From contig JAFUNR010000006.1 in NCBI GenBank assembly GCA_017472965.1, positions 38,058 to 102,057 of the forward strand: DNA of 64,000 nucleotides. The letters are read 5' to 3'. This DNA is from Oscillospiraceae bacterium (GTDB taxonomy: Bacteria > Bacillota > Clostridia > Oscillospirales > Ruminococcaceae). The position numbers were made by a program, and so were the translations under genes. Below the pieces are notes generated by a model. It made no database searches, was not told the origin of the DNA, and saw nothing but the letters and a program-made list of their open reading frames with translations. Positions 1 to 64,000 of the stretch are shown here, piece after piece. The first letter of the stretch is position 1. Each line of letters begins with the position of its first letter.

Positions 1-13
1 TAATTTTCTTCAT
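1..13 (-). CDS. Start of a gene running off the left edge (partial)
   Basis: Only four codons (Met-Lys-Lys-Ile) of a leftward gene are visible. An AGGAGA ribosome binding site at about 24-29 sits a normal distance upstream of the ATG at 11-13. A second in-frame ATG at 20-22 is too close to that site. The Met-Lys-Lys opening would suit a lipoprotein or secreted protein, like its neighbours, but nothing more can be said. Confidence 0.4.
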
Positions 14-214
14 GGTGGTCATTTCTCCTGTTTTTTGTCATTTTTCCGCATAAAAGAAGCGGTGTTGCAAGTCAACAGACCTATTATACACTATTCTGTG
101 TGAAAAGTGGATAACAATTTTGAAATTTCTTTGCATTTTTTCAAGAAAACTGCGCAAAATCCCGGTTTTGGAAGAATTTACAGTCTTTGGAGCACCTGCC
201 GCACTGCCGGAGGT
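14..214. other. Intergenic region, leftward promoter region
   Basis: This gap separates the gene leaving the window from the DUF4349 lipoprotein. I find no credible gene in it. On the minus strand a TATAAT hexamer (83-88) suits a promoter for the leftward gene, but no good -35 lies at the right distance. Confidence 0.4.
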
Positions 215-246
215 GCAAAAACGGAGCCCTGCGGCTCCGTTTTTGC
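215..246. terminator. Bidirectional rho-independent terminator
   Basis: Perfect 14-bp inverted repeat (215-228 and 233-246) around a CTGC loop. The arms carry A-tracts and T-tracts, so it can terminate either strand. It lies just beyond the stop of the leftward DUF4349 gene. Confidence 0.85.
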
Positions 247-283
247 ATGCGATGATCGTCTTTGTACGGCGGCTCAAAAGCGT

Positions 284-1255
284 TTATGTCTCGTCTGCAG
301 ACGGTGCGGGCGGCACGGGCGGCACAGAGGCGGCTTTCCTTGCAGCCTTTTTCGCGCGGTGCTTTTTCGCAAGAAGCACCGTGGGTACCAGCACCGCGGC
401 AAGCAGTGTCAGATAGGGGAAGGCTGCGATGATAAAGAACAGCAGATCCTGCAGGAACTCCACAAAGTCCTCGCCGGTATCCTTGATGACCTCCCACAGT
501 TCCTCGCCGAAGGTGGGCTGTACCACGGTGTAGTCACGCACCTCGTACAGCGAGACCTCCACGGTGGAATAGCTGATGCGGTTGTCATAGGAATTCTTCA
601 GCGATGCGTAATACTGCAGCTCGGCGCGCACGGTGGCAAGCCGGTCCTCGATGGTCAGCAGCTCCTCCAGTGTTTCGGCCTTTTCCATCAGCTCCAGCAG
701 GCGCTCCTGCTGGGTCTTGAGGGATGCCAGATAGCTTTCGGTCTCGATATAGCTTTCGGTGATATCCTGCGATTTCTGCTCCAGATTGGTCACATTGGCG
801 ATACCGCTCAGCCCGCCGATGAAATCATCGAATTGGACGCTGGGGATGCGCACAGTCAGCTGCACCTCGCGGCGGCCGTAATCGTAGTCGCGGCGGGCGG
901 ATACATAGCCGCCCAGCGTGCTGACCTTTGATAGCAGAGCATTCAGCGCGGCATCGTATTCCTTGGCCTCCAGCCCCACATTGGCGCTCAGGATCACCTT
1001 GCGGCCATCCTGCGGCACCGAGATGGCGGTGGAGGGTACTGTACCGGCGGCGGTGTCCATGGTGACGGAACCGAATTCCATGTCGGAGATAGCTTCCTCG
1101 GTTTCGACGGTGACCTCGCTCCATGCACCGGAGCTGTAGTTTTCCGTACTGGCGGCGCTGTCCTTGGCAGCGGCGCCGCAGCCGGTGAAGCTCACCGCCA
1201 GCAGTGCGGCGGCCAGCAGCAGGGAAAGAGTTTTTGCAAGCATTCCTTTTTTCAT
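284..1255 (-). CDS. DUF4349 domain lipoprotein
   Basis: The 323-residue protein opens with a lipoprotein signal peptide (hydrophobic stretch, then a FTGC lipobox with Cys26), so it should be anchored outside the cytoplasmic membrane. Residues about 85-265 match DUF4349: a beta-rich part, then a heptad-like helical segment at about 170-215 that looks like a coiled coil. A second membrane helix at about 270-297 is followed by a basic tail rich in Lys and Arg, which should face the cytoplasm. The function of DUF4349 is not known. It may form an envelope operon with the two small lipoproteins upstream (46-nt gap to the next), and it ends at a strong terminator. Confidence 0.85.
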   Translation of the reverse strand: MKKGMLAKTLSLLLAAALLAVSFTGCGAAAKDSAASTENYSSGAWSEVTVETEEAISDMEFGSVTMDTAAGTVPSTAISVPQDGRKVILSANVGLEAKEYDAALNALLSKVSTLGGYVSARRDYDYGRREVQLTVRIPSVQFDDFIGGLSGIANVTNLEQKSQDITESYIETESYLASLKTQQERLLELMEKAETLEELLTIEDRLATVRAELQYYASLKNSYDNRISYSTVEVSLYEVRDYTVVQPTFGEELWEVIKDTGEDFVEFLQDLLFFIIAAFPYLTLLAAVLVPTVLLAKKHRAKKAARKAASVPPVPPAPSADET

Positions 1256-1300
1256 AGTGTTTCCTCCTTTTTCCTATCCTTCACCGCGCGGGGCGGTGTG

Positions 1301-1666
1301 TTATTCATCGGGCAGCTGCCAGTGCACATACATCCACTGAAGCCGGGTGGTATCCACCGTGTCGCTGCCGACGGGGGTGCCGGTCAGCTGGCAGGTGTAA
1401 AAGTCCTGCAGCGGTTGTTGTGCGGGATCGGTGTAGTATTCCGTTCCCGCAAGCCCGGTGGTGTGGGCGGCGGCTTCATCCAGCACGCCGGCGTATTCAT
1501 AGCCCTGTGGCAGCTCGTACACCGGCATATGCGGCGCATAAAAATAGTTTCCTTCCAGAAAAATGCAGGGCGCAGGGGTGTTCGGTTCGGCAGGCGGCGG
1601 CGCGGCGGCACAGCCGACAGCGGCCAGAGCGAGCAGTGCGGCAAATAAAAGCAAAGAGCGTTTCAT
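1301..1666 (-). CDS. Small hypothetical lipoprotein
   Basis: A 121-residue protein with a lipoprotein signal peptide ending in a VGC lipobox (Cys19), followed by an Ala/Pro-rich linker. I do not recognise the domain. The start at 1666 is chosen because AGGAGGAACGG lies directly upstream and the signal peptide begins there; a longer in-frame extension to 1729 has no such support. It sits between two other lipoprotein genes on the same strand, suggesting a shared transcript. Confidence 0.7.
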   Translation of the reverse strand: MKRSLLLFAALLALAAVGCAAAPPPAEPNTPAPCIFLEGNYFYAPHMPVYELPQGYEYAGVLDEAAAHTTGLAGTEYYTDPAQQPLQDFYTCQLTGTPVGSDTVDTTRLQWMYVHWQLPDE

Positions 1667-1732
1667 ACACCGTTCCTCCTGTTTTAATTGTAGAGGATAA
1701 GTATCGGGTTTGCAAGTCCCGCGAAGCAAAAA

Positions 1733-2251
1733 TTACTCAGTGCCGCAGATTGCGGCAACATCCGCACCGGCAAAGGGCGTACCGAAGGCTTCCTCCAGTG
1801 CAAAACGGATCCCCGCATCCCTTCCGATATACAGGATGATGCGGTCGCCATCCAGATAGAAATGGGGAGTATCCACCCACGATACCTGCACCAGGCTCAC
1901 CTCATCCCCCTCCAAAGGAAACCGGAAGCCGTAGCCGTCGGCATCGATGCACGCAGCTTCCGCCTGCGCAGCCTTGGCGCTTTCGTAGCGGAATACCGAT
2001 ACCGCGTGCAGTCTGTCGCCATCCAGCTCCGCATAATAGCGCTGTGCGTGCAGAATGCCCGGCTCGGTGCTGACGGGTGTGACCGTGTGGCCGCAGCCGG
2101 TGATCAGATCCAGCACATCCTGCGGCGCATCGCCCTGCCAGCTTTCGGCGGGCGGCTCGTAAAGAACAGGCTCTTCCTGCCGCGCGGTGCAGCCGGTCAG
2201 CAGAAGAATTGCTGCGCTCAGCAGCAGAAACAGAGGGAAAAACCGTTTCAT
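1733..2251 (-). CDS. Hypothetical lipoprotein
   Basis: A 172-residue protein with a textbook lipoprotein signal (Met-Lys-Arg, hydrophobic core, LTGC lipobox, Cys21). The rest is a soluble domain I cannot assign, probably extracellular. It is first of three same-strand lipoprotein genes ending at 284, with a 66-nt gap to the next start. Its 5' end faces purM, so the gap 2252-2446 holds divergent promoters. Confidence 0.75.
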   Translation of the reverse strand: MKRFFPLFLLLSAAILLLTGCTARQEEPVLYEPPAESWQGDAPQDVLDLITGCGHTVTPVSTEPGILHAQRYYAELDGDRLHAVSVFRYESAKAAQAEAACIDADGYGFRFPLEGDEVSLVQVSWVDTPHFYLDGDRIILYIGRDAGIRFALEEAFGTPFAGADVAAICGTE

Positions 2252-2362
2252 GAGTCCACATCCTTTCCTTTTTCCTTACCTATAAAAACGCATACGAAAG
2301 GGGCATTCCTTCATCCGGCAGGAAAATTTTTGTGTTTTTTTCGCCGGAAAGCGGTACACATC

Positions 2363-2391
2363 TTGCAAAAAAACTGCAAAAAAGGTAACAT
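2363..2391 (+). promoter_or_regulatory. Probable purM promoter
   Basis: TTGCAA (2363-2368) and TAACAT (2386-2391) are separated by 17 nt. A small hairpin, GCCGCC/GGCGGC (2409-2414 and 2423-2428), follows in the leader just before the ribosome binding site. I see no purine riboswitch. Confidence 0.45.
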
Positions 2392-2446
2392 GATAGAGGA
2401 ATACAGCAGCCGCCGTTCAAAAGGCGGCAGGGGGAGAGGATCACAT

Positions 2447-3520
2447 ATGGAAAAAATCGAAAAGAAAGAAAAGAAATATCTGGAAAGCTATAAGGCTGCG
2501 GGCGTGGATATCGCTGCCGGTCAGAAGGCCGTCAAGCTGATGAAGGCCTCTGCCGAGCGTACCATTGTCGGCCCCGAGCTGAACAGCCGCGTGCTGGGCG
2601 CTTTTGAAGCCACCAACGGCCTGTACGATCTGACCGGCCTTGGCAATGCGCCGGTGATGGTCACCTCCACCGATGCGGTGGGCTCCAAGCTGAAGATCGC
2701 CGCCATGCTGGATAAGCATGATACCGTAGGCATCGACTGCGTGGCTATGTGTGTCAACGATCTGCTTTGCTGCGGCGCCCGTCCGCTGGTGTTCACCAAC
2801 TATCTTTCCATGAGCAAGCTGGTGCCCGAACAGGCGGATGCCATCGTCGCCGGTGTGGCCGAGGGCTGCATCCAGAGCGGCTGTGCACTGCTGGGCGGCA
2901 AAACCGCCGAAATGCCGGATTTCTATGCCGCCGGGCAGACCGGTCAGTACGATCTGGCCGGTGTGGCGGTGGGCGTTGTGGAACGCAGCCGCCGTATCAA
3001 CGGCAGCGGCGTGCGCCGCGGGGATGTCATTCTGGGTCTGGCCAGCTCCGGCATCCATGCCAACGGCTACGCGCTGGTGCGCAAGGTGTTCCAGATCGAG
3101 GAAAAAGGTCTTGACCGCTTTGAGACCGTGCTTGGCCGGTCGCTGGGCGAGGTGCTGATGGATCCCAGCCGTATCTATGTTAAGCCCATTCTGGCTCTGC
3201 TGGAGGAAATTCAGGTCAAAAGCATCTGCCATATCACCAAAGGCGGTCTGTATCTGAATGTGCCCCGCAGCCTGCCGGAGGGCCTGACCGCCCGCATCAA
3301 TATGGCTGCTCTCAAGACCCAGTCCATCTTCCATCTGATACAGCGTGTGGGCAACATTCCCCAGAAGGATATGTTCGCCACCTTCAACATGGGTGTGGGT
3401 ATGACTGTCACTGTCGCGCCCGAGGATGTGGAAGAATCGCTGCGCATCCTGCGTGCCGCAGGCGAAAAAGTAAGTATCATCGGCGAGGTCGTTGCCGGTG
3501 ACGAGATGATCCTGGACTGA
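2447..3520 (+). CDS. purM: Phosphoribosylformylglycinamidine cyclo-ligase (AIR synthetase)
   Basis: PurM closes the imidazole ring in de novo purine synthesis, converting FGAM and ATP to AIR in the cytoplasm. The 357-residue protein has the family hallmarks: YKAAGVDI near the start, STDAVGSKLK at 74-83, AMCVND at 100-105 and GGKTAEMP at 150-157, followed by the C-terminal AIRS domain. The ATG at 2447 follows a GGGGGAGAGGA ribosome binding site; in-frame sequence further upstream is non-coding. Length is normal for the family. No other purine gene is in the window, so it is detached from the usual pur operon. The GH38 gene follows after 46 nt and may be co-transcribed. Confidence 0.92.
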   Translation: MEKIEKKEKKYLESYKAAGVDIAAGQKAVKLMKASAERTIVGPELNSRVLGAFEATNGLYDLTGLGNAPVMVTSTDAVGSKLKIAAMLDKHDTVGIDCVAMCVNDLLCCGARPLVFTNYLSMSKLVPEQADAIVAGVAEGCIQSGCALLGGKTAEMPDFYAAGQTGQYDLAGVAVGVVERSRRINGSGVRRGDVILGLASSGIHANGYALVRKVFQIEEKGLDRFETVLGRSLGEVLMDPSRIYVKPILALLEEIQVKSICHITKGGLYLNVPRSLPEGLTARINMAALKTQSIFHLIQRVGNIPQKDMFATFNMGVGMTVTVAPEDVEESLRILRAAGEKVSIIGEVVAGDEMILD

Positions 3521-3566
3521 ATCGGAAAAAGAAAAGGGACGGATGTTTAAAAACAGGAGAATGTAT

Positions 3567-6416
3567 ATGGAACTGTACGCACGGTACGCTGCCCTGAAGC
3601 AGAAGGTGGGCGGCAATCTGGAAAAACACAGCTTTGAGCACACGATGTTCCCCGGAGTATACGATCAGACCGGTCTTACCCGTCCTGCAGCGGTGATAAA
3701 GCGCATACTTTCGCAGCTGGAGTTTGCCATCAAGCTTTCCTCCCGCTATGACGGAAAATGGGATGCCGATGTGGAGGCCGCCCTTTCTCTGCTGGAGAAA
3801 ACGATGGCACAAGAGGATGTGCTTACCCGCAGCGCCTGTATGGCTGCCGAGCGGCTTCTGCTGCCCATGGCCGATGCAGCCCGCGAATATCAGGTGATCT
3901 TTGTCGGTCATGCCCATATCGATATGAACTGGATGTGGGGCTGGCAGGAGACGGTGGCCGCCACCCTTTCCACCTTCCGCACCGTTCTGAATCTGATGCG
4001 GGAGTATCCGGAATTCACCTTTATGCAGTCGCAGGCCTCCGTGTATAAGATCGTGGAGGAATACGATCCTGAGATGATGGAGGAGATCAAGGCCCGCATT
4101 GCCGAGGGCCGCTGGGAGGTCACTGCCAGTGCATGGGTCGAGACCGACAAGAATATGCCGGATACCGAAAGCCTGCTGCACCACATCAAGGTCACCCGCG
4201 ATTACCTGCACCGGGTCTGGGGCGTTGCGCCGGATTCCGTCAAGGTGGATTTCTCTCCCGATACCTTCGGGCACAGTGTCTGTGTGCCCGAGATCAATAC
4301 CTTCGGCAGCGTGCCTTATTATTATCACTGCCGCGGCCAGAAGGAGGATGTGCTGCTGTACCGTTACCGCGCACCCTCCGGCGCCGAGGTGCTGATGTAC
4401 CGCGAGCCCTACTGGTACAACCGTGCCGTTGAACCGGATTCCGGCACCGGCGTGTTCGAGCTGGAGAAAATGTCCTTCGGTCTGAAAACCTCGCTGGCAG
4501 TTTACGGTGTGGGCGACCATGGCGGCGGCCCCACCCGCCGCGATGTGGAAGCTGTGCTGGAAATGCAGCAGTGGCCGGTATGGCCAGCCATGCGCTTCGG
4601 TGCGCTGCATGAATACTTTGCCATTGCCGAGACTGTGCGCGAAAAGCTGCCCGTGCAGACGGAGGAGCTCAACGGCATGCTCACCGGCTGCTATACCACC
4701 CAGAGTCGTATCAAGCTGGCCAACCGCCGTGCCGAGGCAGCCCTTGTGGATTCCGAGCGCATGAGTGCACTGGCTCATCAGGCGCTGGGCACCCGCTTTG
4801 CCGCCGGAGCCTACGATAAGGCGTGGCAGGATACCCTGTTCACCCATTTCCACGATATCCTCACCGGCTCCTGTGTGCAGGAGAGCCGCGAGCACGCCAT
4901 GGGCCTGCTGGCACAGGCCGTTGCCGTTGCCCAGACCCAGCAGAGCAAGGCCTACGAAAAACTGTCGCAGGCGGTGGATACCTCCATGTTTACCTGCGAC
5001 GATGACATTGCCCGCACCAAATCCGAGGGCGCCGGCGTGGGCTACGGCCTGACCCGCTATGCGGGTGTGCCAAATCCCGAGCGCGGCGCGGGCAGACACC
5101 GCATCTACACCGTGTTCAATCCCTCCGCCGCGCCCCGCAAAGAGCTGGTGGAGGTCACCGTCTGGGATTATGCCGGCGATGTCGGTCTGCTGGAGGCCGT
5201 GGACAGCACCGGCCGCACCGTACCGCTGCAGGTGCTGGACCGCACACCCCGGAACTACTGGGATCATTTGTACCACCGCGTGCTGTTTGAAGCCGAGGTC
5301 CCCGCTTTCGGCTGGGCGACCTATGAGCTGCGGCAGAAAAAGGTCACCGATTATCCCACCTACCGCAACACGGCCATGGGTGAGCGCATTGAGACACCCA
5401 ACCGCGCCATCGTGCTGGAAAACGAGCACATCTGCGCCCGCTTTGACACCGGCAGCGGCCAGCTGCATTCGCTGGTGGATAAGGCCAGCGGCAAAGAGCT
5501 GCTTGCCGCCCCCGCCGGTCTGCAGCTGGTGCACACCAACAATGCCGGCATGTCTGCCTGGCTGGTGGGCCGCTATCTGGGCATGGAGCCTGTCACCGCC
5601 ACCACCCATGTCACGCAGGAAGCAGGCAGCCTGCGCAATTCGGTCACCTTCAAGCAGGAGGTCATGCACTCCACCGTTACGATGACGGTCTCGCTGGATG
5701 CGGGCGCAAAGGCATTGCACTATGCGCTGGAGATCGACTGGCACGAGAACGGCAAAGCACAGGAGTGGCTGCCGGTGCTGGTATACCGTCTGCCCACTGC
5801 CGGCGGCGCAAAGACCATGCTCAACGATATCCCCGCCGGTGCGATCGTCCGCACGCCCGAGGAGATCGAGCGCCCCGCGCTCAGCTATGCCTGCCCTGCG
5901 GATGAGGGCCTTGCCGCCGCACTGATCTGCGACTGCAAGTACGGCTACCGCCTGACACAGGATGCATTGTTCTGCACCCTGATCAACACCGGCATGGAGC
6001 CCGATCCGTACCCCGAGCGCGGCATCCACCATATCCAGCTGTATGTGGCTGCTGCTCAGCCTGAGCCCGCCGCATTGAAGGTGACCGCCGAGCAGCTGAT
6101 CCGTCCTATGGCGGGCGTGCCCACCGCCGCTCATCCCGGCAGTCTGCCCGCCGCGGGAACACTGCTGGGCGCCGAGACCGGCAGCTGCGTTGTCACCGCT
6201 GTTTCCGCTGCACAGGATGGCGCACTGCTGGTGCGCTGCTACGAGACCGAGGGCAAGCCCTCTGCGCTGAAGCTGACCCCGCCCTTTGCTCCGGCGCGTG
6301 CCGCACTTGTCGATCTGAATGAAAAGGAGCTTGCTCCCGCCGCTGTGGAAAACGGCACTGTCGTCGCCGGGGTTGCGCCGTATTCCATCGCCGCCGTCAA
6401 GATCTGGAAGGCATAA
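3567..6416 (+). CDS. Alpha-mannosidase, glycoside hydrolase family 38
   Basis: A 949-residue GH38 enzyme, expected to cleave alpha-linked mannose with retention of configuration using a zinc ion. The motif GHAHIDMNW (about 114-122) supplies zinc ligands His and Asp, DFSPDTFGH (about 228-236) carries the nucleophile Asp, and HFHDILTGS carries a later active-site His. The C-terminal half is the usual beta-sandwich. There is no signal peptide, so it probably acts in the cytoplasm on imported mannosides such as N-glycan fragments. The start at 3567 has AGGAGA 6 nt upstream; an ATG at 3561 abuts that site and one at 3543 lacks one. It ends at a strong bidirectional terminator. Confidence 0.9.
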   Translation: MELYARYAALKQKVGGNLEKHSFEHTMFPGVYDQTGLTRPAAVIKRILSQLEFAIKLSSRYDGKWDADVEAALSLLEKTMAQEDVLTRSACMAAERLLLPMADAAREYQVIFVGHAHIDMNWMWGWQETVAATLSTFRTVLNLMREYPEFTFMQSQASVYKIVEEYDPEMMEEIKARIAEGRWEVTASAWVETDKNMPDTESLLHHIKVTRDYLHRVWGVAPDSVKVDFSPDTFGHSVCVPEINTFGSVPYYYHCRGQKEDVLLYRYRAPSGAEVLMYREPYWYNRAVEPDSGTGVFELEKMSFGLKTSLAVYGVGDHGGGPTRRDVEAVLEMQQWPVWPAMRFGALHEYFAIAETVREKLPVQTEELNGMLTGCYTTQSRIKLANRRAEAALVDSERMSALAHQALGTRFAAGAYDKAWQDTLFTHFHDILTGSCVQESREHAMGLLAQAVAVAQTQQSKAYEKLSQAVDTSMFTCDDDIARTKSEGAGVGYGLTRYAGVPNPERGAGRHRIYTVFNPSAAPRKELVEVTVWDYAGDVGLLEAVDSTGRTVPLQVLDRTPRNYWDHLYHRVLFEAEVPAFGWATYELRQKKVTDYPTYRNTAMGERIETPNRAIVLENEHICARFDTGSGQLHSLVDKASGKELLAAPAGLQLVHTNNAGMSAWLVGRYLGMEPVTATTHVTQEAGSLRNSVTFKQEVMHSTVTMTVSLDAGAKALHYALEIDWHENGKAQEWLPVLVYRLPTAGGAKTMLNDIPAGAIVRTPEEIERPALSYACPADEGLAAALICDCKYGYRLTQDALFCTLINTGMEPDPYPERGIHHIQLYVAAAQPEPAALKVTAEQLIRPMAGVPTAAHPGSLPAAGTLLGAETGSCVVTAVSAAQDGALLVRCYETEGKPSALKLTPPFAPARAALVDLNEKELAPAAVENGTVVAGVAPYSIAAVKIWKA

Positions 6417-6445
6417 AGGCCATTTTGTGATCCTCCGTATACAGG

Positions 6446-6487
6446 AAGAGAGCCGCTGCTTCATCTGCTGCAGCGGCTCTCTTTTGT
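6446..6487. terminator. Bidirectional terminator between convergent genes
   Basis: Perfect 14-bp arms (6446-6459 and 6470-6483) with a 10-nt loop, followed by a T-run on the plus strand and A-rich sequence on the other side. It separates the GH38 gene from the leftward esterase gene. Confidence 0.85.
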
Positions 6488-6508
6488 TATGTCGGAAAAA
6501 GAGATGAA

Positions 6509-7363
6509 TCAAAACGGAAACTGCTGTGCGAAAAGCTGCCCCAGCCTGATCACGCAATCGGTGTCGTAGTGATAGGTATCCGGCTCCTCCGGCGGCTCGA
6601 ATTCCGTGGTCAGTCCGGCTTCGACGGTATCCAGATACACGCAATCATTGCGGGTGAGGGCATAGCTCTTCTTGGCGGCATTGATCACATCGTGGCATTT
6701 CCAGATTTGGCTGATGCCGGCATCGATAAAGCGGCAGTTATCCGCGTAGCCGGAAAAAGCGGCGCGAAGATCCTGCAGCATGGCATCATACAAACCGATA
6801 TACTGTGCGGCGGTATCGGCCGCTTCAGCGTCGCTTTCCCCCTGCATCCAGCAAAAAGCGCAGATGGCAGGCGTATAACCTTTTGCTTCCAGCGCGGCGA
6901 TGCTTTCTTGCAGCAGCTTCACCAGCTCATTGTAACACCAGCCGGCGCGGACAGGCTTGCCGCTGAAAACGGACAGGATCATATCCTCGTACTGATCGGC
7001 AAAAGCGGTTGGATCGTAGCTTCCGCCGCAGGAGGGTGAACGGAAATCCCTCCACAGGCTCATGCCGCCGAAGGCACATTTGACGATGAAAAATTCTTCG
7101 CCGGGAAAATTCTGTGTCAGGTATTCCGCCATGCCTACCTCTGGACCGATGGTGTCCTTGGTTTTTTCGGTGCAGCCGGCGGCGGTGGTCACAAACCCGC
7201 CGCTCTTTTTATCGTGGGAAAAATAGTTGATGCGGATATCCGGGTAGCCTTCCATGTATTCCCGGATCTTTTCGGCGCTGAAGTGTCGCGGCAGACATTT
7301 GACATGCCCAACACCCACGGCGTTGGACTGTCCTGCCAGAACGATGATTCTTGCTTTTTTCAT
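6509..7363 (-). CDS. Sialate O-acetylesterase-like SGNH hydrolase (SASA domain)
   Basis: A 284-residue hydrolase of the sialate O-acetylesterase / carbohydrate esterase 6-like group. GQSNAVG at 11-17 holds the nucleophile Ser13, and a C-terminal DTYHYD motif supplies the catalytic Asp/His. Such enzymes remove acetyl groups from sialic acids or from plant polysaccharides; the substrate cannot be fixed from sequence. No signal peptide, so cytoplasmic. It follows the UroD-like gene on the same strand by 18 nt and is probably co-transcribed with it. Confidence 0.8.
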   Translation of the reverse strand: MKKARIIVLAGQSNAVGVGHVKCLPRHFSAEKIREYMEGYPDIRINYFSHDKKSGGFVTTAAGCTEKTKDTIGPEVGMAEYLTQNFPGEEFFIVKCAFGGMSLWRDFRSPSCGGSYDPTAFADQYEDMILSVFSGKPVRAGWCYNELVKLLQESIAALEAKGYTPAICAFCWMQGESDAEAADTAAQYIGLYDAMLQDLRAAFSGYADNCRFIDAGISQIWKCHDVINAAKKSYALTRNDCVYLDTVEAGLTTEFEPPEEPDTYHYDTDCVIRLGQLFAQQFPF

Positions 7364-7381
7364 ACGGTATCTCCTGTACAG

Positions 7382-8404
7382 TTATGCATTGTCGGTGTCC
7401 AGCGCAGCCTGCCGCAGCGCCATGTAGTTTTCAATGGGGATGTACGGCGCAATGCTGTTGCCGGTGCCCAGTGTGTAGCCGCCGCGTTCGGCGGTGCGCT
7501 CCAGCATGGCGCGGGCACGGGCGTAAATGGCATCCGGCGTACCGGAGGTCATCAGGTTCATATCGATGCCGCCCATCACAGTGATGCGGCCGTTCAGCAG
7601 CTCGTAGGCATCCTCCACGGGGCAGATGTTATCCTCGTAGGAATGCCGTGCGTCAAAGCCCATATCCTCCACGATGTCATCGATCACTGCACGGAATTCG
7701 CCGCAGGAGTGCAGCATACAGGGCTTGCCCGCCGCATGGGCAGCAGCCACGATCTTTTTGTGCCACGGGAAGATGTATCTGCGCATGGCTTCCGGGCTCA
7801 GGAAAGTCTGGGTGTTGAAGCCCCAGTCGTCGTTGGAGCACAGAAAGCCGATCGCTTCGTGTCCGGCCAGAGCCTCATAAAGGCTTACCATTGTACTGCC
7901 GATCTTATCGGTGATGGCCTGTACCAGCTCCGGATCATCATACAGCAGATAGCACAGATTGTCGTAGCCCACAATGGCAATGGTGTTTTCCAGCACGCCG
8001 CCGGGGCCCCGCAGACACAGCTTCATGCCCTCGGGCATATAGTCGGCAAGTGCATCCAGGATGGAAAGGTCGCAGCGGCTGATATCGGGCCAGACATATT
8101 TTTCAAAGCTTTCCCAGTCGGTGATGATACCCTGTCCGTTCAGCGAATGGGTGGAAGCCCGCTCTCGAGCCTGCTTGGGATAATAGAAATCCGGCAGCAG
8201 GAACGGCGCATAATCATAGCCGCCCGCCGCCATGGCATCCACCACCATCTTTTTGTAGGAAAGCCGTGTTTTGCCGTCCCAGCCGTGACCGGCCAGCCTT
8301 TCATACAGCTCATCATATAAAAACAGTTCAAACATGGTGGCCCGTTCCGGCCTTTCGCCGCGCAGTGCGCGCAGCAGGTTGTGCTCAAAATCGGGTTTTC
8401 GCAT
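7382..8404 (-). CDS. Uroporphyrinogen decarboxylase-like (UroD superfamily) protein
   Basis: A 340-residue TIM-barrel protein of the URO-D superfamily, with the family's late HSCG motif (HSCGEFRAVIDDIVEDMG) and GGIDMN. True heme-pathway UroD is unlikely in this context, since no heme genes are near. In gut Clostridia most such paralogs are corrinoid-linked methyltransferases or uncharacterised enzymes found beside sugar-metabolism genes. No corrinoid protein gene is adjacent, so I leave the reaction open. It is probably in an operon with the downstream esterase-like gene. Confidence 0.75.
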   Translation of the reverse strand: MRKPDFEHNLLRALRGERPERATMFELFLYDELYERLAGHGWDGKTRLSYKKMVVDAMAAGGYDYAPFLLPDFYYPKQARERASTHSLNGQGIITDWESFEKYVWPDISRCDLSILDALADYMPEGMKLCLRGPGGVLENTIAIVGYDNLCYLLYDDPELVQAITDKIGSTMVSLYEALAGHEAIGFLCSNDDWGFNTQTFLSPEAMRRYIFPWHKKIVAAAHAAGKPCMLHSCGEFRAVIDDIVEDMGFDARHSYEDNICPVEDAYELLNGRITVMGGIDMNLMTSGTPDAIYARARAMLERTAERGGYTLGTGNSIAPYIPIENYMALRQAALDTDNA

Positions 8405-8559
8405 AACGGATCCTCCGTTTCGGCTGGCAGTGAGAAAGAAATCTCCTGACTAAACTATATCCCACGGCGGCGGGAAAGTCAATAAAAACCGGCGGACGGT
8501 TTACTTTTTTGCCGGTAATCATTATAATGATAATAAAGAGATATAAAAGGAGAAGAACG

Positions 8560-9000
8560 ATGCCGAACAGCTGGAAAAACGAGGATCCCCGTGTGCTGCT
8601 GGCCGTGGCGCTGGGGATCGCTGCTGCCGTGGGCTGTGGCCTGCTGACCAATTGCATCCGCCGCCGGCGGGAAAAGGCCATCACAGCGGCGCGGCAGGCG
8701 GGGCGTGTTTGTGAGGCGGTTCGCATCAGCAGCCGCAGCGGCGGCCGGGGCGGGGCTGCGGTGCAGACCGGGGTCTATGAATACACCTTTGAGGGCAAAA
8801 CCTGCCGGCGCCGTATTCACAGCCGTTACCGCACACCGCCCGCCAGAGTGAATTTGTATTACGGCGAAGGCTCAAAGCGCATGCTTTCGGAATATGACCA
8901 TGTGGAGGCGGTCGGCTACACTGCGGCAACCTTCATTGGCATCGGCGTATGCCTGCTGGTGATGGCGTTCACCGGCTGTTTCACTGAACCGGTGCTTTAA
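8560..9000 (+). CDS. Small membrane protein of unknown function
   Basis: A 146-residue protein with a membrane helix near the N-terminus (about 12-32), a basic stretch, a beta-rich soluble middle and a second helix near the C-terminus (about 118-138). The topology and the middle segment resemble DUF3592-type proteins, but similarity is too weak for a call. The ATG at 8560 follows AAAAGGAGAAGAACG; an earlier in-frame ATG (8509) lies in AT-rich promoter sequence. A terminator begins at the stop codon. Confidence 0.65.
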   Translation: MPNSWKNEDPRVLLAVALGIAAAVGCGLLTNCIRRRREKAITAARQAGRVCEAVRISSRSGGRGGAAVQTGVYEYTFEGKTCRRRIHSRYRTPPARVNLYYGEGSKRMLSEYDHVEAVGYTAATFIGIGVCLLVMAFTGCFTEPVL

Positions 9001-9003
9001 ATG

Positions 9004-9040
9004 AAAAACTGCCGCACCCCTCCGGTGCGGCAGTTTTTCT
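9004..9040. terminator. Terminator, first copy of a 31-nt repeat
   Basis: GC-rich hairpin (TGCCGCACC / GGTGCGGCA) flanked by AAAAA and TTTTT, so able to act on both strands. It lies between the rightward membrane-protein gene and the end of the leftward ribbon-helix-helix gene. The 31 nt at 9010-9040 recur exactly at 9588-9618. Confidence 0.8.
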
Positions 9041-9077
9041 ATGTCTGTAAAGGAACGGTTGGATTGCTCCGCGGGAC

Positions 9078-9284
9078 TTATTCCTCGGCGGAAGGCTCTA
9101 CCACACACCGCTGCAGCGCAAAATCCAAAAACAGATTGATCAGTTCGTTACGGCTGCGGCCGGTTTTGGCGGCAATGGTGTCCAGCTGTTCGGCAATATC
9201 CTCCCGCACACGGATAGAAAACACCCGGTGTCCATCCTCGCCCTTGGGCCGTCTGGGCTTGATGATCAGTTGCTCGTTCTCCAT
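9078..9284 (-). CDS. Ribbon-helix-helix (Arc/CopG-type) regulator
   Basis: A 68-residue protein. Residues about 25-60 fit the ribbon-helix-helix fold: a short strand (VFSIRVRE), helix (DIAEQLDTIAAKTG), turn, then helix (SRNELINLFLDFAL). Such proteins bind palindromic operators as dimers and often control their own and a neighbouring gene. The start at 9284 has AAGGCGGTG upstream; two further upstream residues lack support. A divergent gene (9384) lies across a 99-nt gap containing a perfect palindrome, its likely operator. An antitoxin role is possible, but no toxin is recognisable. Confidence 0.7.
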   Translation of the reverse strand: MENEQLIIKPRRPKGEDGHRVFSIRVREDIAEQLDTIAAKTGRSRNELINLFLDFALQRCVVEPSAEE

Positions 9285-9316
9285 AGATTCACCGCCTTTC
9301 AATCTTTATTGTAGGA

Positions 9317-9345
9317 TTGAAATTGAGTGGAATATATGTTATATT
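9317..9345 (+). promoter_or_regulatory. Promoter of the 67-residue gene
   Basis: TTGAAA (9317-9322) and TATATT (9340-9345), spaced 17 nt. The -10 element overlaps the left arm and spacer of the palindrome at 9331-9364, the usual arrangement for repression. Confidence 0.5.
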
Positions 9346-9364
9346 ATATGTGATAACATATATT
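9331..9364. promoter_or_regulatory. Perfect 12-bp inverted repeat, likely operator
   Basis: AATATATGTTAT (9331-9342) and its exact reverse complement (9353-9364) flank a 10-nt spacer. The repeat lies between the ribbon-helix-helix gene and the divergent small gene and overlaps a plausible promoter. It has no T-tract and low GC, so it is not a terminator. Confidence 0.65.
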
Positions 9365-9383
9365 TGATGCGGAGGGGTTTGCT

Positions 9384-9587
9384 GTGAGTTCGGAGCAAAA
9401 AGGAGAAAAAGCGTTTCCGCTTGAACGGCTGCAGGTTTTGGCTCAGTTTGGAAGCCTGCCGCAAAGCGCTGCGGCAGATCCGGCTTTCCTGAAGGATTGG
9501 GCAAAGGAATATCTGGAGCAGCACCGCGGCAGCGAGCCTGCACTGGAAGAGCTGTGGAAACTTTATTGTGAATATGATATCCTCTGA
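9384..9587 (+). CDS. Small hypothetical protein
   Basis: A 67-residue, soluble, helical-looking protein with no recognised domain. It begins with GTG at 9384 behind a GGAGGGG ribosome binding site at 9371-9377. Its position behind a likely ribbon-helix-helix operator suggests repression by the divergent regulator. A terminator starts at the stop codon, so it is transcribed alone. Confidence 0.6.
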   Translation: MSSEQKGEKAFPLERLQVLAQFGSLPQSAAADPAFLKDWAKEYLEQHRGSEPALEELWKLYCEYDIL

Positions 9588-9618
9588 TGCCGCACCCCTC
9601 CGGTGCGGCAGTTTTTCT
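9588..9618 (+). terminator. Terminator, second copy of a 31-nt repeat
   Basis: Identical over 31 nt to 9010-9040, including loop and T-tract. It ends the 67-residue gene. Confidence 0.8.
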
Positions 9619-9712
9619 GCAAAAAAACGCTGCCTCGGGCTTTACCTTTGCCGCGAATCTGTGCTATTATTGTCTGTAACAGAATATATCTTTGAAAGGA
9701 GAACCTATACTT

Positions 9713-10021
9713 ATGTCTGAGCTTCTGGAAATTATCATGATCGTCAGCTTCGGCGCCTCGTGGCCGCTGAATGTGGCAAAATCGCTGCGCACCCGCAGTG
9801 CCAAGGGCAAGAGCGTTGCATTCCTGCTTTTCATCTTCTTCGGCTATATCGCCGGTATCGCCTCCAAATTCACCAATGCCGCTTATATGGCGCAGTTTGC
9901 CGATAAGTGGTATGTGCTGGTGTTTTATTTCCTGAATCTGAGCATGGTGGGGCTGGATATCATCCTGTACTTCCGCAACCGTAAGCTGGATAAGGAGCGC
10001 GAAAAGAATGCGGGCGTATAA
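9713..10021 (+). CDS. PQ-loop family small membrane protein
   Basis: A 102-residue protein with three predicted membrane helices. The early SWPLNVAKSLRTRSAKGKS stretch matches the PQ-loop motif region of SWEET/semiSWEET-like small transporters. In such half-transporters a homodimer forms the pore; the substrate here is unknown. ATG at 9713 follows GAAAGGAGAA. Its 3' end overlaps the next gene by 14 nt, suggesting translational coupling to the hydrolase. Confidence 0.7.
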   Translation: MSELLEIIMIVSFGASWPLNVAKSLRTRSAKGKSVAFLLFIFFGYIAGIASKFTNAAYMAQFADKWYVLVFYFLNLSMVGLDIILYFRNRKLDKEREKNAGV

Positions 10022-10769
10022 AGAGATCAACTACACCGGCGGCGAGCGGTCGGCCTGCGTGCTGGATCTGTTTGCGCCGGAAGGGGATTTTGATACCGTG
10101 TTCGTGTATTTCCACGGCGGCGGTCTGGAGGCGGGCAGCAAAGATTGTCCGCCGTATCTGGTACGGGATCTTCTGACAAACGGCGTCGCACTGGTCAGCG
10201 CCGATTACCGGATGTACCCTGATGCGCGCTGGCCGGATTTCATCCATGATGCAGCCGCTGCGGTAAAGTGGGTATGTGATCACATCGGCGAATACGGCCC
10301 CTGCAAAAATATCTTTGTGGGCGGATCCTCGGCGGGCGGGTATCTTTCCATGATGCTGTGCTTCGATCCTGCCTATTATGCCGCCGCCGGTGTGGATGCG
10401 GCGCGCATCACCGGTTATATCCACGATGCGGGCCAGCCCACCGCGCATTTCAATGTGCTGCGCGAGCGCGGTCTGGATACCCGCCGCGTGATCGTGGACG
10501 AAAGCTGTGCGCTGTACCATGCGGGCACGCAGCCGCAGTACCCGCCCATGCTGTTCATCGTGGCGGATAACGATATGCAAAACCGCTATGAGCAGACGGT
10601 GCTGCTGCTTTCCACCCTGAAGCATTTCGGCCATGAGGAACAGTGCACCCTGAAGCTGATGCATGGCACCCACTGCTCGTATACCTATGCGGCCGATGCA
10701 CAGGGCAGCAGCGTTTTTGCCGGTGTTGTCAACGGGTATATCAATGGTGTTCTGGAAAAAAATAAATGA
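10008..10769 (+). CDS. Alpha/beta hydrolase (HSL/esterase-like)
   Basis: A 253-residue hydrolase of the hormone-sensitive-lipase-like branch. HGGG (about 36-39) forms the oxyanion hole, GGSSAGG (about 106-112) carries the nucleophile Ser, and a late HGTH segment gives the catalytic His. It has no signal peptide, so it is likely a cytoplasmic carboxylesterase acting on small acyl esters. It overlaps the PQ-loop gene by 14 nt, hinting that the membrane protein may import its substrate. Its stop codon is embedded in the Fur-like box at 10767-10781. Confidence 0.8.
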   Translation: MRAYKEINYTGGERSACVLDLFAPEGDFDTVFVYFHGGGLEAGSKDCPPYLVRDLLTNGVALVSADYRMYPDARWPDFIHDAAAAVKWVCDHIGEYGPCKNIFVGGSSAGGYLSMMLCFDPAYYAAAGVDAARITGYIHDAGQPTAHFNVLRERGLDTRRVIVDESCALYHAGTQPQYPPMLFIVADNDMQNRYEQTVLLLSTLKHFGHEEQCTLKLMHGTHCSYTYAADAQGSSVFAGVVNGYINGVLEKNK

Positions 10770-10781
10770 GAATAATTCTCA
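10767..10781. promoter_or_regulatory. Fur-family operator
   Basis: TGAGAATAATTCTCA is a perfect 7-1-7 palindrome matching the classical Fur box core and 12 of the 14 fixed positions of the Bacillus-type TGATAATNATTATCA. It sits 19 nt upstream of the -35 of the rubrerythrin promoter and overlaps the stop of the preceding gene. Fur or PerR control of oxygen-defence genes is common. Confidence 0.65.
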
Positions 10782-10800
10782 ATAATTTTTCAAAAACCTA

Positions 10801-10829
10801 TTGCAATCCTATGAAAGATATGCTATAAT
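10801..10829 (+). promoter_or_regulatory. Rubrerythrin promoter
   Basis: TTGCAA (10801-10806), 17-nt spacer, TATAAT (10824-10829) with an extended -10 (TGC before it). A leader of about 78 nt follows. Confidence 0.75.
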
Positions 10830-10913
10830 AAAGCCACAGTCAGGGAGGATGGCTCCCCCGGACGAAGAAACGAAAAAATAAATTCCAAAAAGGAAAAACG
10901 GAGGATAAAGATT

Positions 10914-11456
10914 ATGGCTAAATGGGTATGTCAGGTTTGCGGTTATGTTCATGAGGGCGATGCCGCCCCCGAAGCTTGCCCCGTGTGCAAGGTTCCTGCC
11001 AGCAAGTTCACCAAGCAGAGCGAAGAGAAGGTCTGGGCTGCCGAGCATGTTGTCGGCATCGCCGCCGATGTTGCCGAGGATATCAAGGCTGATCTGCGCG
11101 CCAACTTTGAGGGCGAGTGCAGCGAGGTCGGTATGTATCTGGCCATGGCCCGTGTGGCTCACCGCGAGGGTTACCCCGAGATCGGCCTGTACTGGGAAAA
11201 GGCCGCATGGGAGGAAGCCGAGCACGCCGCCAAGTTTGCCGAGCTGCTGGGTGAGGTCGTGACCGCCTCCACCAAGAAGAATCTGGAGCTGCGCGTGGAT
11301 GCCGAGAACGGCGCCACCGCCGGCAAGTTCGATCTGGCCAAGCGCGCCAAGGAAGCCAATCTGGATGCGATCCATGATACCGTCCATGAGATGGCCCGCG
11401 ATGAGGCCCGTCACGGCAAGGCTTTCGAGGGCCTGCTGAAGCGCTACTTCAACTAA
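10914..11456 (+). CDS. rbr: Reverse rubrerythrin
   Basis: A 180-residue non-heme iron peroxidase that reduces hydrogen peroxide in the cytoplasm of anaerobes. The rubredoxin-like domain comes first (Cys6-X2-Cys9 and Cys22-X2-Cys25), followed by a ferritin-like diiron domain with repeated Glu and ExxH ligands ([32 protein letters not shown]). This order is that of clostridial 'reverse' rubrerythrins. Rubredoxin follows 46 nt downstream and is the likely electron donor. A strong promoter and Fur-like box precede it. Confidence 0.92.
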
Positions 11457-11502
11457 AAAATAATTCTGATCAAAATATTCAAGCTTATAAAGGAGCATCA
11501 CC

Positions 11503-11637
11503 ATGAAATATGTGTGCAATGTCTGCGGCTGGGTCTACGATGAGGACGAAGCCGGTGTCAAGTGGGAGGATCTGCCCGAGGATTTCGCCTGCGAGCTGTG
11601 CAGTGTAGGTAAGGAAGACTTCTCTGCCGAAGAATGA
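11503..11637 (+). CDS. Short rubredoxin
   Basis: A 44-residue one-iron electron carrier with Cys5-X2-Cys8 and Cys30-X2-Cys33. Typical rubredoxins have about 52 residues. This one lacks most of the PEDGDPDNG loop and has CELC instead of the usual CPLC. ATG follows AAAGGAGCATCACC. It probably feeds electrons to rubrerythrin upstream and possibly to the flavodiiron protein at 24108-25256. A terminator follows at once. Confidence 0.88.
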   Translation: MKYVCNVCGWVYDEDEAGVKWEDLPEDFACELCSVGKEDFSAEE

Positions 11638-11646
11638 TCAAACAGA

Positions 11647-11680
11647 ACAGGGGAACGGCCGCCGCCGTTCCCCTGTTTTT
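11647..11680 (+). terminator. Rho-independent terminator after rubredoxin
   Basis: Perfect 12-bp arms (11647-11658 and 11665-11676) followed by TTTT. Confidence 0.85.
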
Positions 11681-11718
11681 ATTGTGATGCAGATGAACTC
11701 TTTGCCGCAGAGCGTCCG

Positions 11719-11892
11719 TCAGGAAAGTGTATTTTCCTCCTCGGCGCTCTTTTCCCCGGCGGCTGTTTGGTTTTCCGGTAAGGAAGCTTTTACTGTGCGG
11801 ATCGCCCGCCGCATCTTTTGTGTGGCATTGCGCAGGAGCAGCATTGCCAGTTGCGCCAGTGTGGTCAGTCCCATGATGATCGCATGCAGCAT
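11719..11892 (-). CDS. Possible small membrane protein
   Basis: A 57-residue reading frame with a hydrophobic N-terminal helix (about 2-20), a basic stretch and an acidic tail. The ATG at 11892 is preceded by AGAAAGGTG. Codon choice is not as clear as in neighbours, and no family is recognised, so it may not be real. Further upstream in-frame sequence is AT-rich and not coding-like. Confidence 0.4.
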   Translation of the reverse strand: MLHAIIMGLTTLAQLAMLLLRNATQKMRRAIRTVKASLPENQTAAGEKSAEEENTLS

Positions 11893-12090
11893 AGTCGGTA
11901 CACCTTTCTGTGTGTCATACGGTTTCTCGCCTTGATTTGATGGTAACACATCAGTCAAAAGAATGCAAGCGGTTTGAAAATTTCTTTTTTGCGCCGCCCG
12001 CAGAAGACGGTGCACTCTGTCAGATAGCCGAAATATCTGAAACGGGACTTTTGACTGTATACGGGAAAAATGAATGTAATGCGGGCTGTA

Positions 12091-12131
12091 TTGCATTTGC
12101 ATAGTATATATGGTACTATGTGAGTGCAAAT
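12091..12131 (+). promoter_or_regulatory. Acyltransferase promoter inside nested inverted repeats
   Basis: TTGCAT (12091-12096) and TACTAT (12114-12119) are 17 nt apart. The -10 is embedded in an inverted repeat CATAGTA (12100-12106) / TACTATG (12114-12120), with a second pair ATTTGCA / TGCAAAT (12095-12101, 12125-12131) outside it. This looks like an operator over the promoter. The rest of 11893-12090 shows nothing else I can support. Confidence 0.5.
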
Positions 12132-12154
12132 ATCACAAAAAGGAGAATTCTGCC

Positions 12155-13324
12155 ATGAAGGAAAGCGCAAAGCCGGCTGCACCGAACCGCAATCACGGGC
12201 TGGATCTGCTGCGCATCATCGTGACGGTGATGGTGGTGGTCATCCATTTGCTGGTGTACGGCGGGCTGCAGCAGAATACGGCGCCGTTCACAGAGAGCTA
12301 CGCACTGCTGTGGTTTTTTGGAATCATGGCAGATTGCGCTGTCAACTGTTTTGCGCTGATATCAGGTTATGTTTCCTATGAATCAAAATTCCGGTATACA
12401 AATGTCGTTAGACTGCATTTGACAGTGCTGTTCCACGGCGTACTGCTGACGCTTCTGTTGAGCTGTCTGCTTCCGGGGCAGGTGAGCGGTATGGATATCA
12501 TCCGTTCCTGTTTTCCTCTGCTCAGTAATACATATTGGTATTTTACGATGTATGTGGGCGTTGTGCTGCTTTCGCCGCTGCTCAACTGGCTGATGCGCTG
12601 CCTCAGCCAACAGTGGTCTGCGGTGCTGGTCATCGGGATCATTCTGCTCCTGTCCGTGCTGCCCACCGCTACCCAGCGCGAGGCGTTCACCGCCGTGACA
12701 GGTTTTGGTCGGGCATGGCTGACAGTGATGCACGCCGTCAAGAATTTTGTGAATGTCAACCGGGGGTTCAGCCTGCAATGGCTGGCGGCGCTGTATTTTA
12801 TCGGCGCCTATATGAAAAAATACCGCGAAGAACTGCGCTGCAAAAAATGGGTTATCCTGCTGGGTTATTTCGGCTGTGTTGCCTTGACCTGGGTGCTGAA
12901 ACTGGTGCTCGAGGGCTGGACGGTCTGTGTACAGGGCAGTATGGCGGATCTTTCCATGCTGATCGACTATTGCTCACCCACCGTGCTGTTTGCGGCCATC
13001 GCGCTGGTGTTGTTTTTTTCGGCGCTGCAGGTGCCGCAGTGGGCGCTGCGGGGGCTTTCTGTTTTTGTGCCGCTGTCCTTCAGCGTGTATATCATCCACG
13101 ATCACCCGCTGGTGCGTCGCCTGATCATTCAGGACAGCCTTTTGCCGGTGCTGGGGCTTTCGCCATGGCTGCAGCTGTTGGTGGTGGCATTCTGCGCTGT
13201 TAAGATCTGGGCGATCTGTTCCGGTGCGGACTGGATCCGCCTGCACATTTTTAAGCTGCTGCGTATCGACCGTGCACTGCAGGCGCTGGAGCGTTTTCTG
13301 GTGCGGCCTTCTGAAAAGACATAA
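12155..13324 (+). CDS. Acyltransferase 3 family membrane protein
   Basis: A 389-residue protein of the acyltransferase 3 family, with about ten membrane helices. The family's early Arg and His are present (DLLRIIVTVMVVVIHLL). Members O-acetylate or otherwise acylate surface polysaccharides or lipids from the cytoplasmic side. The ATG at 12155 follows AAAAAGGAGAATTC. It has its own promoter and no operon partner, so the acceptor is unknown; cell-surface glycan made through the 39654-45655 operon is one possibility. Confidence 0.82.
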   Translation: MKESAKPAAPNRNHGLDLLRIIVTVMVVVIHLLVYGGLQQNTAPFTESYALLWFFGIMADCAVNCFALISGYVSYESKFRYTNVVRLHLTVLFHGVLLTLLLSCLLPGQVSGMDIIRSCFPLLSNTYWYFTMYVGVVLLSPLLNWLMRCLSQQWSAVLVIGIILLLSVLPTATQREAFTAVTGFGRAWLTVMHAVKNFVNVNRGFSLQWLAALYFIGAYMKKYREELRCKKWVILLGYFGCVALTWVLKLVLEGWTVCVQGSMADLSMLIDYCSPTVLFAAIALVLFFSALQVPQWALRGLSVFVPLSFSVYIIHDHPLVRRLIIQDSLLPVLGLSPWLQLLVVAFCAVKIWAICSGADWIRLHIFKLLRIDRALQALERFLVRPSEKT

Positions 13325-13343
13325 GAAAGAAACGGTGCGCCAC

Positions 13344-13372
13344 TTGAGTTTTCCGGCTGCGGTTGCTATAAT
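13344..13372 (+). promoter_or_regulatory. Promoter of the glycyl radical enzyme gene
   Basis: TTGAGT (13344-13349), 17-nt spacer, TATAAT (13367-13372) with extended -10 TGC. Confidence 0.7.
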
Positions 13373-13452
13373 GAGGGTGTGAAACCGGCACGGAGGGACT
13401 GCCCGCCAGCGTGGATGATATGCCGGGCAAAACGGAAAAAGGAGTGTGCGCT

Positions 13453-15642
13453 GTGAATTTTGATTTTCAGCAGATGAAACCGCTGATCCAGCAGGAGTTT
13501 GATGCGGTTCTGGATCACTATCCCACGGATCTTTCCCATATCACAGATGCAGTTCCCACAGGCGGCGATCCTTACGAGCGCAAGCGCATTCTGGTGGAGC
13601 GTGCCGCTGCCGAGTGTCCGGTACACCTGTTCGGCCACTATCCCTTTGCTATGGAGCTGGATGTGGGCGAGGTGCGGGATATCTGTTATCAGGGCATCGG
13701 CAACCGCTGCCGCGATAAAAGCGGTGTGGATTTTTCTCCGCTGCTGGAATTTGCCATACAGATGAACAAATACAATCTGTATTACGGCGGCAGCTATACC
13801 GATCCGCTGCACAATACGCTGGATCACGATCTGCTGCTGGAGCAGGGCTTCCGCGGCGTGTATGAGCGGTGTGAAGCATTGAATGCAACCGAGTCGGATG
13901 AAAAAAAGCGCCGTTGGCGCGAACTGGTCATGACCTGCTGCCGTGCGGTACAGACAATCGGTCTGCGGCTGCGCGGGCTGGCACAGCAGCTGCTGCCGCA
14001 GGCGCAGGATGAGGATGTGCGCTACAATCTGCAGCGGATCGCATCCTCGCCCAATACCCCGTGGGAGCCCGCCGTCACCATGTTCGATGCGCTGAATTCC
14101 ATCCTGTGCACCACGGTGCTTATCTCCGGTCTGGATGGCGTGGAGATGAACGCTTATGGTCAGCTGGATCGGCTGATCATGCCTTTTTATGAAAAAGACC
14201 TTGCCGCCGGGCGCATCACCCGGCAGGAGGCTTTCTTCCTGATCTGCTGCTTCCTGCATAAAACGGATCTGCACTGCCATTTCAATGAGCAGCGCAACAC
14301 CCACTATGATAATGGCACCAGCGTGATGATCGGCGGCTGTGATTCGGATGGCAGACCTCTTTACAACGAGATCACCCGCATGGTGCTGGAGGCCTACACC
14401 GATAATAAACTTATCAATCCCAAGCTCAATGCCCGCGCCAGTGCGGAAAGTCCGCGGGAATACATCGAAGCGCTGGCGGCTTTGCAGCGTACCGGCAACA
14501 ATAACCTGATCATTGAAAATGACGATTATATCATTCCCATGTTTGAACGCATGGGACTTTCGGTGCAGGATGCCCGCCGTTATGTGGGCAACGGCTGTCA
14601 GGAGGTCATCTGCCCCAACCAGCTGCACAGCCGCGCATTTGTCTATCTGAATCCGGTACAGGTTCTGCTGGATACGCTGCATCACACACAGGATACCCTG
14701 CCGGCAGGGCTGCAGGCAGTCTACCGGTACGGCTGCTTTGAAAAAGGGGATTATACCCGTCTTCACGCTTCGTTTTTAGCCAATTTCCGCTCGCTCATCC
14801 GGGTGATCGCAGAGGCTTATGCTCCCTATGAGCGGCTGCATCCCACCGTTTGCCCCGAGCCGATGCACTCCGCTTTTACCGCCGACTGTGTGACAAAAGG
14901 ACAGGATCTTGCCGAGGGCGGTGCAAGGTATAATCACAAGACGCTGTCCATTGTGGGCTTTGGTACCCTGTGCGACAGCTTGCTCAGTCTGCGCCGCGCC
15001 TATGCGGCGGGCGGGCAGGAGGAACTGATCCGGGCGATTGCCTCAAATTTTGAAGAGTTCGGGCCGCTGCGGCAGAAGCTTCTGAAAAGCAGCGACCGGT
15101 TCGGACATTCTGCGGCGGCGGATGATTTTGCGCGTGCTCTTGCCGATGAGCTGGCGCAGGTATCCCGCGGCGTATATAACGCCTGCGGCATTGAATGGCG
15201 TACCTCGCTTTTTACCTATTCTGTGTTCGTTCCGATGGGGAATGCCACCGGTGCCACGCCGGACGGCCGCCGCGCGGGAGAGGTGCTTTCCCGCCAGATG
15301 AATATGGCACAGATCCCTTCGCTGACGGATGCGGCGCGTTCTATGGCGGTGCTTGGCGAAGCGGATTTCAACGATGTGGGTGTGTTTGACCTGACGCTGC
15401 CGCTGACAGTGACCGACAGCGAAAATGCCCTCAGTGCGCTGACGGACTATATCCGTACCTGCCTTGCACTGAAGCTGCCGGTGCTGCAATTCAATGTGGC
15501 GGATGTGCAGACCATGCGCGAGGAAAGGGAGAAAAAGGGCACACACCCCGATCTGGTGGTGCGTGTATGCGGCTACAGCGCCATCTTCGGCGGTCTGTCG
15601 GAAGGGCAGCAGGACGAGATCATTTCCCGCGCACGGAGCTGA
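13453..15642 (+). CDS. Glycyl radical enzyme of the pyruvate formate-lyase family, substrate unknown
   Basis: A 729-residue cytoplasmic, oxygen-sensitive glycyl radical enzyme. The C-terminal motif RVCGYSAIF places the radical on Gly707; Ser or Ala is usual where Cys stands. The active-site loop GNGCQEVIC gives Cys382 and Glu384. A Cys-x-Glu pair resembles the GCVE of dehydratases and C-N/C-C lyases rather than the Cys-Cys of true pyruvate formate-lyase. I cannot name the substrate. No radical-SAM activase is encoded anywhere in the window. The GTG at 13453 behind AAAAAGGAG is preferred; an ATG at 13411 has a more distant site. The beta-rich gene 62 nt downstream may be co-transcribed. Confidence 0.85.
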   Translation: MNFDFQQMKPLIQQEFDAVLDHYPTDLSHITDAVPTGGDPYERKRILVERAAAECPVHLFGHYPFAMELDVGEVRDICYQGIGNRCRDKSGVDFSPLLEFAIQMNKYNLYYGGSYTDPLHNTLDHDLLLEQGFRGVYERCEALNATESDEKKRRWRELVMTCCRAVQTIGLRLRGLAQQLLPQAQDEDVRYNLQRIASSPNTPWEPAVTMFDALNSILCTTVLISGLDGVEMNAYGQLDRLIMPFYEKDLAAGRITRQEAFFLICCFLHKTDLHCHFNEQRNTHYDNGTSVMIGGCDSDGRPLYNEITRMVLEAYTDNKLINPKLNARASAESPREYIEALAALQRTGNNNLIIENDDYIIPMFERMGLSVQDARRYVGNGCQEVICPNQLHSRAFVYLNPVQVLLDTLHHTQDTLPAGLQAVYRYGCFEKGDYTRLHASFLANFRSLIRVIAEAYAPYERLHPTVCPEPMHSAFTADCVTKGQDLAEGGARYNHKTLSIVGFGTLCDSLLSLRRAYAAGGQEELIRAIASNFEEFGPLRQKLLKSSDRFGHSAAADDFARALADELAQVSRGVYNACGIEWRTSLFTYSVFVPMGNATGATPDGRRAGEVLSRQMNMAQIPSLTDAARSMAVLGEADFNDVGVFDLTLPLTVTDSENALSALTDYIRTCLALKLPVLQFNVADVQTMREEREKKGTHPDLVVRVCGYSAIFGGLSEGQQDEIISRARS

Positions 15643-15704
15643 CATTGGCATAGACAAAATGAACCGGTACGGATATACCGGCAAACGGATGGAGTTATAA
15701 TAAA

Positions 15705-16283
15705 ATGAAACTGGATTTTTCCGCCGGCGCATGGTAGCCGGAGGGGCAGGTGACCTACGCCTATTCCTGCCGCTTTGAACAGACCCCCGTTTTTACGCAG
15801 CTGCCGGATCATATCGCGAGCAGGGCAGAACCGCAGGCGGTCTACGGCTTCGAGAACATCTCGCTGCTCTCAACGCGGAAATATACCGCCGGCACAACTG
15901 TCACAACACGCTGTGCCTTTGAGGGCGACGCCGCTCCGCTGATCGTGCTGGCGAAAGATCTTCAGCCGGATGCGCGCGGCGTACAGCGCTACGGCGAGTA
16001 TCTGGAGATCGTGCTTTATAAAAACGGTGTCAATGTCTGGCATATGCGGATGGTTGACGGTGCGGTCACATGGAAAAAGCAGCTGGGCGTGGAATTCCCC
16101 GTGAGCGAGGGCGAGCCGCACACCTTGAGCGTGCGCGTGCAGGGCGAACAGCTGCTCATCGCCGCCGATGAACATAAAATGTCGGTGCTGGTGGAGGATA
16201 TGTACCCTGCATTCTACGCCGGTATCGATGCCTGCGAGGGGATCTGCCGCTTTTATTCGCTGGAGATCGGCGAAGCGGAGTGA
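15705..16283 (+). pseudogene. Beta-rich hypothetical protein with in-frame TAG at codon 11
   Basis: From ATG 15705 (GGAG at 15691-15694) the frame reads MKLDFSAGAW, then TAG at 15735-15737, then continues open to 16283. The downstream part (PEGQVTYAYSCRFEQ onward) reads as one protein of 192 residues with the amber codon included. Translation could instead restart at GTG 15750 behind GGAGG (15740-15744), giving 177 residues. The body is beta-strand rich and may adopt a concanavalin-like fold seen in carbohydrate-active proteins; I do not recognise the family. It could be a recent nonsense mutant, a gene with a moved start, or a read-through gene. It follows the glycyl radical enzyme gene. Confidence 0.6.
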
Positions 16284-16306
16284 TCTTCAGGTGATCCGAA
16301 ACAGAA

Positions 16307-16348
16307 AAAACAGCGGTGCTGTCCGGCAAAGGACGGCGCCGCTGTTTT
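16307..16348. terminator. Bidirectional terminator
   Basis: AAAACAGCGG (16307-16316) pairs with CCGCTGTTTT (16339-16348), with inner pairing between. It lies between convergent genes. Confidence 0.75.
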
Positions 16349-16386
16349 GGCGTCGGCAATATACAATTACGCTGTGCAAAGCGATC

Positions 16387-16965
16387 TCAGCCGCGGCTGA
16401 ACAGGTGGTACGGTGTGGGCTTGTTGGTGGTATCCGCAGCAAGCTCCTCCGGCTTGCAGAAGGCGAAGGGGTATTCTACCCGTACCTTGCCGCGGCGGCT
16501 CTCCTCCTCGTAGCGGCCCTCCTCATAAGCGGGATCCAGAATGCGCAGCTCGCCGTTTTCCTGTCCCACCGCCAGGATATAATGCCCCACATGGGAGAAA
16601 AGACCGATATGCCCGTCGTGGTCGCCGCCCACATTCACAATGACCTCACCGCCGGCGGCAAGATGAGCGAGCATCTCGTCCAGGCTGTCGGTGGCGCGGT
16701 AGGCAAGGCCGAAGCGCTGCGCCGCCGCCGTGCCCAGCAGCGGCATACGGGTTCCGATTTTCCGGTTGGCGCCGCATTCCACCGCCATCTGTACGCATTC
16801 CTCAATGGAAAGGCTTTCACCGGTCAGGTGCGCCACGACCATGCATACGCAGCACAGCCCGCAGCCGGAGGTTGCCACATTGCGTCTTTCCGGTGCAACA
16901 CCGCCGTTATCCAGATTGTGTTCATAATGGACATGACGGTAATCCAGCTGATTCAGATAAAGCAT
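16387..16965 (-). CDS. C39-like papain-fold peptidase domain protein
   Basis: A 192-residue protein resembling peptidase C39-like domains. SGCGLCCVCMVVAHL (about residues 33-47) fits the catalytic Cys motif, and GHIGLFSHVGHYILAVG followed by LDPAY fits the His/Asp part. It has no signal peptide and no transporter fusion, so it is probably a cytoplasmic cysteine peptidase or amidohydrolase-like protein rather than a bacteriocin-processing exporter. ATG 16965 follows GGAGGATATC. It lies 52 nt after the AraC gene on the same strand. Confidence 0.72.
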   Translation of the reverse strand: MLYLNQLDYRHVHYEHNLDNGGVAPERRNVATSGCGLCCVCMVVAHLTGESLSIEECVQMAVECGANRKIGTRMPLLGTAAAQRFGLAYRATDSLDEMLAHLAAGGEVIVNVGGDHDGHIGLFSHVGHYILAVGQENGELRILDPAYEEGRYEEESRRGKVRVEYPFAFCKPEELAADTTNKPTPYHLFSRG

Positions 16966-17017
16966 GATATCCTCCGATCGCATGACGAAAAAGAGCTCGC
17001 GCTTTGCGGTGTGTTTT

Positions 17018-17836
17018 TTACATGATCCGCGCCATGCGGCGGGCAAGCGCGGCGGGGGTCTCGTGATAGCGCTGCCGGAACAGCTTGTTGAAATGACTGA
17101 CACTGGAATAGCCAATCTTATCGGCGATCTCCTCGCTGGAAAGCTTGCCGGCGCACACCAGCTCCCACGCGGCACTCAGCCGCAGCTCCAGAATATACTG
17201 CTGCGGGGTCTTGCCGGTGTGGGCCTTCATCAACCGCACCAGCTGCGGACGGCTGTAGCCGGACATCTCCTCCAGCGCGGGCACGCCCTGCCGCAGCATC
17301 GAAAGATCGGCGATGCGCTCCAGCGCGGCTGCCAGCGAAAGCGGCATCGGCTTGTGCAGCGCGATCGGATTGCGGCGCAGCAGATGGTGCATATAGGTGC
17401 CAAGGATCAGCTTGCAGCAGCGGCGGCTGGAATCCTCGTCGATATTTGCCCGGTCATACAGCGCCAGCATCTGGCGCAGGGTCTCCTCGGGCAGCGGATC
17501 CGGCTCTGTGGGCAGCTGATGCACCGAAAGATCGTAGGCATTCAAAAACAGCTGCATCTCCACACCGACCACAGAAAGTGCCAGCAAATTGATACCCTCC
17601 GTCTGCGAGAGATACCGGTGGGTATCGCCGGGACGCATCAGCATCGCTTCGTTTTTGCGGAAGGTATAGACGGTGCCGTTGTATTCGTGCCTGCATTCGC
17701 CGGAGGCGACTATCAGAAGATCGTAATACGTATGGGCGTGCAGTTGATCCCACAAAGTCTTGCCGCAGGTCAGCCGCAGCCGGTAGCCGGTTTTGTCCAG
17801 TTCCGGCGAGATGGTCTGGTCAAGCAGTTTTACCAT
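17018..17836 (-). CDS. AraC-family transcriptional regulator
   Basis: A 272-residue regulator. The N-terminal half (about 20-150) is a cupin-like sensor domain (HAHTYYDLLIVASGECRHEYNG, RPGDTHRYL). The C-terminal ~100 residues hold two helix-turn-helix units, with the family signature ELVCAGKLSSEEIADKIG then SVSHFNKLFRQRYHETP. Such proteins usually sense a sugar and activate a neighbouring operon. It is divergent from the GH127 gene, making that gene the likely target. Direct repeats at 17898-17926 lie between them. Confidence 0.88.
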   Translation of the reverse strand: MVKLLDQTISPELDKTGYRLRLTCGKTLWDQLHAHTYYDLLIVASGECRHEYNGTVYTFRKNEAMLMRPGDTHRYLSQTEGINLLALSVVGVEMQLFLNAYDLSVHQLPTEPDPLPEETLRQMLALYDRANIDEDSSRRCCKLILGTYMHHLLRRNPIALHKPMPLSLAAALERIADLSMLRQGVPALEEMSGYSRPQLVRLMKAHTGKTPQQYILELRLSAAWELVCAGKLSSEEIADKIGYSSVSHFNKLFRQRYHETPAALARRMARIM

Positions 17837-17897
17837 TTTGCTGCTCTCCTTTTTACTGTTGATTTCTACTCATACAAATGTACACCTTTTTGCGTGG

Positions 17898-17926
17898 AAA
17901 TACAAGTCGTTTTGTTAAAATACAGG
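17898..17926. repeat. Direct repeat AAATACARG, 20-bp period
   Basis: AAATACAAG (17898-17906) and AAATACAGG (17918-17926) are 20 bp apart start to start, close to two helical turns. AraC-type dimers often bind such direct half-sites. The rest of 17837-18025 is AT-rich and holds no gene. Confidence 0.45.
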
Positions 17927-18025
17927 CAATTTTTTGTAAAAAGAAAGAATTTTTTTGCTTTTACACGAAAAAATGATTGTTTAAAAAAGCGAGCAAAAAG
18001 CGGAATTTGATCATTGGCAGCCCTG

Positions 18026-18054
18026 TTGTCGTTGGAAGTAATTCGTGATATACT
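18026..18054 (+). promoter_or_regulatory. GH127 gene promoter
   Basis: TTGTCG (18026-18031), 17-nt spacer, TATACT (18049-18054) with extended -10 TGA. Confidence 0.65.
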
Positions 18055-18091
18055 GTTTACGGAGCCGAAAAAGGAGAAAAGGAGAACTGTC

Positions 18092-19903
18092 ATGGGAAAA
18101 TGGGAGCTTTACACCGCAAAGGAGATCCGGGCAAAAGGCTGGCTGGCACGACAGCTGCAGCTTCAGGCGCAGGGTTTGAGCGGAAATCTGGATAAGATCT
18201 GGCCGGATGTGCGGGACAGTGCATGGGTCGGCGGCGACCGTGAAGGGTGGGAGCGTGTGCCCTACTGGCTGGATGGATTTATTCCGCTGGCCTATCTGCT
18301 GCAGGATGCGGATATGATCGCCCGCGCAAAGCGCTATATCGATGCCATTCTGGAGCGTCAGCAGCCGGATGGGTGGATTTGTCCCTGTACCGAAGAGCGG
18401 CGCCCCCGTTACGATACCTGGGCGGTACTGCTCATCAGCAAGGTGCTGACGGTCTATTACGAATGCTCGCAGGATGAACGCATCCCCGGGGCGCTGTACC
18501 GCGTGCTGAAAAATTACCATGCCCTGCTGAAGGACGGCACACTGCACCTGTTCGACTGGGGCAAGTCACGCTGGTACGAGGGTCTGATCGCCATCCGCTT
18601 CCTTTATAAGATCTTCCCGGAGGAATGGCTGCCGGAGCTTGCCGCCATACTGCAGCAGCAGGGTGCGGATTACAATGAATTCACGGAGCAGTGGAAGCGT
18701 CCGCTGAATTTCTGGCGGCAGACCACCCATATCGTCAATCTGGCCATGATGCTCAAGGCCGAGGCGGTCAGCTGTGAGCTTTCGCAGAAGGAATATACGG
18801 ACAATGCGGAATATCTCTATGATATCCTCTATCGTTACAACGGCACGCCGGTGGGACTTTTCACCGGCGATGAGTGCCTGTCCGGCCTCAGCCCCATTCA
18901 GGGCACCGAGCTGTGCGCCGTAGTGGAGCAGATGTACTCCTTCCAGCTGCTTTATGCTTTCACCGGTGATGAAAAATGGGCAGAGCGTCTGGAGGTGCTG
19001 GCCTTCAATGCGCTGCCCGCCACCGTCAGCGCGGATATGTGGACACATCAGTATGTGCAGATGAGCAACCAGATCGCCTGTCAGAAATTCCCGGGCAGAT
19101 CCCTGTTCCGCACCAACAACGAAGAGGCACATCTGTTCGGACTGGAGCCGAACTACGGCTGCTGCACCGCCAATTTCAATCAGGGCTGGCCCAAGTTTGT
19201 GCTTTCAGCCTTTATGCATCAGGGCGATACTGTCATCAGCAGCATGCCGGTACCCTCGGAGCTGAAGGCTGATATCGGCCATATCGTGCTGGATACCGAT
19301 TATCCCTTTGAAAACACCTTTACCTATACGGTCGAAGCCGCCGCACCCTTCACCCTTGTGATCCGTGTGCCCTCCTTTGCAAAGAACCTTACCGTAGATG
19401 GCGCTGCCGCGCAGGATGAACAGCTGGTTTTCCGTTTTGCTGCTGGGGAAAAGCGCACGCTGCGCATTGCCTATGAGGCCGAGCCTTATCTGGAAAAGCG
19501 GCCTCACGGCCTGAACACGGTGCGCTGCGGCTCACTTGTGTTCTCGCTGCCTATCCGGTACGAAAAGAAAATGCTGGAATATGAGCGTGGCGGTGTGGAG
19601 CGGCGCTTCCCCTATTGCGATTATGAGCTTGTGCCTGTTTCGGATTGGAGTTACGCCTACTGCGGCGGTGAGCTTACGCTGCAGCGCCGCGGTGTAAGCG
19701 ATATCCCCTTTGCAGATGATGCGCCGCCGGTAACGGTGAGAGCTGCTGTCAAGGAGATCGACTGGGGTCTGGAGGACGGTTTTGAAACCGTCTGCGCCAA
19801 GGTACCGCAGTCCACCGTGCCTCTTTCCGAAGCAAAAGCCGTGGAGCTTTACCCCTATGGCTGCGCCCGTCTGCGCATGACGGAGCTGCCGGTAGTGGAA
19901 TGA
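18092..19903 (+). CDS. Glycoside hydrolase family 127 (beta-L-arabinofuranosidase-like)
   Basis: A 603-residue (alpha/alpha)6-barrel protein of the GH127 / DUF1680 group. NYGCCTANFNQGWPKF holds the Cys pair at 357-358 expected for the zinc-bound catalytic cysteine, and TELCAVVEQMYSF (272-284) the conserved Glu region. Characterised relatives release L-arabinose from hydroxyproline-linked or other plant arabinans; this branch could have another sugar specificity. It has no signal peptide, so it acts on imported oligosaccharides. ATG 18092 follows GGAGAAAAGGAG. The divergent AraC regulator probably controls it. Confidence 0.85.
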   Translation: MGKWELYTAKEIRAKGWLARQLQLQAQGLSGNLDKIWPDVRDSAWVGGDREGWERVPYWLDGFIPLAYLLQDADMIARAKRYIDAILERQQPDGWICPCTEERRPRYDTWAVLLISKVLTVYYECSQDERIPGALYRVLKNYHALLKDGTLHLFDWGKSRWYEGLIAIRFLYKIFPEEWLPELAAILQQQGADYNEFTEQWKRPLNFWRQTTHIVNLAMMLKAEAVSCELSQKEYTDNAEYLYDILYRYNGTPVGLFTGDECLSGLSPIQGTELCAVVEQMYSFQLLYAFTGDEKWAERLEVLAFNALPATVSADMWTHQYVQMSNQIACQKFPGRSLFRTNNEEAHLFGLEPNYGCCTANFNQGWPKFVLSAFMHQGDTVISSMPVPSELKADIGHIVLDTDYPFENTFTYTVEAAAPFTLVIRVPSFAKNLTVDGAAAQDEQLVFRFAAGEKRTLRIAYEAEPYLEKRPHGLNTVRCGSLVFSLPIRYEKKMLEYERGGVERRFPYCDYELVPVSDWSYAYCGGELTLQRRGVSDIPFADDAPPVTVRAAVKEIDWGLEDGFETVCAKVPQSTVPLSEAKAVELYPYGCARLRMTELPVVE

Positions 19904-19942
19904 ACCGCCGGAGCAGTATCTTTTGACGCCACATTCTTATAA

Positions 19943-19981
19943 ACAAAGATCCGCTGCCGAAAAAAGGCAGCGGATCTTTGT
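19943..19981. terminator. Bidirectional terminator
   Basis: Perfect 16-bp arms (19943-19958 and 19966-19981) around an A-rich loop, between convergent GH127 and SDR genes. Confidence 0.85.
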
Positions 19982-20017
19982 TTGCAGGTAGTTTTGCTTG
20001 AAAGAGGAATCGGAAGG

Positions 20018-20791
20018 TCATTTGTGCTTCTGCTGCTTCATCCAGATGTTCATCACCAGCCGGTGGGGCAGCAGCTTGACACCCAGTACCTGCAGCTTGA
20101 TGGGCAGACCGTGGATGGAAACATCCTTTTTGGTGCGATACAGATCGTGCAGACCGGTAGCGACCACATCCTTTGCTTCATACATCACATTGAAATAGGT
20201 CACCGCATCATCGCCGGGCTTGATGGCGTGGTCAAAGAATTCAGTTTTCACCCATGCGGGGTTCATGGACATCATGCGGATGCCTTTGGTTTTCAGTTCG
20301 CGGTTCAGCGCACGGCTGTAGCTCATGACAAAGGCCTTGGTAGCGCCGTAGACATTGATATACGGTACCGGCTGGAAAGAGGAGAGCGATGCCAGCTGCA
20401 GCACGCGCCCCCCTTTTTTCATGTAGGGCAGACTGATCTGGGTCATGGCGACCAGCGCCTTGCAGTTCAGGTCGATCATATCCATATACACTTCGGTGGG
20501 CACGGCTTCGGTCAGGGCAAAGCGGCCAAAGCCTGCGGCATTGACCAGAAGCGCAACCTCCGGCTTCTCGGCGGCAAGCAGGTCGGCATATTGCTGCCAT
20601 GCGGCGGGTTCGGTCAGATCCAGCGGCAGCGGGCGTACGGGGATATTCACCAGCGGCTGCAGTGCTTCCAGTGCTTCGCGGCGGCGGGCGATCACCCAGA
20701 TCTCGTCAAAGCTTTCCCATGCGGGCAGCTGCAGCACAAATTCCTTGCCCATGCCGGAGCTTGCTCCGGTGATCACAGCGATCTTTTTCAT
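20018..20791 (-). CDS. Short-chain dehydrogenase/reductase
   Basis: A 257-residue classical SDR with a Rossmann fold. TGASSGMG (8-15) binds NAD(P), NAAGFG follows, and the catalytic Ser and YGATK tetrad are present. It reduces or oxidises a carbonyl/alcohol pair of unknown identity. It follows the TIM-barrel isomerase gene by only 23 nt, so the two probably share a transcript and perhaps a sugar-derived substrate. Confidence 0.85.
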   Translation of the reverse strand: MKKIAVITGASSGMGKEFVLQLPAWESFDEIWVIARRREALEALQPLVNIPVRPLPLDLTEPAAWQQYADLLAAEKPEVALLVNAAGFGRFALTEAVPTEVYMDMIDLNCKALVAMTQISLPYMKKGGRVLQLASLSSFQPVPYINVYGATKAFVMSYSRALNRELKTKGIRMMSMNPAWVKTEFFDHAIKPGDDAVTYFNVMYEAKDVVATGLHDLYRTKKDVSIHGLPIKLQVLGVKLLPHRLVMNIWMKQQKHK

Positions 20792-20814
20792 AGGTTTTTC
20801 TCCTCGCTTTGCTT

Positions 20815-21693
20815 TTATTTACGGTTCGCTTCGGCGCGGCTGATCAGATAACGGCCGGTTTTGACCATCAGCGCTGCGGCATCGGGCAGCAGCTCGGTGG
20901 GGAAGGGCCGCAGGAAGTTGTCGGCCTCAAAGGTCAGATCGCCGGTGTAGCCGATCTCGCCCAGTGCGGCAAAGACGCTCTCCCAATCCAGCTTCTGCAT
21001 AAAGGGCATGGTATGGTTATCCTGTTTGTAGTCCACATCGTGCACATGCAGCGCCTTCAGACGATCGGGACCCATGGCGCGGATGAAATCGGCGGGATCC
21101 TGTCCCACCAGCGCACAGTGGCCGATATCCAGACAACCCACGATCCACGGGCTGTTCACCTCGTCCAGCAATGTGCAGAATTCCTCCGGTGTGGAGCAGA
21201 CACTGTCTATGATGCAGCCGCGGTCGTTATCGTACTGCCACATATTTTCGGCACAGACATGGATGTTGAACTTTTCGCAATAGGGGATCAGCTTGCGGTA
21301 AAGCTCCACATTCATATCCCACAGCAACTTTTTGTTTTTGGCATAGGGGATGTGGTGAATGGGGTGCACGACGATGTTGCGCACGCCCAGAATGGAGGAA
21401 ACCTCCATCGAGCGGATGATCCAGTTCCACACGGTGGAATCATAGGGCTCCTCATCCAGCAGTGTGGGGAAGGGGGCGTGTGCCTGATTGGCGGTGATGC
21501 CAAGCTCATCCTGCAGCGCACGCATCGTCAGGGCATACTCGCGCCAGTTATCCTGACACCAGGGACCCTCGGTGTTGCGCATGGGAAAGAAAGACCAGTC
21601 AATGCAGTCATAGCCGGCGGCAGCAAGGATACGCACGGCGGCTTCATCGCCCAGACGGGCGGCAATGATATCGGTCTGCGTGGAAAGCTTCAT
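20815..21693 (-). CDS. Sugar phosphate isomerase/epimerase-like TIM-barrel protein
   Basis: A 292-residue protein of the xylose-isomerase-like TIM-barrel superfamily. Metal-ligand segments typical of the family are visible (CAENMW, GCLDIGHCAL, HVHDVD, and late TFEAD). Members isomerise or epimerise sugars, inositol derivatives or keto acids; specificity cannot be read from sequence. It is first of a two-gene unit with the SDR. Confidence 0.82.
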   Translation of the reverse strand: MKLSTQTDIIAARLGDEAAVRILAAAGYDCIDWSFFPMRNTEGPWCQDNWREYALTMRALQDELGITANQAHAPFPTLLDEEPYDSTVWNWIIRSMEVSSILGVRNIVVHPIHHIPYAKNKKLLWDMNVELYRKLIPYCEKFNIHVCAENMWQYDNDRGCIIDSVCSTPEEFCTLLDEVNSPWIVGCLDIGHCALVGQDPADFIRAMGPDRLKALHVHDVDYKQDNHTMPFMQKLDWESVFAALGEIGYTGDLTFEADNFLRPFPTELLPDAAALMVKTGRYLISRAEANRK

Positions 21694-21801
21694 CTTCGTA
21701 TCTCCTTTTTCTTCGCCGCAGGGCGGCGGGTTTCTTTTCCGATGATTTCAGTATACACCACCGGCTCAAATCGGACAATCCTTTTTTGGAAAAAATAACA
21801 C

Positions 21802-21830
21802 TTGACATTTCCTGTATAAATGTTTATAAT
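21802..21830 (+). promoter_or_regulatory. metK promoter
   Basis: Perfect consensus: TTGACA (21802-21807), 17-nt spacer, TATAAT (21825-21830). The riboswitch starts about 35 nt after the predicted start of transcription. Confidence 0.9.
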
Positions 21831-21872
21831 ATCTCTTTAGACAAAGTGATGTCCGTTCAAAACCGAATACTG

Positions 21873-22010
21873 CTTATCAAGAGTGACGGAGGGGACAGGC
21901 CCTGTGAAGTCCGGCAACCTGCTGCAAGGTAAGGTGCCAAATCCTGCGGTAAATGCCGAAAGATAAGTCTTGTGACTGCCCTGGCCTTTATCGGTCCGGG
22001 CAGTTTTTTT
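21873..22010 (+). promoter_or_regulatory. SAM-I (S-box) riboswitch with terminator
   Basis: The aptamer runs 21873-21967: P1 is CTTATC (21873-21878) with GATAAG (21962-21967), and the conserved AAGAGTGACGGAGGGG, CCGGCAACCTGC and GGTGCCAAATCCTGC blocks are present. A terminator hairpin with TTTTTTT follows (21976-22010). S-adenosylmethionine binding should stop transcription before metK. Confidence 0.95.
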
Positions 22011-22086
22011 GCGGCCGTTTGGCCGGAATGCCTGATTTATCGAAAATACCGATGAAAATGTGTTGTGCAAAAAGAAAGGAAAGAAC

Positions 22087-23232
<1,146 letters not shown>

Positions 23233-23259
23233 GCGAAAAAATATTCAGGAACATAAAGA

Positions 23260-23310
23260 TCCCCGGCCTGCGGGTGCGATCGCATCCACAGGCCGGGGGT
23301 TATTCTTTTT
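23260..23310 (+). terminator. metK terminator
   Basis: CCCCGGCCTG pairs with the GGCCGGGG region around 23291-23299, with an inner stem GGTGCGA/TCGCATCC, followed by a T-rich stretch. Confidence 0.75.
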
Positions 23311-23317
23311 GAAGGTT

Positions 23318-24067
23318 TTATCCCAGCAGCACATCGGTGATAAGCATGATGCAAAAGCCCACCAGCAGCGCATAGGTCACACCGCGGCTGTTGTCGTGGT
23401 GAGTTTCGGGGATCATTTCATCACTGATCACATACAGCATGGTGCCGCCGGCAAATGCCAGCGCAAAGGGCAGAATAGCGGAAGCCACGCTCACGGCAAA
23501 ATAGCCAAGCAGCGTGCCGACAACCTCCACCAGTCCGGTGAGCATGGCGCAGAAAAAGGTGCGCCGTGCCGGAACGCCTGCCGCCAGCATGGGTCCGATG
23601 ATGACCATGCCCTCGGGAATGTTCTGCAGCGCAATACCGCCGGCGATCACCAGTGCCTGTGCGGTATCACCCGCACCGAAACCAACGCCCGCGGCAATGC
23701 CTTCGGGCAGGTTGTGGATGGCGATGGCGGTCACGAACAGCAGCACGCGGCTCAGATTGGCATTGTTGTGGCTTTCCGGCTCTGCGCCGGCCAGCCGGTG
23801 CAGGTGGGGCACCAGCTTGTCGATCAGATTCAGACACAGCGCACCGGCAAAGATGCCGGTCACTGCATACAGCAGCCCGAACTGTCCGCCGTATTCCAGC
23901 GAGGGCAGGATCAGCCCCAGCACGGCGGCGGCAAGCATGACGCCGGCGGCGAAAGAAAGCACGATATCCGAAAACTTATGAGAGATGCGCCGGAAGATAA
24001 AACCGATCAGCGATCCCGCCACGGTGGCGCCGCCCACACCAAGGGCGGTCAGCAATACCATCTGCAT
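23318..24067 (-). CDS. ZIP family metal transporter
   Basis: A 249-residue membrane protein with about eight helices. HNLPEGIAAGVGFG is the signature of helix IV in ZIP transporters and carries metal-binding His, Asn and Glu; a second metal segment (LQNIPEGMVIIG) follows in helix V. It should import zinc or another divalent metal. It is third in a same-strand series after the dehydrogenase and flavodiiron genes, 40 nt behind the latter. Confidence 0.85.
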   Translation of the reverse strand: MQMVLLTALGVGGATVAGSLIGFIFRRISHKFSDIVLSFAAGVMLAAAVLGLILPSLEYGGQFGLLYAVTGIFAGALCLNLIDKLVPHLHRLAGAEPESHNNANLSRVLLFVTAIAIHNLPEGIAAGVGFGAGDTAQALVIAGGIALQNIPEGMVIIGPMLAAGVPARRTFFCAMLTGLVEVVGTLLGYFAVSVASAILPFALAFAGGTMLYVISDEMIPETHHDNSRGVTYALLVGFCIMLITDVLLG

Positions 24068-24107
24068 AGCTTGTTCCTTTCTTTACAGCAGCTTTGTGCC
24101 GCAGTAT

Positions 24108-25256
24108 TCAGCGCAGTTCCGCGCACAGGGCGTTCAGCTGCGTATCGGTGGCTTCATCGGGTGCGGACAGGATCTTCACACTGTTTGCGGCGAAAGTCAG
24201 ATTCCTGCACTTTTCCAGCATGCCCTGCATGATGCGCGCCGCAACCGGTGCCCAGCTGCCGTTTTCGATGAAAGCGACCGTGCGGTTGGCAAAGCCGCGC
24301 TCGGTCAGATGATCGATAAACTGCTTCATAAAGGGGAAGATGTCCCCGTTGTAGGTGGTGGTGGCCAGCACCAGTCTGCTGTAACGGAAGGCATCCGCCA
24401 CGGCCTGCGACATATCGCAGCGCGCCAGATCGTAAACCTTCACCGTGCTGCCGGCAGCGGTCAGCTTTTCTGCCAGCTGCAGCGCTGCCTTTTTGGTGTT
24501 GCCGTAAACGGAGGTGTAAGCGATGACCACACCATCCTCCTCGGCACGGTAGGCGGACCAGATATCATACAGGCGCAGATATTCGCTCAGATCGCCGGTC
24601 AGCACCGGACCGTGCAGCGGGCAGATGGCTTTGATCTCCAGACCGGCGGCCTTTTTCAGCAGCGCCTGTACCTGTGCGCCGTATTTGCCCACAATGCCGA
24701 TGTAATAGCGGCGGGCCTCGTCTGCCCAGGGCTCCTGCGTATCCCAGGTGCCGAATTTGCCGAAGCCGTCGGCGGAAAACAGCACCTTATCGGCGGCATC
24801 ATAGGTCACGATGACCTCGGGCCAGTGTACCATCGGCGCAGTGAGGAAGGTCAGCTCGTGGCGGCCCAGCGAAAGGGTGCTGCCCTCGGCAGCCGTCACC
24901 TGACGGCCGGCGAAATCCGTGCCGAAGAAATTCTTCATCATGGCAAAGGCGCGGGCAGAGGCCACGATCTTTGCCTCGGGGTAAGTATCGGCGAACAGGC
25001 GGATACCGGCGGAATGATCCGGCTCCATGTGGTGCACCACCAGATAATCCGGGGTACGGTCACCCAGCACGGCCTGCAGGTTTTCCATCCACTCGTTGAT
25101 AAAATGAGCGTCAGCCGTATCCATAACGGCGATTTTCTCATCCAGAATAATGTAGGAATTGTAGGACATTCCGTTGGGTACCGGATACTGTCCCTCAAAA
25201 AGATCCAGCTTGCGGTCGTTTACGCCGATATACAGGATGTCGTTGCTGATGTTCAT
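24108..25256 (-). CDS. fprA: Flavodiiron protein (oxygen/NO reductase)
   Basis: A 382-residue two-domain protein. The metallo-beta-lactamase-like domain supplies the diiron ligands HMEPDH, VHWPE, SADGFG and PLHG. The C-terminal flavodoxin domain binds FMN with YTSVYGNTKKAA. It reduces oxygen to water, and possibly NO, protecting this anaerobe. It takes electrons from rubredoxin, such as the one at 11503-11637. It has its own promoter and may be co-transcribed with the ZIP transporter. Confidence 0.92.
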   Translation of the reverse strand: MNISNDILYIGVNDRKLDLFEGQYPVPNGMSYNSYIILDEKIAVMDTADAHFINEWMENLQAVLGDRTPDYLVVHHMEPDHSAGIRLFADTYPEAKIVASARAFAMMKNFFGTDFAGRQVTAAEGSTLSLGRHELTFLTAPMVHWPEVIVTYDAADKVLFSADGFGKFGTWDTQEPWADEARRYYIGIVGKYGAQVQALLKKAAGLEIKAICPLHGPVLTGDLSEYLRLYDIWSAYRAEEDGVVIAYTSVYGNTKKAALQLAEKLTAAGSTVKVYDLARCDMSQAVADAFRYSRLVLATTTYNGDIFPFMKQFIDHLTERGFANRTVAFIENGSWAPVAARIMQGMLEKCRNLTFAANSVKILSAPDEATDTQLNALCAELR

Positions 25257-25300
25257 GATGACTTTTACTTCCTTCTTTCAGAATCGTTTTGCTTTCCCTT

Positions 25301-25330
25301 ATTATAGCAGAAGAAATCGGTATTGTTCAA
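25301..25330 (-). promoter_or_regulatory. fprA promoter
   Basis: On the minus strand TTGAAC (25325-25330) and TATAAT (25301-25306) are 18 nt apart, with extended -10 TGC. Confidence 0.65.
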
Positions 25331-25350
25331 GGGGTTCCTGTGTGCGGCGT

Positions 25351-26385
25351 TCAGAAGCATTTGCCGCTGCGGCAGTCTTCTGCCTCCGTACCGCGGAAGC
25401 ACAGCTCGTTGGGGCACTGTCCGTCCGTCTGCAGCTTTAGCAGATTCTGCACTGTGGTCTCGGCAATGTTGGCAAGCGCCTCCTCTGTCAGGAATGCCTG
25501 ATGCGAGGTCACAAGCACGTTCGGCATGGACATCAGCCGCGCCAGCGTGTCATCCTCCAGAATATGGCCGGAATTGTCCTCAAAGAACAGATCGGCTTCC
25601 TCCTCGTACACATCCAGACACGCCGCACCCACCTGACGGGATTTGATGCCCGCCAGCAGGGCTTCCGCGTCTACCAGAGCCCCGCGGGAGGTATTCAGCA
25701 GCACCACACCCCGCTTGCAGCGTGCAAGAGAGGCGGCGTCGATGATGTGATGGGTATCCTCCGTCAGCGGGCAGTGCAGCGAGATGATATCGCTGCCGGC
25801 GAACAGTTCGTCAAGAGAAACATACCGCACCGTATCACCGTTGTCAAGACCCTTGGCGGGGAATTTGTCGTAGGCGAGCACCTTCATGCCAAAGCCGCGG
25901 CAGATATCGATAAATACCCGTCCGATGCGCCCCGTGCCGATGACTCCCACTGTTTTGCCGTGCAGGTCAAAGCCGGTCAGGCCGGAAAGGCTGAAATTGA
26001 AATCCCGGGTGCGGTTGTATGCCTTGTGGATGCGCCGGATGGAGGTGAGCAGCAGTGCCATGGTGTGCTCTGCCACCGCATAGGGGGAGTAGGCCGGCAC
26101 GCGTACCACGTGCAGCTTGCCGAAGGCGTGCTTCATATCCACATTGTTGAAGCCGGCGCACCGCAGCGCCACCACCCGTACACCCATCGCATACAGCTTG
26201 TCGATAACGGCGGCGTTGACCGTATCATTGACAAAAACACACACGCCGTCAAATCCGTGGGCCAGCTCGGCGGTGTCCTCATTCAGCTTGGTTTCGAAAT
26301 ATTTAAAGGTGATGCCGGTGTTGGCGGCATACTGTTCAAACGAAGGCTTGTCATAGGGCTTTGCGTCAAAAAAAGCGATCTTCAT
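25351..26385 (-). CDS. D-2-hydroxyacid dehydrogenase (D-lactate dehydrogenase-like)
   Basis: A 344-residue NAD-dependent dehydrogenase of the D-isomer 2-hydroxyacid family. The Rossmann core VGVIGTGRIGRVF binds NAD. Catalytic Arg, Glu and His segments follow (LNTSRGALVD; the DVYEEE acidic stretch; SHQAF). It best resembles fermentative D-lactate dehydrogenases, which regenerate NAD by reducing pyruvate. It is divergent from the Crp/Fnr gene, whose probable site is placed to activate this promoter. Confidence 0.85.
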   Translation of the reverse strand: MKIAFFDAKPYDKPSFEQYAANTGITFKYFETKLNEDTAELAHGFDGVCVFVNDTVNAAVIDKLYAMGVRVVALRCAGFNNVDMKHAFGKLHVVRVPAYSPYAVAEHTMALLLTSIRRIHKAYNRTRDFNFSLSGLTGFDLHGKTVGVIGTGRIGRVFIDICRGFGMKVLAYDKFPAKGLDNGDTVRYVSLDELFAGSDIISLHCPLTEDTHHIIDAASLARCKRGVVLLNTSRGALVDAEALLAGIKSRQVGAACLDVYEEEADLFFEDNSGHILEDDTLARLMSMPNVLVTSHQAFLTEEALANIAETTVQNLLKLQTDGQCPNELCFRGTEAEDCRSGKCF

Positions 26386-26398
26386 AGGGGTATCCTCC

Positions 26399-26427
26399 TT
26401 GATTTCCTATATGTATTATAGTATAAT
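26399..26427 (+). promoter_or_regulatory. Crp/Fnr gene promoter
   Basis: TTGATT (26399-26404), 17-nt spacer, TATAAT (26422-26427). Predicted start of transcription is near 26434, so the palindrome at 26442-26457 lies just downstream, a repressing position. Confidence 0.6.
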
Positions 26428-26457
26428 AAGAAAATAAAATCTGTTGAAAATTCAACA
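26415..26457 (-). promoter_or_regulatory. Dehydrogenase promoter with Crp/Fnr-type operator
   Basis: On the minus strand TATAAT (26415-26420) has no good -35. The palindrome TGTTGAA-AA-TTCAACA (26442-26457) is centred at -41.5 relative to the predicted start (26408), the class II activation position of Crp/Fnr proteins. Confidence 0.6.
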
Positions 26458-26469
26458 AATGGAGAAAAA

Positions 26470-27129
26470 ATGAAAAATTATTCCGAAATCATGGAAAAAT
26501 GTCCCCTGTTTGCGGGTGTCCGACGGGAGGAGCTGACCGCTTTGTTGGGCTGCCTGCAGGCAAAAACCTTTACTGCCGCCAAGAATCAGACCGTCATTGC
26601 CGAGGGCGAACCGGCCCGCTATATCGGCATCGTGCTGTCCGGCGCGGTACAGATCACACGGATGGATTACGATGGCAATAAAAGTATCGTTGCCGAGGCA
26701 GCGGAGGGCGAGGCGTTTGGTGAGGCATTTGCCTGTGCCGAGGTGGAGAGCATGCCGGTGGATATCGTCGCCAGCGAGCCGGCGCAGGTATTGCTCATCG
26801 ACCGGGACCGTATCCTGCACCCCTGTGAAAACGCCTGCGGTTTTCATCAGAAGCTGATTTACAACCTGATGCGGATCATCGCCCGCCGCAATATCAGCCT
26901 GCACCAGAAGCTGGAGATCACCTCCCGCCGCACCACGCGGGAGAAGCTGATGGCCTATCTGCATCTGTGCGCCCGCCGCGCCGGCTCCAACCGCTTTGCG
27001 ATTCCCTTTGACCGGCAGGAACTTGCCGACTATCTGCAGGTGGATCGCAGCGGGCTTTCCGCCGAGATCGGCCGTCTGCGGCAGGAGGGCGTACTGGAAA
27101 GCAGGAAAAACGATTTCGAGCTGCTTTGA
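26470..27129 (+). CDS. Crp/Fnr-family transcriptional regulator
   Basis: A 219-residue regulator with an N-terminal cyclic-nucleotide-binding-like beta barrel (about 15-125), a long dimer helix, and a C-terminal winged helix-turn-helix (RQELADYLQVDRSGLSAEIGRL). Cysteines at 12, 28 and in a late PCENAC segment do not match the Fnr iron-sulfur pattern, so the signal is uncertain. The divergent promoter region has a suitable palindrome, pointing to self-repression and activation of the dehydrogenase gene. Confidence 0.85.
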   Translation: MKNYSEIMEKCPLFAGVRREELTALLGCLQAKTFTAAKNQTVIAEGEPARYIGIVLSGAVQITRMDYDGNKSIVAEAAEGEAFGEAFACAEVESMPVDIVASEPAQVLLIDRDRILHPCENACGFHQKLIYNLMRIIARRNISLHQKLEITSRRTTREKLMAYLHLCARRAGSNRFAIPFDRQELADYLQVDRSGLSAEIGRLRQEGVLESRKNDFELL

Positions 27130-27207
27130 CTGTTCTTTTTGTAAAAAGTGTGTTATACTGAGAACAGACCAAAATTCCGAATCCTGAAAAATGAAAGGTG
27201 ATGTGCT

Positions 27208-29283
27208 ATGTACCGGGTTCTTGAACTGAATCCCCAGCTTGCTCCTTTTGCGGCGGATATCGACCGCCGTATGTCACTGTACCACGCCACCAAAAGTCGT
27301 CTGCTTGCGGGCGGCGGCACGCTGAAGGAGTTTGCCAACGGTCACAATTATTACGGCTTTCACCGCGTGCCCGGCGGCTGGGTCTATCGCGAATGGGCTC
27401 CCTCTGCGCATCAGCTTTATCTGGAGGGCGACTTCAACAACTGGAATATGACCAGTCATCCCCTGAAGGCGATCGGCGGTGGAAACTGGGAGCTTTTTCT
27501 GGAGGGAGACGATGCCCTGTGGGATGGCTGCCGTGTCAAGACGGTGGTGGATGCCAATCTGACACGCACCGAGCACATTCCCCTGTATGCCCGCCGTGTG
27601 GTGCAGGATCCTGCCACGATCACCTTCACTGCCGAGATTGTGGATGAGCGGGAGCCCTTTGCGTGGACGGACGCCGGCTTCAAAAATACCGAAGCTCCCT
27701 ATATCTACGAGGCCCATGTGGGCATGGCGCAGGAGGAAGGCCGTGTCGGTACCTACCGCGAATTTGCGGATATCACACTGGAGTATATCAAAAAGGCCGG
27801 TTACAACACCGTGCAGCTGATGGCCATCATGGAGCATCCGTACTACGGTTCCTTCGGGTATCAGGTGTCCAATTTCTTTGCGGCCTCCAGCTGGTTCGGC
27901 AAGCCGCAGGATCTGAAATACCTTGTGAACAAGGCCCATGCCATGGGCATCCGTGTGTTGCTGGATGTGGTGCACTCCCATGCGGTGAAAAACACCGCCG
28001 AGGGCATCAATATGTTCGATGGCACCGTGTGGCAGTTCTTCCATGACGGCGCCAAGGGCGATCATCCCGCATGGGGCACCAAATGCTTCAACTATGCCTC
28101 CGGCGGCGTGCTGCATTTCCTGCTTTCCAACCTGAAATTCTGGATGGAGGAATACCATTTCGACGGCTTTCGCTTCGATGGCATCACCTCCATGCTGTAC
28201 CACGACCACGGCCTTGGTACCAATTTCGATTCCAACGAAAAATACTTTTCCCTCAATACCCACACCGAGGCCATCGCCTATCTGCAGCTGGCCAACGAGC
28301 TGATCCGTCAGATCAATCCCGATGCCATCACCGTGGCGGAGGATATGTCCGGTATGCCGGGTATGTGTCTGCCCATCGATGACGGCGGCATTGGCTTTGA
28401 TTACCGACTGGGCATGGGTCTGCCGGATATGTGGATCCGCACCGTGAAGGAAAAAAGCGATGAGCAGTGGGATATCTTTGCCATGTGGTGCGATATGTGT
28501 CTGCGCCGTGCCGGTGAAAAGACCGTCGCCTATGTGGAAAGCCACGATCAGGCGCTGGTGGGCGACAAGACCCTGATCTTCCGTCTGGCAGATGCGGCCA
28601 TGTACACCGATATGGAAAAGAGCTGCCGCAACCCTGTCATCGACCGGGCCATTGCGCTGCACAAGATGATCCGCCTGTTCACGCTGGGCGGCGGCGGTGA
28701 AGGCTACCTTAACTTCATGGGCAACGAGTTCGGTCATCCCGAGTGGATCGATTTCCCGCGGGAGGGCAATGGCTGGAGCTTCCACTACTGCCGCCGTCAG
28801 TGGAGCCTGAAGGAAAACGGCTTCCTCAAATATCAGTGGCTGGGCGATTTTGACGGGGATATGATCCGTCTGACCAGGGAAACCGGTATTTTCCGTCAGA
28901 GCATCGGTGATCTGCGCCTGAATAAGCAGCCTGAGAAAATGCTTGCTTTCAGCCGCGGCGGTCTGCTGTTTGCTTTCAATTTCCATCCCACGGAGTCGCT
29001 GACCAATGTCCTGATCCCGGTGGAAAAGCCGGGTGAGTACACCGTGGCGCTTTCCACCGACGATGAAAAGTGCGGCGGCTGGGAGCGTATTGCCCACATC
29101 GCCTATCCCACCAAGACCTTTGACGGGATCCATTATGTGGAACTTTATCTGCCCGCGCGAACCGCCGTGGTATTGCGGGAGCCTGCAGCTGCGGCTGAAG
29201 CCGTCGCAGATCCTGTCGATACCCCAAAAAAGCCCGCCGTGCGCAAAAGAGCATCATCCCCCCGCAAGAAGAAAGAGCAGTAA
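27208..29283 (+). CDS. glgB: Glycogen branching enzyme, eukaryote-type (GH13 subfamily 8-like)
   Basis: A 691-residue enzyme that forms alpha-1,6 branches in glycogen. A CBM48-like domain (about 45-140; YREWAPSAHQLYLEGDFNNW) precedes the GH13 barrel. Catalytic parts are DGFRFDGITSM (nucleophile Asp), VAEDMSG (acid/base Glu) and ESHDQ (Asp). The wording of these motifs, including VHSHAVKN and TSMLYHDHG, is that of the branching enzymes of eukaryotes and some gut bacteria rather than the E. coli type. The last ~35 residues are an unusual Ala/Pro then Lys/Arg-rich tail. It is transcribed alone; no other glycogen gene is near. Confidence 0.9.
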   Translation: MYRVLELNPQLAPFAADIDRRMSLYHATKSRLLAGGGTLKEFANGHNYYGFHRVPGGWVYREWAPSAHQLYLEGDFNNWNMTSHPLKAIGGGNWELFLEGDDALWDGCRVKTVVDANLTRTEHIPLYARRVVQDPATITFTAEIVDEREPFAWTDAGFKNTEAPYIYEAHVGMAQEEGRVGTYREFADITLEYIKKAGYNTVQLMAIMEHPYYGSFGYQVSNFFAASSWFGKPQDLKYLVNKAHAMGIRVLLDVVHSHAVKNTAEGINMFDGTVWQFFHDGAKGDHPAWGTKCFNYASGGVLHFLLSNLKFWMEEYHFDGFRFDGITSMLYHDHGLGTNFDSNEKYFSLNTHTEAIAYLQLANELIRQINPDAITVAEDMSGMPGMCLPIDDGGIGFDYRLGMGLPDMWIRTVKEKSDEQWDIFAMWCDMCLRRAGEKTVAYVESHDQALVGDKTLIFRLADAAMYTDMEKSCRNPVIDRAIALHKMIRLFTLGGGGEGYLNFMGNEFGHPEWIDFPREGNGWSFHYCRRQWSLKENGFLKYQWLGDFDGDMIRLTRETGIFRQSIGDLRLNKQPEKMLAFSRGGLLFAFNFHPTESLTNVLIPVEKPGEYTVALSTDDEKCGGWERIAHIAYPTKTFDGIHYVELYLPARTAVVLREPAAAAEAVADPVDTPKKPAVRKRASSPRKKKEQ

Positions 29284-29290
29284 GTTTCTG

Positions 29291-29327
29291 CACCGTCCTC
29301 CGCACATTGCCGGAGGGCGGTGTTTTT
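29291..29327 (+). terminator. glgB terminator
   Basis: CACCGTCCTCCG (29291-29302) pairs with CGGAGGGCGGTG (29311-29322), then TTTTT. Confidence 0.85.
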
Positions 29328-29369
29328 ATCTGCCGCCATCTGTGGGCGTGAAATCTGAGCGAAACGCTC

Positions 29370-29398
29370 TTGAATATTGCGGGGTGGTGGGCTATAAT
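29370..29398 (+). promoter_or_regulatory. Promoter of the AraM-like operon
   Basis: TTGAAT (29370-29375), 17-nt spacer, TATAAT (29393-29398). Confidence 0.7.
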
Positions 29399-29456
29399 GA
29401 AAGGCGTAAACAACAGCCTGCGGCTGCTTTTGACCGGATGGAAAGGACAGTACAGT

Positions 29457-30821
29457 ATGTTTGATAAAATGACTCTGGAAGAGCTGGTATGTCACGAAGG
29501 ATACGACTGCAGCTGCGGACGGCACCATGTCTGCGGCATGGATTATCTGAAAATCGGCCGCGGTGTGCTGGACTGTGTGCCGCAGATGGTGACTGCCATG
29601 GGGAAAAAACGCCCCTTTGTCGTATGTGATGACAACACCTGGCGGGTGGCGGGGCAGCGGGTCTGCACCCTGCTCGGGCAGGCCGGCATCGAGTACGAAA
29701 GCTTTATCATTCCCTGTCACGGTGAACGCATCCTGCCCGCCGAATGGGAGGTGGGCAGCGTGGTGATGCATTTTGACCGCCGCTGTGATATGCTGCTGGG
29801 CGTGGGCTCCGGCGTGGTGAATGATATCTGCAAGGTCGTGGCACAGGCGGCGGGTGTTCCCTCCGCCATCGTGGGCACTGCGCCCTCCATGGATGGCTAT
29901 GCTTCCAATTCCGCCTCCATGGAGCGCAACGGCGTCAAGGTTTCGCTGTACACCGGTGCGCCGCGGGGCATTCTGCTGGATGCGGATATTCTGGCGCAGG
30001 CTCCCATGCGGATGCTGTGGGCCGGTCTGGGTGATATGGTGGCCAAATACATCGCCGTCTGCGAGTGGCGCGTATCCGCCATCGTATGCGACGAGCCCTA
30101 CTGCGAAAACATTGCACAGATGATGCGCACCGCACTGCGCAGGATCGTGGCGGTCTCCGACCGCATCCCTTCCCGCGATCCGGAGGCCATCCAGTCCATC
30201 GCTGAGGGTCTTGTGCTGGCGGGCATCGCCATGGCCTACGCCAACATCTCCCGCCCTGCCTCGGGTCTGGAGCATTACTTCTCCCATATGTGGGAGATCA
30301 TGGCACTGGAAAAGGGAGAGGTCTCCGATCTGCACGGCATTCAGGTGGGTGTGGGCACCATGCTTTGCATGAAGCTGTACGGCAAAATCCTGCGGGAGAT
30401 CACCCCCGACCGCGCAAAGGCCGAAGCTCATATGGCCGCCTTTGACCGCGCTGTGTGGGAAGCACAGGTACGCCGCATCTTTGGCAAGGCCTCCGCCGAA
30501 GTGATCGCCATTGAGGAAAAGACGAAGAAAAACTCTCCCGAGCGCCATGCAAAGCGGTTGGAGCGCATCATCGCGCACTGGGATGAGATCCTGAAATGCA
30601 TCGAGGAGGAGCTGCCGGCTTACGAGGAGCTGTACAAAGTGCTGGCGGCCACGGGTATGCCGCTGACCCCGGCAGAGCTGGGTCTTTCCATCGATCAGGT
30701 AGCGGATGCTTTTGTCGGTGCCCGCGATATCCGTGATAAATATCTGTTCTGTTCGCTGCTGTGGGATCTTGGCCTGACGGAGGAATTCGCAGCCCATCTG
30801 CGGCGGGTGGCAAATGACTGA
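29457..30821 (+). CDS. sn-Glycerol-1-phosphate dehydrogenase-like protein (AraM family)
   Basis: A 454-residue member of the iron-containing dehydrogenase superfamily closest to AraM/EgsA, which reduces dihydroxyacetone phosphate to sn-glycerol-1-phosphate with NAD(P)H. GVGSGVVNDICK binds the dinucleotide, and PSMDGYASNSASM with the later EHYFSHMWE supplies metal ligands. It is first in a three-gene unit with an epimerase and a kinase of the ribulose type, as araM sits among arabinose genes in Bacillus. Here it may act on a sugar-phosphate-derived substrate. ATG 29457 follows GAAAGGACAG. Confidence 0.8.
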   Translation: MFDKMTLEELVCHEGYDCSCGRHHVCGMDYLKIGRGVLDCVPQMVTAMGKKRPFVVCDDNTWRVAGQRVCTLLGQAGIEYESFIIPCHGERILPAEWEVGSVVMHFDRRCDMLLGVGSGVVNDICKVVAQAAGVPSAIVGTAPSMDGYASNSASMERNGVKVSLYTGAPRGILLDADILAQAPMRMLWAGLGDMVAKYIAVCEWRVSAIVCDEPYCENIAQMMRTALRRIVAVSDRIPSRDPEAIQSIAEGLVLAGIAMAYANISRPASGLEHYFSHMWEIMALEKGEVSDLHGIQVGVGTMLCMKLYGKILREITPDRAKAEAHMAAFDRAVWEAQVRRIFGKASAEVIAIEEKTKKNSPERHAKRLERIIAHWDEILKCIEEELPAYEELYKVLAATGMPLTPAELGLSIDQVADAFVGARDIRDKYLFCSLLWDLGLTEEFAAHLRRVAND

Positions 30822-30867
30822 AAGCGATATACCGCAAAAAATCTGCAAGGAATAAAGAGGAATATAT

Positions 30868-31545
30868 ATGCATAAAGCCATGCTTTCCGCATCCATGATG
30901 TGCGCGCCGCAGTGGGTGGGTGCAGATAAGATCATCGAGGATCTGCACGCCCATGGGGTGGAGCTGCTGCACGCCGATGTGATGGACGGTGAATTTGTAC
31001 CAAACTTCATGCTGGGCACCGACGGCATCAGCCAGCTGCGCAGGCTCAGTCCCATGCCGCTGGATATTCACATGATGATCGAGCGCCCGGAGGAAAAACT
31101 CCACTGGTTCAATCTGCAGCCGGGGGAATGGGTCTCCATCCATGCCGAAAGTACCCACCATCTGCAGCGGGCGCTTTCCCGCGTGCGGGATTTCGGCGCA
31201 AAGCCGATGGTGGCGCTCAGTCCCGCCACCCCCATCTTTATGCTGGAGGATGTGCTGCCGGATGTGGACGGTGTACTGCTGATGACGGTCAACCCCGGCT
31301 TTGCGGGGCAGAAGATGGTGCCCCAGACCCTGAATAAAATCGCCCGTCTGCGCAGCTGGCTGGACAGTACGGGCTACAGCCATCTGCGCATCGAAGTGGA
31401 TGGCAACGTCAGCTTTGAAAATGCGAAAAAGATGCGCGAGGCCGGGGCGGATATCTTTGTGTGCGGCACCGCCAGCATCTTCCATAAAAACGGTGAACGC
31501 GCCGAAAACATCGCCCGCGTGCGTGCGGCGGTGTCGGAGGAGTAA
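30868..31545 (+). CDS. Ribulose-phosphate 3-epimerase family protein
   Basis: A 225-residue TIM-barrel protein. HADVMDGEFVPNF, SIHAE, TVNPGFAGQKMV and IEVDGNVS are the metal, catalytic and phosphate-binding segments of the pentulose/hexulose-phosphate 3-epimerase family. Substrate could be ribulose-5-phosphate, L-ribulose-type phosphates or a ketohexose-6-phosphate such as allulose-6-phosphate. Its place between an AraM-like gene and a ribulokinase-like gene suggests a dedicated catabolic role rather than the housekeeping pentose pathway. Confidence 0.85.
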   Translation: MHKAMLSASMMCAPQWVGADKIIEDLHAHGVELLHADVMDGEFVPNFMLGTDGISQLRRLSPMPLDIHMMIERPEEKLHWFNLQPGEWVSIHAESTHHLQRALSRVRDFGAKPMVALSPATPIFMLEDVLPDVDGVLLMTVNPGFAGQKMVPQTLNKIARLRSWLDSTGYSHLRIEVDGNVSFENAKKMREAGADIFVCGTASIFHKNGERAENIARVRAAVSEE

Positions 31546-31569
31546 ACCGGAAAAGGACGGTGAGTCCCG

Positions 31570-33132
31570 ATGAAAACAGTGATCGGTCTGGATTACGGCA
31601 CACAGGCGGCACGCGCCGTGCTGGTGGATGCCGCCACCGGTGAGATGCTGTGCACTCACACGGTGCGCTATCCTCACGGTGTGATGGAGGGGGCGCTTGC
31701 CTCGGCACAGGATTACGATGATGCCCTGACAGAGCTGCTTGCCGCCGTTACTCCGCCGCAGTACCGCAGCAGTGTGGCGGGCATCTGCGTGGATGCCACC
31801 TCGCTGACGCTGGTGACTGTGGCTGCGGATGGACGGGTGCTGGCGCAGCTGCCGGAGCTTGCCGGCCGCGAGCAGGCACAGATCAAGCTGTGGAAGCGCC
31901 ACGCGGCCCAGCCGCAGGCGGAGGAGGCACTGGCGTTTGCCCGCGCACTGGGCGAAAAATTCCTTGGCCGTACCGGCGGTACAGTTTCCTCCGAATGGAC
32001 CCTGCCCAAGCTGCTGGAGATCCGCGACCGTGATCCGCTGGTGTACAGCCGCATTGATCTCGCCTTTGACCTTTGCGAGTATCTTACATGGAGGCTCACC
32101 GGAAGGCTTGCCCGCAGCGTGGGCTCTATGAGCTACAAGGGGCTGTGGGCGGCGGATCTGGGCTTTCCTTCGGATCGCTTTCTGGATGGTCTGCGCCCGG
32201 GTTTTGCTGCAGAATACAAATTTTTCCTGCGGGGCGAGGTGCTGAAGCCCGGTGATTGCGCCGGCTTCCTGCATCCGGAACTGAAGCGCCGCCTTGGTTT
32301 TACGCAGGAGGTCGCCGTCGCTGCCGGTGTGCTGGACGGCCACACCGCGCTGGTATCGCTGGGCTCGCTTTCGGGCGGGGATGCGGCGCTGGTGCTGGGC
32401 ACCAGCAATGTACTCACGATCCAGAATGCATGGCTGCGGGAGATCGAGGGCATCTGCGGTATCGCGGCGGACGGCCTTGCGCCGGGGCTTTACGGCATCG
32501 ATGCGGGACAGGCCTGTACCGGCGACATGCTGGAATGGTATATGGAAAACGCACTGCCGCACTCTGTCTGGCGTGAAGCGCAGGAAAAAGGCCTTTCGCC
32601 CCATAAAATACTGGAAAACCGCATCACCCGTCCGTGGGAATGCTGTTTAAGCGCCGCCGACTGGTGGAACGGCAGCCGCAATGCCCCCTGCGATCTGGGG
32701 CTGCGCGGAGCTTTCAGCGGCTTTTCGCTGGATACCCGTCCCGAGGATATCTACCTTGCACTGCTGCAGGCGATCGTCTGCGGCACCCGCGCCATCATCG
32801 AGAACTGTGCAGCATACGGCGTGCATATTCACCGCCTGCGTGCCGCCGGCGGTATCGCGGGCAAAAACCCGCTGCTGATGCAGCAGTATGCGGATATTCT
32901 GGGTCGTCCCGTGGAGGTAGGGCAGGTGGCGGAGGGACCCGCTCTTGGCTCGGCCATTTATGCAGCCGTGGCGGCGGGACTGTATCCCACGCCGCTTGCC
33001 GCGTACAGTCATATCGGCGTGCGGGATTTCATCACCTATACGCCGGATGCGGCCCACCGTGCGGAATACGAAGCCATCTGGCAACGCAATCTTGCTGTGC
33101 GGCAAAGCGTACGCGCCAAGCCGGAACAGTAA
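31570..33132 (+). CDS. FGGY carbohydrate kinase, ribulokinase-like
   Basis: A 520-residue ATP-dependent sugar kinase. The N-terminal GLDYGTQAARAVLVDAATG phosphate-binding motif and the GICGIAADGLAPGLYGIDAGQ segment match ribulokinases (AraB). It would phosphorylate L-ribulose or a related ketose in the cytoplasm. Neither L-arabinose isomerase nor ribulose-phosphate 4-epimerase is nearby, so the operon lacks two genes of the classical arabinose route. It is last in the three-gene unit, 24 nt after the epimerase. Confidence 0.85.
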   Translation: MKTVIGLDYGTQAARAVLVDAATGEMLCTHTVRYPHGVMEGALASAQDYDDALTELLAAVTPPQYRSSVAGICVDATSLTLVTVAADGRVLAQLPELAGREQAQIKLWKRHAAQPQAEEALAFARALGEKFLGRTGGTVSSEWTLPKLLEIRDRDPLVYSRIDLAFDLCEYLTWRLTGRLARSVGSMSYKGLWAADLGFPSDRFLDGLRPGFAAEYKFFLRGEVLKPGDCAGFLHPELKRRLGFTQEVAVAAGVLDGHTALVSLGSLSGGDAALVLGTSNVLTIQNAWLREIEGICGIAADGLAPGLYGIDAGQACTGDMLEWYMENALPHSVWREAQEKGLSPHKILENRITRPWECCLSAADWWNGSRNAPCDLGLRGAFSGFSLDTRPEDIYLALLQAIVCGTRAIIENCAAYGVHIHRLRAAGGIAGKNPLLMQQYADILGRPVEVGQVAEGPALGSAIYAAVAAGLYPTPLAAYSHIGVRDFITYTPDAAHRAEYEAIWQRNLAVRQSVRAKPEQ

Positions 33133-33154
33133 ACGGACAGCGATAAAAACGGTA

Positions 33155-33194
33155 AGAAAAACGCTCCCCCGGCCCGAAAGCTGTGGGGAGCGTT
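33155..33194 (-). terminator. Terminator, mainly for the leftward antiporter gene
   Basis: AACGCTCCCC (33160-33169) pairs with GGGGAGCGTT (33185-33194). The good T-tract is on the minus strand; on the plus strand it is weak. Confidence 0.65.
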
Positions 33195-33226
33195 CTAACT
33201 GCGGAAAAATGCGGACGAAACAGAGG

Positions 33227-34495
33227 TCAGGCCTTGTTCGGGGTACGGGCGCTGGTTTTGCCCTCGGGACGGATCTCGCCGGCCAGCAGCAGGCTGCGGC
33301 GGGTCAGTGCAGGGCCGACCAGTTCATATACCAGCACACTGAACAGCACCACATTGCGGACGATCGCACCGTCGGCCAGATTGGTGGCGGTCATCGCCAT
33401 GCCAAGCGCCACACCGGCCTGCGGCAGCAGAGTGATGCCCAGATTTTTGGTGATGGCATCGGAGCAGCGGGTGACCTTGCAGCTGCCGTAAGCGCCGAAG
33501 TATTTGCCGGCAGAGCGTGCAAGGATGTAGATGACGCCGATGAGCAGAGTCAGCGGATTGGCCAGGATCTTCAGATCCAGCTCTGCGCCGGAGATAACAA
33601 AGAACAGAATGTTCAGCGGTGTGGTCCAGCCCTCGATACGGCCCATCAGCTCCTCCGAGGTCTCGCACACATTGCAGAATACTGTACCGGTCATCATGCA
33701 GACCAGCAGCAGAGAGAAGCAGCAGTGTACCGGTCCGATGTGGAATTCCAGTGTGGAAAGACCGACTGTCAGCATGACAAAGGCCACAGAGATCGCCATA
33801 CGCTTGCTGCGGGAGTGGAAGAATTGCTCCACCCAGTTGAGCAGCCAGCCCATTATTGCGCCCAGTACGAGCGAGAGCACGATCTCGACGATGGGCTCTA
33901 CCAGAACGCTGATCAGACTGATGCTTCCCCGCTCCAGTGCGTTGGCGATGCCGAAGGAGGCCGCAAACAGCAGCAGACCCACCGCATCGTCAATGGCGAC
34001 CACCAGCATCAGCAGGCGGGTCAGCGGGCCGTCGGCCTTATACTGCCGCACGACCATCAGTGTGGCGGCGGGGGCGGTGGCCGATGCAATGGCGCCCAGC
34101 GTGATGGCGGCGGGTACCGAGATCACAGAGGGGAAGGCAAGATGCAGGCAGATCAGCACGGCATCGACCACAAGAGTGGCGACCACTGCCTGTACGATGC
34201 CGATGGTGATGGCCTTGCTGCCCATGGCTTTCAGCTGGCTGAGACGGAACTCGTTGCCGATGGTGAAGGCAATAAAGCCCAGAGCGGTCTGGGTGATGAC
34301 AGAGAAGCTCTCCACCTGCTCCAGAGAGTTGAAACCCAGACCGGATACATCCAGCCGGCCCAGAAAGAAAGGTCCGATCAGCAGACCGGCCACCAGATAA
34401 GCGGTAACGGCGGGCAGATTCAGAAGCTTGGTCAGACGCGAAAGCATCAGTCCGCCCAGCACCGCGACCGCAAGACAGATAAGATAGGTTTCCAT
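33227..34495 (-). CDS. Cation:proton antiporter, CPA2 family
   Basis: A 422-residue membrane protein with 11-13 helices. VVAIDDAVGLLLF carries the Asp-Asp pair of electrogenic CPA2 Na+/H+ antiporters, and a broken-helix region (AAITLGAIASATAPAATLMV) precedes it. It should exchange sodium or potassium for protons at the cell membrane. The start at 34495 follows GAGGGAAATC; in-frame sequence further upstream is not coding-like. It has no C-terminal TrkA nucleotide domain. Confidence 0.85.
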   Translation of the reverse strand: METYLICLAVAVLGGLMLSRLTKLLNLPAVTAYLVAGLLIGPFFLGRLDVSGLGFNSLEQVESFSVITQTALGFIAFTIGNEFRLSQLKAMGSKAITIGIVQAVVATLVVDAVLICLHLAFPSVISVPAAITLGAIASATAPAATLMVVRQYKADGPLTRLLMLVVAIDDAVGLLLFAASFGIANALERGSISLISVLVEPIVEIVLSLVLGAIMGWLLNWVEQFFHSRSKRMAISVAFVMLTVGLSTLEFHIGPVHCCFSLLLVCMMTGTVFCNVCETSEELMGRIEGWTTPLNILFFVISGAELDLKILANPLTLLIGVIYILARSAGKYFGAYGSCKVTRCSDAITKNLGITLLPQAGVALGMAMTATNLADGAIVRNVVLFSVLVYELVGPALTRRSLLLAGEIRPEGKTSARTPNKA

Positions 34496-34650
34496 GATTT
34501 CCCTCGATTCGTAATATGTAGGGCGCGTAACACGCGCATTTTTGAACACGTGCGTTATCATACCACTACTGCACGGCAGATTCAAGTGAAATTTACACCA
34601 AAGTTTTTTCTTTTTTACACAGTTTTTTGGAAATGTTTTAGTGAAAACGC
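34496..34650. other. Intergenic region without a gene
   Basis: The AT-rich gap upstream of the antiporter holds a palindromic stretch (GCGCGTAACACGCGC at about 34525-34539) and no gene. The antiporter promoter should lie here, but I cannot place it well. Confidence 0.35.
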
Positions 34651-34690
34651 ATAGAAAATGCCGCCGCACACAGGTGCGGCGGCGAAAAAT
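34651..34690 (-). terminator. Terminator of the ferritin-like gene
   Basis: Perfect 10-bp arms GCCGCCGCAC / GTGCGGCGGC (34660-34669, 34674-34683) with a T-rich run on the minus strand. Confidence 0.75.
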
Positions 34691-34709
34691 GCTTTCAGCG
34701 GCAGACCGC

Positions 34710-35969
34710 TTACTTGCAGCCGCAGCTTTCCTTCTTGCAGCGGCCGACCTGCGTGTTGTCACAGGTGCGGTCATCCAGTGCCTTGATGGGGTGTGCCTTT
34801 TCCTGATAACGGTAGTCCTTGCCGTGCCTGGCGATATAGTCCTCGATGATCCTGTGGGACTGCACCTCACACAGGTCGCGGTTGACCTTCTTCTGATAGC
34901 GGAAGAAATCGGCATTGTCCGGCGTATCGGTGATGCAGCGGTAGTCCTCGCGGTCACTGGTCAGCCGCACGGTATCCTTCAGCACTTTGCGCACATAATC
35001 CTTGCTGGGGACCATATCCAGCAGCACAGGGAATTCGCCGCCGGGGATGACCTGCTGCCAGTCCTTGCCCTCATATTTGCGCAGCAGCTCGGCGGCCTTG
35101 TGCAGATGCGCCACCTCCTGACAGAACAGTTCCTCCCACAGCTTTTTGATACGGCTGTCGCATTCGGTCTGGAAGCAGGACCAGTACAGATAGCATTCGG
35201 TGTACTCATGCATCAACAGCCCCTCCAGCCATGTCATGCAGGGGTCCTTCAGGCAGCCGTAATGGCTAACATGCTGTTCCTCGATCATGGCGATCTCGCT
35301 GTACAGCCGGCGGCCTGCCTCGGTATCATAAAAACCGCCGATGTTCATATAGTAATTCATGGTCTGCTGTTCGGCAGCGGTGATGATGCCTACATGCAGC
35401 TTGGTCAGCAGGTCAGCGCCTGCGTTGATGGGCCGGCGGATGTCATCAAACGGGTGGCGGTACTCGCTCACCGTGGGGCGGCCGGGCATCATCTCGATGT
35501 GCTTGCCCACCAGCTTTGCCGGATCGGTGTGCCGTTCGCCCTCCAGCAGGTCGGCGTAGCGGTACAGGTGATCAAAATCCTCCAGCAGCGCAAAATCCAA
35601 CGCCTGTTTCACATAGCAGTCCGGCTCGGTCGCGGCCAGCGCGCTGGTCAGATCCACAGCCAGCATCTCATAACCGATGGTGTGCTCCAGAATGCTTTCG
35701 TCCGCGGGCTTCAGTCCCGCAATGCGCTTTTGCTGCTGCTGTTCAATGCGGCGGATCATGGCGAGCTCACGGCGCAGATCGTTGTTGGGGCAGTGCCGGC
35801 TGAACTGATGTCCCATCCACACCGATTCGAATTCGGTGCCGTTCATCAGGATCACCCGCAGACGGGTGTAGGGATCGACCGTCTCCTTGTCGTAGGGACA
35901 GCCGGCCAGCGTTTTCCAGTCAACGATGGCGTCCTCCAGCTTCATGGGTTTTTCCAGAAAGGGATTCAT
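34710..35969 (-). CDS. Ferritin-like protein of unknown function with Cys-rich tail
   Basis: A 419-residue soluble protein. Three helical segments carry diiron-type ligands: EDFDHLYRYADLLE, EIAMIEEQHVSHY and EVAHLHKAAELL, with an earlier EHTIGYEMLA. This pattern fits a ferritin-like four-helix bundle with a dinuclear metal site. The last ten residues (RCKKESCGCK) form a possible metal-binding tail. I know no characterised member. The start at 35969 has AAGGAGC 9 nt upstream. A role in iron storage or oxygen defence would suit the other diiron proteins here, but this is inference. Confidence 0.65.
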   Translation of the reverse strand: MNPFLEKPMKLEDAIVDWKTLAGCPYDKETVDPYTRLRVILMNGTEFESVWMGHQFSRHCPNNDLRRELAMIRRIEQQQQKRIAGLKPADESILEHTIGYEMLAVDLTSALAATEPDCYVKQALDFALLEDFDHLYRYADLLEGERHTDPAKLVGKHIEMMPGRPTVSEYRHPFDDIRRPINAGADLLTKLHVGIITAAEQQTMNYYMNIGGFYDTEAGRRLYSEIAMIEEQHVSHYGCLKDPCMTWLEGLLMHEYTECYLYWSCFQTECDSRIKKLWEELFCQEVAHLHKAAELLRKYEGKDWQQVIPGGEFPVLLDMVPSKDYVRKVLKDTVRLTSDREDYRCITDTPDNADFFRYQKKVNRDLCEVQSHRIIEDYIARHGKDYRYQEKAHPIKALDDRTCDNTQVGRCKKESCGCK

Positions 35970-36061
35970 AAAAACCACGCTCCTTCTTTATTTCATTGGG
36001 GCTCTGCAGCCATAGTATGCCCGCCAAAAGCAGGAAGATACTCTTTTTGTGCATCCGGCAG

Positions 36062-36090
36062 TTGCACACGGCGGCAAAATGGATTATAAT
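36062..36090 (+). promoter_or_regulatory. ruvX promoter
   Basis: TTGCAC (36062-36067), 17-nt spacer, TATAAT (36085-36090). Confidence 0.65.
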
Positions 36091-36131
36091 AATAAGAATA
36101 TTTTTGAATGAAAAAGGAGGGCTCTGTCCCT

Positions 36132-36581
36132 ATGAAGATTTTAGCAGTGGATTACGGCGACAGCCGTACCGGTCTTGCCGCCTGTGACCGCACCGAGTTT
36201 CTGGCTTCGCCGCTGGGCATCATTCAGGAAAAAAGCATGGCAAAGACCGTGGAAAAAATCGTCTACGCCACCCGTGAATACGATGTGGGCATGGTGATCA
36301 TCGGCCTGCCCCGCAACATGGATGGCAGCGAGGGCGCCCGCGCCGAAAAATGCCGCACCATGGCCGGTCTGCTGAAGGCCATTATTCCCATTCCCGTCTA
36401 TATGTGGGATGAGCGCAGCACCACCGTCACCGCCGCGGGCATTCTGGGCGAGAACAATGTCTACGGCAAAAAACGCAAGCAGGTGCTGGATGCCGTGGCG
36501 GCGCAGGTCATTCTGGAAAACTTCCTTGCCTGGCGTAAAAACAACCCCGGCGCAGAGATGCCGGAGCAGTGCATCGTGTAA
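36132..36581 (+). CDS. ruvX: YqgF/RuvX family nuclease
   Basis: A 149-residue RNase H-fold protein. AVDYGDSRTGLA near the start, IIGLPRNMDGSEG and WDERSTT in the second half carry the conserved acidic residues. The family acts in 16S rRNA 5'-end maturation and was first named a Holliday junction resolvase. ATG 36132 follows AAAAAGGAGGG; the frame extends 8 codons upstream through the ribosome binding site itself, which rules out the earlier start. Single-gene transcript with promoter and terminator. Confidence 0.9.
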   Translation: MKILAVDYGDSRTGLAACDRTEFLASPLGIIQEKSMAKTVEKIVYATREYDVGMVIIGLPRNMDGSEGARAEKCRTMAGLLKAIIPIPVYMWDERSTTVTAAGILGENNVYGKKRKQVLDAVAAQVILENFLAWRKNNPGAEMPEQCIV

Positions 36582-36599
36582 AGCTGCCTGCATGGCAGA

Positions 36600-36634
36600 G
36601 CCCCGTACCTTTTTTGAGGTGCGGGGCTTTTTTT
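36600..36634 (+). terminator. ruvX terminator
   Basis: Perfect 11-bp arms (36600-36610, 36617-36627) followed by TTTTTTT. Confidence 0.88.
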
Positions 36635-36681
36635 GTACCGTTTTCGGACAGATTTTGGGAAAAGACGGCAGAAACTGCTAT

Positions 36682-36709
36682 TTGAAAGCAGAGTGTTATT
36701 TGCTACAAT
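36682..36709 (+). promoter_or_regulatory. Promoter of the 583-residue gene
   Basis: TTGAAA (36682-36687), 16-nt spacer, TACAAT (36704-36709) with extended -10 TGC. Confidence 0.6.
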
Positions 36710-36768
36710 AAAGGCAGCGGGCGCCGTGGAGGACAGCGGCGCAAGGCTATATTTCGGAGGATACGACG

Positions 36769-38520
36769 ATGAAGGAGATGGAGTTTCAGCTGAATGCGCT
36801 GGTAGATTTTCCGGACGACTGCTGGCAGCATCCGTTTGACCGCAATACACTGCGCAGCCTGTTTGAAAAGCTGGTGGAGTGCCGCGTCAAAAATCTGTAC
36901 TGGTACTGGTACGGCACCCGGCAGGATAAATGGTTCTGGGATCACCACAACCCGCAGGCAGCCCCCGGTGTATCCGGTACGGTGCAGACCGCACTGAATA
37001 TGCCCAACTTCAACCGCGATGCCGCCGAGATCGCCCATGAGCTGGGGCTGAATACCGTGGCCGTACTGCGCCTGCTGGAAAACGGCAATGCAGCTACCTA
37101 CTCCGAGTTCTACCCCGAAGTGCGCGAAAATATGGGCAAACAGGCGCTGCCGTGGAGCGGCGGCTACATTCTGGACGGCTGTGACTATGTCTACAAGCAT
37201 CCGGAGCATCGTATCAAGCGCCGCACATGGGATATCGACGAGACAGCCGAGCAGCTGCCCATCTGCGCCATCGAGCTGCAAAAGGCAAACGGCCGTCCCA
37301 CCCGCATCCGCAAAGAGGACCTGACGATCTATGTTTCGGACAACAATGCCCATTATAAAAAATACGAGGGCGATTTCAATTTCACCGTGACCGCTGCTGC
37401 GGCACAGGAGGATGTGGAGATCATCACGCAGGGCGCGGAGGGCTGGCTTTCCAAGGGCTACGGCCGCCGCCGGCTGACCGCAAAGGGCGAGCCTGTCACC
37501 GTTATCCGGCTGGATGGCTTCACCATTCCCGAGCGCTGTGTGGCGGTCAGCTGCCGCAGCGGTGCGCCCTATGATGAAGAAGATCAGGATATGCTTTTCG
37601 TCAATACGATGCAGCAGGGTATCCGCTGCTATGCCGCCGATGGCCGCCGCATTCCCGCCGCAGTGGGAACCCTTTCGCAGGTGTGGCGCGATCCATGCGG
37701 CCGCGACTGGCGCGAATGCGGGCTGGGCTTCGATCAGGGCTTCGGTGATTCCTTTGAAAACAAGCTGGATCCCGTCGTTGGCGAGGGGGTCTGGGGTGTC
37801 TGCCGCGGCAAGAACCGCTACGCCCACACCACCCTGTGCGAATGTGAGCCCGGTGTGCAGGCGCTGTGGACGGATATGCTGCGCCGCTGCATTGACGACG
37901 GCTTTCAGACAGTTACCCACCGTGTGGAAAACCACAGCCTGATGATGGACGAACCCTTTGCCTACGGCTACAATGACAGCGTTAAAAAGCTGTATTGGGA
38001 GCGCTTTGGCAAATGTGAGGAAAAGGATATGCTGCCGGAGCGCATCGCAAAGGTGCGCGGCGATGTGTACAGCGAGCTTTTCAAAAAAGGTGCGCAGATG
38101 GTGCACGCTGCGGGCCGCAAGGTGTCCGTACAGCTCAACGCTGAAATGCTGCACGATCCCATCCCCATGGAGCGCCGCTTTGCCTACCCGATGAATGTGG
38201 AGTGGCAGTGGGAGCGCTGGCTGGAGGAGACCCGTCCCGATGCCATCTCGCTGCGCACCTTCCGCTTCTCGCCGGAATTCGTGCTGCGCGATCCCCAGTG
38301 CCGCCGCCTGATCGAGACGGCCCGCTCTTACGGTGTGCCCATCGCCTACGAGCGCTATGTCAACTTCGGCGATTTCATCGAGGAGTATAAGCTGATCCGT
38401 GAAAGCGGCCTGTTCGATTCCATGACCCTGTACGAGACCGCCGGCTTCCTGAAGCACACCGGCGGCGGAAAATTCGAGGAGGTCATTCCCGGTCTCGCGG
38501 ATAAGCTGAAGGCACTGTGA
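36769..38520 (+). CDS. Uncharacterised protein, possible glycoside-hydrolase-like TIM barrel
   Basis: A 583-residue soluble protein without signal peptide. I do not recognise the family. The middle (about 175-245) is beta-rich (RKEDLTIYVSDNN, RLDGFTIPERCVAVSC). The flanking parts have barrel-like features: an early NLYWYWYG stretch and late MVHAAGRKVSVQLNAEM, MNVEWQWERWLEE and GVPIAYERYVNFGDF segments rich in Trp, Tyr and acidic residues, as in sugar-binding clefts. A cytoplasmic glycosidase or sugar-modifying enzyme is plausible. RBS is GGAGGATACGACG. It is a single transcription unit. Confidence 0.65.
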   Translation: MKEMEFQLNALVDFPDDCWQHPFDRNTLRSLFEKLVECRVKNLYWYWYGTRQDKWFWDHHNPQAAPGVSGTVQTALNMPNFNRDAAEIAHELGLNTVAVLRLLENGNAATYSEFYPEVRENMGKQALPWSGGYILDGCDYVYKHPEHRIKRRTWDIDETAEQLPICAIELQKANGRPTRIRKEDLTIYVSDNNAHYKKYEGDFNFTVTAAAAQEDVEIITQGAEGWLSKGYGRRRLTAKGEPVTVIRLDGFTIPERCVAVSCRSGAPYDEEDQDMLFVNTMQQGIRCYAADGRRIPAAVGTLSQVWRDPCGRDWRECGLGFDQGFGDSFENKLDPVVGEGVWGVCRGKNRYAHTTLCECEPGVQALWTDMLRRCIDDGFQTVTHRVENHSLMMDEPFAYGYNDSVKKLYWERFGKCEEKDMLPERIAKVRGDVYSELFKKGAQMVHAAGRKVSVQLNAEMLHDPIPMERRFAYPMNVEWQWERWLEETRPDAISLRTFRFSPEFVLRDPQCRRLIETARSYGVPIAYERYVNFGDFIEEYKLIRESGLFDSMTLYETAGFLKHTGGGKFEEVIPGLADKLKAL

Positions 38521-38546
38521 TCGGCAGCGGCTGCGAAGGAAAAACC

Positions 38547-38589
38547 GACCGCTGCGGCCCATTGCGTATGGGCTGCGGCGGTCTTTTTC
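38547..38589 (+). terminator. Terminator after the 583-residue gene
   Basis: GACCGCTGCGGCCCAT (38547-38562) pairs, with two mismatches, with 38568-38583, followed by TTTTT. Confidence 0.8.
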
Positions 38590-38698
38590 TGTTTCCCTGC
38601 GGTCGGCGGGTATATTTTGGCGCTTTGGGTCAACACTATGGGCAGTACGGGCGGCGGCGCCGCACCGGCGACAAAGCCTTTTGGAAAGGATGGTACCC

Positions 38699-39448
38699 AT
38701 GGGAAGATTGAAGCATTTTCTGAAAAAGCGCGGCCTGCTGCTGGCGGCGGGGCTGTGCGTCGCGGCTGCCGGTGTGGCGGGCGTCGGCGCGATCAACGGC
38801 ATGATCGACAGCCTGAGCACACCCAAGCAGCCGCAGAAAACACAGGAGGATGAGACCGCATGGCAGATGGAGGAGATCGCAGAAACCCCGGTTGCAAAAC
38901 CGGAATCCGGTGTGGCCAAGCCGGAGTCTTCTTCGCAGGCGTCGTCACAGGCGTCCTCGCGGCGGCAGCAGGGGGCGGCGCAGTCCTCGCCTGCAGCGCC
39001 CGAAAGCAGCGCCGGCGGCGCACAAAGCGCGCCCGCTGCCCCTTCGCCCCGTTTCGTGCGGCCGGTCGCCGGTGAGGTGACGGCAAACTTCAGCGGGGAT
39101 GAGCTGCTGTATAACGAGACGATGGGCGACTGGCGCACCCACAACGGCACGGATTTCGCCGCGGCCTACGGCGAAACGGTGCGCAGTATCACCTCCGGCA
39201 CGGTGAAAACCGTAAAGGAGAGCGTGCTGTGGGGCTGGACGGTGGAGGTGGAAGGCTCCGACGGTCTTGTGCGGTACACGGGGCTTTCCCATAAGCCCGC
39301 CGTCAAAGAGGGGCAGGCTGTCACAGCAGGTGATGCCATCGGCAAGCTGGACGAGCTGGATGCCGAGATCGCGCAGGATCCCCACCTGCATGTGGAATAC
39401 GAAAAGGACGGCAGGCTGCAGGACCTGATGACCCTGCTGGCAGGCTGA
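38699..39448 (+). CDS. M23 (LytM-type) metallopeptidase, membrane-anchored
   Basis: A 249-residue protein with an N-terminal membrane anchor (about 12-32), a long Ser/Ala/Gln-rich linker (about 48-110) and a C-terminal M23 domain. THNGTDFAAA and HLHVEY carry the zinc ligands (HxxxD and HxH), so it should be active on peptidoglycan peptide bridges outside the membrane. Size and layout resemble SpoIIQ, the forespore partner of SpoIIIAH, but no sporulation promoter is convincing. ATG 38699 follows GAAAGGATGGTACCC. Confidence 0.82.
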   Translation: MGRLKHFLKKRGLLLAAGLCVAAAGVAGVGAINGMIDSLSTPKQPQKTQEDETAWQMEEIAETPVAKPESGVAKPESSSQASSQASSRRQQGAAQSSPAAPESSAGGAQSAPAAPSPRFVRPVAGEVTANFSGDELLYNETMGDWRTHNGTDFAAAYGETVRSITSGTVKTVKESVLWGWTVEVEGSDGLVRYTGLSHKPAVKEGQAVTAGDAIGKLDELDAEIAQDPHLHVEYEKDGRLQDLMTLLAG

Positions 39449-39460
39449 CAGCAAAGGAAC

Positions 39461-39497
39461 GGAGGCGGCACGATTTCGTGCCGCCTCCTGCTGTTTT
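39461..39497 (+). terminator. Probable terminator after the M23 gene
   Basis: Perfect 12-bp arms (39461-39472, 39477-39488) with an ATTT loop; the T-tract is short and delayed. Confidence 0.6.
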
Positions 39498-39571
39498 GTA
39501 AATTTGCGGCAGTTCCTTTTCTGTTTGCCCGCAAATCGCTGTTTTGGGGAATGCTTTCTCCAAACCCGCCC

Positions 39572-39600
39572 TTGTAAACAGGGCGCTTTTGTGGTATGAT
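39572..39600 (+). promoter_or_regulatory. Promoter of the polysaccharide export operon
   Basis: TTGTAA (39572-39577), 17-nt spacer, TATGAT (39595-39600) with extended -10 TGG. The pheST promoter has the same extended -10. Confidence 0.65.
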
Positions 39601-39624
39601 TATTTTGGTTTATTATGAGTAATC

Positions 39625-39639
39625 TGCCACAATGTGGCA
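39625..39639. repeat. Perfect 15-bp palindrome in the rfbC leader
   Basis: TGCCACA-A-TGTGGCA lies between the predicted start of transcription and the ribosome binding site of rfbC. It may be an operator or a short mRNA hairpin. Confidence 0.5.
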
Positions 39640-39653
39640 AATTGGAGGAAAAT

Positions 39654-40220
39654 ATGGGTAAATTCAATTTTATTCCCACCGGCATCGAGGGCCTTGTTGT
39701 GGTGGAACCCACCGTCTTTGGCGACGCCCGCGGTTATTTCATGGAAACCTACCAGAAAGAGGAGTTTGCCGCCGCCGGCATCACAGCGGAGTTCGTGCAG
39801 GATAACCAGTCCAGCTCCACCAGAGGCGTGCTGCGCGGTCTGCATTTTCAGAAGCAGCATCCGCAGGGCAAGCTGGTTCGCGCCGTCTCCGGCGAGGTGT
39901 TCGATGTGGCCGTGGATCTGCGCCCGCACAGCGCCACCTTCGGCAAATGGTACGGCGTGGTGCTCAGCGCCGAAAACAAGCGCCAGTTCTATGTGCCGGA
40001 GGGCTTTGCTCACGGCTTCCTCGTGCTGAGCGAGACCGCCGAATTCAGCTATAAATGCACTGATCTGTATGCCCCCGGCGATGAGGGCGGCGTGCCCTTT
40101 GACGATCCCTCCATCGGCGTGGAGTGGCCGGATGTGGGCTGCGAGTACAATCTCTCCGCCAAGGATAAGCTGCACAAGCCCTTTGCCGAACAGACCTTTG
40201 AATATTTTGAAAGGTGGTAA
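39654..40220 (+). CDS. rfbC: dTDP-4-dehydrorhamnose 3,5-epimerase
   Basis: A 188-residue cupin enzyme of dTDP-L-rhamnose synthesis. RGVLRGLHFQ carries the catalytic His and FYVPEGFAHGF the conserved region behind the active site. The other three rhamnose genes (rfbA, B, D) are not in the window. As first gene of an operon with an ABC exporter and two glycosyltransferases, it suggests a rhamnose-containing cell-wall polysaccharide. ATG 39654 follows GGAGGAAAAT. Confidence 0.92.
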   Translation: MGKFNFIPTGIEGLVVVEPTVFGDARGYFMETYQKEEFAAAGITAEFVQDNQSSSTRGVLRGLHFQKQHPQGKLVRAVSGEVFDVAVDLRPHSATFGKWYGVVLSAENKRQFYVPEGFAHGFLVLSETAEFSYKCTDLYAPGDEGGVPFDDPSIGVEWPDVGCEYNLSAKDKLHKPFAEQTFEYFERW

Positions 40221-40226
40221 TGCGCC

Positions 40227-41036
40227 GTGAATGCCAAGCTGCATAAGCTCAAGCTGTATCTGCAGGATTTCTGGCGGTACCGCTATCTGATCTACCATCT
40301 GATCAGCCGTGATTTCAAGCTGAAATACCGCCGCAGCGTGCTGGGCGTGGTGTGGAGCGTGCTGAACCCGCTGCTGATGAGTCTGGTGATGTATCTGGTG
40401 TTTTCCAGCGTGTTCGCCGGTATGCGGGGCACGGGCATTGAAAACTTCGCTGTTTTTCTGCTTATCGGTCAGCTGCTGTTCACATTGTTCCGTGAAGCCA
40501 CCACCAATGCCATGGCAAGCGTGCTGCAAAGTGCGCCGCTGCTGCGCAAGGTCTATATCCCCAAGTACATTTTCCCGCTGGAAAAGGTCTGTTTCTCGCT
40601 GGTCAACTGCGTGTTCTCGCTGGCGGCGCTGGTCATTCTGATGATTTTCACCGGCACGCCTTTCTACTGGACGGCGCTTTTGGCTTTCTACCCGCTGCTG
40701 ACGCTTTTTGTGTTCAGCCTGGGCGCAGGGCTGTTTCTGGCAATGGCCACGGTATTCTTCCGCGATGTCATGCATATGTGGGAGGTCTTCTGCACGGCAC
40801 TGATGTACTTTTCCGCCATCTTCTACGATCCCGACCAGATGAGCGGCTTTGTGCAGAAGCTGATCCGGTTCAACCCGCTGTACTGGTACATCACCGCTTT
40901 CCGCCGCACCGTGCTGGATGGCGAGGTGCTCACATGGAGTATGGTCTGGGTGTGCGGCGGCTGTGCACTGGTCAGTCTGTTTGTCGGTCTGTGGGCGTTC
41001 CGCCGTCATCAGGATAAATTTGTACTGCATCTGTAA
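40227..41036 (+). CDS. Polysaccharide ABC exporter, permease subunit (Wzm/TagG type)
   Basis: A 269-residue membrane protein with six helices of the ABC-2 polysaccharide export type. The N-terminal amphipathic region (RYRYLIYHLISRDFKLKYRR) followed by SVLGVVWSVLNPLLMSLV is characteristic of TagG/RgpC/Wzm. It forms the channel that moves a lipid-linked polysaccharide to the outer face. It begins at GTG 40227 behind AAGGTGG, 6 nt after rfbC; an ATG at 40230 is an alternative. The ATPase follows after 18 nt. Confidence 0.9.
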   Translation: MNAKLHKLKLYLQDFWRYRYLIYHLISRDFKLKYRRSVLGVVWSVLNPLLMSLVMYLVFSSVFAGMRGTGIENFAVFLLIGQLLFTLFREATTNAMASVLQSAPLLRKVYIPKYIFPLEKVCFSLVNCVFSLAALVILMIFTGTPFYWTALLAFYPLLTLFVFSLGAGLFLAMATVFFRDVMHMWEVFCTALMYFSAIFYDPDQMSGFVQKLIRFNPLYWYITAFRRTVLDGEVLTWSMVWVCGGCALVSLFVGLWAFRRHQDKFVLHL

Positions 41037-41054
41037 GAAAGGGAGGAAGCTGTC

Positions 41055-41792
41055 ATGAGTACCGCTATTGAAGTGAAGAATGTATCCATGCGCTTCAACC
41101 TTGCCAAGGAGAAGCAGGAGAGCCTGAAGGAATATTTTATGGCCCTGATCAAGGGCCGGCTGCAGTTCGATGAATTCTACGCTCTGAAAGATGTGGATCT
41201 CACCGTAGAAAAAGGTGATTTTTATGGTCTGGTCGGCCTGAACGGCAGCGGAAAATCAACACTGCTCAAGGTCATCGCCGGTGTGTATAAACCCACCACG
41301 GGCAGCTGTACCGTCACAGGTACCATTGCGCCGCTTATCGAGCTGGGTGCAGGCTTTGATATGGATCTCACCGCCCGCGAGAATATCTATCTCAACGGCA
41401 CAGTTCTGGGTTTTACCCCCAAATATCTGGATGAAAAATTCGATGAGATCGTGGATTTCAGCGAGCTGCGCGAGTTTCTGGATGTACCGCTGAAAAACTA
41501 TTCCAGCGGTATGGTCGCCCGCATTGCCTTTGCCATTGCTACCTGCACCAAGCCGGATATCCTCATTGCGGACGAGATCCTCTCCGTCGGCGACTTCCTG
41601 TTCCAGCAGAAGTGTGAGGAGCGTATGCGTAAGCTGCTGGAGGGCGGTACCACCGTTATTCTGGTCAGCCACTCCATCGAGCAGGTGGAGCGTATGTGCA
41701 ACAAGGTGGCGTGGATCAACAAGGGCGAAAAGATCATGGATGGCCCTGCCGCAGAGGTGTGTGCCGCCTACCGCAAGGCGCAGAAGGAGTAA
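41055..41792 (+). CDS. Polysaccharide ABC exporter, ATPase subunit (Wzt/TagH type)
   Basis: A 245-residue ATPase. Walker A GLNGSGKST (61-69), signature YSSGMVARIAF and Walker B ILIADEILSVGD are intact; ADEILSVGD is typical of polysaccharide exporters. It lacks the C-terminal carbohydrate-binding domain of long Wzt proteins, so chain length is probably not sensed by this subunit. It pairs with the permease just upstream. Confidence 0.92.
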   Translation: MSTAIEVKNVSMRFNLAKEKQESLKEYFMALIKGRLQFDEFYALKDVDLTVEKGDFYGLVGLNGSGKSTLLKVIAGVYKPTTGSCTVTGTIAPLIELGAGFDMDLTARENIYLNGTVLGFTPKYLDEKFDEIVDFSELREFLDVPLKNYSSGMVARIAFAIATCTKPDILIADEILSVGDFLFQQKCEERMRKLLEGGTTVILVSHSIEQVERMCNKVAWINKGEKIMDGPAAEVCAAYRKAQKE

Positions 41793-41837
41793 TCCCATCG
41801 CGCCGCCAGTGAAAAAGAACCGTTAAGGAGATTTGCC

Positions 41838-43772
41838 ATGTCTGCACCGGAACAGCAGCCCAAGACCCAGCCTGTGGAGGAGACCGCCGCAGTGCCGCAG
41901 CACGACAGCATCGGCCGTGCTATCCGCCGCAATCTGAATATCGGCCGCATCCGCAGTCTGGCGGTGCGCGGCATCAGCTGTGTTCGTACCCGTGGCTGGC
42001 AGGCGCTTGCGCGGGAGGTGGAATTCCGCGTCAACCTGATGCTGCACCGCGAGGTGTGGAAATTCCGCGCCGACATTCCGCTGAATAAAGAGCTGAAGGC
42101 TCAGCGCAAAGAGCGGTTTGCCTGTATGCCGAAAATCAGCATTCTTGTGCCGGTGTGGAATACACCGCCCCGCTATTTTGACGAGATGGTGCGCAGCGTG
42201 GTGCGCCAGACCTATCCCAACTGGGAGCTGGTGCTGGCGGATGCTTCCGGCGCACCCAACACCGCTGACGGCGCTGCGCCTGCCGATCCCGCGCGGCTGC
42301 CGGCTTCCGGTTTTGAAAAGCGTGCGGCGAAATTCCGCGATAAACGCATCGTCTACCGCCGTCTTGGTGCAAATGAGGGCATTGCCGGCAATACCAATCA
42401 GGCACTGGCCGCCGCTTCGGGCGACTGGATCGCTTTGTTTGACCACGATGATGTGCTGCAGCCAAACGCCCTGTATGAGATCGTCAAAGCTATCAATGAC
42501 ACCGGCGCGGATTTCGTCTATTCGGATGAGATCGTGCTGGACGGCGAACTGAAAAAGCTGGTACAGTACCATTTCAAGCCGGACTGGTGTCCCGAGCAGC
42601 TGCAGGGCTGTAATTACATCACCCATTTCTCTGCTTTTTCAAGGGAACTGCTGGAAAAGGCCGGGGCAGAGGAGCGTGCGGAGTACAACGGTGCACAGGA
42701 TTATGATCTGATCCTGCGGCTGACCGAAAATGCCCGCCATGTGGCACATGTGCCAAGGGTGCTGTACATCTGGCGAAGCCACGCAGCCTCCACCGCAAGC
42801 GATATCACCGTCAAGCCCTATGCACTGGAAGCCGGTCGCAAGGCGCTGGAAGCACATTTTGAGCGCATCGGGTATCCCGCTTCGGTGGAGACCCAGCTGC
42901 AGTACCCCGGCAGCTACCACCCCACGGTGGCGGTGAAAGGGGAGCCGATGGTCAGCGTGATGATCCCCAACAAGGACCATACCGACGATCTGGAGCGGTG
43001 TCTTGAAACTCTGTATGCCAATGCCGGCTGGCGGAATATGGAGGTCCTCGTTATCGAGAACAACTCCACCGATCCTGCCACCTTCGCATACTACGAGCAG
43101 GCAAAGCAGCGCTATGCCGGTCTGCGCATCGTCACATGGGCGGGGCCCTTCAACTTCTCTGCTATCAACAACTATGGCGCAGATGCCGCAAAGGGCGAGC
43201 ATCTGCTGCTGCTGAATAACGACATCGAGATCACATCGCCGGATTTTGTCCGTGAACTGCTGAGCTATTCCCAGCAGCCGGGCGTGGGTGCGGTGGGTGC
43301 AAAGCTGCTGTATCCGGATAATACCATCCAGCACGCCGGTGTGATCGTGGGCATCAACGGCACGGCGGGACACAGTCACAAGGGACTGGATGCGAAGAAC
43401 GGCGGCGATCTGAACCGCCTTGTCACCACCCAGAACTATTCCGCTGTCACCGGCGCGGCACTGATGGTCAAGGCACAGCTGTACCGCGAACTGGGCGGTC
43501 TGAACGAGAAGGATTTTGCCGTTGCCTTCAATGATGTGGATTTCTGTCTGCGTCTGGTGGAGGCCGGTTACCGCAATGTCTATACCCCCTATGCGCAGGG
43601 CTATCACTACGAGAGCAAGAGCCGCGGCTATGATACCGCCGGCGCCAATCTGGAGCGGTTCGAGCGGGAGAAAAAGGCTTTTGTCACCCGACATGCCGCC
43701 ATCATGGAAAACGGTGACCCCTGCTACAACCCCCATTTCACCTATCTGTACGAGAATTACGGCTATAAATAA
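41838..43772 (+). CDS. Glycosyltransferase with two GT2 domains
   Basis: A 644-residue cytoplasmic protein with two GT-A folds. The first starts at PKISILVPVWNTPP (about 97) and has a DHDD metal motif; the second starts at VSVMIPNKDHTDDL (about 372) with LLNNDIEI. It resembles large rhamnan and cell-wall polysaccharide transferases such as RgpF/RgpI neighbours. It should add sugars to the growing chain before export. It shares long stretches with the next gene, indicating tandem duplication. The N-terminal ~60 residues are variable and basic. Confidence 0.87.
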   Translation: MSAPEQQPKTQPVEETAAVPQHDSIGRAIRRNLNIGRIRSLAVRGISCVRTRGWQALAREVEFRVNLMLHREVWKFRADIPLNKELKAQRKERFACMPKISILVPVWNTPPRYFDEMVRSVVRQTYPNWELVLADASGAPNTADGAAPADPARLPASGFEKRAAKFRDKRIVYRRLGANEGIAGNTNQALAAASGDWIALFDHDDVLQPNALYEIVKAINDTGADFVYSDEIVLDGELKKLVQYHFKPDWCPEQLQGCNYITHFSAFSRELLEKAGAEERAEYNGAQDYDLILRLTENARHVAHVPRVLYIWRSHAASTASDITVKPYALEAGRKALEAHFERIGYPASVETQLQYPGSYHPTVAVKGEPMVSVMIPNKDHTDDLERCLETLYANAGWRNMEVLVIENNSTDPATFAYYEQAKQRYAGLRIVTWAGPFNFSAINNYGADAAKGEHLLLLNNDIEITSPDFVRELLSYSQQPGVGAVGAKLLYPDNTIQHAGVIVGINGTAGHSHKGLDAKNGGDLNRLVTTQNYSAVTGAALMVKAQLYRELGGLNEKDFAVAFNDVDFCLRLVEAGYRNVYTPYAQGYHYESKSRGYDTAGANLERFEREKKAFVTRHAAIMENGDPCYNPHFTYLYENYGYK

Positions 43773-43843
43773 ACCGAACCCCGGATGGGAAAGCTCCTGT
43801 CCGGGGAACACTGTATCATTTATCGGAAAAAAGGAGCGACACC

Positions 43844-45655
43844 ATGGCACAAAGGATCAAACGCCTGCGCGAGCTGTTCGCCTACGGTTGGGGCTATCTG
43901 CGGCAGGAGGGCTTTGCCCGCACATGGAAGCGGGGCGTGGGCTTTCTGCGCCGCCGCATGAAAAGCAAGCGGGGCCGCTACCTGCCTACAAAGCAGGTGC
44001 TGGCCGCACAGCGGGCTTTCTGTGCCACCGATGCGGTGAAAAGCTGGCCGAAGATCAGTGTGCTGGTGCCGCTTTTCAACACGCCGGATAAGTATCTGAC
44101 CGATCTGGTGGAAAGCCTGCTGAAGCAGACCTATCCCAACTGGGAGCTGTGTCTTGCGGATGCCTCCACCACTGAAGCCGTCCGCGTGGCCGAAACGCTG
44201 AAAAAATGGAACGATCCCCGCATTGTGACAAAGAGGATCGAGAATAAAGATATCGCCTCCAACACCAATGCCGCCGCCGAAATGGCTACCGGCAGCTGGC
44301 TGGCGCTGCTGGATCATGACGATATCCTTTCGCCCAACGCCATGTACGAGGTCGCAAAGGCCGCCGCCGGGCAGCCCTGCGGCTTTATCTACAGCGACGA
44401 AGCACTGTTTACCACCGATATCACCCGTCCCACGGCAGGACATTTCAAGCCGGATTTCGCACCCGACTATCTGCGCAGCTGCAACTACATCTGCCATCTG
44501 GCAGCCTTTACCAAAGAGCTGTATGAGGCGGTCGGCGGTGAGCGCAGCGAGTGCAGCGGCAGCCAGGATCACGACCTGTTCCTTCGTCTGACAGAGCGCA
44601 CCGGCGGCGCTTACCATATTCCCAAGGTGCTTTACTACTGGCGTGTTTCCGCAGCCAGCACCGCCGGCGGTGTGCAGGCAAAGCCTTATGTGGAGGCTGC
44701 CGCCATTCGCGCCATCGATGAGCATCTGCAGCGTACCGGTCTTGCCGGTCACACGGAAAAGGGCATTTATCCCAGTACCTATCATGTGGTCTACGATATT
44801 CCCGAGCCCGCGCCGCTGGTATCCATTCTGATCCCCAACAAGGATCATACCGACGATCTGGAGAAAGCACTTGCTTCCATTTATGCGCTGACGGATTATC
44901 CCGCCTTCGAGATCATTGTCATTGAGAACAATTCCACCGATCCTGAAACCTTCGCATATTACGCCGCTGCGCAGCTGAAATACCCCAACCTGCGCGTCAT
45001 TGAATGGAAAGGACCCTTCAACTTCTCGGCCATCAACAATTACGGCAGAAAAGAGGCGGGGGGAGAGTACATCCTGCTGCTGAATAACGATGTGGAGGTA
45101 CTGAGCGCCGGCTGGCTGCGGGAGATGACCGCTCTGGCCATGCAGCCGGGCGTGGGCGGCGTGGGTGCACTGCTGTACTATCCCGACGATACCGTGCAGC
45201 ACGCCGGTGTCATTGTGGGTCTGGGCGGCTTTGCCGGCCACAGCCACAAGTATGCCCGCCGCGGTGCCAGCGGTTATATGTTCCGCCAGGCCACCGTCAA
45301 TAATCTCTCCGCTGTTACCGGTGCCTGCCTGATGGTGCCCGCCGCAGTCTACGATGCGGTGGGCGGTCTGGATGAAAGCTTTGCCGTGGCGTACAACGAT
45401 GTGGATTTCTGTCTGCGTATCCGCAATGCAGGCTGCCGCATTCTGTTCACCCCCTACGCAGAGCTGTATCACTACGAGAGCAAAAGCCGCGGTCTGGATA
45501 AGAAGGGCGCGGCACTGGAACGCTTTGAGGGGGAGCAGCAGCGCCTGCGGGAGCGCTTTGGCCGCGAGGCATTGATCAGCGATCCTTTCTATAACCGCAA
45601 CCTGACCCTCGATACCGAGGATTTTAACGAAACCGCTGTCTTTGCGCGGGATTAA
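43844..45655 (+). CDS. Glycosyltransferase with two GT2 domains, paralog of the upstream gene
   Basis: A 603-residue protein built like its neighbour: first GT-A domain from PKISVLVPLFNTPDKYL (about 67), with LLDHDD, and a second from LVSILIPNKDHTDDLE (about 326) with LLLNNDVEV. Shared phrases such as IPNKDHTDDLE, IENNSTDP, QHAGVIVG and YHYESKSRG show a common origin. The pair probably builds alternating or consecutive linkages. It is last in the operon, 71 nt after the paralog, and ends at a long hairpin. Confidence 0.87.
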   Translation: MAQRIKRLRELFAYGWGYLRQEGFARTWKRGVGFLRRRMKSKRGRYLPTKQVLAAQRAFCATDAVKSWPKISVLVPLFNTPDKYLTDLVESLLKQTYPNWELCLADASTTEAVRVAETLKKWNDPRIVTKRIENKDIASNTNAAAEMATGSWLALLDHDDILSPNAMYEVAKAAAGQPCGFIYSDEALFTTDITRPTAGHFKPDFAPDYLRSCNYICHLAAFTKELYEAVGGERSECSGSQDHDLFLRLTERTGGAYHIPKVLYYWRVSAASTAGGVQAKPYVEAAAIRAIDEHLQRTGLAGHTEKGIYPSTYHVVYDIPEPAPLVSILIPNKDHTDDLEKALASIYALTDYPAFEIIVIENNSTDPETFAYYAAAQLKYPNLRVIEWKGPFNFSAINNYGRKEAGGEYILLLNNDVEVLSAGWLREMTALAMQPGVGGVGALLYYPDDTVQHAGVIVGLGGFAGHSHKYARRGASGYMFRQATVNNLSAVTGACLMVPAAVYDAVGGLDESFAVAYNDVDFCLRIRNAGCRILFTPYAELYHYESKSRGLDKKGAALERFEGEQQRLRERFGREALISDPFYNRNLTLDTEDFNETAVFARD

Positions 45656-45661
45656 AAAAAT

Positions 45662-45718
45662 AAGTGCGTACAGCGCAGCATCCGTGAAAGGATGTGCGGC
45701 TGTACGCACTTCTTTTTT
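45662..45718 (+). terminator. Terminator of the polysaccharide operon
   Basis: Perfect 13-bp arms (45662-45674, 45699-45711) with an inner hairpin and a T-rich tail; also suitably placed for the convergent leftward gene. Confidence 0.82.
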
Positions 45719-45728
45719 CGTTTATCGG

Positions 45729-46061
45729 TCATTCGCCTTTGACGGAGGGGATATCCGTGGCCTCCAGCTTGAAGATCACCGGGCGGAAGCCGTCGTTGCA
45801 GCTGCTGATGGCTACGCCTGGCTCTTTTGCCCAATCGTTATAAAAGAAGAATTCCTTGCCGCCGCCGTTTGCCAGCGCAAAAACATACTGATAGATACAG
45901 TTCCATGCGGTGTGGCAGAAGCCGGCAGGGCATTTGACATCGGCGTAGAAAACCTGTCCCTCCTGCATGGCCTGACAGGGACCAAGCTCCGGCTTGCCGA
46001 ATTCAGCGGCAATATCCTCCAGAAAAAGCGTTTTCAGGACAGTGATCTTTACTTTATTCAT
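45729..46061 (-). CDS. TIGR04076 family protein
   Basis: A 110-residue soluble protein. VKITVLKT at the start, GQVFYAD, GFCHTAW, YQYVFALANGG and AISSCNDGFRPVIFKLEA match the TIGR04076 family, whose function is unknown; conserved cysteines suggest a redox or metal role. It overlaps the end of the 4Fe-4S membrane protein gene by 8 nt, so the two are translationally coupled. It is last in a four-gene redox cassette. Confidence 0.82.
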   Translation of the reverse strand: MNKVKITVLKTLFLEDIAAEFGKPELGPCQAMQEGQVFYADVKCPAGFCHTAWNCIYQYVFALANGGGKEFFFYNDWAKEPGVAISSCNDGFRPVIFKLEATDIPSVKGE

Positions 46062-47016
46062 GGGGGTTCTCCTTTATATCGTAAGAAGGGCTCTGTACGG
46101 AAAGCTCGGCTGAGGAACGGCCTGTTCCCACATCGGAAAACGGTCTGTGCCAGTGAATGGCCTTTTCCGGACAGATCGCCTTACACTTGCCGCAGCGCAC
46201 ACAGTCCATGCTGTTGGGGATCTGCCAGACGGGGATATCCAGCGGGCAGGCTGCTTTGCATGCGCCGCAGCTGGTGCAGGCGGCGGGATCAACCTCGTAC
46301 CGGGCAAGTGCCGTGCGGTTGAAGCAGCCGTAGACGGCCCCCAGCGGGCACAGATACCGGCAAAACGGACGCCACAGCAGCAGACTGGCAAACAGCAGAA
46401 TGCCCAGCACCAGCGCTTTCCAGCTGAAAAGCCAGCCTGCCGCGCTGCGCAGACTTTCATTGAGCAGCATCAGCGGAATACCGGCCCCCAGCGTGCCCGC
46501 GGGACACAGATACGCACAGAACCATGGCTTGCCGTTTCCCACCACATCCACCGCGATCAGCGGCAGCAGGATGCACAGCACGCCCAGTACCGCCCAGCGC
46601 AGAGCGCGCAGCAGCTTTTCGCCGGGCAGACATTTGTGTTTTTTACGCCAGCTTTGAAATACAGGAATGCGCCACAGCAGATCCTGCACCAGACCGAACG
46701 GACACAGCCAGCCGCAGACAAAGCGTCCCAGTGCCGCGCCAATCACCAGCAGGAAGCCCAGCACATAAAAGGTGAATTTATAATGACGGCTGCCCAGTGT
46801 GGCCTGCAGTGCGCCGATGGGACAGCTGCCCAGCGCCCCCGGGCAGGAATAGCAGTTCAGCCCCGGTACGCAGAGAAGCTTGCTTTTTCCGGTGTAAATG
46901 CGGCCTTCGGCATAGCCCTTCAGGTAGCCGTTGGTCAGCGCTGTCCACACCAGCTGTACCCACAGCCGCAGCCCGCGGGCGGGGGTGCGGCGGCTGGTTG
47001 TTTTTCTCTGTTTCAT
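46054..47016 (-). CDS. NapH/YccM-like 4Fe-4S membrane protein
   Basis: A 320-residue integral membrane iron-sulfur protein with about five helices. Cys motifs recur on the membrane segments (CGWLCPFG, CAYLCPAG, CRYLCPLG), as in NapH, NosR and YccM, and an unusual Cys cluster (CVPGLNCYSCPGALGSCP) lies near the N-terminus. The C-terminus holds two ferredoxin-type 4Fe-4S clusters (CTSCGACKAACP and CVRCGKCKAICP). It should carry electrons across or along the membrane. The start MKQRKTT at 47016 lies 10 nt after the CD1871A stop; a longer in-frame form would overlap that gene. Confidence 0.87.
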   Translation of the reverse strand: MKQRKTTSRRTPARGLRLWVQLVWTALTNGYLKGYAEGRIYTGKSKLLCVPGLNCYSCPGALGSCPIGALQATLGSRHYKFTFYVLGFLLVIGAALGRFVCGWLCPFGLVQDLLWRIPVFQSWRKKHKCLPGEKLLRALRWAVLGVLCILLPLIAVDVVGNGKPWFCAYLCPAGTLGAGIPLMLLNESLRSAAGWLFSWKALVLGILLFASLLLWRPFCRYLCPLGAVYGCFNRTALARYEVDPAACTSCGACKAACPLDIPVWQIPNSMDCVRCGKCKAICPEKAIHWHRPFSDVGTGRSSAELSVQSPSYDIKENPHE

Positions 47017-47026
47017 TCCGCACACC

Positions 47027-47176
47027 TCATCCGATGCCAATGCATTCCAGACACAGGTTCACCGCCTTGCGCAGTACCTCGGCCGCCTCGCCGCGCACAG
47101 CGCCGATGCCGATGCATACCGCCCCAAGTGCCAGCAGTCCAATGGCCAGCAGATCCTTCTTTCGTTCACGCCTCAT
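47027..47176 (-). CDS. CD1871A family CXXC motif-containing protein
   Basis: A 49-residue membrane miniprotein, easily missed for its size. It has a basic start (MRRERKKD), one membrane helix (about 9-25), then [22 protein letters not shown] at the C-terminus. The closing CLECIG is the mark of the family named after Clostridioides difficile CD1871A. The Cys pair should face the same side as the periplasmic thioredoxin-like partner or exchange thiols with the Fe-S protein. It overlaps the upstream thioredoxin gene by 11 nt and lies 10 nt before the Fe-S gene. Confidence 0.8.
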
Positions 47177-47741
47177 CTTTCAACTGCTCCAGAATGGCAT
47201 CCAGCAGTCCCGTCCAGCCGGCCTTATCCAGCGCGCCTACCTGTGCGCTGCCCAGCTGGTAGCCCCCGGCATTCAGAAAAACCGTGGTGGGCAGTGCCGG
47301 CACCTGATACAGCAGCGGCATCAGCCCCTCGCAGGGCAGTAGATGCGCATAGTCCGCACCGGTCGTCTCCACAATGTCAAGCGCATCCTGCAGCAGGTAG
47401 TCGGCGGTGATGACGCCGGATGCATCCGAAATATCCGAAACTACGCCCACCAGCAGCACCTTTTTGTCGGCGTATTCCCGGGCGATCTCTCCCAGATGGG
47501 GCATTTCCTGTACACAGGGACCGCAGAAGGTTCCCCACACATTCAGCATGATGACATCATAGCCCTCGAAAAGCTCCGTCATCGTCACAGCTTCGCCATG
47601 GATCGTTTTGGTGGCGAAATCTTCGATCAGCTGGTTGCCGATCAGAGGGCTTTCGCCGGCATCCTTTGCGCCGCAGCCGGCCAGGATCGCAGCCGCCGCC
47701 AGAAAAAGGACGGCCAATAACAGAATAAAGCGTTTTTTCAT
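47166..47741 (-). CDS. TlpA-like thioredoxin-fold lipoprotein
   Basis: A 191-residue protein with a lipoprotein signal (AILAGC lipobox, Cys22), then a thioredoxin fold of the TlpA/ResA type. [17 protein letters not shown] holds the redox CGPC pair and ALPTTVFL the cis-Pro loop. It should reduce or oxidise thiols outside the membrane. First gene of the four-gene cassette, with its own promoter upstream. Confidence 0.87.
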
Positions 47742-47779
47742 GGTGCCTCCCGAAAAAATAGAGTATGGGGTTCAGGTTC

Positions 47780-47809
47780 AGTATACCACGCTGTCCCCGT
47801 AAATGTCTA
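47780..47809 (-). promoter_or_regulatory. Promoter of the redox cassette
   Basis: On the minus strand TAGACA (47804-47809), 18-nt spacer, TATACT (47780-47785) with extended -10 TGG. Confidence 0.55.
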
Positions 47810-47891
47810 CAAAAAAAGAAGAAAAATATGGATGCGGTATAAAACCGGCGGTCCGGAGCGCCTGTTTGTGTCATTCGATTTCTCTGCGGGA

Positions 47892-49337
47892 TCACACGCT
47901 GCGCACCTGAACAGGGCACAGGGCGTAGTAGCCGTCCGAATAGACTTCCTGCTTCAGTGCCAGTCTGACGGGGGTATCCTTTTCAAACAGACCGATGCAG
48001 AGCCGGTATGTGCCGGCGGACACGCCACGGCAGTCAAAGCGCAGATTCAGTGTCTGCGGGGCGTCCGGCTGCCACAGGGTATTGTCCGCATCGGTGTCCA
48101 CGCTGTGGAGGATACCGTTCTCATCCCGCAGTGCCAGCTTCAGTGTGAAGTGGTGATGAGCCCGTGCCCAGCCGCGGTTCTCCACCTGCAGGCGGATGCG
48201 GTTGTGGGCGGTATCGGTCAGCTCCGGCACTGTGACGGAGGGGATAAAATACCAATAGCCCAGGCGGTTGGCGCAGTATTCCGCCAACCAGCGCTCGTTG
48301 GGCAGCCAGTCACGGGGATAGCCATGGAACCCGGCAAAAGTGGCGTGCGCATTTTTGAAAGCCTCCATCGCCGTCCAACCGCCGCGGTAATGGTCGGAAA
48401 ACTGAGGCAGGATGTAGGTGTAATGGGCCATTTCGATGACATTGGGGCCATTGTCTGCCAGCCGGTCAAAGGCCCATGGGGCGCGCATGGTGTCATAACC
48501 GTTATCCTGTGTGTAGCCGTCGCAGCAGATGGAATCATCCTGTACGGAAAAACCGCGGGCATCCGCATAGTCCAGCATATCCTGCACTTCCGCCGGTCCG
48601 TTGGCCCAGCGTCCGGCGATGTGGTCATCGTTGCACACCAGCATGGTATCGGGGAAGTATTTGCAGTGCAGCTCCATGTGCTTTTTTACCAGTTCGGGCG
48701 GGTAGATGACATTGTCGCCTTCCACCGTGTGTCCCTCGCCCCATGTGCCGTAGGTGCCGATGTCCACGCACTCGATGCGCTCATCCCCGTTGTACCGGGC
48801 ACCGAACGCCTCCATAAAAGCTTCCAGACGCTGCAAAAAGATGGGGTCGGCGTAATCCGGCTGGATATAGCCGTTGGGCAGCAGGAAGCAGCGGGCACCT
48901 TCTTCATAGACATAGTGTGGCGTTGCGGCAAAGGTGGGATTGTTGCCGCCTTCATAGGTACAGGCGCGCAGCTGAAAACGGTAGCCGCGGGGGCCCCAGA
49001 CCGCCATGATATCCTCCAGCGGGGAAAAATCATACACGCCCTTTTCTTTTTCGATGTCGCCCCAGTCAAACCGCAGATACAGGTGATTCAGACCGGGAAA
49101 ATCGGAAAGATCGTCTGCGGGATCGTGGCTGTCACGGTACAGCGGACTGGTAAAGCCGTTATCGATGTAATGCCAGAACCAGCCCTTGTGCGGATTTTTC
49201 AGCACGGTTTTGTCATCCGCCAGCGGACGCAGGTCCACAAAGCCGGTGCGGCTGAGGGGATCATCCCACATGCCGGTCAGAGTCTGACTGACAGCGGGGG
49301 CGGTGGGGGTGCACAGATTGGGGAAGGTGGCAGCCAT
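47892..49337 (-). CDS. DUF4832 domain protein (glycoside-hydrolase-like)
   Basis: A 481-residue protein. The early NPHKGW phrase, then YLRFDWGDIEKEKGVYDF, and GTYGTWGEGH fit the DUF4832 group, whose N-terminal part is a TIM barrel like retaining glycosidases. The C-terminal ~110 residues form a beta-sandwich (RLQVENRGWARAHHHF). Activity is not established. There is no signal peptide with the start at 49337 (GGAGGAGACATCT upstream); the longer frame to 49481 begins inside the khpA terminator region and is rejected. Confidence 0.78.
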   Translation of the reverse strand: MAATFPNLCTPTAPAVSQTLTGMWDDPLSRTGFVDLRPLADDKTVLKNPHKGWFWHYIDNGFTSPLYRDSHDPADDLSDFPGLNHLYLRFDWGDIEKEKGVYDFSPLEDIMAVWGPRGYRFQLRACTYEGGNNPTFAATPHYVYEEGARCFLLPNGYIQPDYADPIFLQRLEAFMEAFGARYNGDERIECVDIGTYGTWGEGHTVEGDNVIYPPELVKKHMELHCKYFPDTMLVCNDDHIAGRWANGPAEVQDMLDYADARGFSVQDDSICCDGYTQDNGYDTMRAPWAFDRLADNGPNVIEMAHYTYILPQFSDHYRGGWTAMEAFKNAHATFAGFHGYPRDWLPNERWLAEYCANRLGYWYFIPSVTVPELTDTAHNRIRLQVENRGWARAHHHFTLKLALRDENGILHSVDTDADNTLWQPDAPQTLNLRFDCRGVSAGTYRLCIGLFEKDTPVRLALKQEVYSDGYYALCPVQVRSV

Positions 49338-49433
49338 AGATGTCTCCTCCTGTGATAAAAAGCAAATATAAAATACAGAATCTTCCGTATTTACTATAAC
49401 AAGGATAGAGAAAAAGTGCAAGAAAAATATGAA

Positions 49434-49470
49434 AAAAGGAGCTGCTGCAAAAGCGGCAACTCCTTTTCTT
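49434..49470. terminator. Terminator after khpA
   Basis: AAAAGGAG / CTCCTTTT (49434-49441, 49460-49467) with inner stem TGCTGC / GCGGCA; A and T tracts on both sides. Confidence 0.8.
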
Positions 49471-49487
49471 GTTTCGCACAATAGGGA

Positions 49488-49727
49488 TCAGTCGATTTCG
49501 ACCATGATCTTCTGGTTGGCACGGGCAGCAGCAGCACGCATGACCACGCGAATGGATTTCGCAATGCGGCCCTGTTTGCCGATGACGCGCCCGGTGTCGG
49601 TGTCGGCCACCTTCAGATGGTAGACCACAACGCCCTCCTCGTTGGGCTCGTCCACCGTGATGCTCACGGAGTCCTTCTCCTCAACGAGACCCCTGGCGAT
49701 GTCCAGTAAAAGCTGCTCCATATTCAT
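49488..49727 (-). CDS. khpA: KH domain RNA-binding protein
   Basis: A 79-residue single KH domain protein. The GxxG loop is VIGKQGRIAKSIR. With KhpB it binds RNA and affects cell elongation in Gram-positive bacteria. It follows rpsP by 6 nt, the usual place, but rimM, trmD and rplS, which normally come next, are absent: a terminator follows directly. Confidence 0.92.
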   Translation of the reverse strand: MNMEQLLLDIARGLVEEKDSVSITVDEPNEEGVVVYHLKVADTDTGRVIGKQGRIAKSIRVVMRAAAARANQKIMVEID

Positions 49728-49733
49728 GGCACC

Positions 49734-49976
49734 TTACAGAACGTCGATCTTCTTCAGCAGAACGCGGACGGTGTCGGTGGGCTGAGCACCCAGCTCGATC
49801 CACTTCTTGGCCTTCTCGCCATCGATGTTGACAACAGAGGGCTCCTTGGTGGGATCGTAGTAGCCGATCTCCTCGATGAAGCGGCCGTCACGGGGGAAGC
49901 GGGAATCCGCAACCACGACACGGTAGAAGGGGGCTTTCTTGGCGCCCATGCGGCGCAGTCTGATCTTTACAGCCAT
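49734..49976 (-). CDS. rpsP: 30S ribosomal protein S16
   Basis: An 80-residue ribosomal protein ([24 protein letters not shown], split here by its usual family phrases [10 protein letters not shown] and [11 protein letters not shown]). It is needed for 30S assembly. ATG 49976 follows GGAGGTACACAGC. It lies 102 nt after ffh, so it may also have its own start signals. Confidence 0.95.
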
Positions 49977-50078
49977 TGCTGTGTACCTCCGATTTTTTAA
50001 TATTATTTGTTTGATAAAGTGTGATATATCCACCGCCGGCGGCCGCTTGCGCTGCTCCGCGCGGAAAATACCGGGATC

Positions 50079-51419
50079 TTACAGGCCGCCCATGCTGCCC
50101 ATATTAAAAGGCATATTGCGGCGGAATGCCTTGGGGTTTTTCTTCAGCTGCTTCATCAGCTTGCTCATCTGCTCAAACTGACGCAGCAGACGGTTGACCT
50201 CCTGCACGGTAGTGCCGCTGCCGGCAGCGATGCGGCGCTTGCGCTTGGCATCGATGATAGCGGGCTTGGCGCGCTCGGCTTTGGTCATGCTGTAGATGAT
50301 GGCTTCAATGTGCGCGAAGGCTTTTTCATCGATATCGCCGGCGTTGATCTGGTTGCCGCCGGGGATCATGGCAAGCATGGCACCGATGCCGCCCATCTTT
50401 TTCATCTGGGCGAACTGCTCGAGAAGGTCGTTCATATCGAACTTGTTCTCCATCAGGCGGCGGGCGGCCTCTTCGGCAGCCTTTTCGTCCTGCACATCCT
50501 GTGCCTTTTCGATCAGGCTCAGCACATCGCCCATGCCCAGAATACGGCCGGCCATACGATCCGGGTGGAAAACCTCCAGATCATCCAGCTTTTCGCCCAC
50601 ACCTACCAGCTTGATAGGTTTGCCGGTGACGCTGCGCACGCTCAGTGCCGCGCCGCCGCGGGTATCGCCATCCAGCTTGGTCAGGATAACACCGTCGATG
50701 CCGACGGTCCCGTTGAAGCTCTTGGCCACATTGACCGCATCCTGACCCACCATCGAGTCGATGACCAGCAGCGTCTCGTTGACGGGAACGGTCTCCTTGA
50801 TGCGCTGCAGCTCAGCCATCAGGTCGTCATCCACATGCAGACGGCCGGCGGTATCCAGAATGACGATATCGTTGCCGTAGTCCTTGGCGTGTTTGTAAGC
50901 CCGCTCCGCGATTTTTTCCGGCTTTTCGGTACCCAGCTCAAAGACGGGAACCTTTGCCTGTGCGCCCACGACCTTCAGCTGGTCGATGGCGGCGGGACGG
51001 TAGATATCGCAGGCCACCAGCAGGGGACGGTGTCCCTCTTTCAGGAACATCTTGCCCAGCTTGGCCGCGTGGGTGGTTGTACCGGCGCCCTGCAGACCGC
51101 ACATCATCAGTACGGTGGGGCCCTTGGTGGTCAGACGGATACGCTCGGCTTCGCCGCCCATCAGTGCGGTGAGCTCCTCGTTGACGATCTTGATGACCAT
51201 CTGCGCAGGAGTCAGGCTTTCCATAACGGTCTGGCCTGCAGCGCGCTCACTGACCTTCGCCACAAAATCCTTGGCGACCTTATAGTTGACGTCTGCCTCC
51301 AGCAGAGCCATACGGACTTCGCGCATTGCGGCCTTGATATCCGCCTCGCTCAGCTTGCCCTTGGAACGCAGCCGTTTGAACGCCGCGGAAAGCTTTTCGC
51401 TCAAAGATTCAAATGCCAC
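50079..51419 (-). CDS. ffh: Signal recognition particle protein Ffh, with Thr for the Walker A Lys
   Basis: A 446-residue SRP GTPase with N, G and methionine-rich M domains, targeting nascent membrane proteins to FtsY. G3 (DTAGR), G4 (TKLD) and the M-domain segment IGAMLAMIPGG are normal. The P-loop reads GLQGAGTTTHAAKLG: Thr114 (codon ACA, 51078-51080) stands where nearly all P-loop GTPases have Lys. A single base change AAA to ACA would explain it. The gene is otherwise intact and well placed between ylxM and rpsP, so it is presumably functional. Confidence 0.95.
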   Translation of the reverse strand: MAFESLSEKLSAAFKRLRSKGKLSEADIKAAMREVRMALLEADVNYKVAKDFVAKVSERAAGQTVMESLTPAQMVIKIVNEELTALMGGEAERIRLTTKGPTVLMMCGLQGAGTTTHAAKLGKMFLKEGHRPLLVACDIYRPAAIDQLKVVGAQAKVPVFELGTEKPEKIAERAYKHAKDYGNDIVILDTAGRLHVDDDLMAELQRIKETVPVNETLLVIDSMVGQDAVNVAKSFNGTVGIDGVILTKLDGDTRGGAALSVRSVTGKPIKLVGVGEKLDDLEVFHPDRMAGRILGMGDVLSLIEKAQDVQDEKAAEEAARRLMENKFDMNDLLEQFAQMKKMGGIGAMLAMIPGGNQINAGDIDEKAFAHIEAIIYSMTKAERAKPAIIDAKRKRRIAAGSGTTVQEVNRLLRQFEQMSKLMKQLKKNPKAFRRNMPFNMGSMGGL

Positions 51420-51431
51420 GGTGTCCTCCTG

Positions 51432-51797
51432 TTACTGCTTGATGGTTTTGAGCTGTGCCAGAATCTCCAGCGTGGCGTCGTAAACGCCGGTGCCGAGGAT
51501 CTTGCCCTGCTCGTGATAGGACTGGATCAGCCGCGTCTGCGCCTCGATCCTCTCCAGTGCTGCGCCCATCTCGCGGTAGCGGCCTGCCCAGCCGATCTTG
51601 CTTTCCAGATCCAGCAGGATGCACTCGGCGCGTTTGATGGAATCGCGAACGCCCTGACGGGTGATACCGGCGTTGTCGGCGATCTCGGAAAGCGAGAGGT
51701 CATCGTTGTAATACTGCTCCATCACGTCGCGCTGCTTTTCGGTCAGCACCTCGCCGTAAAAATCCAGCAGATAGGACATTTCCAGGTCCTTGCTCAC
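51432..51797 (-). CDS. ylxM: YlxM family DNA-binding protein
   Basis: A 121-residue helix-turn-helix protein resembling sigma region 4 (LTEKQRDVMEQYYNDDLSLSEIADNAGITRQGVRDSIKR). It is the standard partner upstream of ffh in Firmicutes and is thought to modulate SRP function. It leads the operon, 12 nt before ffh. Confidence 0.92.
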   Translation of the reverse strand: MSKDLEMSYLLDFYGEVLTEKQRDVMEQYYNDDLSLSEIADNAGITRQGVRDSIKRAECILLDLESKIGWAGRYREMGAALERIEAQTRLIQSYHEQGKILGTGVYDATLEILAQLKTIKQ

Positions 51798-51873
51798 GGC
51801 TCCCGCTCCTTTCCCTCGTCCTTTTCGGGTGGTTTTACCCGATTATGTAAATGCGCATAGCTTTACAATGGCT

Positions 51874-51901
51874 ATTATACCACAGGAAAAGAGAAAGTCA
51901 A
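51874..51901 (-). promoter_or_regulatory. ylxM-ffh operon promoter
   Basis: On the minus strand TTGACT (51896-51901), 16-nt spacer, TATAAT (51874-51879) with extended -10 TGG. A small inverted repeat CAAGGT-GAAA-ACCTTG lies just upstream (about 51910-51925). Confidence 0.7.
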
Positions 51902-51968
51902 TACTTTGTCAAGGTGAAAACCTTGTCAGAAACAAATTTTTTTAATTTTTTTTGGCAAAAAGACGAAA

Positions 51969-52023
51969 AAATACCGGCTGTACCGCGCAATGCAAAAAAG
52001 CATCCTTGCTGCGGTACAGCCGG
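51969..52023 (-). terminator. mazF operon terminator
   Basis: Perfect 13-bp arms CCGGCTGTACCGC / GCGGTACAGCCGG (51974-51986, 52011-52023); T-rich on the minus strand. Confidence 0.82.
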
Positions 52024-52036
52024 TGAAGGCCGTTTT

Positions 52037-52387
52037 TCAGCTTGTGGTCAGACCGAAGCTGACCTGCAGGGCGGTATCCACCTGCCGCTGCAGCTCCTGA
52101 TCAATACGCCCGGTGCACTCCCGCAGGCGGCGTTTGTCCAGTGTGCGTATCTGTTCCAGCAGAATAACGCTGTCCCGCGTCAGGCCGCACTGGCCGCTTT
52201 TCAGGGCGATGTGAGTGGGCAGATTGGTGCGGTCATGCTTGGAGGTGATGGCCGCTGCGATGACGGTGGGGGAGTGGCGGTTGCCGATATCATTCTGCAC
52301 GATAAGTACCGGCCGTATGCCGCCCTGCTCACTGCCCACCACGGGGCTAAGATCGGCGTAAAAAACCTCGCCGCGTTTTACATCCAT
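52037..52387 (-). CDS. mazF: MazF/PemK-type mRNA interferase
   Basis: A 116-residue endoribonuclease close to Bacillus EndoA. RGEVFYADLSPVVGSEQGGIRPVLIVQND contains the family's catalytic loop (given here by its start RGEVFYADLSP and the GIRPVLIVQND strand). No MazE antitoxin frame lies upstream (52388-52485 is non-coding) or downstream. The gene is third after acpS and a HAD gene, keeping the acpS-mazF linkage of Bacillus without alr and mazE. Confidence 0.88.
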   Translation of the reverse strand: MDVKRGEVFYADLSPVVGSEQGGIRPVLIVQNDIGNRHSPTVIAAAITSKHDRTNLPTHIALKSGQCGLTRDSVILLEQIRTLDKRRLRECTGRIDQELQRQVDTALQVSFGLTTS

Positions 52388-52485
52388 GCTGCTTCGCTCC
52401 TTTGAAAAGATTCTTGCAGCAATAGTTTGGTCAGAAGGCAGGCGGTTTTATTCATGCGGCTGCTGGAAGATCCTGTCGGAACCGC

Positions 52486-53172
52486 TCATAATAAAGGCGG
52501 GATCTGCGAAAGGGCCGTCACTGTAAAATTGGGAACAGGTTCCGCCGGAAGCGGACGGTTCCCCGCATTGTACCAGCAGGTGCGCATCCCGCAGCCGGCA
52601 GCACCGGCGATGTCGGCGGTGAGGGAATCACCGATCATCAGGCACTCCGCGGGCAGTATGCCGTCCAGCTGTGCGAAGCAGGCTTCGAAATAACGGGGAT
52701 CCGGCTTGGAAAAACCGATATCCTCCGAAATGAACAGCCGGTCAAAGTGCCGCAGCATACCGGCAAGCTTTAGCCGGTGGCGCTGCTGCTCATAAGGGCC
52801 GTTGCTGGCGGCGCACAGCAGTGTGCCGGGGCGCAGGGCATCCAGTGCGGCAAGCAGCGGCAGCGCATCTGTTTCCGGCACGGCGCTTTCGTTCAGACCT
52901 GTCTGAAACATTTTTTCAAAGGCTGCGCCGTCAAGCTGCCAGCCCAGTTCGGCAAAAATAATGTTCCAGCGGGTATCGTACAGCTGCTGCGGGGTCAGGC
53001 CACCCGCCTCCAGCCGGTGCCACAGAGCATCATTGATGCGGCAGAACAGCGGCCAGATCTCCGGGGTATAGCATTTTCCCGCCGCAGCCATGGCGGTGCG
53101 CATGGAATCCTGCGCCGCAGCGGTAAAGCTGAGCAAAGTGTTGTCGATATCCAGAAAAATCGCCTTGTACAT
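52486..53172 (-). CDS. HAD family hydrolase (YjjG-like)
   Basis: A 228-residue haloacid-dehalogenase-superfamily phosphatase. FLDIDNTLL (motif I), CAASNG (II), Lys of SKPDPR (III) and IGDSLTADI (IV) are all intact. The closest characterised group is YjjG, a nucleotidase that removes non-canonical nucleotides. It lies 14 nt after acpS on the same strand. Confidence 0.85.
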   Translation of the reverse strand: MYKAIFLDIDNTLLSFTAAAQDSMRTAMAAAGKCYTPEIWPLFCRINDALWHRLEAGGLTPQQLYDTRWNIIFAELGWQLDGAAFEKMFQTGLNESAVPETDALPLLAALDALRPGTLLCAASNGPYEQQRHRLKLAGMLRHFDRLFISEDIGFSKPDPRYFEACFAQLDGILPAECLMIGDSLTADIAGAAGCGMRTCWYNAGNRPLPAEPVPNFTVTALSQIPPLL

Positions 53173-53186
53173 GATGCAGACCTCTT

Positions 53187-53561
53187 TTACCGCGTTTCCA
53201 GCACTGCAAAAGCAGTGGCAAAGCCGCCTTCATGGGTCAGCGAAAGATGCGCAGACAGGTGCCTTTCCTCCACAATGCGCAGAGCAGCGCCGGAAAAAGC
53301 ATAATACGGCGCTCCGTTTTCGGTGTGCAGCACCTGTACCTCGCTCAAGGCAAAACCGTCCACGCCGGTGCCCAGCGCCTTGCCGAAGGCTTCCTTTGCC
53401 GCCCATGCAGCGGCGGCGCTCTGTGCGCGGCGAACGGGGGAGAGTGCTGTCAGTGCGGCACGTTCCTGCGCACCGTACACCCGTTCAAAAAAACTCTCCC
53501 GGGCGATGCTTTTTTCTATGCGTTCCACTGTGGCGGTATCCACGCCGATGCCTGCGATCAT
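53187..53561 (-). CDS. acpS: Holo-[acyl-carrier-protein] synthase
   Basis: A 124-residue enzyme that loads 4'-phosphopantetheine from CoA onto acyl carrier protein. GIGVDTATVERI and WAAKEAFGKALGTG carry the magnesium and CoA-binding residues. The start MIAGIG at 53561 follows AAAGGAGACCGCACC; upstream in-frame sequence is promoter. First gene of acpS-HAD-mazF. Confidence 0.92.
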   Translation of the reverse strand: MIAGIGVDTATVERIEKSIARESFFERVYGAQERAALTALSPVRRAQSAAAAWAAKEAFGKALGTGVDGFALSEVQVLHTENGAPYYAFSGAALRIVEERHLSAHLSLTHEGGFATAFAVLETR

Positions 53562-53722
53562 GGTGCGGTCTCCTTTATATGATTCAAAAATGTGGTGTGT
53601 TTTCGATGGATCCGGGACATATCCCGAACAGGCAGGTTTTCCTGTTTCCGTCCGGATCAAGCTGGTTTTGGGTCATTTGCCTTATATTCTAACATAAAAC
53701 GCTGAAAAAGCGAAGATTTTTC

Positions 53723-53751
53723 TTGCAAAAAGAAAAGGGTTGTGGTATGAT
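53723..53751 (+). promoter_or_regulatory. pheST promoter
   Basis: TTGCAA (53723-53728), 17-nt spacer, TATGAT (53746-53751) with extended -10 TGG. Confidence 0.75.
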
Positions 53752-53764
53752 TTGATGTAAACAC

Positions 53765-54007
53765 GGCGAAAAAGAGAGTAGACCCTCACGACCCCCTCCA
53801 GAGAACGGCGCCATCGGCTGCGAGCGCCGGGGGAGAAGGACGGTTGAAGTTCACTTTGGAGTGGCCCGGTTCAACGCGAAAGCCAGTAGACCGGGACGGC
53901 TGCCACCGTTAACGGGCATCAGAGTGTTTGCTTTGAGCAAAAATTTGGGTGGTACCGCGGAGTTTCAGGCTTCGTCCCAAGCGTCTGGGATGAGGTCTTT
54001 TATTTTT
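53765..54007 (+). promoter_or_regulatory. T-box leader of pheST
   Basis: A long structured leader with AGAGAGTAGACC near its 5' end, the T-box sequence GGGTGGTACCGCG at 53947-53959, and a terminator (about 53970-53996) with a T-rich tail. Uncharged tRNA-Phe should stabilise the antiterminator. TTC specifier codon candidates are 53850-53852 and 53870-53872; I cannot choose without folding. Confidence 0.92.
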
Positions 54008-54027
54008 TATCAATCAAGAGGTGCATT

Positions 54028-55050
54028 ATGGAAGAACAGATCAAAGTACTGCGCCAGCAGATGGAAGAGGCTCTGGCTGCGGTGAGCAGCAAAGATGAGC
54101 TGGCCGCCTTCTGGCAGGCATATCTGGGCAAGAACGGCAGCATCGCCGCTCTGATGAAGGGCCTTGGCAAGGTGGATAAGGAACAGCGCCCTGTCATGGG
54201 CAAGGTCATCAACCAGTTCAAGGCAGAGGCTGAGGAAAAGTATCAGGCCATGCGCGAAAAGATGGAGGCCGCCGAGCTGGAGGCCGCCAACCGCAGCGAG
54301 CAGGTGGATATCACCATGCCCGCGACCCGCGTCTCTGCCGGTGCGCTGCATCCGCTGACACTGGTCAAAAACCAGATCGTGGATGTGTTTGCCGGCATGG
54401 GCTTTGAGATTTTCGAAGGCCCCGAGATCGAGGACGACGACCACAACTTCACCCGTCTGAATGTGGCGAAAAATCACCCCGCCCGCGATATGCAGGATAC
54501 CTTCTATGTGGCCGAGGATATCGTGCTGCGTACGCACACCAGCGGCGCACAGATCCGCGTGATGGATGCGCAGCAGCCCCCCATCAAGATCCTGGCTCCC
54601 GGCCGCGTGTTCCGTTCCGATTCCGATGCCACCCACTCCCCCATGTTCCATCAGATGGAAGGTCTGGTGGTGGATAAGAACATCACCCTGTGCGATCTGC
54701 AGGGCATGCTGGATAAATTTGTGCAGGCCATGTTCGGCGAGGGCATCCGCACCCGTCTGCGTCCCTCTTATTTCCCCTTTACCGAGCCCAGTGTCGAGGT
54801 GGATGTCAGCTGCTTTGAATGCGGCGGCAAGGGCTGCGGCCTGTGCAAGGGCACCGGCTGGATCGAGGTTCTGGGCGGCGGTATCGTGCACCACAAGGTG
54901 CTGGAGAACTGCGGCATTGATCCCAATGTGTACAGCGGCTTTGCCTTCGGTATCGGCATCGAGCGTATCACCATGCTGAAGTACGGCATCAACAACATCG
55001 GCCTGCTGTTTGAAAACGATCTGCGCTTCCTCAAGCAGTTCCAGGAATAA
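54028..55050 (+). CDS. pheS: Phenylalanyl-tRNA synthetase alpha subunit
   Basis: A 340-residue class II synthetase subunit. The N-terminal coiled coil (about 1-85) binds tRNA; the catalytic domain follows, with THTSGAQIR, motif 2 ([21 protein letters not shown]) and motif 3 ([14 protein letters not shown]). It charges tRNA-Phe with PheT as an alpha2-beta2 tetramer. A Cys-rich insert ([17 protein letters not shown]) is typical of bacterial PheS. Controlled by the T-box. Confidence 0.96.
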
Positions 55051-55068
55051 GAAGGGAGAGATCAAACC

Positions 55069-57489
55069 ATGAAAGTACCTTTCAGTTGGCTCAAGCAGTA
55101 TGTCGATATCGACATCACCGCGCAGGAGCTGGAGGAAAAACTGTTCGGCTGTGGCTTCGAGGTCGAGGAACTCATCGATCTGGGCGGCGGCATTGATAAA
55201 GTCGTTGTCGGCGTGGTCACCGAGGCCACCCCGCTTGAAGGCACCCATCTGTTCGTCTGCAAGGTGGACTGCGGCGAGTACGGCAAGGATATCCAGATCC
55301 TGACCGGTGCGCCCAATGTCTATGCCGGTATGCACACCCCCGCCGCGCTGGACGGCTCCACGCTGCCCGGCGGTGTTAAGATCAAGGCCCGTCCCATGCG
55401 CGGCATTCCCTCCAACGGTATGCTGTGCTCCGGCGAAGAGCTGGGCCTGAACGACGACCTGTTCCCCGGCGCCGAGGTGTACGGCCTGATGGATCTGCCC
55501 AAGGATACCGTCCCCGGCACACCCATTCAGGATGTGGTCGGTCTGAACGATTATATCTTTGATATCTCCATCACCGCCAACCGTCCGGACTGTCAGTCCG
55601 TGCTGGGCATGGCACGCGAGGTCGCTGCCGTTCTGGATAAGCCTCTCAAGATGCCCGCCACCGATTACACCCCCAGCGGTTTTGTGGATGAGAGTCTGGA
55701 TATCACCGTGGAAGCTCCCGACCTGTGTCCCCGCTATCTGGGCCACTATGTGCGCAACATCACCCCGAGCCAGTCTCCGGCATGGATGCGCCGCCATCTG
55801 GCACTGTGCGGCCTGCGCAGCATCAGCAATGTGGTGGATATCACCAACTATGTCATGCTGGAGATCGGCCAGCCCATGCACGCCTTTGATATGGATACGC
55901 TGGAAAGCCACAGGATCATTGTGCGCCGCGCCGCCGAGGGCGAAAAGATCGTCACGCTGGATGAGAAGGAATTCACCCTTTCCAACCAGAATCTGGTCAT
56001 CTGTGACGGCCACAAGCCCGTTGCACTGGCCGGCGTTATGGGCGGTCTGAACAGTGAGATCAAGGATACCACCACCCAGCTGCTGTTCGAGGCTGCCAAG
56101 TTTGCCCGCGACAGCGTGCGCAAGACCGCCCGCGGTCTGGGCCAGAACACCGATTCCTCCAGCCACTTTGAAAAGGGTATCTGCGAGTACACCACCGAGC
56201 TGGGCATGGCCCGCGCCCTGCACCTGATCGAGGAGCTGGGCTGCGGCGAGATCACCTCCACCAGCTTTGATGTGTCCGCCGGCGCGCCCCGTACCGGTAA
56301 GCAGTTCGCTGCCTCGGTCAGCGGCATCAACGCCATTCTGGGTATTGATGTCCCCACGGAAGAAGTGCTGCGTATCCTGAAGGCACTGTGCTTTGAGGTG
56401 GAGCTTGCTGCCGACGGCGACACCATGAATGTGGTGGCTCCCCGCTGGCGCGAGGATATCGAGATCGGTGAGCCGGATCTGGCCGAGGAGGTCATCCGCG
56501 AGTACGGTTATGAGCATATCGTGCCCACCTTCCTGAAAAAGGCCACCGTCACCACCGGCGGCTGGAACGCGGTGCAGAAGAATCATATCAAGACCAAGCG
56601 CACCATGTGCACCCAGGGCTATACCGAAGCCTCCACCATGGCGTTTTATTCCGATGCGGAACTGGATGCCCTGCACATTGCCGCCGATGCGCCCGAGCGC
56701 AATGTCATCCGCATTCTGAATCCCATCTCCTCCAACCTGACCATCATGCGTCCGCTGATCGTTCCCTCGCTGCTGAATGTGGTGGTGGAAAACCTGAAGC
56801 GCGGCAATGCTGCCGGCCGTCTGTTCGAGCTGGCCAATATCTACATTCCCAAGCAGATCCCCGTCACCGAGCTGCCCGAGGAGCGCCTGCATCTGGGCTT
56901 TGCCGCCTTTGGCAAGGATGAGGACTTCTTCAAAATGAAGGGCGCTGTGGAGGTGCTGGGCGAGGCTTTCGGTCTGCACTTTGATGTGGAGCGTGCCGCG
57001 GATGTGGCCTGGCTGCACCCCGGTATCGCTGCCTATGTGCTGTGTGATGGCGAGCGCATCGGTATGTTCGGCAAGCTGGCCAACGATGTCACCGCCGAGC
57101 TCAAGCTGCCCAAGGACAGCCGCGCCAATCAGGTCATCTTCCTTGGCGAGATCGACTATGTGAAGATGATGGCCCATGTAAAGGGCAGCTTCCGTTATCA
57201 GCCCATCAGCGAGCATCCCGCTGTTCAGCGCGATCTGGCTCTGGTGGTGGACGAGGCTATGACCTGCGGCGAGATCGTTGCCGTGATGAAGAAGGCCTGC
57301 AAGCAGCTGGACAGTGTGGAGCTGTTCGATATCTACCGCAGCGAGCAGTTGGGCAAGGATAAGAAGAGCATGGCCTTCCGCCTGAACTTTGTCCCCGCCG
57401 ACAAGGCTCTGGAGCCCGCCGATGTGGATAAGTTTGTCAAGAAGGTGCTCAACAATCTGAAGTTCAATCTGGGCATTGAAATGCGCTGA
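55069..57489 (+). CDS. pheT: Phenylalanyl-tRNA synthetase beta subunit
   Basis: An 806-residue protein with the full bacterial domain order: N-terminal catalytic-like part with tRNA-binding (OB) domain (about 40-150), B3/B4 editing domain (about 215-390), B5 (about 405-475), pseudo-catalytic core and a C-terminal anticodon-binding domain (about 715-806, YQPISEHPAVQRDLALVVDE). It edits Tyr-tRNA-Phe and completes the synthetase. It follows pheS by 18 nt. Confidence 0.96.
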   Translation: MKVPFSWLKQYVDIDITAQELEEKLFGCGFEVEELIDLGGGIDKVVVGVVTEATPLEGTHLFVCKVDCGEYGKDIQILTGAPNVYAGMHTPAALDGSTLPGGVKIKARPMRGIPSNGMLCSGEELGLNDDLFPGAEVYGLMDLPKDTVPGTPIQDVVGLNDYIFDISITANRPDCQSVLGMAREVAAVLDKPLKMPATDYTPSGFVDESLDITVEAPDLCPRYLGHYVRNITPSQSPAWMRRHLALCGLRSISNVVDITNYVMLEIGQPMHAFDMDTLESHRIIVRRAAEGEKIVTLDEKEFTLSNQNLVICDGHKPVALAGVMGGLNSEIKDTTTQLLFEAAKFARDSVRKTARGLGQNTDSSSHFEKGICEYTTELGMARALHLIEELGCGEITSTSFDVSAGAPRTGKQFAASVSGINAILGIDVPTEEVLRILKALCFEVELAADGDTMNVVAPRWREDIEIGEPDLAEEVIREYGYEHIVPTFLKKATVTTGGWNAVQKNHIKTKRTMCTQGYTEASTMAFYSDAELDALHIAADAPERNVIRILNPISSNLTIMRPLIVPSLLNVVVENLKRGNAAGRLFELANIYIPKQIPVTELPEERLHLGFAAFGKDEDFFKMKGAVEVLGEAFGLHFDVERAADVAWLHPGIAAYVLCDGERIGMFGKLANDVTAELKLPKDSRANQVIFLGEIDYVKMMAHVKGSFRYQPISEHPAVQRDLALVVDEAMTCGEIVAVMKKACKQLDSVELFDIYRSEQLGKDKKSMAFRLNFVPADKALEPADVDKFVKKVLNNLKFNLGIEMR

Positions 57490-57516
57490 TCATCGTGCCC
57501 CGTCTTTAAAAAATGC

Positions 57517-57560
57517 AAAAGAAGATCCGCTTTCCTTATTAAAGGAAGGCGGATCTTTTT
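57517..57560 (+). terminator. pheST terminator
   Basis: AAGATCCGC with TTTCCTT (57522-57537) pairs with AAGGAA and GGCGGATCTT (57542-57557), then TTT. Confidence 0.82.
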
Positions 57561-57611
57561 GCGTACATATCCGATACCGGCCAAGGAAGTACAGCGAAGC
57601 GGGAAAGCGTT

Positions 57612-58820
57612 TCATTCATCCAGCCCCAGCAGCCGGTACAGTGTGGGGGTAAAGTGAAATTCATGCAGCAGAGTGCGTACCTCATCCAGCGCGGCACGCT
57701 GGTTGACGGTCAGCTTTCCTGTGGGATCCGGTGCGCCGGCGGGCATGCCGGGGCGGCGCACGGCGCGGATCAGAATATTTTTCGGCGTGTGGGCAAAATC
57801 GATGAATTCCAGCAGCTGGGTTTTGTAGCCGCAGTATTCCAGCAGCCGTCCGCGGATGGCATCGGTGGCAAGCGCGGCAAAGCGCTCCTGAATGATGCCG
57901 TAGCGCCCCAGCAGGGTCTGGGTCTCCGGATGCATCTGGGCGTTCAGCTCGTGCTGGCAGCAGGGCACGGAGAAGATCATCCGCGCCCCCCACTGCACCG
58001 CATTGAAAAGAGCGAAATCGGTGGCGGTGTCGCAGGCGTGCAGCGTCAGTACCATATCCACTGCAAAGGGCGCGGCGTAGCCGTTGATATCGCCCAGTGC
58101 AAAGGTCAGTCCGTCATAGCCGTAGCGCTGTGTGGCGGCGTTGCAGTTTTTGATGACATCTTCTTTCAGATCCAACCCAACCATCTGCACGCGGATGCCC
58201 CGCACGGCACTCAGATAGTAGTAGACCAGAAAGGTCAGATAGCTTTTGCCGCAGCCGAAATCAATGATGTTCAGCTGCTCGGGGCGGGTATCCCGCACGG
58301 CATCGTCGATGATCTCCAGAAAGCGGTTGATCTGCCGGTATTTGTCGTACATCGCCTTGACCACGCGGCCGTCCGGCGTGAAAACGCCCATGTCCACCAG
58401 CGGCGGCACCACAGTGCCCTCCGGCAGCAGATACTGCTTTTTGCGGTCGTGTCCCGCACCGTGGGTCTCATCCGCGGCGGGAGCGCTGCGGGCGGCTCTG
58501 CGTACCGTCATCTGCCCCTTGCGGGAGAGCATAATGTTGTACTCCGCCTCCGGTGTCCAGACATTCAGCTGCAGGAACTGTTCCTCCGTCAGTGCGGCGG
58601 CAGCAGCGGGCAGGGCGGCAGGCTCTATGTTTTCATGAAAGACCTGCTTTTCGGTGTATTTCGCCAGCTGCCAGTACTCCCTTGTGCCGGTTTTGCGTTC
58701 CAACACAGCCTTGCGGTAGGGCTGTGTCTTTGCGGCGGGCTTGCTCAGAATGATCCTGTCTGCGCCCAGCTGCAGCAGCTCGGTCAGCTTTTCGGTCAGT
58801 TTGATGGTGGTCTCGCTCAT
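57612..58820 (-). CDS. SAM-dependent methyltransferase (Methyltransf_32-like)
   Basis: A 402-residue protein. NIIDFGCGKSYLTFLVYYYL is the SAM-binding motif I, followed by MVGLDLKEDV and VLTLHACDTATD, as in the Methyltransf_32 group. The N-terminal ~150 residues are a separate domain of unknown role. Possible substrates include RNA. The start at 58820 (GAAAGGCACCGACTC upstream) avoids overlap with the ceramidase-like gene. Last of a four-gene leftward unit. Confidence 0.8.
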   Translation of the reverse strand: MSETTIKLTEKLTELLQLGADRIILSKPAAKTQPYRKAVLERKTGTREYWQLAKYTEKQVFHENIEPAALPAAAAALTEEQFLQLNVWTPEAEYNIMLSRKGQMTVRRAARSAPAADETHGAGHDRKKQYLLPEGTVVPPLVDMGVFTPDGRVVKAMYDKYRQINRFLEIIDDAVRDTRPEQLNIIDFGCGKSYLTFLVYYYLSAVRGIRVQMVGLDLKEDVIKNCNAATQRYGYDGLTFALGDINGYAAPFAVDMVLTLHACDTATDFALFNAVQWGARMIFSVPCCQHELNAQMHPETQTLLGRYGIIQERFAALATDAIRGRLLEYCGYKTQLLEFIDFAHTPKNILIRAVRRPGMPAGAPDPTGKLTVNQRAALDEVRTLLHEFHFTPTLYRLLGLDE

Positions 58821-58845
58821 GAGTCGGTGCCTTTCGGTGGTGTTG

Positions 58846-60288
58846 TCATTCAGCCAGTGCAGTGCACAGCTTTTCAAAGGTTTCGGCGATGATGGGGGCG
58901 GTCAGCGGGCCGACGGAGTTGGTCTCCTCGTAATGGTTCTCGCCCTTGTAATCCTCAATGTTGTCCAGATAGGGGATCTCCTCGTTGAGCAGGAAATCGG
59001 AGGGCGGCACAATGTAGCCCAGCTCGTCGTTGGCAAGTCCCACCACCAGCAGCTGGCCGAAGCCGTTGGCTACGGCGATTTCCGCCAGCGGGGCGGGGTT
59101 TTCCGCACCGTCCGCACCGGGCTTTCCGTCCGGATTGGCATCGCCGTACTCGCCGCCCCACACCAGCTCGGGGAAGATCTCGCCCGGCATCAGGCACAGC
59201 AGCAGGTCGCCCAGCTCAAGCAGTGTCATTTCGCTGGTCAGGCCGTAGCCGGTGGCAGAGCTGCGGTCGCGGTAGGTCTCGTTTTCCAGAATGCCGAGGA
59301 AACGGTAGAACAGATAGCCGGTGTTGTCCAGCGGCAGCTTAAATTCCGTGGTGGCATAGGAGAGGGTGGGGGCGAGCTCCCGCTCGCTTTCCGGTGTGAT
59401 GGAAAGCGCATGCTCCACCAGCCGCTCGCTGGTGATCTGCAGGTTGTAAAGATAGGAGGAATCCAGCTCGGCGGTCATGATCAGGCCGCCGATGGCGCCG
59501 GGCATGAACATGGCGGCATCACCGGTCAGCTCCTCCATGGTGTCGCACAGCACGCCGGGAAAATCGCGGCTGATGAAGGCATTGGAGCCGCGCAGACTTT
59601 CGGCGTGAGCGCCGTACAGATACATGCGGATGCCTTTTTCGGTGGGGTCGCTTGCTTCAAAACGGAACTGATACAGGTTGGGATCGAATACCAGCGGCAG
59701 ACGGGAATCCCGCAGAAATTCCCGCGGGGTCTCGGCGCTGCCCAGATACAGTTTCCCCTCGGTACGGGTCTCGTAGGCTTTGTAAGCGGCTTCCACCGCG
59801 GCGTTCATCAGATTTTCGGTGTATTCATCGTTTTTGCCGTTGACCATGGTGGGGCCCCACAGACCCAGCGTATCCACGCCGGCGTGGGTGTGGGTGGAGT
59901 AGATGTTCACAGCCTTGCAGCCGCTTTCCTTGACAAGCTCCTTCAGCCGGCCGCGGATCTCATTGATATCCGTGCCGCCCAGACCCACGCAGTCGATGCC
60001 GATAAGCAGGATGCCGCCGTCGCCGGTATCCATCCACACGGCGTTGGCCTCGCACAGATCCAGCTTGCCGTAGGGCTCCCAACCGCTGTTGTAGCCGGCG
60101 ATATAATAGGGCTGGCTGTCATCCTCCGGCAGTGCAATGGCGGCATTGCCGTAGCCCATCGTCCAGACGGCATCCCCGCCGCCGGATCGGTATACCGTGG
60201 GGGAGCTTTCGCCGCAGCCGGTCAGCAGACTGCACAGGCACAGCACAGCGCACAGTACGCAGGAAAATTTCACAAAACGGTTTTTCAT
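58846..60288 (-). CDS. Neutral/alkaline ceramidase-like lipoprotein
   Basis: A 480-residue protein with a lipoprotein signal (LLTGC, Cys25). The domain resembles the N-terminal part of neutral, non-lysosomal ceramidases: IYSTHTHAGVDTLG carries zinc-binding His residues, with DCVGLGG before it and FMPGAIGGL later. Such enzymes cut ceramide to sphingosine and fatty acid, but many bacterial members have no known substrate. It should be displayed outside the membrane. A GDPD gene in the same operon supports lipid scavenging. Confidence 0.8.
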   Translation of the reverse strand: MKNRFVKFSCVLCAVLCLCSLLTGCGESSPTVYRSGGGDAVWTMGYGNAAIALPEDDSQPYYIAGYNSGWEPYGKLDLCEANAVWMDTGDGGILLIGIDCVGLGGTDINEIRGRLKELVKESGCKAVNIYSTHTHAGVDTLGLWGPTMVNGKNDEYTENLMNAAVEAAYKAYETRTEGKLYLGSAETPREFLRDSRLPLVFDPNLYQFRFEASDPTEKGIRMYLYGAHAESLRGSNAFISRDFPGVLCDTMEELTGDAAMFMPGAIGGLIMTAELDSSYLYNLQITSERLVEHALSITPESERELAPTLSYATTEFKLPLDNTGYLFYRFLGILENETYRDRSSATGYGLTSEMTLLELGDLLLCLMPGEIFPELVWGGEYGDANPDGKPGADGAENPAPLAEIAVANGFGQLLVVGLANDELGYIVPPSDFLLNEEIPYLDNIEDYKGENHYEETNSVGPLTAPIIAETFEKLCTALAE

Positions 60289-60300
60289 GGCTGTGCCCCC

Positions 60301-60756
60301 TTAAAATACGCCCGCCTGCACGGCCTGCAGCAGAAATTTCACTGCGATGCCGAAGCGGATGGAGTTGATATCGGTGAAGTACAGTGTCACGGCGAACAGC
60401 GGCAGGAAAAGAATGATCCACAACAACACGGCGGCAAAAATGCGCAGACCGTGGTGTGCGGGTTTTGCCTGCAGCGCGGCGGGACCGTGGGCGATGCGGC
60501 CGCTCAGCAGGCTCAGTGCAATGCACAGCGTACCGGTGAGCAGCAGCGGAACATCCAGCTCGGCGCGGGCAAGCTGGTCTGTGATCGAGGTGTAATAGGC
60601 AAGATCGGAAGGCCGCAGCCCGAAGTTGGGCCCAATGGCATTCAGTGCAGGGGAGATGCTCTGGAAGAGCGCTGCGACCAGTGCGCCAAGAACCAGTGTC
60701 ATCACAATACCGGGGATCATGCGCCGAAGAATGCGGCAAAGCGTCTGTTTCGTCAT
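60301..60756 (-). CDS. Membrane protein of unknown function
   Basis: A 151-residue protein with three predicted membrane helices (about 12-32, 68-86, 104-128) and an extracytoplasmic loop between the first two. No family recognised. It lies 12 nt before the ceramidase-like gene and 41 nt after the GDPD gene, so it is co-transcribed and may assist either. Confidence 0.68.
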   Translation of the reverse strand: MTKQTLCRILRRMIPGIVMTLVLGALVAALFQSISPALNAIGPNFGLRPSDLAYYTSITDQLARAELDVPLLLTGTLCIALSLLSGRIAHGPAALQAKPAHHGLRIFAAVLLWIILFLPLFAVTLYFTDINSIRFGIAVKFLLQAVQAGVF

Positions 60757-60797
60757 AGATTTCCGTCCTTTTGTTTTTTTGTGAAGGGAATCCGGTT

Positions 60798-61529
60798 TTA
60801 TTCCAGAATGTTACTGGTGATGTAGTCTACGCCCCAGCCGGCCAGCTTTTCGGCGACGGCGGGATCGTCCACCGTCCAGCAGTTGACTTCGATGCCGTTG
60901 GCGTGCATCAGGTCGATGCCCTCCTTTGTCAGCGAGTGCCACGCGATATCCAGATCCAGTTTCCATGGCAGCAGCTTTTCCAGCAGAGCCTCGTCGCAGG
61001 CATCGTCGGTCAGGAACTGCAGCTTTGCATCGGGCAGCAGGCGGCGCAGCTCCACCATGTTGGCGTGGTTGAAGGAGATAAAGATCGTGTTTTCCAGCCA
61101 ATCCAGATTGCGGATGACCTCCACAATGCCGGAAACGGCAGCGGGCTCCATGTGGTTTTTCAGCTCCAGCACGCAGACCTTTTCGTATTTTTGGCAGATG
61201 CGGATGTACTCGTCCAGCAGGGGGATCACCAGATCGGCGCGGCTTTTTTCGCCGCTTGCCCGGTCGATCAGGGTGATGGCACGCAGCACGGCGGCATCGG
61301 TCTGCTCGATGATGTGATCCTCACCGCCCACGCGCAGGGTGTTGTCATCGTGGTGGATGATGAACTGCCCGTCGGCAGATACATGAACATCGGTCTCCAC
61401 ACCGTAATGGCTGCGGTTGCCGGCTGCCACAAATGCCGCGCAGGTGTTTTCGGTTTCCAGCCCGCTGACGCCGCGATGGGCGACCATGCGAACGCTGCTT
61501 TGCTTGCGGTCGAATTTGATGGTATTCAT
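60798..61529 (-). CDS. Glycerophosphodiester phosphodiesterase
   Basis: A 243-residue TIM-barrel GDPD. AHRGVSGLETENTCAAF holds the catalytic His and Glu region, VETDVHVSADG the metal ligands and IIHHDD the second catalytic His. It splits glycerophosphodiesters into glycerol-3-phosphate and an alcohol. It has no signal peptide. ATG 61529 follows GGAGGAAAACAT. First gene of the leftward four-gene unit; divergent from the oxidoreductase gene. Confidence 0.88.
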   Translation of the reverse strand: MNTIKFDRKQSSVRMVAHRGVSGLETENTCAAFVAAGNRSHYGVETDVHVSADGQFIIHHDDNTLRVGGEDHIIEQTDAAVLRAITLIDRASGEKSRADLVIPLLDEYIRICQKYEKVCVLELKNHMEPAAVSGIVEVIRNLDWLENTIFISFNHANMVELRRLLPDAKLQFLTDDACDEALLEKLLPWKLDLDIAWHSLTKEGIDLMHANGIEVNCWTVDDPAVAEKLAGWGVDYITSNILE

Positions 61530-61616
61530 ATGTTTTCCTCCATATGTTTTTGTGTGCCGCAGTTTATCCAAATTGCGAAAAAATGTGCGGAAAAGAATAT
61601 TTTTTATGCAGGGGTG

Positions 61617-61645
61617 TTGCCTTTTTTTTATCTGTATTTTATGAT
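61617..61645 (+). promoter_or_regulatory. Promoter of the oxidoreductase gene
   Basis: TTGCCT (61617-61622), 17-nt spacer, TATGAT (61640-61645). Confidence 0.5.
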
Positions 61646-61693
61646 ATAGCAAAAGGGGTCAAATTGCAAACTTTTTTTACGGAGGTAACTGAT

Positions 61694-62974
61694 ATGTTCC
61701 AGAATCATCCGCGTGCGGTTGCGAAGATCGCCGTCGCCGGCTGCGGCGGCCGCGGCAACAGTATGCTTTCCCTGCTGCTGGAGATGGAGGATGTGCGCAT
61801 CACCGCAGTGTGCGATCCCAATGAAGAAAGAGCAAAATACGCCGCCGGTCTGGTGGAAAAGGCCTACGGCGCCTCCTGTGCCGTTTACACCGATCACCGG
61901 GAGATGATGGAAAAGGATGACGCCGACGGCGTGATGGTCTCCTGTTCCTGGCAGGCGCACTGCGAGGTGGCTATCGCCGCCATGCGCGCCGGCAAGTATG
62001 CCGCCATCGAATGCGGCGGCGGCTGTTCTCTGGATGAGCTGTGGGATCTGGTGCGCACCAGTGAGACCACCGGCGTGCCCTGCATGGCGCTGGAAAACTG
62101 CTGTTACGACCGCAATGAGATGGCCATCCTGAATATGATCAAGCAGAATGTGTTTGGCGAGGTGGTGCATGTGCAGGGCGGCTACGGTCACGACCTGCGG
62201 GATGAGGTATCCTTCGGCCGCGAAAACTACCACTACCGCTTCAACCATTACAAGCACCGCAACGGCGAGCTTTACCCCGGCCACGCCATCGGCCCCATGG
62301 CGAAGTACCTTAACATCAACCGAGGCAACCGCATGGTGTCGCTGGTGTCCATGTCCAGCAAGGCCCGCGGCCTGAATGAGTTTCTCAAGCGGGAAAAGGG
62401 CGATGACTACGATATGACCGGTTATCCCTGGGCCGAGGGCGATATCGTCACCACCATGATCCGCTGCTCCGGCGGCGAGACCATGCTGCTCACCCATGAT
62501 ACCACCCTGCCCCGTTACTACAGCCGTTTCGGCAGCGTGCGCGGCACCCGCGGCATGTGGATGGAGGACGGCAGTAAGATCTTCCTCGACGGTTCCAGCG
62601 ACGATCCCAGCTACGCCCACGCTCCGCAGGATTTCGCACCCTACTACGAAAAATATAATCACCCCCTGTGGAAGCAGTTTGAGCAGGAGGGTGTCAAGGG
62701 CGGCCACGGCGGCATGGACTGGCTGGTGCTGCGTGCATGGGTCGAAAGCATGCTGGCCGGTACTGTCTGCCCCACCGATGTGTACGACGCCGCTGCGTGG
62801 ATGGCGGTGACCGTGCTCAGCGAGCAATCCATCGCACAGGGCAGCTCGGTGGTGGCTTTCCCCGATTTCACCAACGGCAAGTGGCTGACCCGCGATCCGT
62901 GGCTGCGCACCCGCTACTGTCTGGACGAGGTCTGCACCGACCTGTTCGAAGAGGAGGAGGGCAGCGCCGAGTAA
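61694..62974 (+). CDS. Gfo/Idh/MocA oxidoreductase, GH109-like
   Basis: A 426-residue protein. IAVAGCGGRGNSML (about 11-24) binds NAD; the second domain carries GYGHDLRDEV, LYPGHAIGP and YLNINRGNRMVSLVS. The YPxHxxGP and NRGNR phrases are those of GH109 enzymes, NAD-dependent glycosidases such as alpha-N-acetylgalactosaminidase, and close relatives. The usual EKP motif is replaced by ECGGGCSLDE. No signal peptide, so it acts in the cytoplasm. ATG 61694 follows GGAGGTAACTGAT. The next gene follows 39 nt later. Confidence 0.8.
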   Translation: MFQNHPRAVAKIAVAGCGGRGNSMLSLLLEMEDVRITAVCDPNEERAKYAAGLVEKAYGASCAVYTDHREMMEKDDADGVMVSCSWQAHCEVAIAAMRAGKYAAIECGGGCSLDELWDLVRTSETTGVPCMALENCCYDRNEMAILNMIKQNVFGEVVHVQGGYGHDLRDEVSFGRENYHYRFNHYKHRNGELYPGHAIGPMAKYLNINRGNRMVSLVSMSSKARGLNEFLKREKGDDYDMTGYPWAEGDIVTTMIRCSGGETMLLTHDTTLPRYYSRFGSVRGTRGMWMEDGSKIFLDGSSDDPSYAHAPQDFAPYYEKYNHPLWKQFEQEGVKGGHGGMDWLVLRAWVESMLAGTVCPTDVYDAAAWMAVTVLSEQSIAQGSSVVAFPDFTNGKWLTRDPWLRTRYCLDEVCTDLFEEEEGSAE

Positions 62975-63013
62975 ACCGGCAGCAGCCGTATCTTATGTAA
63001 GGAGTAGCCTTCC

Positions 63014-63568
63014 ATGAAACTGTTCATCCGCATTCTGCGCCGCGCGGCGGCGATCGTCAACGGTCTGGTGGTGCTGGCCATACTGGCCGCACTGGTGCCG
63101 GCGGTCTGCCTGCGTGCGGCGCGGGAATGGCAGAATACCGATACCCCCTCGTTTGCGGGCTATGCCGCCGCCGTGGCGCAGGATGCCGAAACATCCTCGG
63201 GTCTTGCGGCTGGCTCTCTTGTGCTGCTGAAAAAAGCACAGGAATACGCCGTGGGTGACCGCGTTGCCTGCCGGGATGGCGGCGAAACGGTGTTCGGCGC
63301 TGTGTTCACCAATAAGGACGGACGGATCCTGCTGTACGATACCGCCGCCAAACGGGTGCGCCCCGGCTCCATCCCCGCAGAGCAGGTGCTGGGTGTGATC
63401 CATAATGTGCTCCCCGGCGTGGGCGGCTGGCTGGATAAGGCTGCCTCCAATACCGGTCTGCTGGCGCTGGTGGGCGCCGGCGTGCTGCTGGTCGAGCTTC
63501 CCGCCTTCCTCCGCCCCCGCAAAAAAGGCGAGGAGGAAGCGGAAGAGGATGAGGACGAAGAGGAGTGA
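63014..63568 (+). CDS. Signal-peptidase-I-like membrane protein, probably inactive
   Basis: A 184-residue protein with membrane helices at about 15-36 and 147-165 and an acidic C-terminal tail. The middle (GSLVLLKKAQEYAVGDRVACR ... GSIPAEQVLGVI) follows the beta-rich core of archaeal/SipW-type signal peptidases. The expected catalytic Ser-Met motif is replaced by SSGLAAGS with shortened spacing, so proteolysis is doubtful. Substrate and role unknown. Confidence 0.62.
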   Translation: MKLFIRILRRAAAIVNGLVVLAILAALVPAVCLRAAREWQNTDTPSFAGYAAAVAQDAETSSGLAAGSLVLLKKAQEYAVGDRVACRDGGETVFGAVFTNKDGRILLYDTAAKRVRPGSIPAEQVLGVIHNVLPGVGGWLDKAASNTGLLALVGAGVLLVELPAFLRPRKKGEEEAEEDEDEEE

Positions 63569-63638
63569 GCCGGAACACTTCCGGCGCACAAAAAAAGGAG
63601 ACCGCTGCAAGGGCGGGTGTCCGTAAAACAGTTGCAGG

Positions 63639-63669
63639 CCCGGTAGATGTTTCTGCCGGGACTTTTCTT
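63639..63669 (+). terminator. Terminator
   Basis: CCCGGTAGA / TCTGCCGGG (63639-63647, 63652-63660) followed by ACTTTTCTT. It marks the end of the GC-rich gene block. Confidence 0.7.
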
Positions 63670-63815
63670 GTATATATTACAGCTATGTGATAGAATCAAC
63701 TAAACAATTAGACAAACTTGAATTTAGCTCCACCATATCAAAAATGGGGGTGGCTTAACAGTCCATTGACGGTTTACCTTGATTACCGTAGAATGATGGG
63801 CGGAGGTGAACTGAT
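63670..63815. other. AT-rich intergenic region with two promoter-like pairs
   Basis: TTGTAT / TAGAAT (63668-63673, 63691-63696) and TTGACG / TAGAAT (63766-63771, 63789-63794) are each 17 nt apart. The second suits the XRE gene. An imperfect hairpin (about 63727-63754, CTCCACC / GGGTGG) lies between. No gene is visible. Confidence 0.5.
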
Positions 63816-64000
63816 ATGACTGATAAAAAAACATTCGGCTCGTTTATAAAAATTAAACGAACTGAAAAAAATTATTCACAAAAAGACTTGGCAGAAATGT
63901 TGTTTGTTACCGAAGGTGCAGTGAGCAAATGGGAGCGTGGGGTATCCTATCCCGACATTACTTTGATTTCCGATATTTGCCGTGTTCTTGACATAAGCGA
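63816..64000 (+). CDS. XRE-family helix-turn-helix regulator (partial, runs off right edge)
   Basis: Sixty-one residues are visible, starting MTDKKTFGSFIKIKRTEKN. SQKDLAEMLFVTEGAVSKWERGVSYPDITLI is a classic XRE/Cro helix-turn-helix (named by its pieces SQKDLAEML, AVSKWERG and YPDI). GGAGGTGA precedes the ATG. Base use is clearly AT-richer than in all other genes of the window, suggesting transfer or the edge of a mobile region. Confidence 0.85.
   Translation, partial: MTDKKTFGSFIKIKRTEKNYSQKDLAEMLFVTEGAVSKWERGVSYPDITLISDICRVLDIS

Follow-up and report, generated by a model that had tools for sequence, protein, structure and literature searches.

The 64,000-nucleotide stretch of DNA analysed here (the window) carries adjoining genes for a thioredoxin-fold lipoprotein (TlpA), a one-helix mini-protein of the CD1871A family (CD1871A) and a NapH-like polyferredoxin membrane protein (referred to below as FeS). 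TlpA–CD1871A–FeS is a real module, most simply explained as having spread horizontally. Judging from the sequences, we consider it probable that the module draws electrons from ferredoxin and exports them across the membrane to surface thiols, with CD1871A adapting it to TlpA; many gut bacteria carry this compact three-gene unit and would thereby probably use iron–sulfur chemistry to hold a surface thioredoxin in its reduced state. A more specific version, to which we give about even chances, is that the module acts as a membrane-bound ferredoxin:disulfide reductase, with a dedicated TlpA being reduced at an outer Fe–S site that the CxxC of CD1871A completes. The module would then be a non-homologous second solution to the export of thiol reducing power. 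At two loci (L133 and L138) its FeS chassis would have been refitted with external flavoproteins. Lateral transfer would have carried the thiol version through gut Clostridia, treponemes and Atopobiaceae, where in some lineages it would have taken the place of CcdA–TlpA.

The locus and the conserved three-gene unit

Four genes lie on the minus strand between positions 45729 and 47741 of the window, where the initial annotation had correctly placed them together with their overlaps. The first (47166–47741, minus strand, 191 residues) encodes a TlpA/ResA-like thioredoxin-fold lipoprotein with a lipobox LAGC, assigned by eye, and the active site CGPC. It overlaps by 11 nucleotides the gene for the CD1871A-family mini-protein (47027–47176, minus strand, 49 residues), which has a basic N-terminus and a conserved C-terminus containing CLEC, in the window CLECIGIG. 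The FeS gene (46054–47016, minus strand, 320 residues) has an ATG start at 47016, 10 nucleotides past the CD1871A stop; an alternative TTG at 47040 would overlap CD1871A. The fourth gene, which encodes a TIGR04076 protein (45729–46061, minus strand, 110 residues), overlaps FeS by 8 nucleotides.

A promoter-like site (TAGACA-18-TATACT with TG preceding the second hexamer; 47780–47809, minus strand) is located directly 5' of TlpA, although with one site in 2.6 kb against a mean of 0.8 in shuffled sequences the scan is suggestive only. An intrinsic terminator-like hairpin with a T run (45655–45711, minus strand) lies 3' of the TIGR04076 gene and has a folding energy of −34.4 kcal/mol (z of −9.15 against 200 shuffles). 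The terminator pattern scan missed this hairpin, listing just a shorter overlapping one on the plus strand, and the same scan gave no terminator-like site between the four genes. Given the promoter-like site before TlpA and the strong hairpin after TIGR04076, the four genes are probably a single transcript in the window genome. No Rfam family was found at threshold around them. The neighbours scanned against Pfam were a DUF4832 protein, two glycosyltransferases and a KH-domain protein. Two tandem family-2 glycosyltransferase genes (41838–45655, plus strand) converge on the operon, and a PemK/MazF-like toxin gene is found at 52037–52387 on the minus strand.

The linkage of CD1871A to FeS is complete in the window's family (Ruminococcaceae; 148 genomes). 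The NF040920 model finds CD1871A at 26 places in 23 genomes, the FeS protein is likewise found at 26 places (E of 3e-69 or better, the next match being at 1e-20), and the two genes adjoin at all 26. TlpA is present in 25 of these loci, being absent from L050 and in two pieces in L039. The counts include the CD1871A gene of L035, missed by the locus profile and found by NF040920, and the FeS gene of L048, cut by a contig end and counted by the FeS search. In a phylum set of 398 genomes, 60 have a single CD1871A place each, of which 45 score over the family cut-off, and FeS is found at 69 places (E of 1e-30 or better). Each of the 60 CD1871A genes precedes an FeS gene on its own strand, and 59 do so within 1.5 kb; in the remaining case the gap of 2.3 kb is occupied by a group II intron and its reverse transcriptase (L132, 4707–6672), and a genome related to the intron-bearing one (L134) has a shorter spacing. 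Eight of the nine FeS places with no CD1871A match were read, the second FeS copy in G281 being left out; four have a diverged CD1871A (L135, L136, L137 and L148), and the other four lack it (L133, L138 and the distant L139 and L140). Relatives in named genomes were selected with the FeS protein and number at least 592; among the best 80 of these, CD1871A is present at 80/80 loci and TlpA at 73/80. The neighbourhood co-occurrence expected of the cassette is thus borne out for its three-gene core (26/26 and 60/60 for CD1871A with FeS; 25/26 and 73/80 for TlpA).

It is not borne out for the fourth gene. The window protein belongs to TIGR04076 (99.4 bits against a cut-off of 33), but a member lies beside the module at only one of the 26 family loci, that of the window, and at 0/80 of the named-genome loci. 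The locus profile was built from one sequence, and for that reason these misses would count for little by themselves; the genome-wide count used the NCBIfam model, which gave 88 matches in 66 of the 148 family genomes, adjoining the module in one genome (G000) only. The family is commoner in genomes with the module (17/23 against 49/125 others, p = 0.003). With the gene scattered across family genomes, the four-gene cassette first described was rejected as a conserved unit, and TIGR04076 is a local passenger outside the module.

The best 80 named relatives include treponemes, one Selenomonadales genome and one Atopobiaceae genome. In the FeS tree, for which the root is not known and some MAG rows are possibly misassigned, 11 spirochaete rows form a clade with one Lachnospiraceae row (support 100/99). 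The Atopobiaceae row falls within a clade made up largely of Lachnospiraceae (support 100/98). Since both are nested with Lachnospiraceae, horizontal spread would be the simplest account of the distribution. Over 92 loci, FeS distances correlate with those of TlpA (r = 0.74) and CD1871A (r = 0.51), each unequalled in 2000 permutations and with shared ancestry uncorrected. A mobile element as the carrier of the unit was considered and rejected: only one plasmid record came up, and viral contigs gave no relative. Carriage of a two-component variant as transposon cargo was likewise dropped, as the one such locus examined closely (that of G145) has rnf genes next to it. At this locus (L164, 12005–16910) rnfC, rnfG and rnfB are upstream of the two-component variant, which hints at a link to ferredoxin supply.

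Cysteine anatomy and a proposed path for electrons

The FeS protein matches Pfam Fer4_5 (PF12801) over two stretches (62.5 bits against a cut-off of 22) and falls below the cut-offs for NapH/MauN (63.3 against 213.05 bits for TIGR02163; 59.1 against 234 for PRK09477). Eighteen of its 21 cysteines are invariant in all 105 aligned rows (102 of them different), the exceptions being residues 129, 148 and 231. The motifs are CX3CP at 101/105, CX3CP at 219/223 and two C-terminal 4Fe-4S sites with eight cysteines. Hydropathy peaks clearly near residues 92, 151 and 205, with lesser peaks at about 27, 66 and 175. The content of Lys and Arg per residue is 0.36 in residues 1–18 and 0.17 in 100–135, compared with 0.07 in 41–78 and 0.05 in 158–196; that of segment 217–240 is intermediate (0.095) and not strongly basic. 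From this charge bias, and with the ferredoxin part inside, we infer that Cys49, Cys55, Cys58, Cys65, Cys167 and Cys171 are on the outer face. Both CX3CP motifs and the eight ferredoxin cysteines would be on the inner face. The topology is reasoned and uncertain, because the first helix is weakly hydrophobic and segment 217–240 is not strongly basic. The best 60 of 143 PDB matches cover the ferredoxin part of FeS, and none of those listed matches the membrane module. In the passages at hand of PMC5928378 (2018), the role of the CX3CP motifs in NapH, NosR and PceC is described as not known, and the iron content of NosR is taken as a reason for favouring disulfides over clusters there.

The window CD1871A is a member of its family (NF040920; 53.4 bits against a cut-off of 32). 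Its flanks average 3.0 basic and 0.4 acidic residues before the helix and 2.4 basic and 2.6 acidic residues after it, counted in 104 of the 105 rows (the remaining row lacks the motif pattern). This bias indicates that the N-terminus is inside and the C-terminus outside, so the CxxC would probably be on the outer face, as is the lipoprotein TlpA. The window TlpA, with its CGPC, scores over the Pfam cut-offs for both AhpC-TSA and Redoxin, and so belongs to the thioredoxin fold; it falls below the cut-off of the ResA subfamily model (52.4 against 170). It resembles ResA and the structures 2yp6 and 4hqz, which we take to be pneumococcal Etrx reductases. The window's own genome, an assembly that is 85% complete, has no second TlpA beyond a weak match of 109 residues. 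Methionine sulfoxide reductase was considered as a client of TlpA and set aside, since no MsrB was found in the same 85% complete assembly.

We propose the following path. Reduced cytoplasmic ferredoxin, the presumed donor, would load the two C-terminal 4Fe-4S sites of FeS, and the electrons would travel by way of the two inner CX3CP motifs through the NapH-like membrane module, with its four helices, to an outer site formed by the six family-specific cysteines. CD1871A, a single-pass protein held against FeS with its CxxC outside, would either act as a dithiol electron acceptor or complete the outer site. The lipoprotein TlpA would be reduced there and would then pass electrons to surface disulfides. 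The sequences themselves show the module, its linkage, the invariant cysteines and, in two genome sets, the inverse distribution with CcdA; the topology, the direction of electron flow, the clusters at the CX3CP motifs and the outer site, the order of the carriers and the clients are inferences from them. The chemistry of ferredoxin:thioredoxin reductase runs from cluster to disulfide, and that of the outer site would resemble it in passing one electron at a time from a cluster to a two-electron disulfide; the module differs in being membrane-bound and in facing outwards. No ferredoxin:thioredoxin reductase domain is among the Pfam matches of the four window proteins.

The chain from FeS through CD1871A to TlpA that was suggested by the initial annotation is supported for its three-gene core, but the closest tie of CD1871A is to FeS and not to TlpA. 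CD1871A and FeS occur without TlpA at seven of the 80 named loci, at one of the 26 family loci and in a divergent group in which FeS lacks Cys167; it is because CD1871A stays when TlpA is missing that we draw this conclusion. The main alternative within the exporter frame draws on the same observation. In it, CD1871A is a structural subunit, the CxxC of which ligates or shields an outer iron–sulfur cluster of the FeS protein rather than carrying electrons, and TlpA or another acceptor docks at that cluster. Besides the tracking of FeS in the absence of TlpA, it is favoured by the residue between the two CD1871A cysteines, which varies with the type of outer motif in FeS across 117 loci: it is Glu or Gln in 104/104 loci with the SCP form and Ser or Ala in 13/13 with the ACP form. 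Against this, a single phylogenetic split is enough to explain the linked residue states, and the six outer cysteines of FeS could hold a cluster unaided. We regard a structural CD1871A as a serious possibility that falls short of an even chance.

Relation to CcdA

CcdA/DsbD proteins are usually credited with keeping surface thioredoxins reduced, CcdA being the usual reductase of TlpA. In the phylum set CcdA (PF02683) is rarer in genomes with FeS (20/66 against 250/332; odds ratio 0.14, p = 6e-12), a test that ignores relatedness and that gave the same result when two weak FeS matches were counted either way. It is also rarer with the module in the window's family (3/23 against 56/125; odds ratio 0.18, p = 0.005). 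A third family, from which four weak FeS matches (E of about 1e-31 to 1e-34) were excluded before counting, shows no clear inverse link (8/12 against 74/88, odds ratio 0.38, p = 0.22; 8/12 against 61/88, odds ratio 0.89, with strict CcdA matches). Mutual exclusion of CcdA and the module was therefore rejected as a rule, the third family not being significant and 20 of the 66 phylum genomes having both.

Among the 20 strongest CcdA loci of the 59 family genomes with CcdA, 17 adjoin a match to the TlpA profile (within 190 bases on the same strand; one fused), two of the 17 without a recognisable CxxC core. Two of the 20 genomes (G033 and G045) also carry the module. CcdA–TlpA pairs are found at 16 of 18 CcdA loci from module-free family genomes, and in G079, a congener of the window genome. 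Three genera are split between a genome with the module and no CcdA and one with CcdA and no module (G000/G079, G142/G031 and G147/G042), and in three others sampled twice (g12, g14 and g22) the second genome has neither. The window's own genome has an rnfC gene and no CcdA match in its 85% complete assembly. In a TlpA tree with long-branch warnings, 23 of 24 module TlpAs separate from the 16 partnered by CcdA. On the CcdA side two of 17 rows had been removed because no CxxC core could be recognised in them, and the module rows omit L039 and L050 (no TlpA). With the TlpAs split by partner, the idea that one TlpA is swapped between CcdA and FeS is unsupported, and whole units rather than TlpA partners seem to have been exchanged.

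Like the module as we interpret it, CcdA/DsbD with TlpA/ResA supplies a TlpA-like protein outside the cell with reducing power from the other side of the membrane. It is a thiol-only transporter, whereas the module consists of an iron–sulfur module and a mini-protein, and none of the four window proteins has a Pfam match to PF02683. In our view the best reading is that the module works like CcdA/DsbD with unrelated parts. The earlier suggestion of a DsbD-type relay built on iron–sulfur chemistry instead of CcdA therefore stands in part: genetic linkage, invariant cysteines predicted on both faces, the inverse distribution of CcdA in two of the three genome sets and the CcdA–TlpA pairs all argue for it, while TIGR04076 drops out and the electron transfer itself is presumed.

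The sequences do not fix the direction of electron flow, and in the passages at hand of PMC8238504 NapH-like modules are proposed to serve reductases and oxidases alike. Electrons could thus run inward, from external thiols by way of TlpA and CD1871A to FeS and on to cytoplasmic acceptors, which would make the unit a thiol system of an oxidative or respiratory kind. The tendency of CcdA and the module to occur apart in two of the three sets points the other way, as does the likeness of TlpA to ResA and to 2yp6 and 4hqz. CcdA–TlpA pairs are reducing. We consider inward flow unlikely.

Variants of FeS and known systems

A divergent group keeps the CD1871A–FeS order, often with TlpA in front, and has altered motifs. 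We compared 18 FeS-family loci, L139 and L140 being set aside. Cys167 is replaced by Ser in five, with no TlpA match nearby, and is retained in 13, nine of which have a gene of the TlpA type, detected weakly or by Pfam alone in three. The association gives a Fisher p of 0.03, but probably reflects one lineage. Pfam analysis of one or two neighbours each revealed no thioredoxin near the five Ser167 loci (L144, L145, L146, L150 and L151). Two relatives without CD1871A adjoin other redox proteins: that of L133 an FMN-binding lipoprotein and ApbE, and that of L138 (3021–5521) a membrane-anchored flavodoxin on one side and a Tat-exported DUF362 protein on the other. Together, the divergent motifs and flavoprotein-linked relatives suggest that FeS is a chassis with swappable outer partners, for which CD1871A is the thiol adaptor.

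NapH, NosR, PceC and the flavinylated NapH-like systems of PMC8238504, as described in the excerpts available, have in common with FeS the Fer4_5 membrane module, two CX3CP motifs and modular external redox partners, and NapH and NosR also share the two 4Fe-4S sites. FeS differs from these systems in its predicted first outer loop, which has four cysteines, and in an additional CXnCP pair predicted to be outside. The homology to NapH would allow a quinol-oxidizing module serving a terminal reductase, with TlpA as an assembly factor. FeS, however, scores far under the NapH cut-offs and has six further cysteines in all 105 rows, and no shared reductase is found in 43 and 44 neighbours (best 25 of 46 and best 25 of 41 families, respectively), so that we allow this only a small chance. 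That the four genes are neighbours with no common job holds for TIGR04076, but is untenable for CD1871A and FeS (60/60) and unlikely for TlpA (73/80), and as an account of the whole locus is barely credible.

According to the same excerpts, NapH-like exporters with flavin partners are known (PMC8238504); their partner is an FMN-binding domain, where that of the module is CD1871A and TlpA. There, clusters with DsbD or P19 are the ones credited with thioredoxin-like partners, those with NapH-like proteins are not, and the word TlpA is absent from the excerpts. The window locus does not qualify as a flavinylated system, for which an FMN-binding domain or ApbE in the cluster is required: neither is among the window neighbours scanned, and no FMN_bind is among the best 25 families listed for each of the two sets of 43 and 44 neighbours of relatives. 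The DsbD–thioredoxin–DUF4266 clusters of PMC8238504, again from the portions at hand, are similar in that a transmembrane electron carrier is accompanied by a small exported protein whose C-terminal part has two cysteines; the pair is CXC in DUF4266, found with DsbD and flavinylated proteins, and CxxC in CD1871A, found with FeS. A C. ljungdahlii operon joins a DsbD-family protein to a NapH-like protein, as stated in the part of PMC5640608 at hand.

A bioRxiv preprint of November 2025 (PMC12637426) describes, in the portions consulted, what by description is the same three-gene 4Fe-4S/TlpA/CxxC operon in Clostridia. The match is one of description and not of sequences, and on that footing the operon would be the TlpA–CD1871A–FeS module. 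Those portions place the CxxC gene in the middle in all instances but one and give three to four transmembrane segments; they suggest reduction of surface targets, call the operon previously uncharacterised and link its abundance to immunotherapy side effects. The words NapH and DsbD are absent from the preprint, and those portions have no cysteine anatomy, co-occurrence tests or mechanism of the kind proposed here. In the open-licence literature searched, we did not find a NapH-like module with CD1871A and TlpA treated as a CcdA-like system. If the proposed function is correct, it would explain how anaerobes without CcdA keep their surface thioredoxins reduced, give the CD1871A family a function and offer a setting in which to settle the role of the CX3CP motifs in NapH, NosR and PceC. 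A defined biochemical role would also make testable the correlation given in PMC12637426, where what is by description the same operon is reported as a predictor of the immune side effects of cancer immunotherapy.

Several loci have further features. In four loci of the family (L029, L035, L038 and L039) genes for a response regulator, a histidine kinase (both assigned by eye) and a lipoprotein lie in front of the unit; the lipoprotein has a weak TlpA score and no CxxC, and the two of the four that were scanned had no Pfam match. Rrf2-type regulators make up six of 44 downstream neighbours scanned, of 58 found; some regulators of this type sense redox state or Fe–S clusters. The FeS protein of L101 (5959–7485) has a long C-terminal extension which is apparently membrane-spanning. 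At L120 (6013–8175) the order is FeS–CD1871A–TlpA, and the TlpA has a long hydrophobic N-terminal part.
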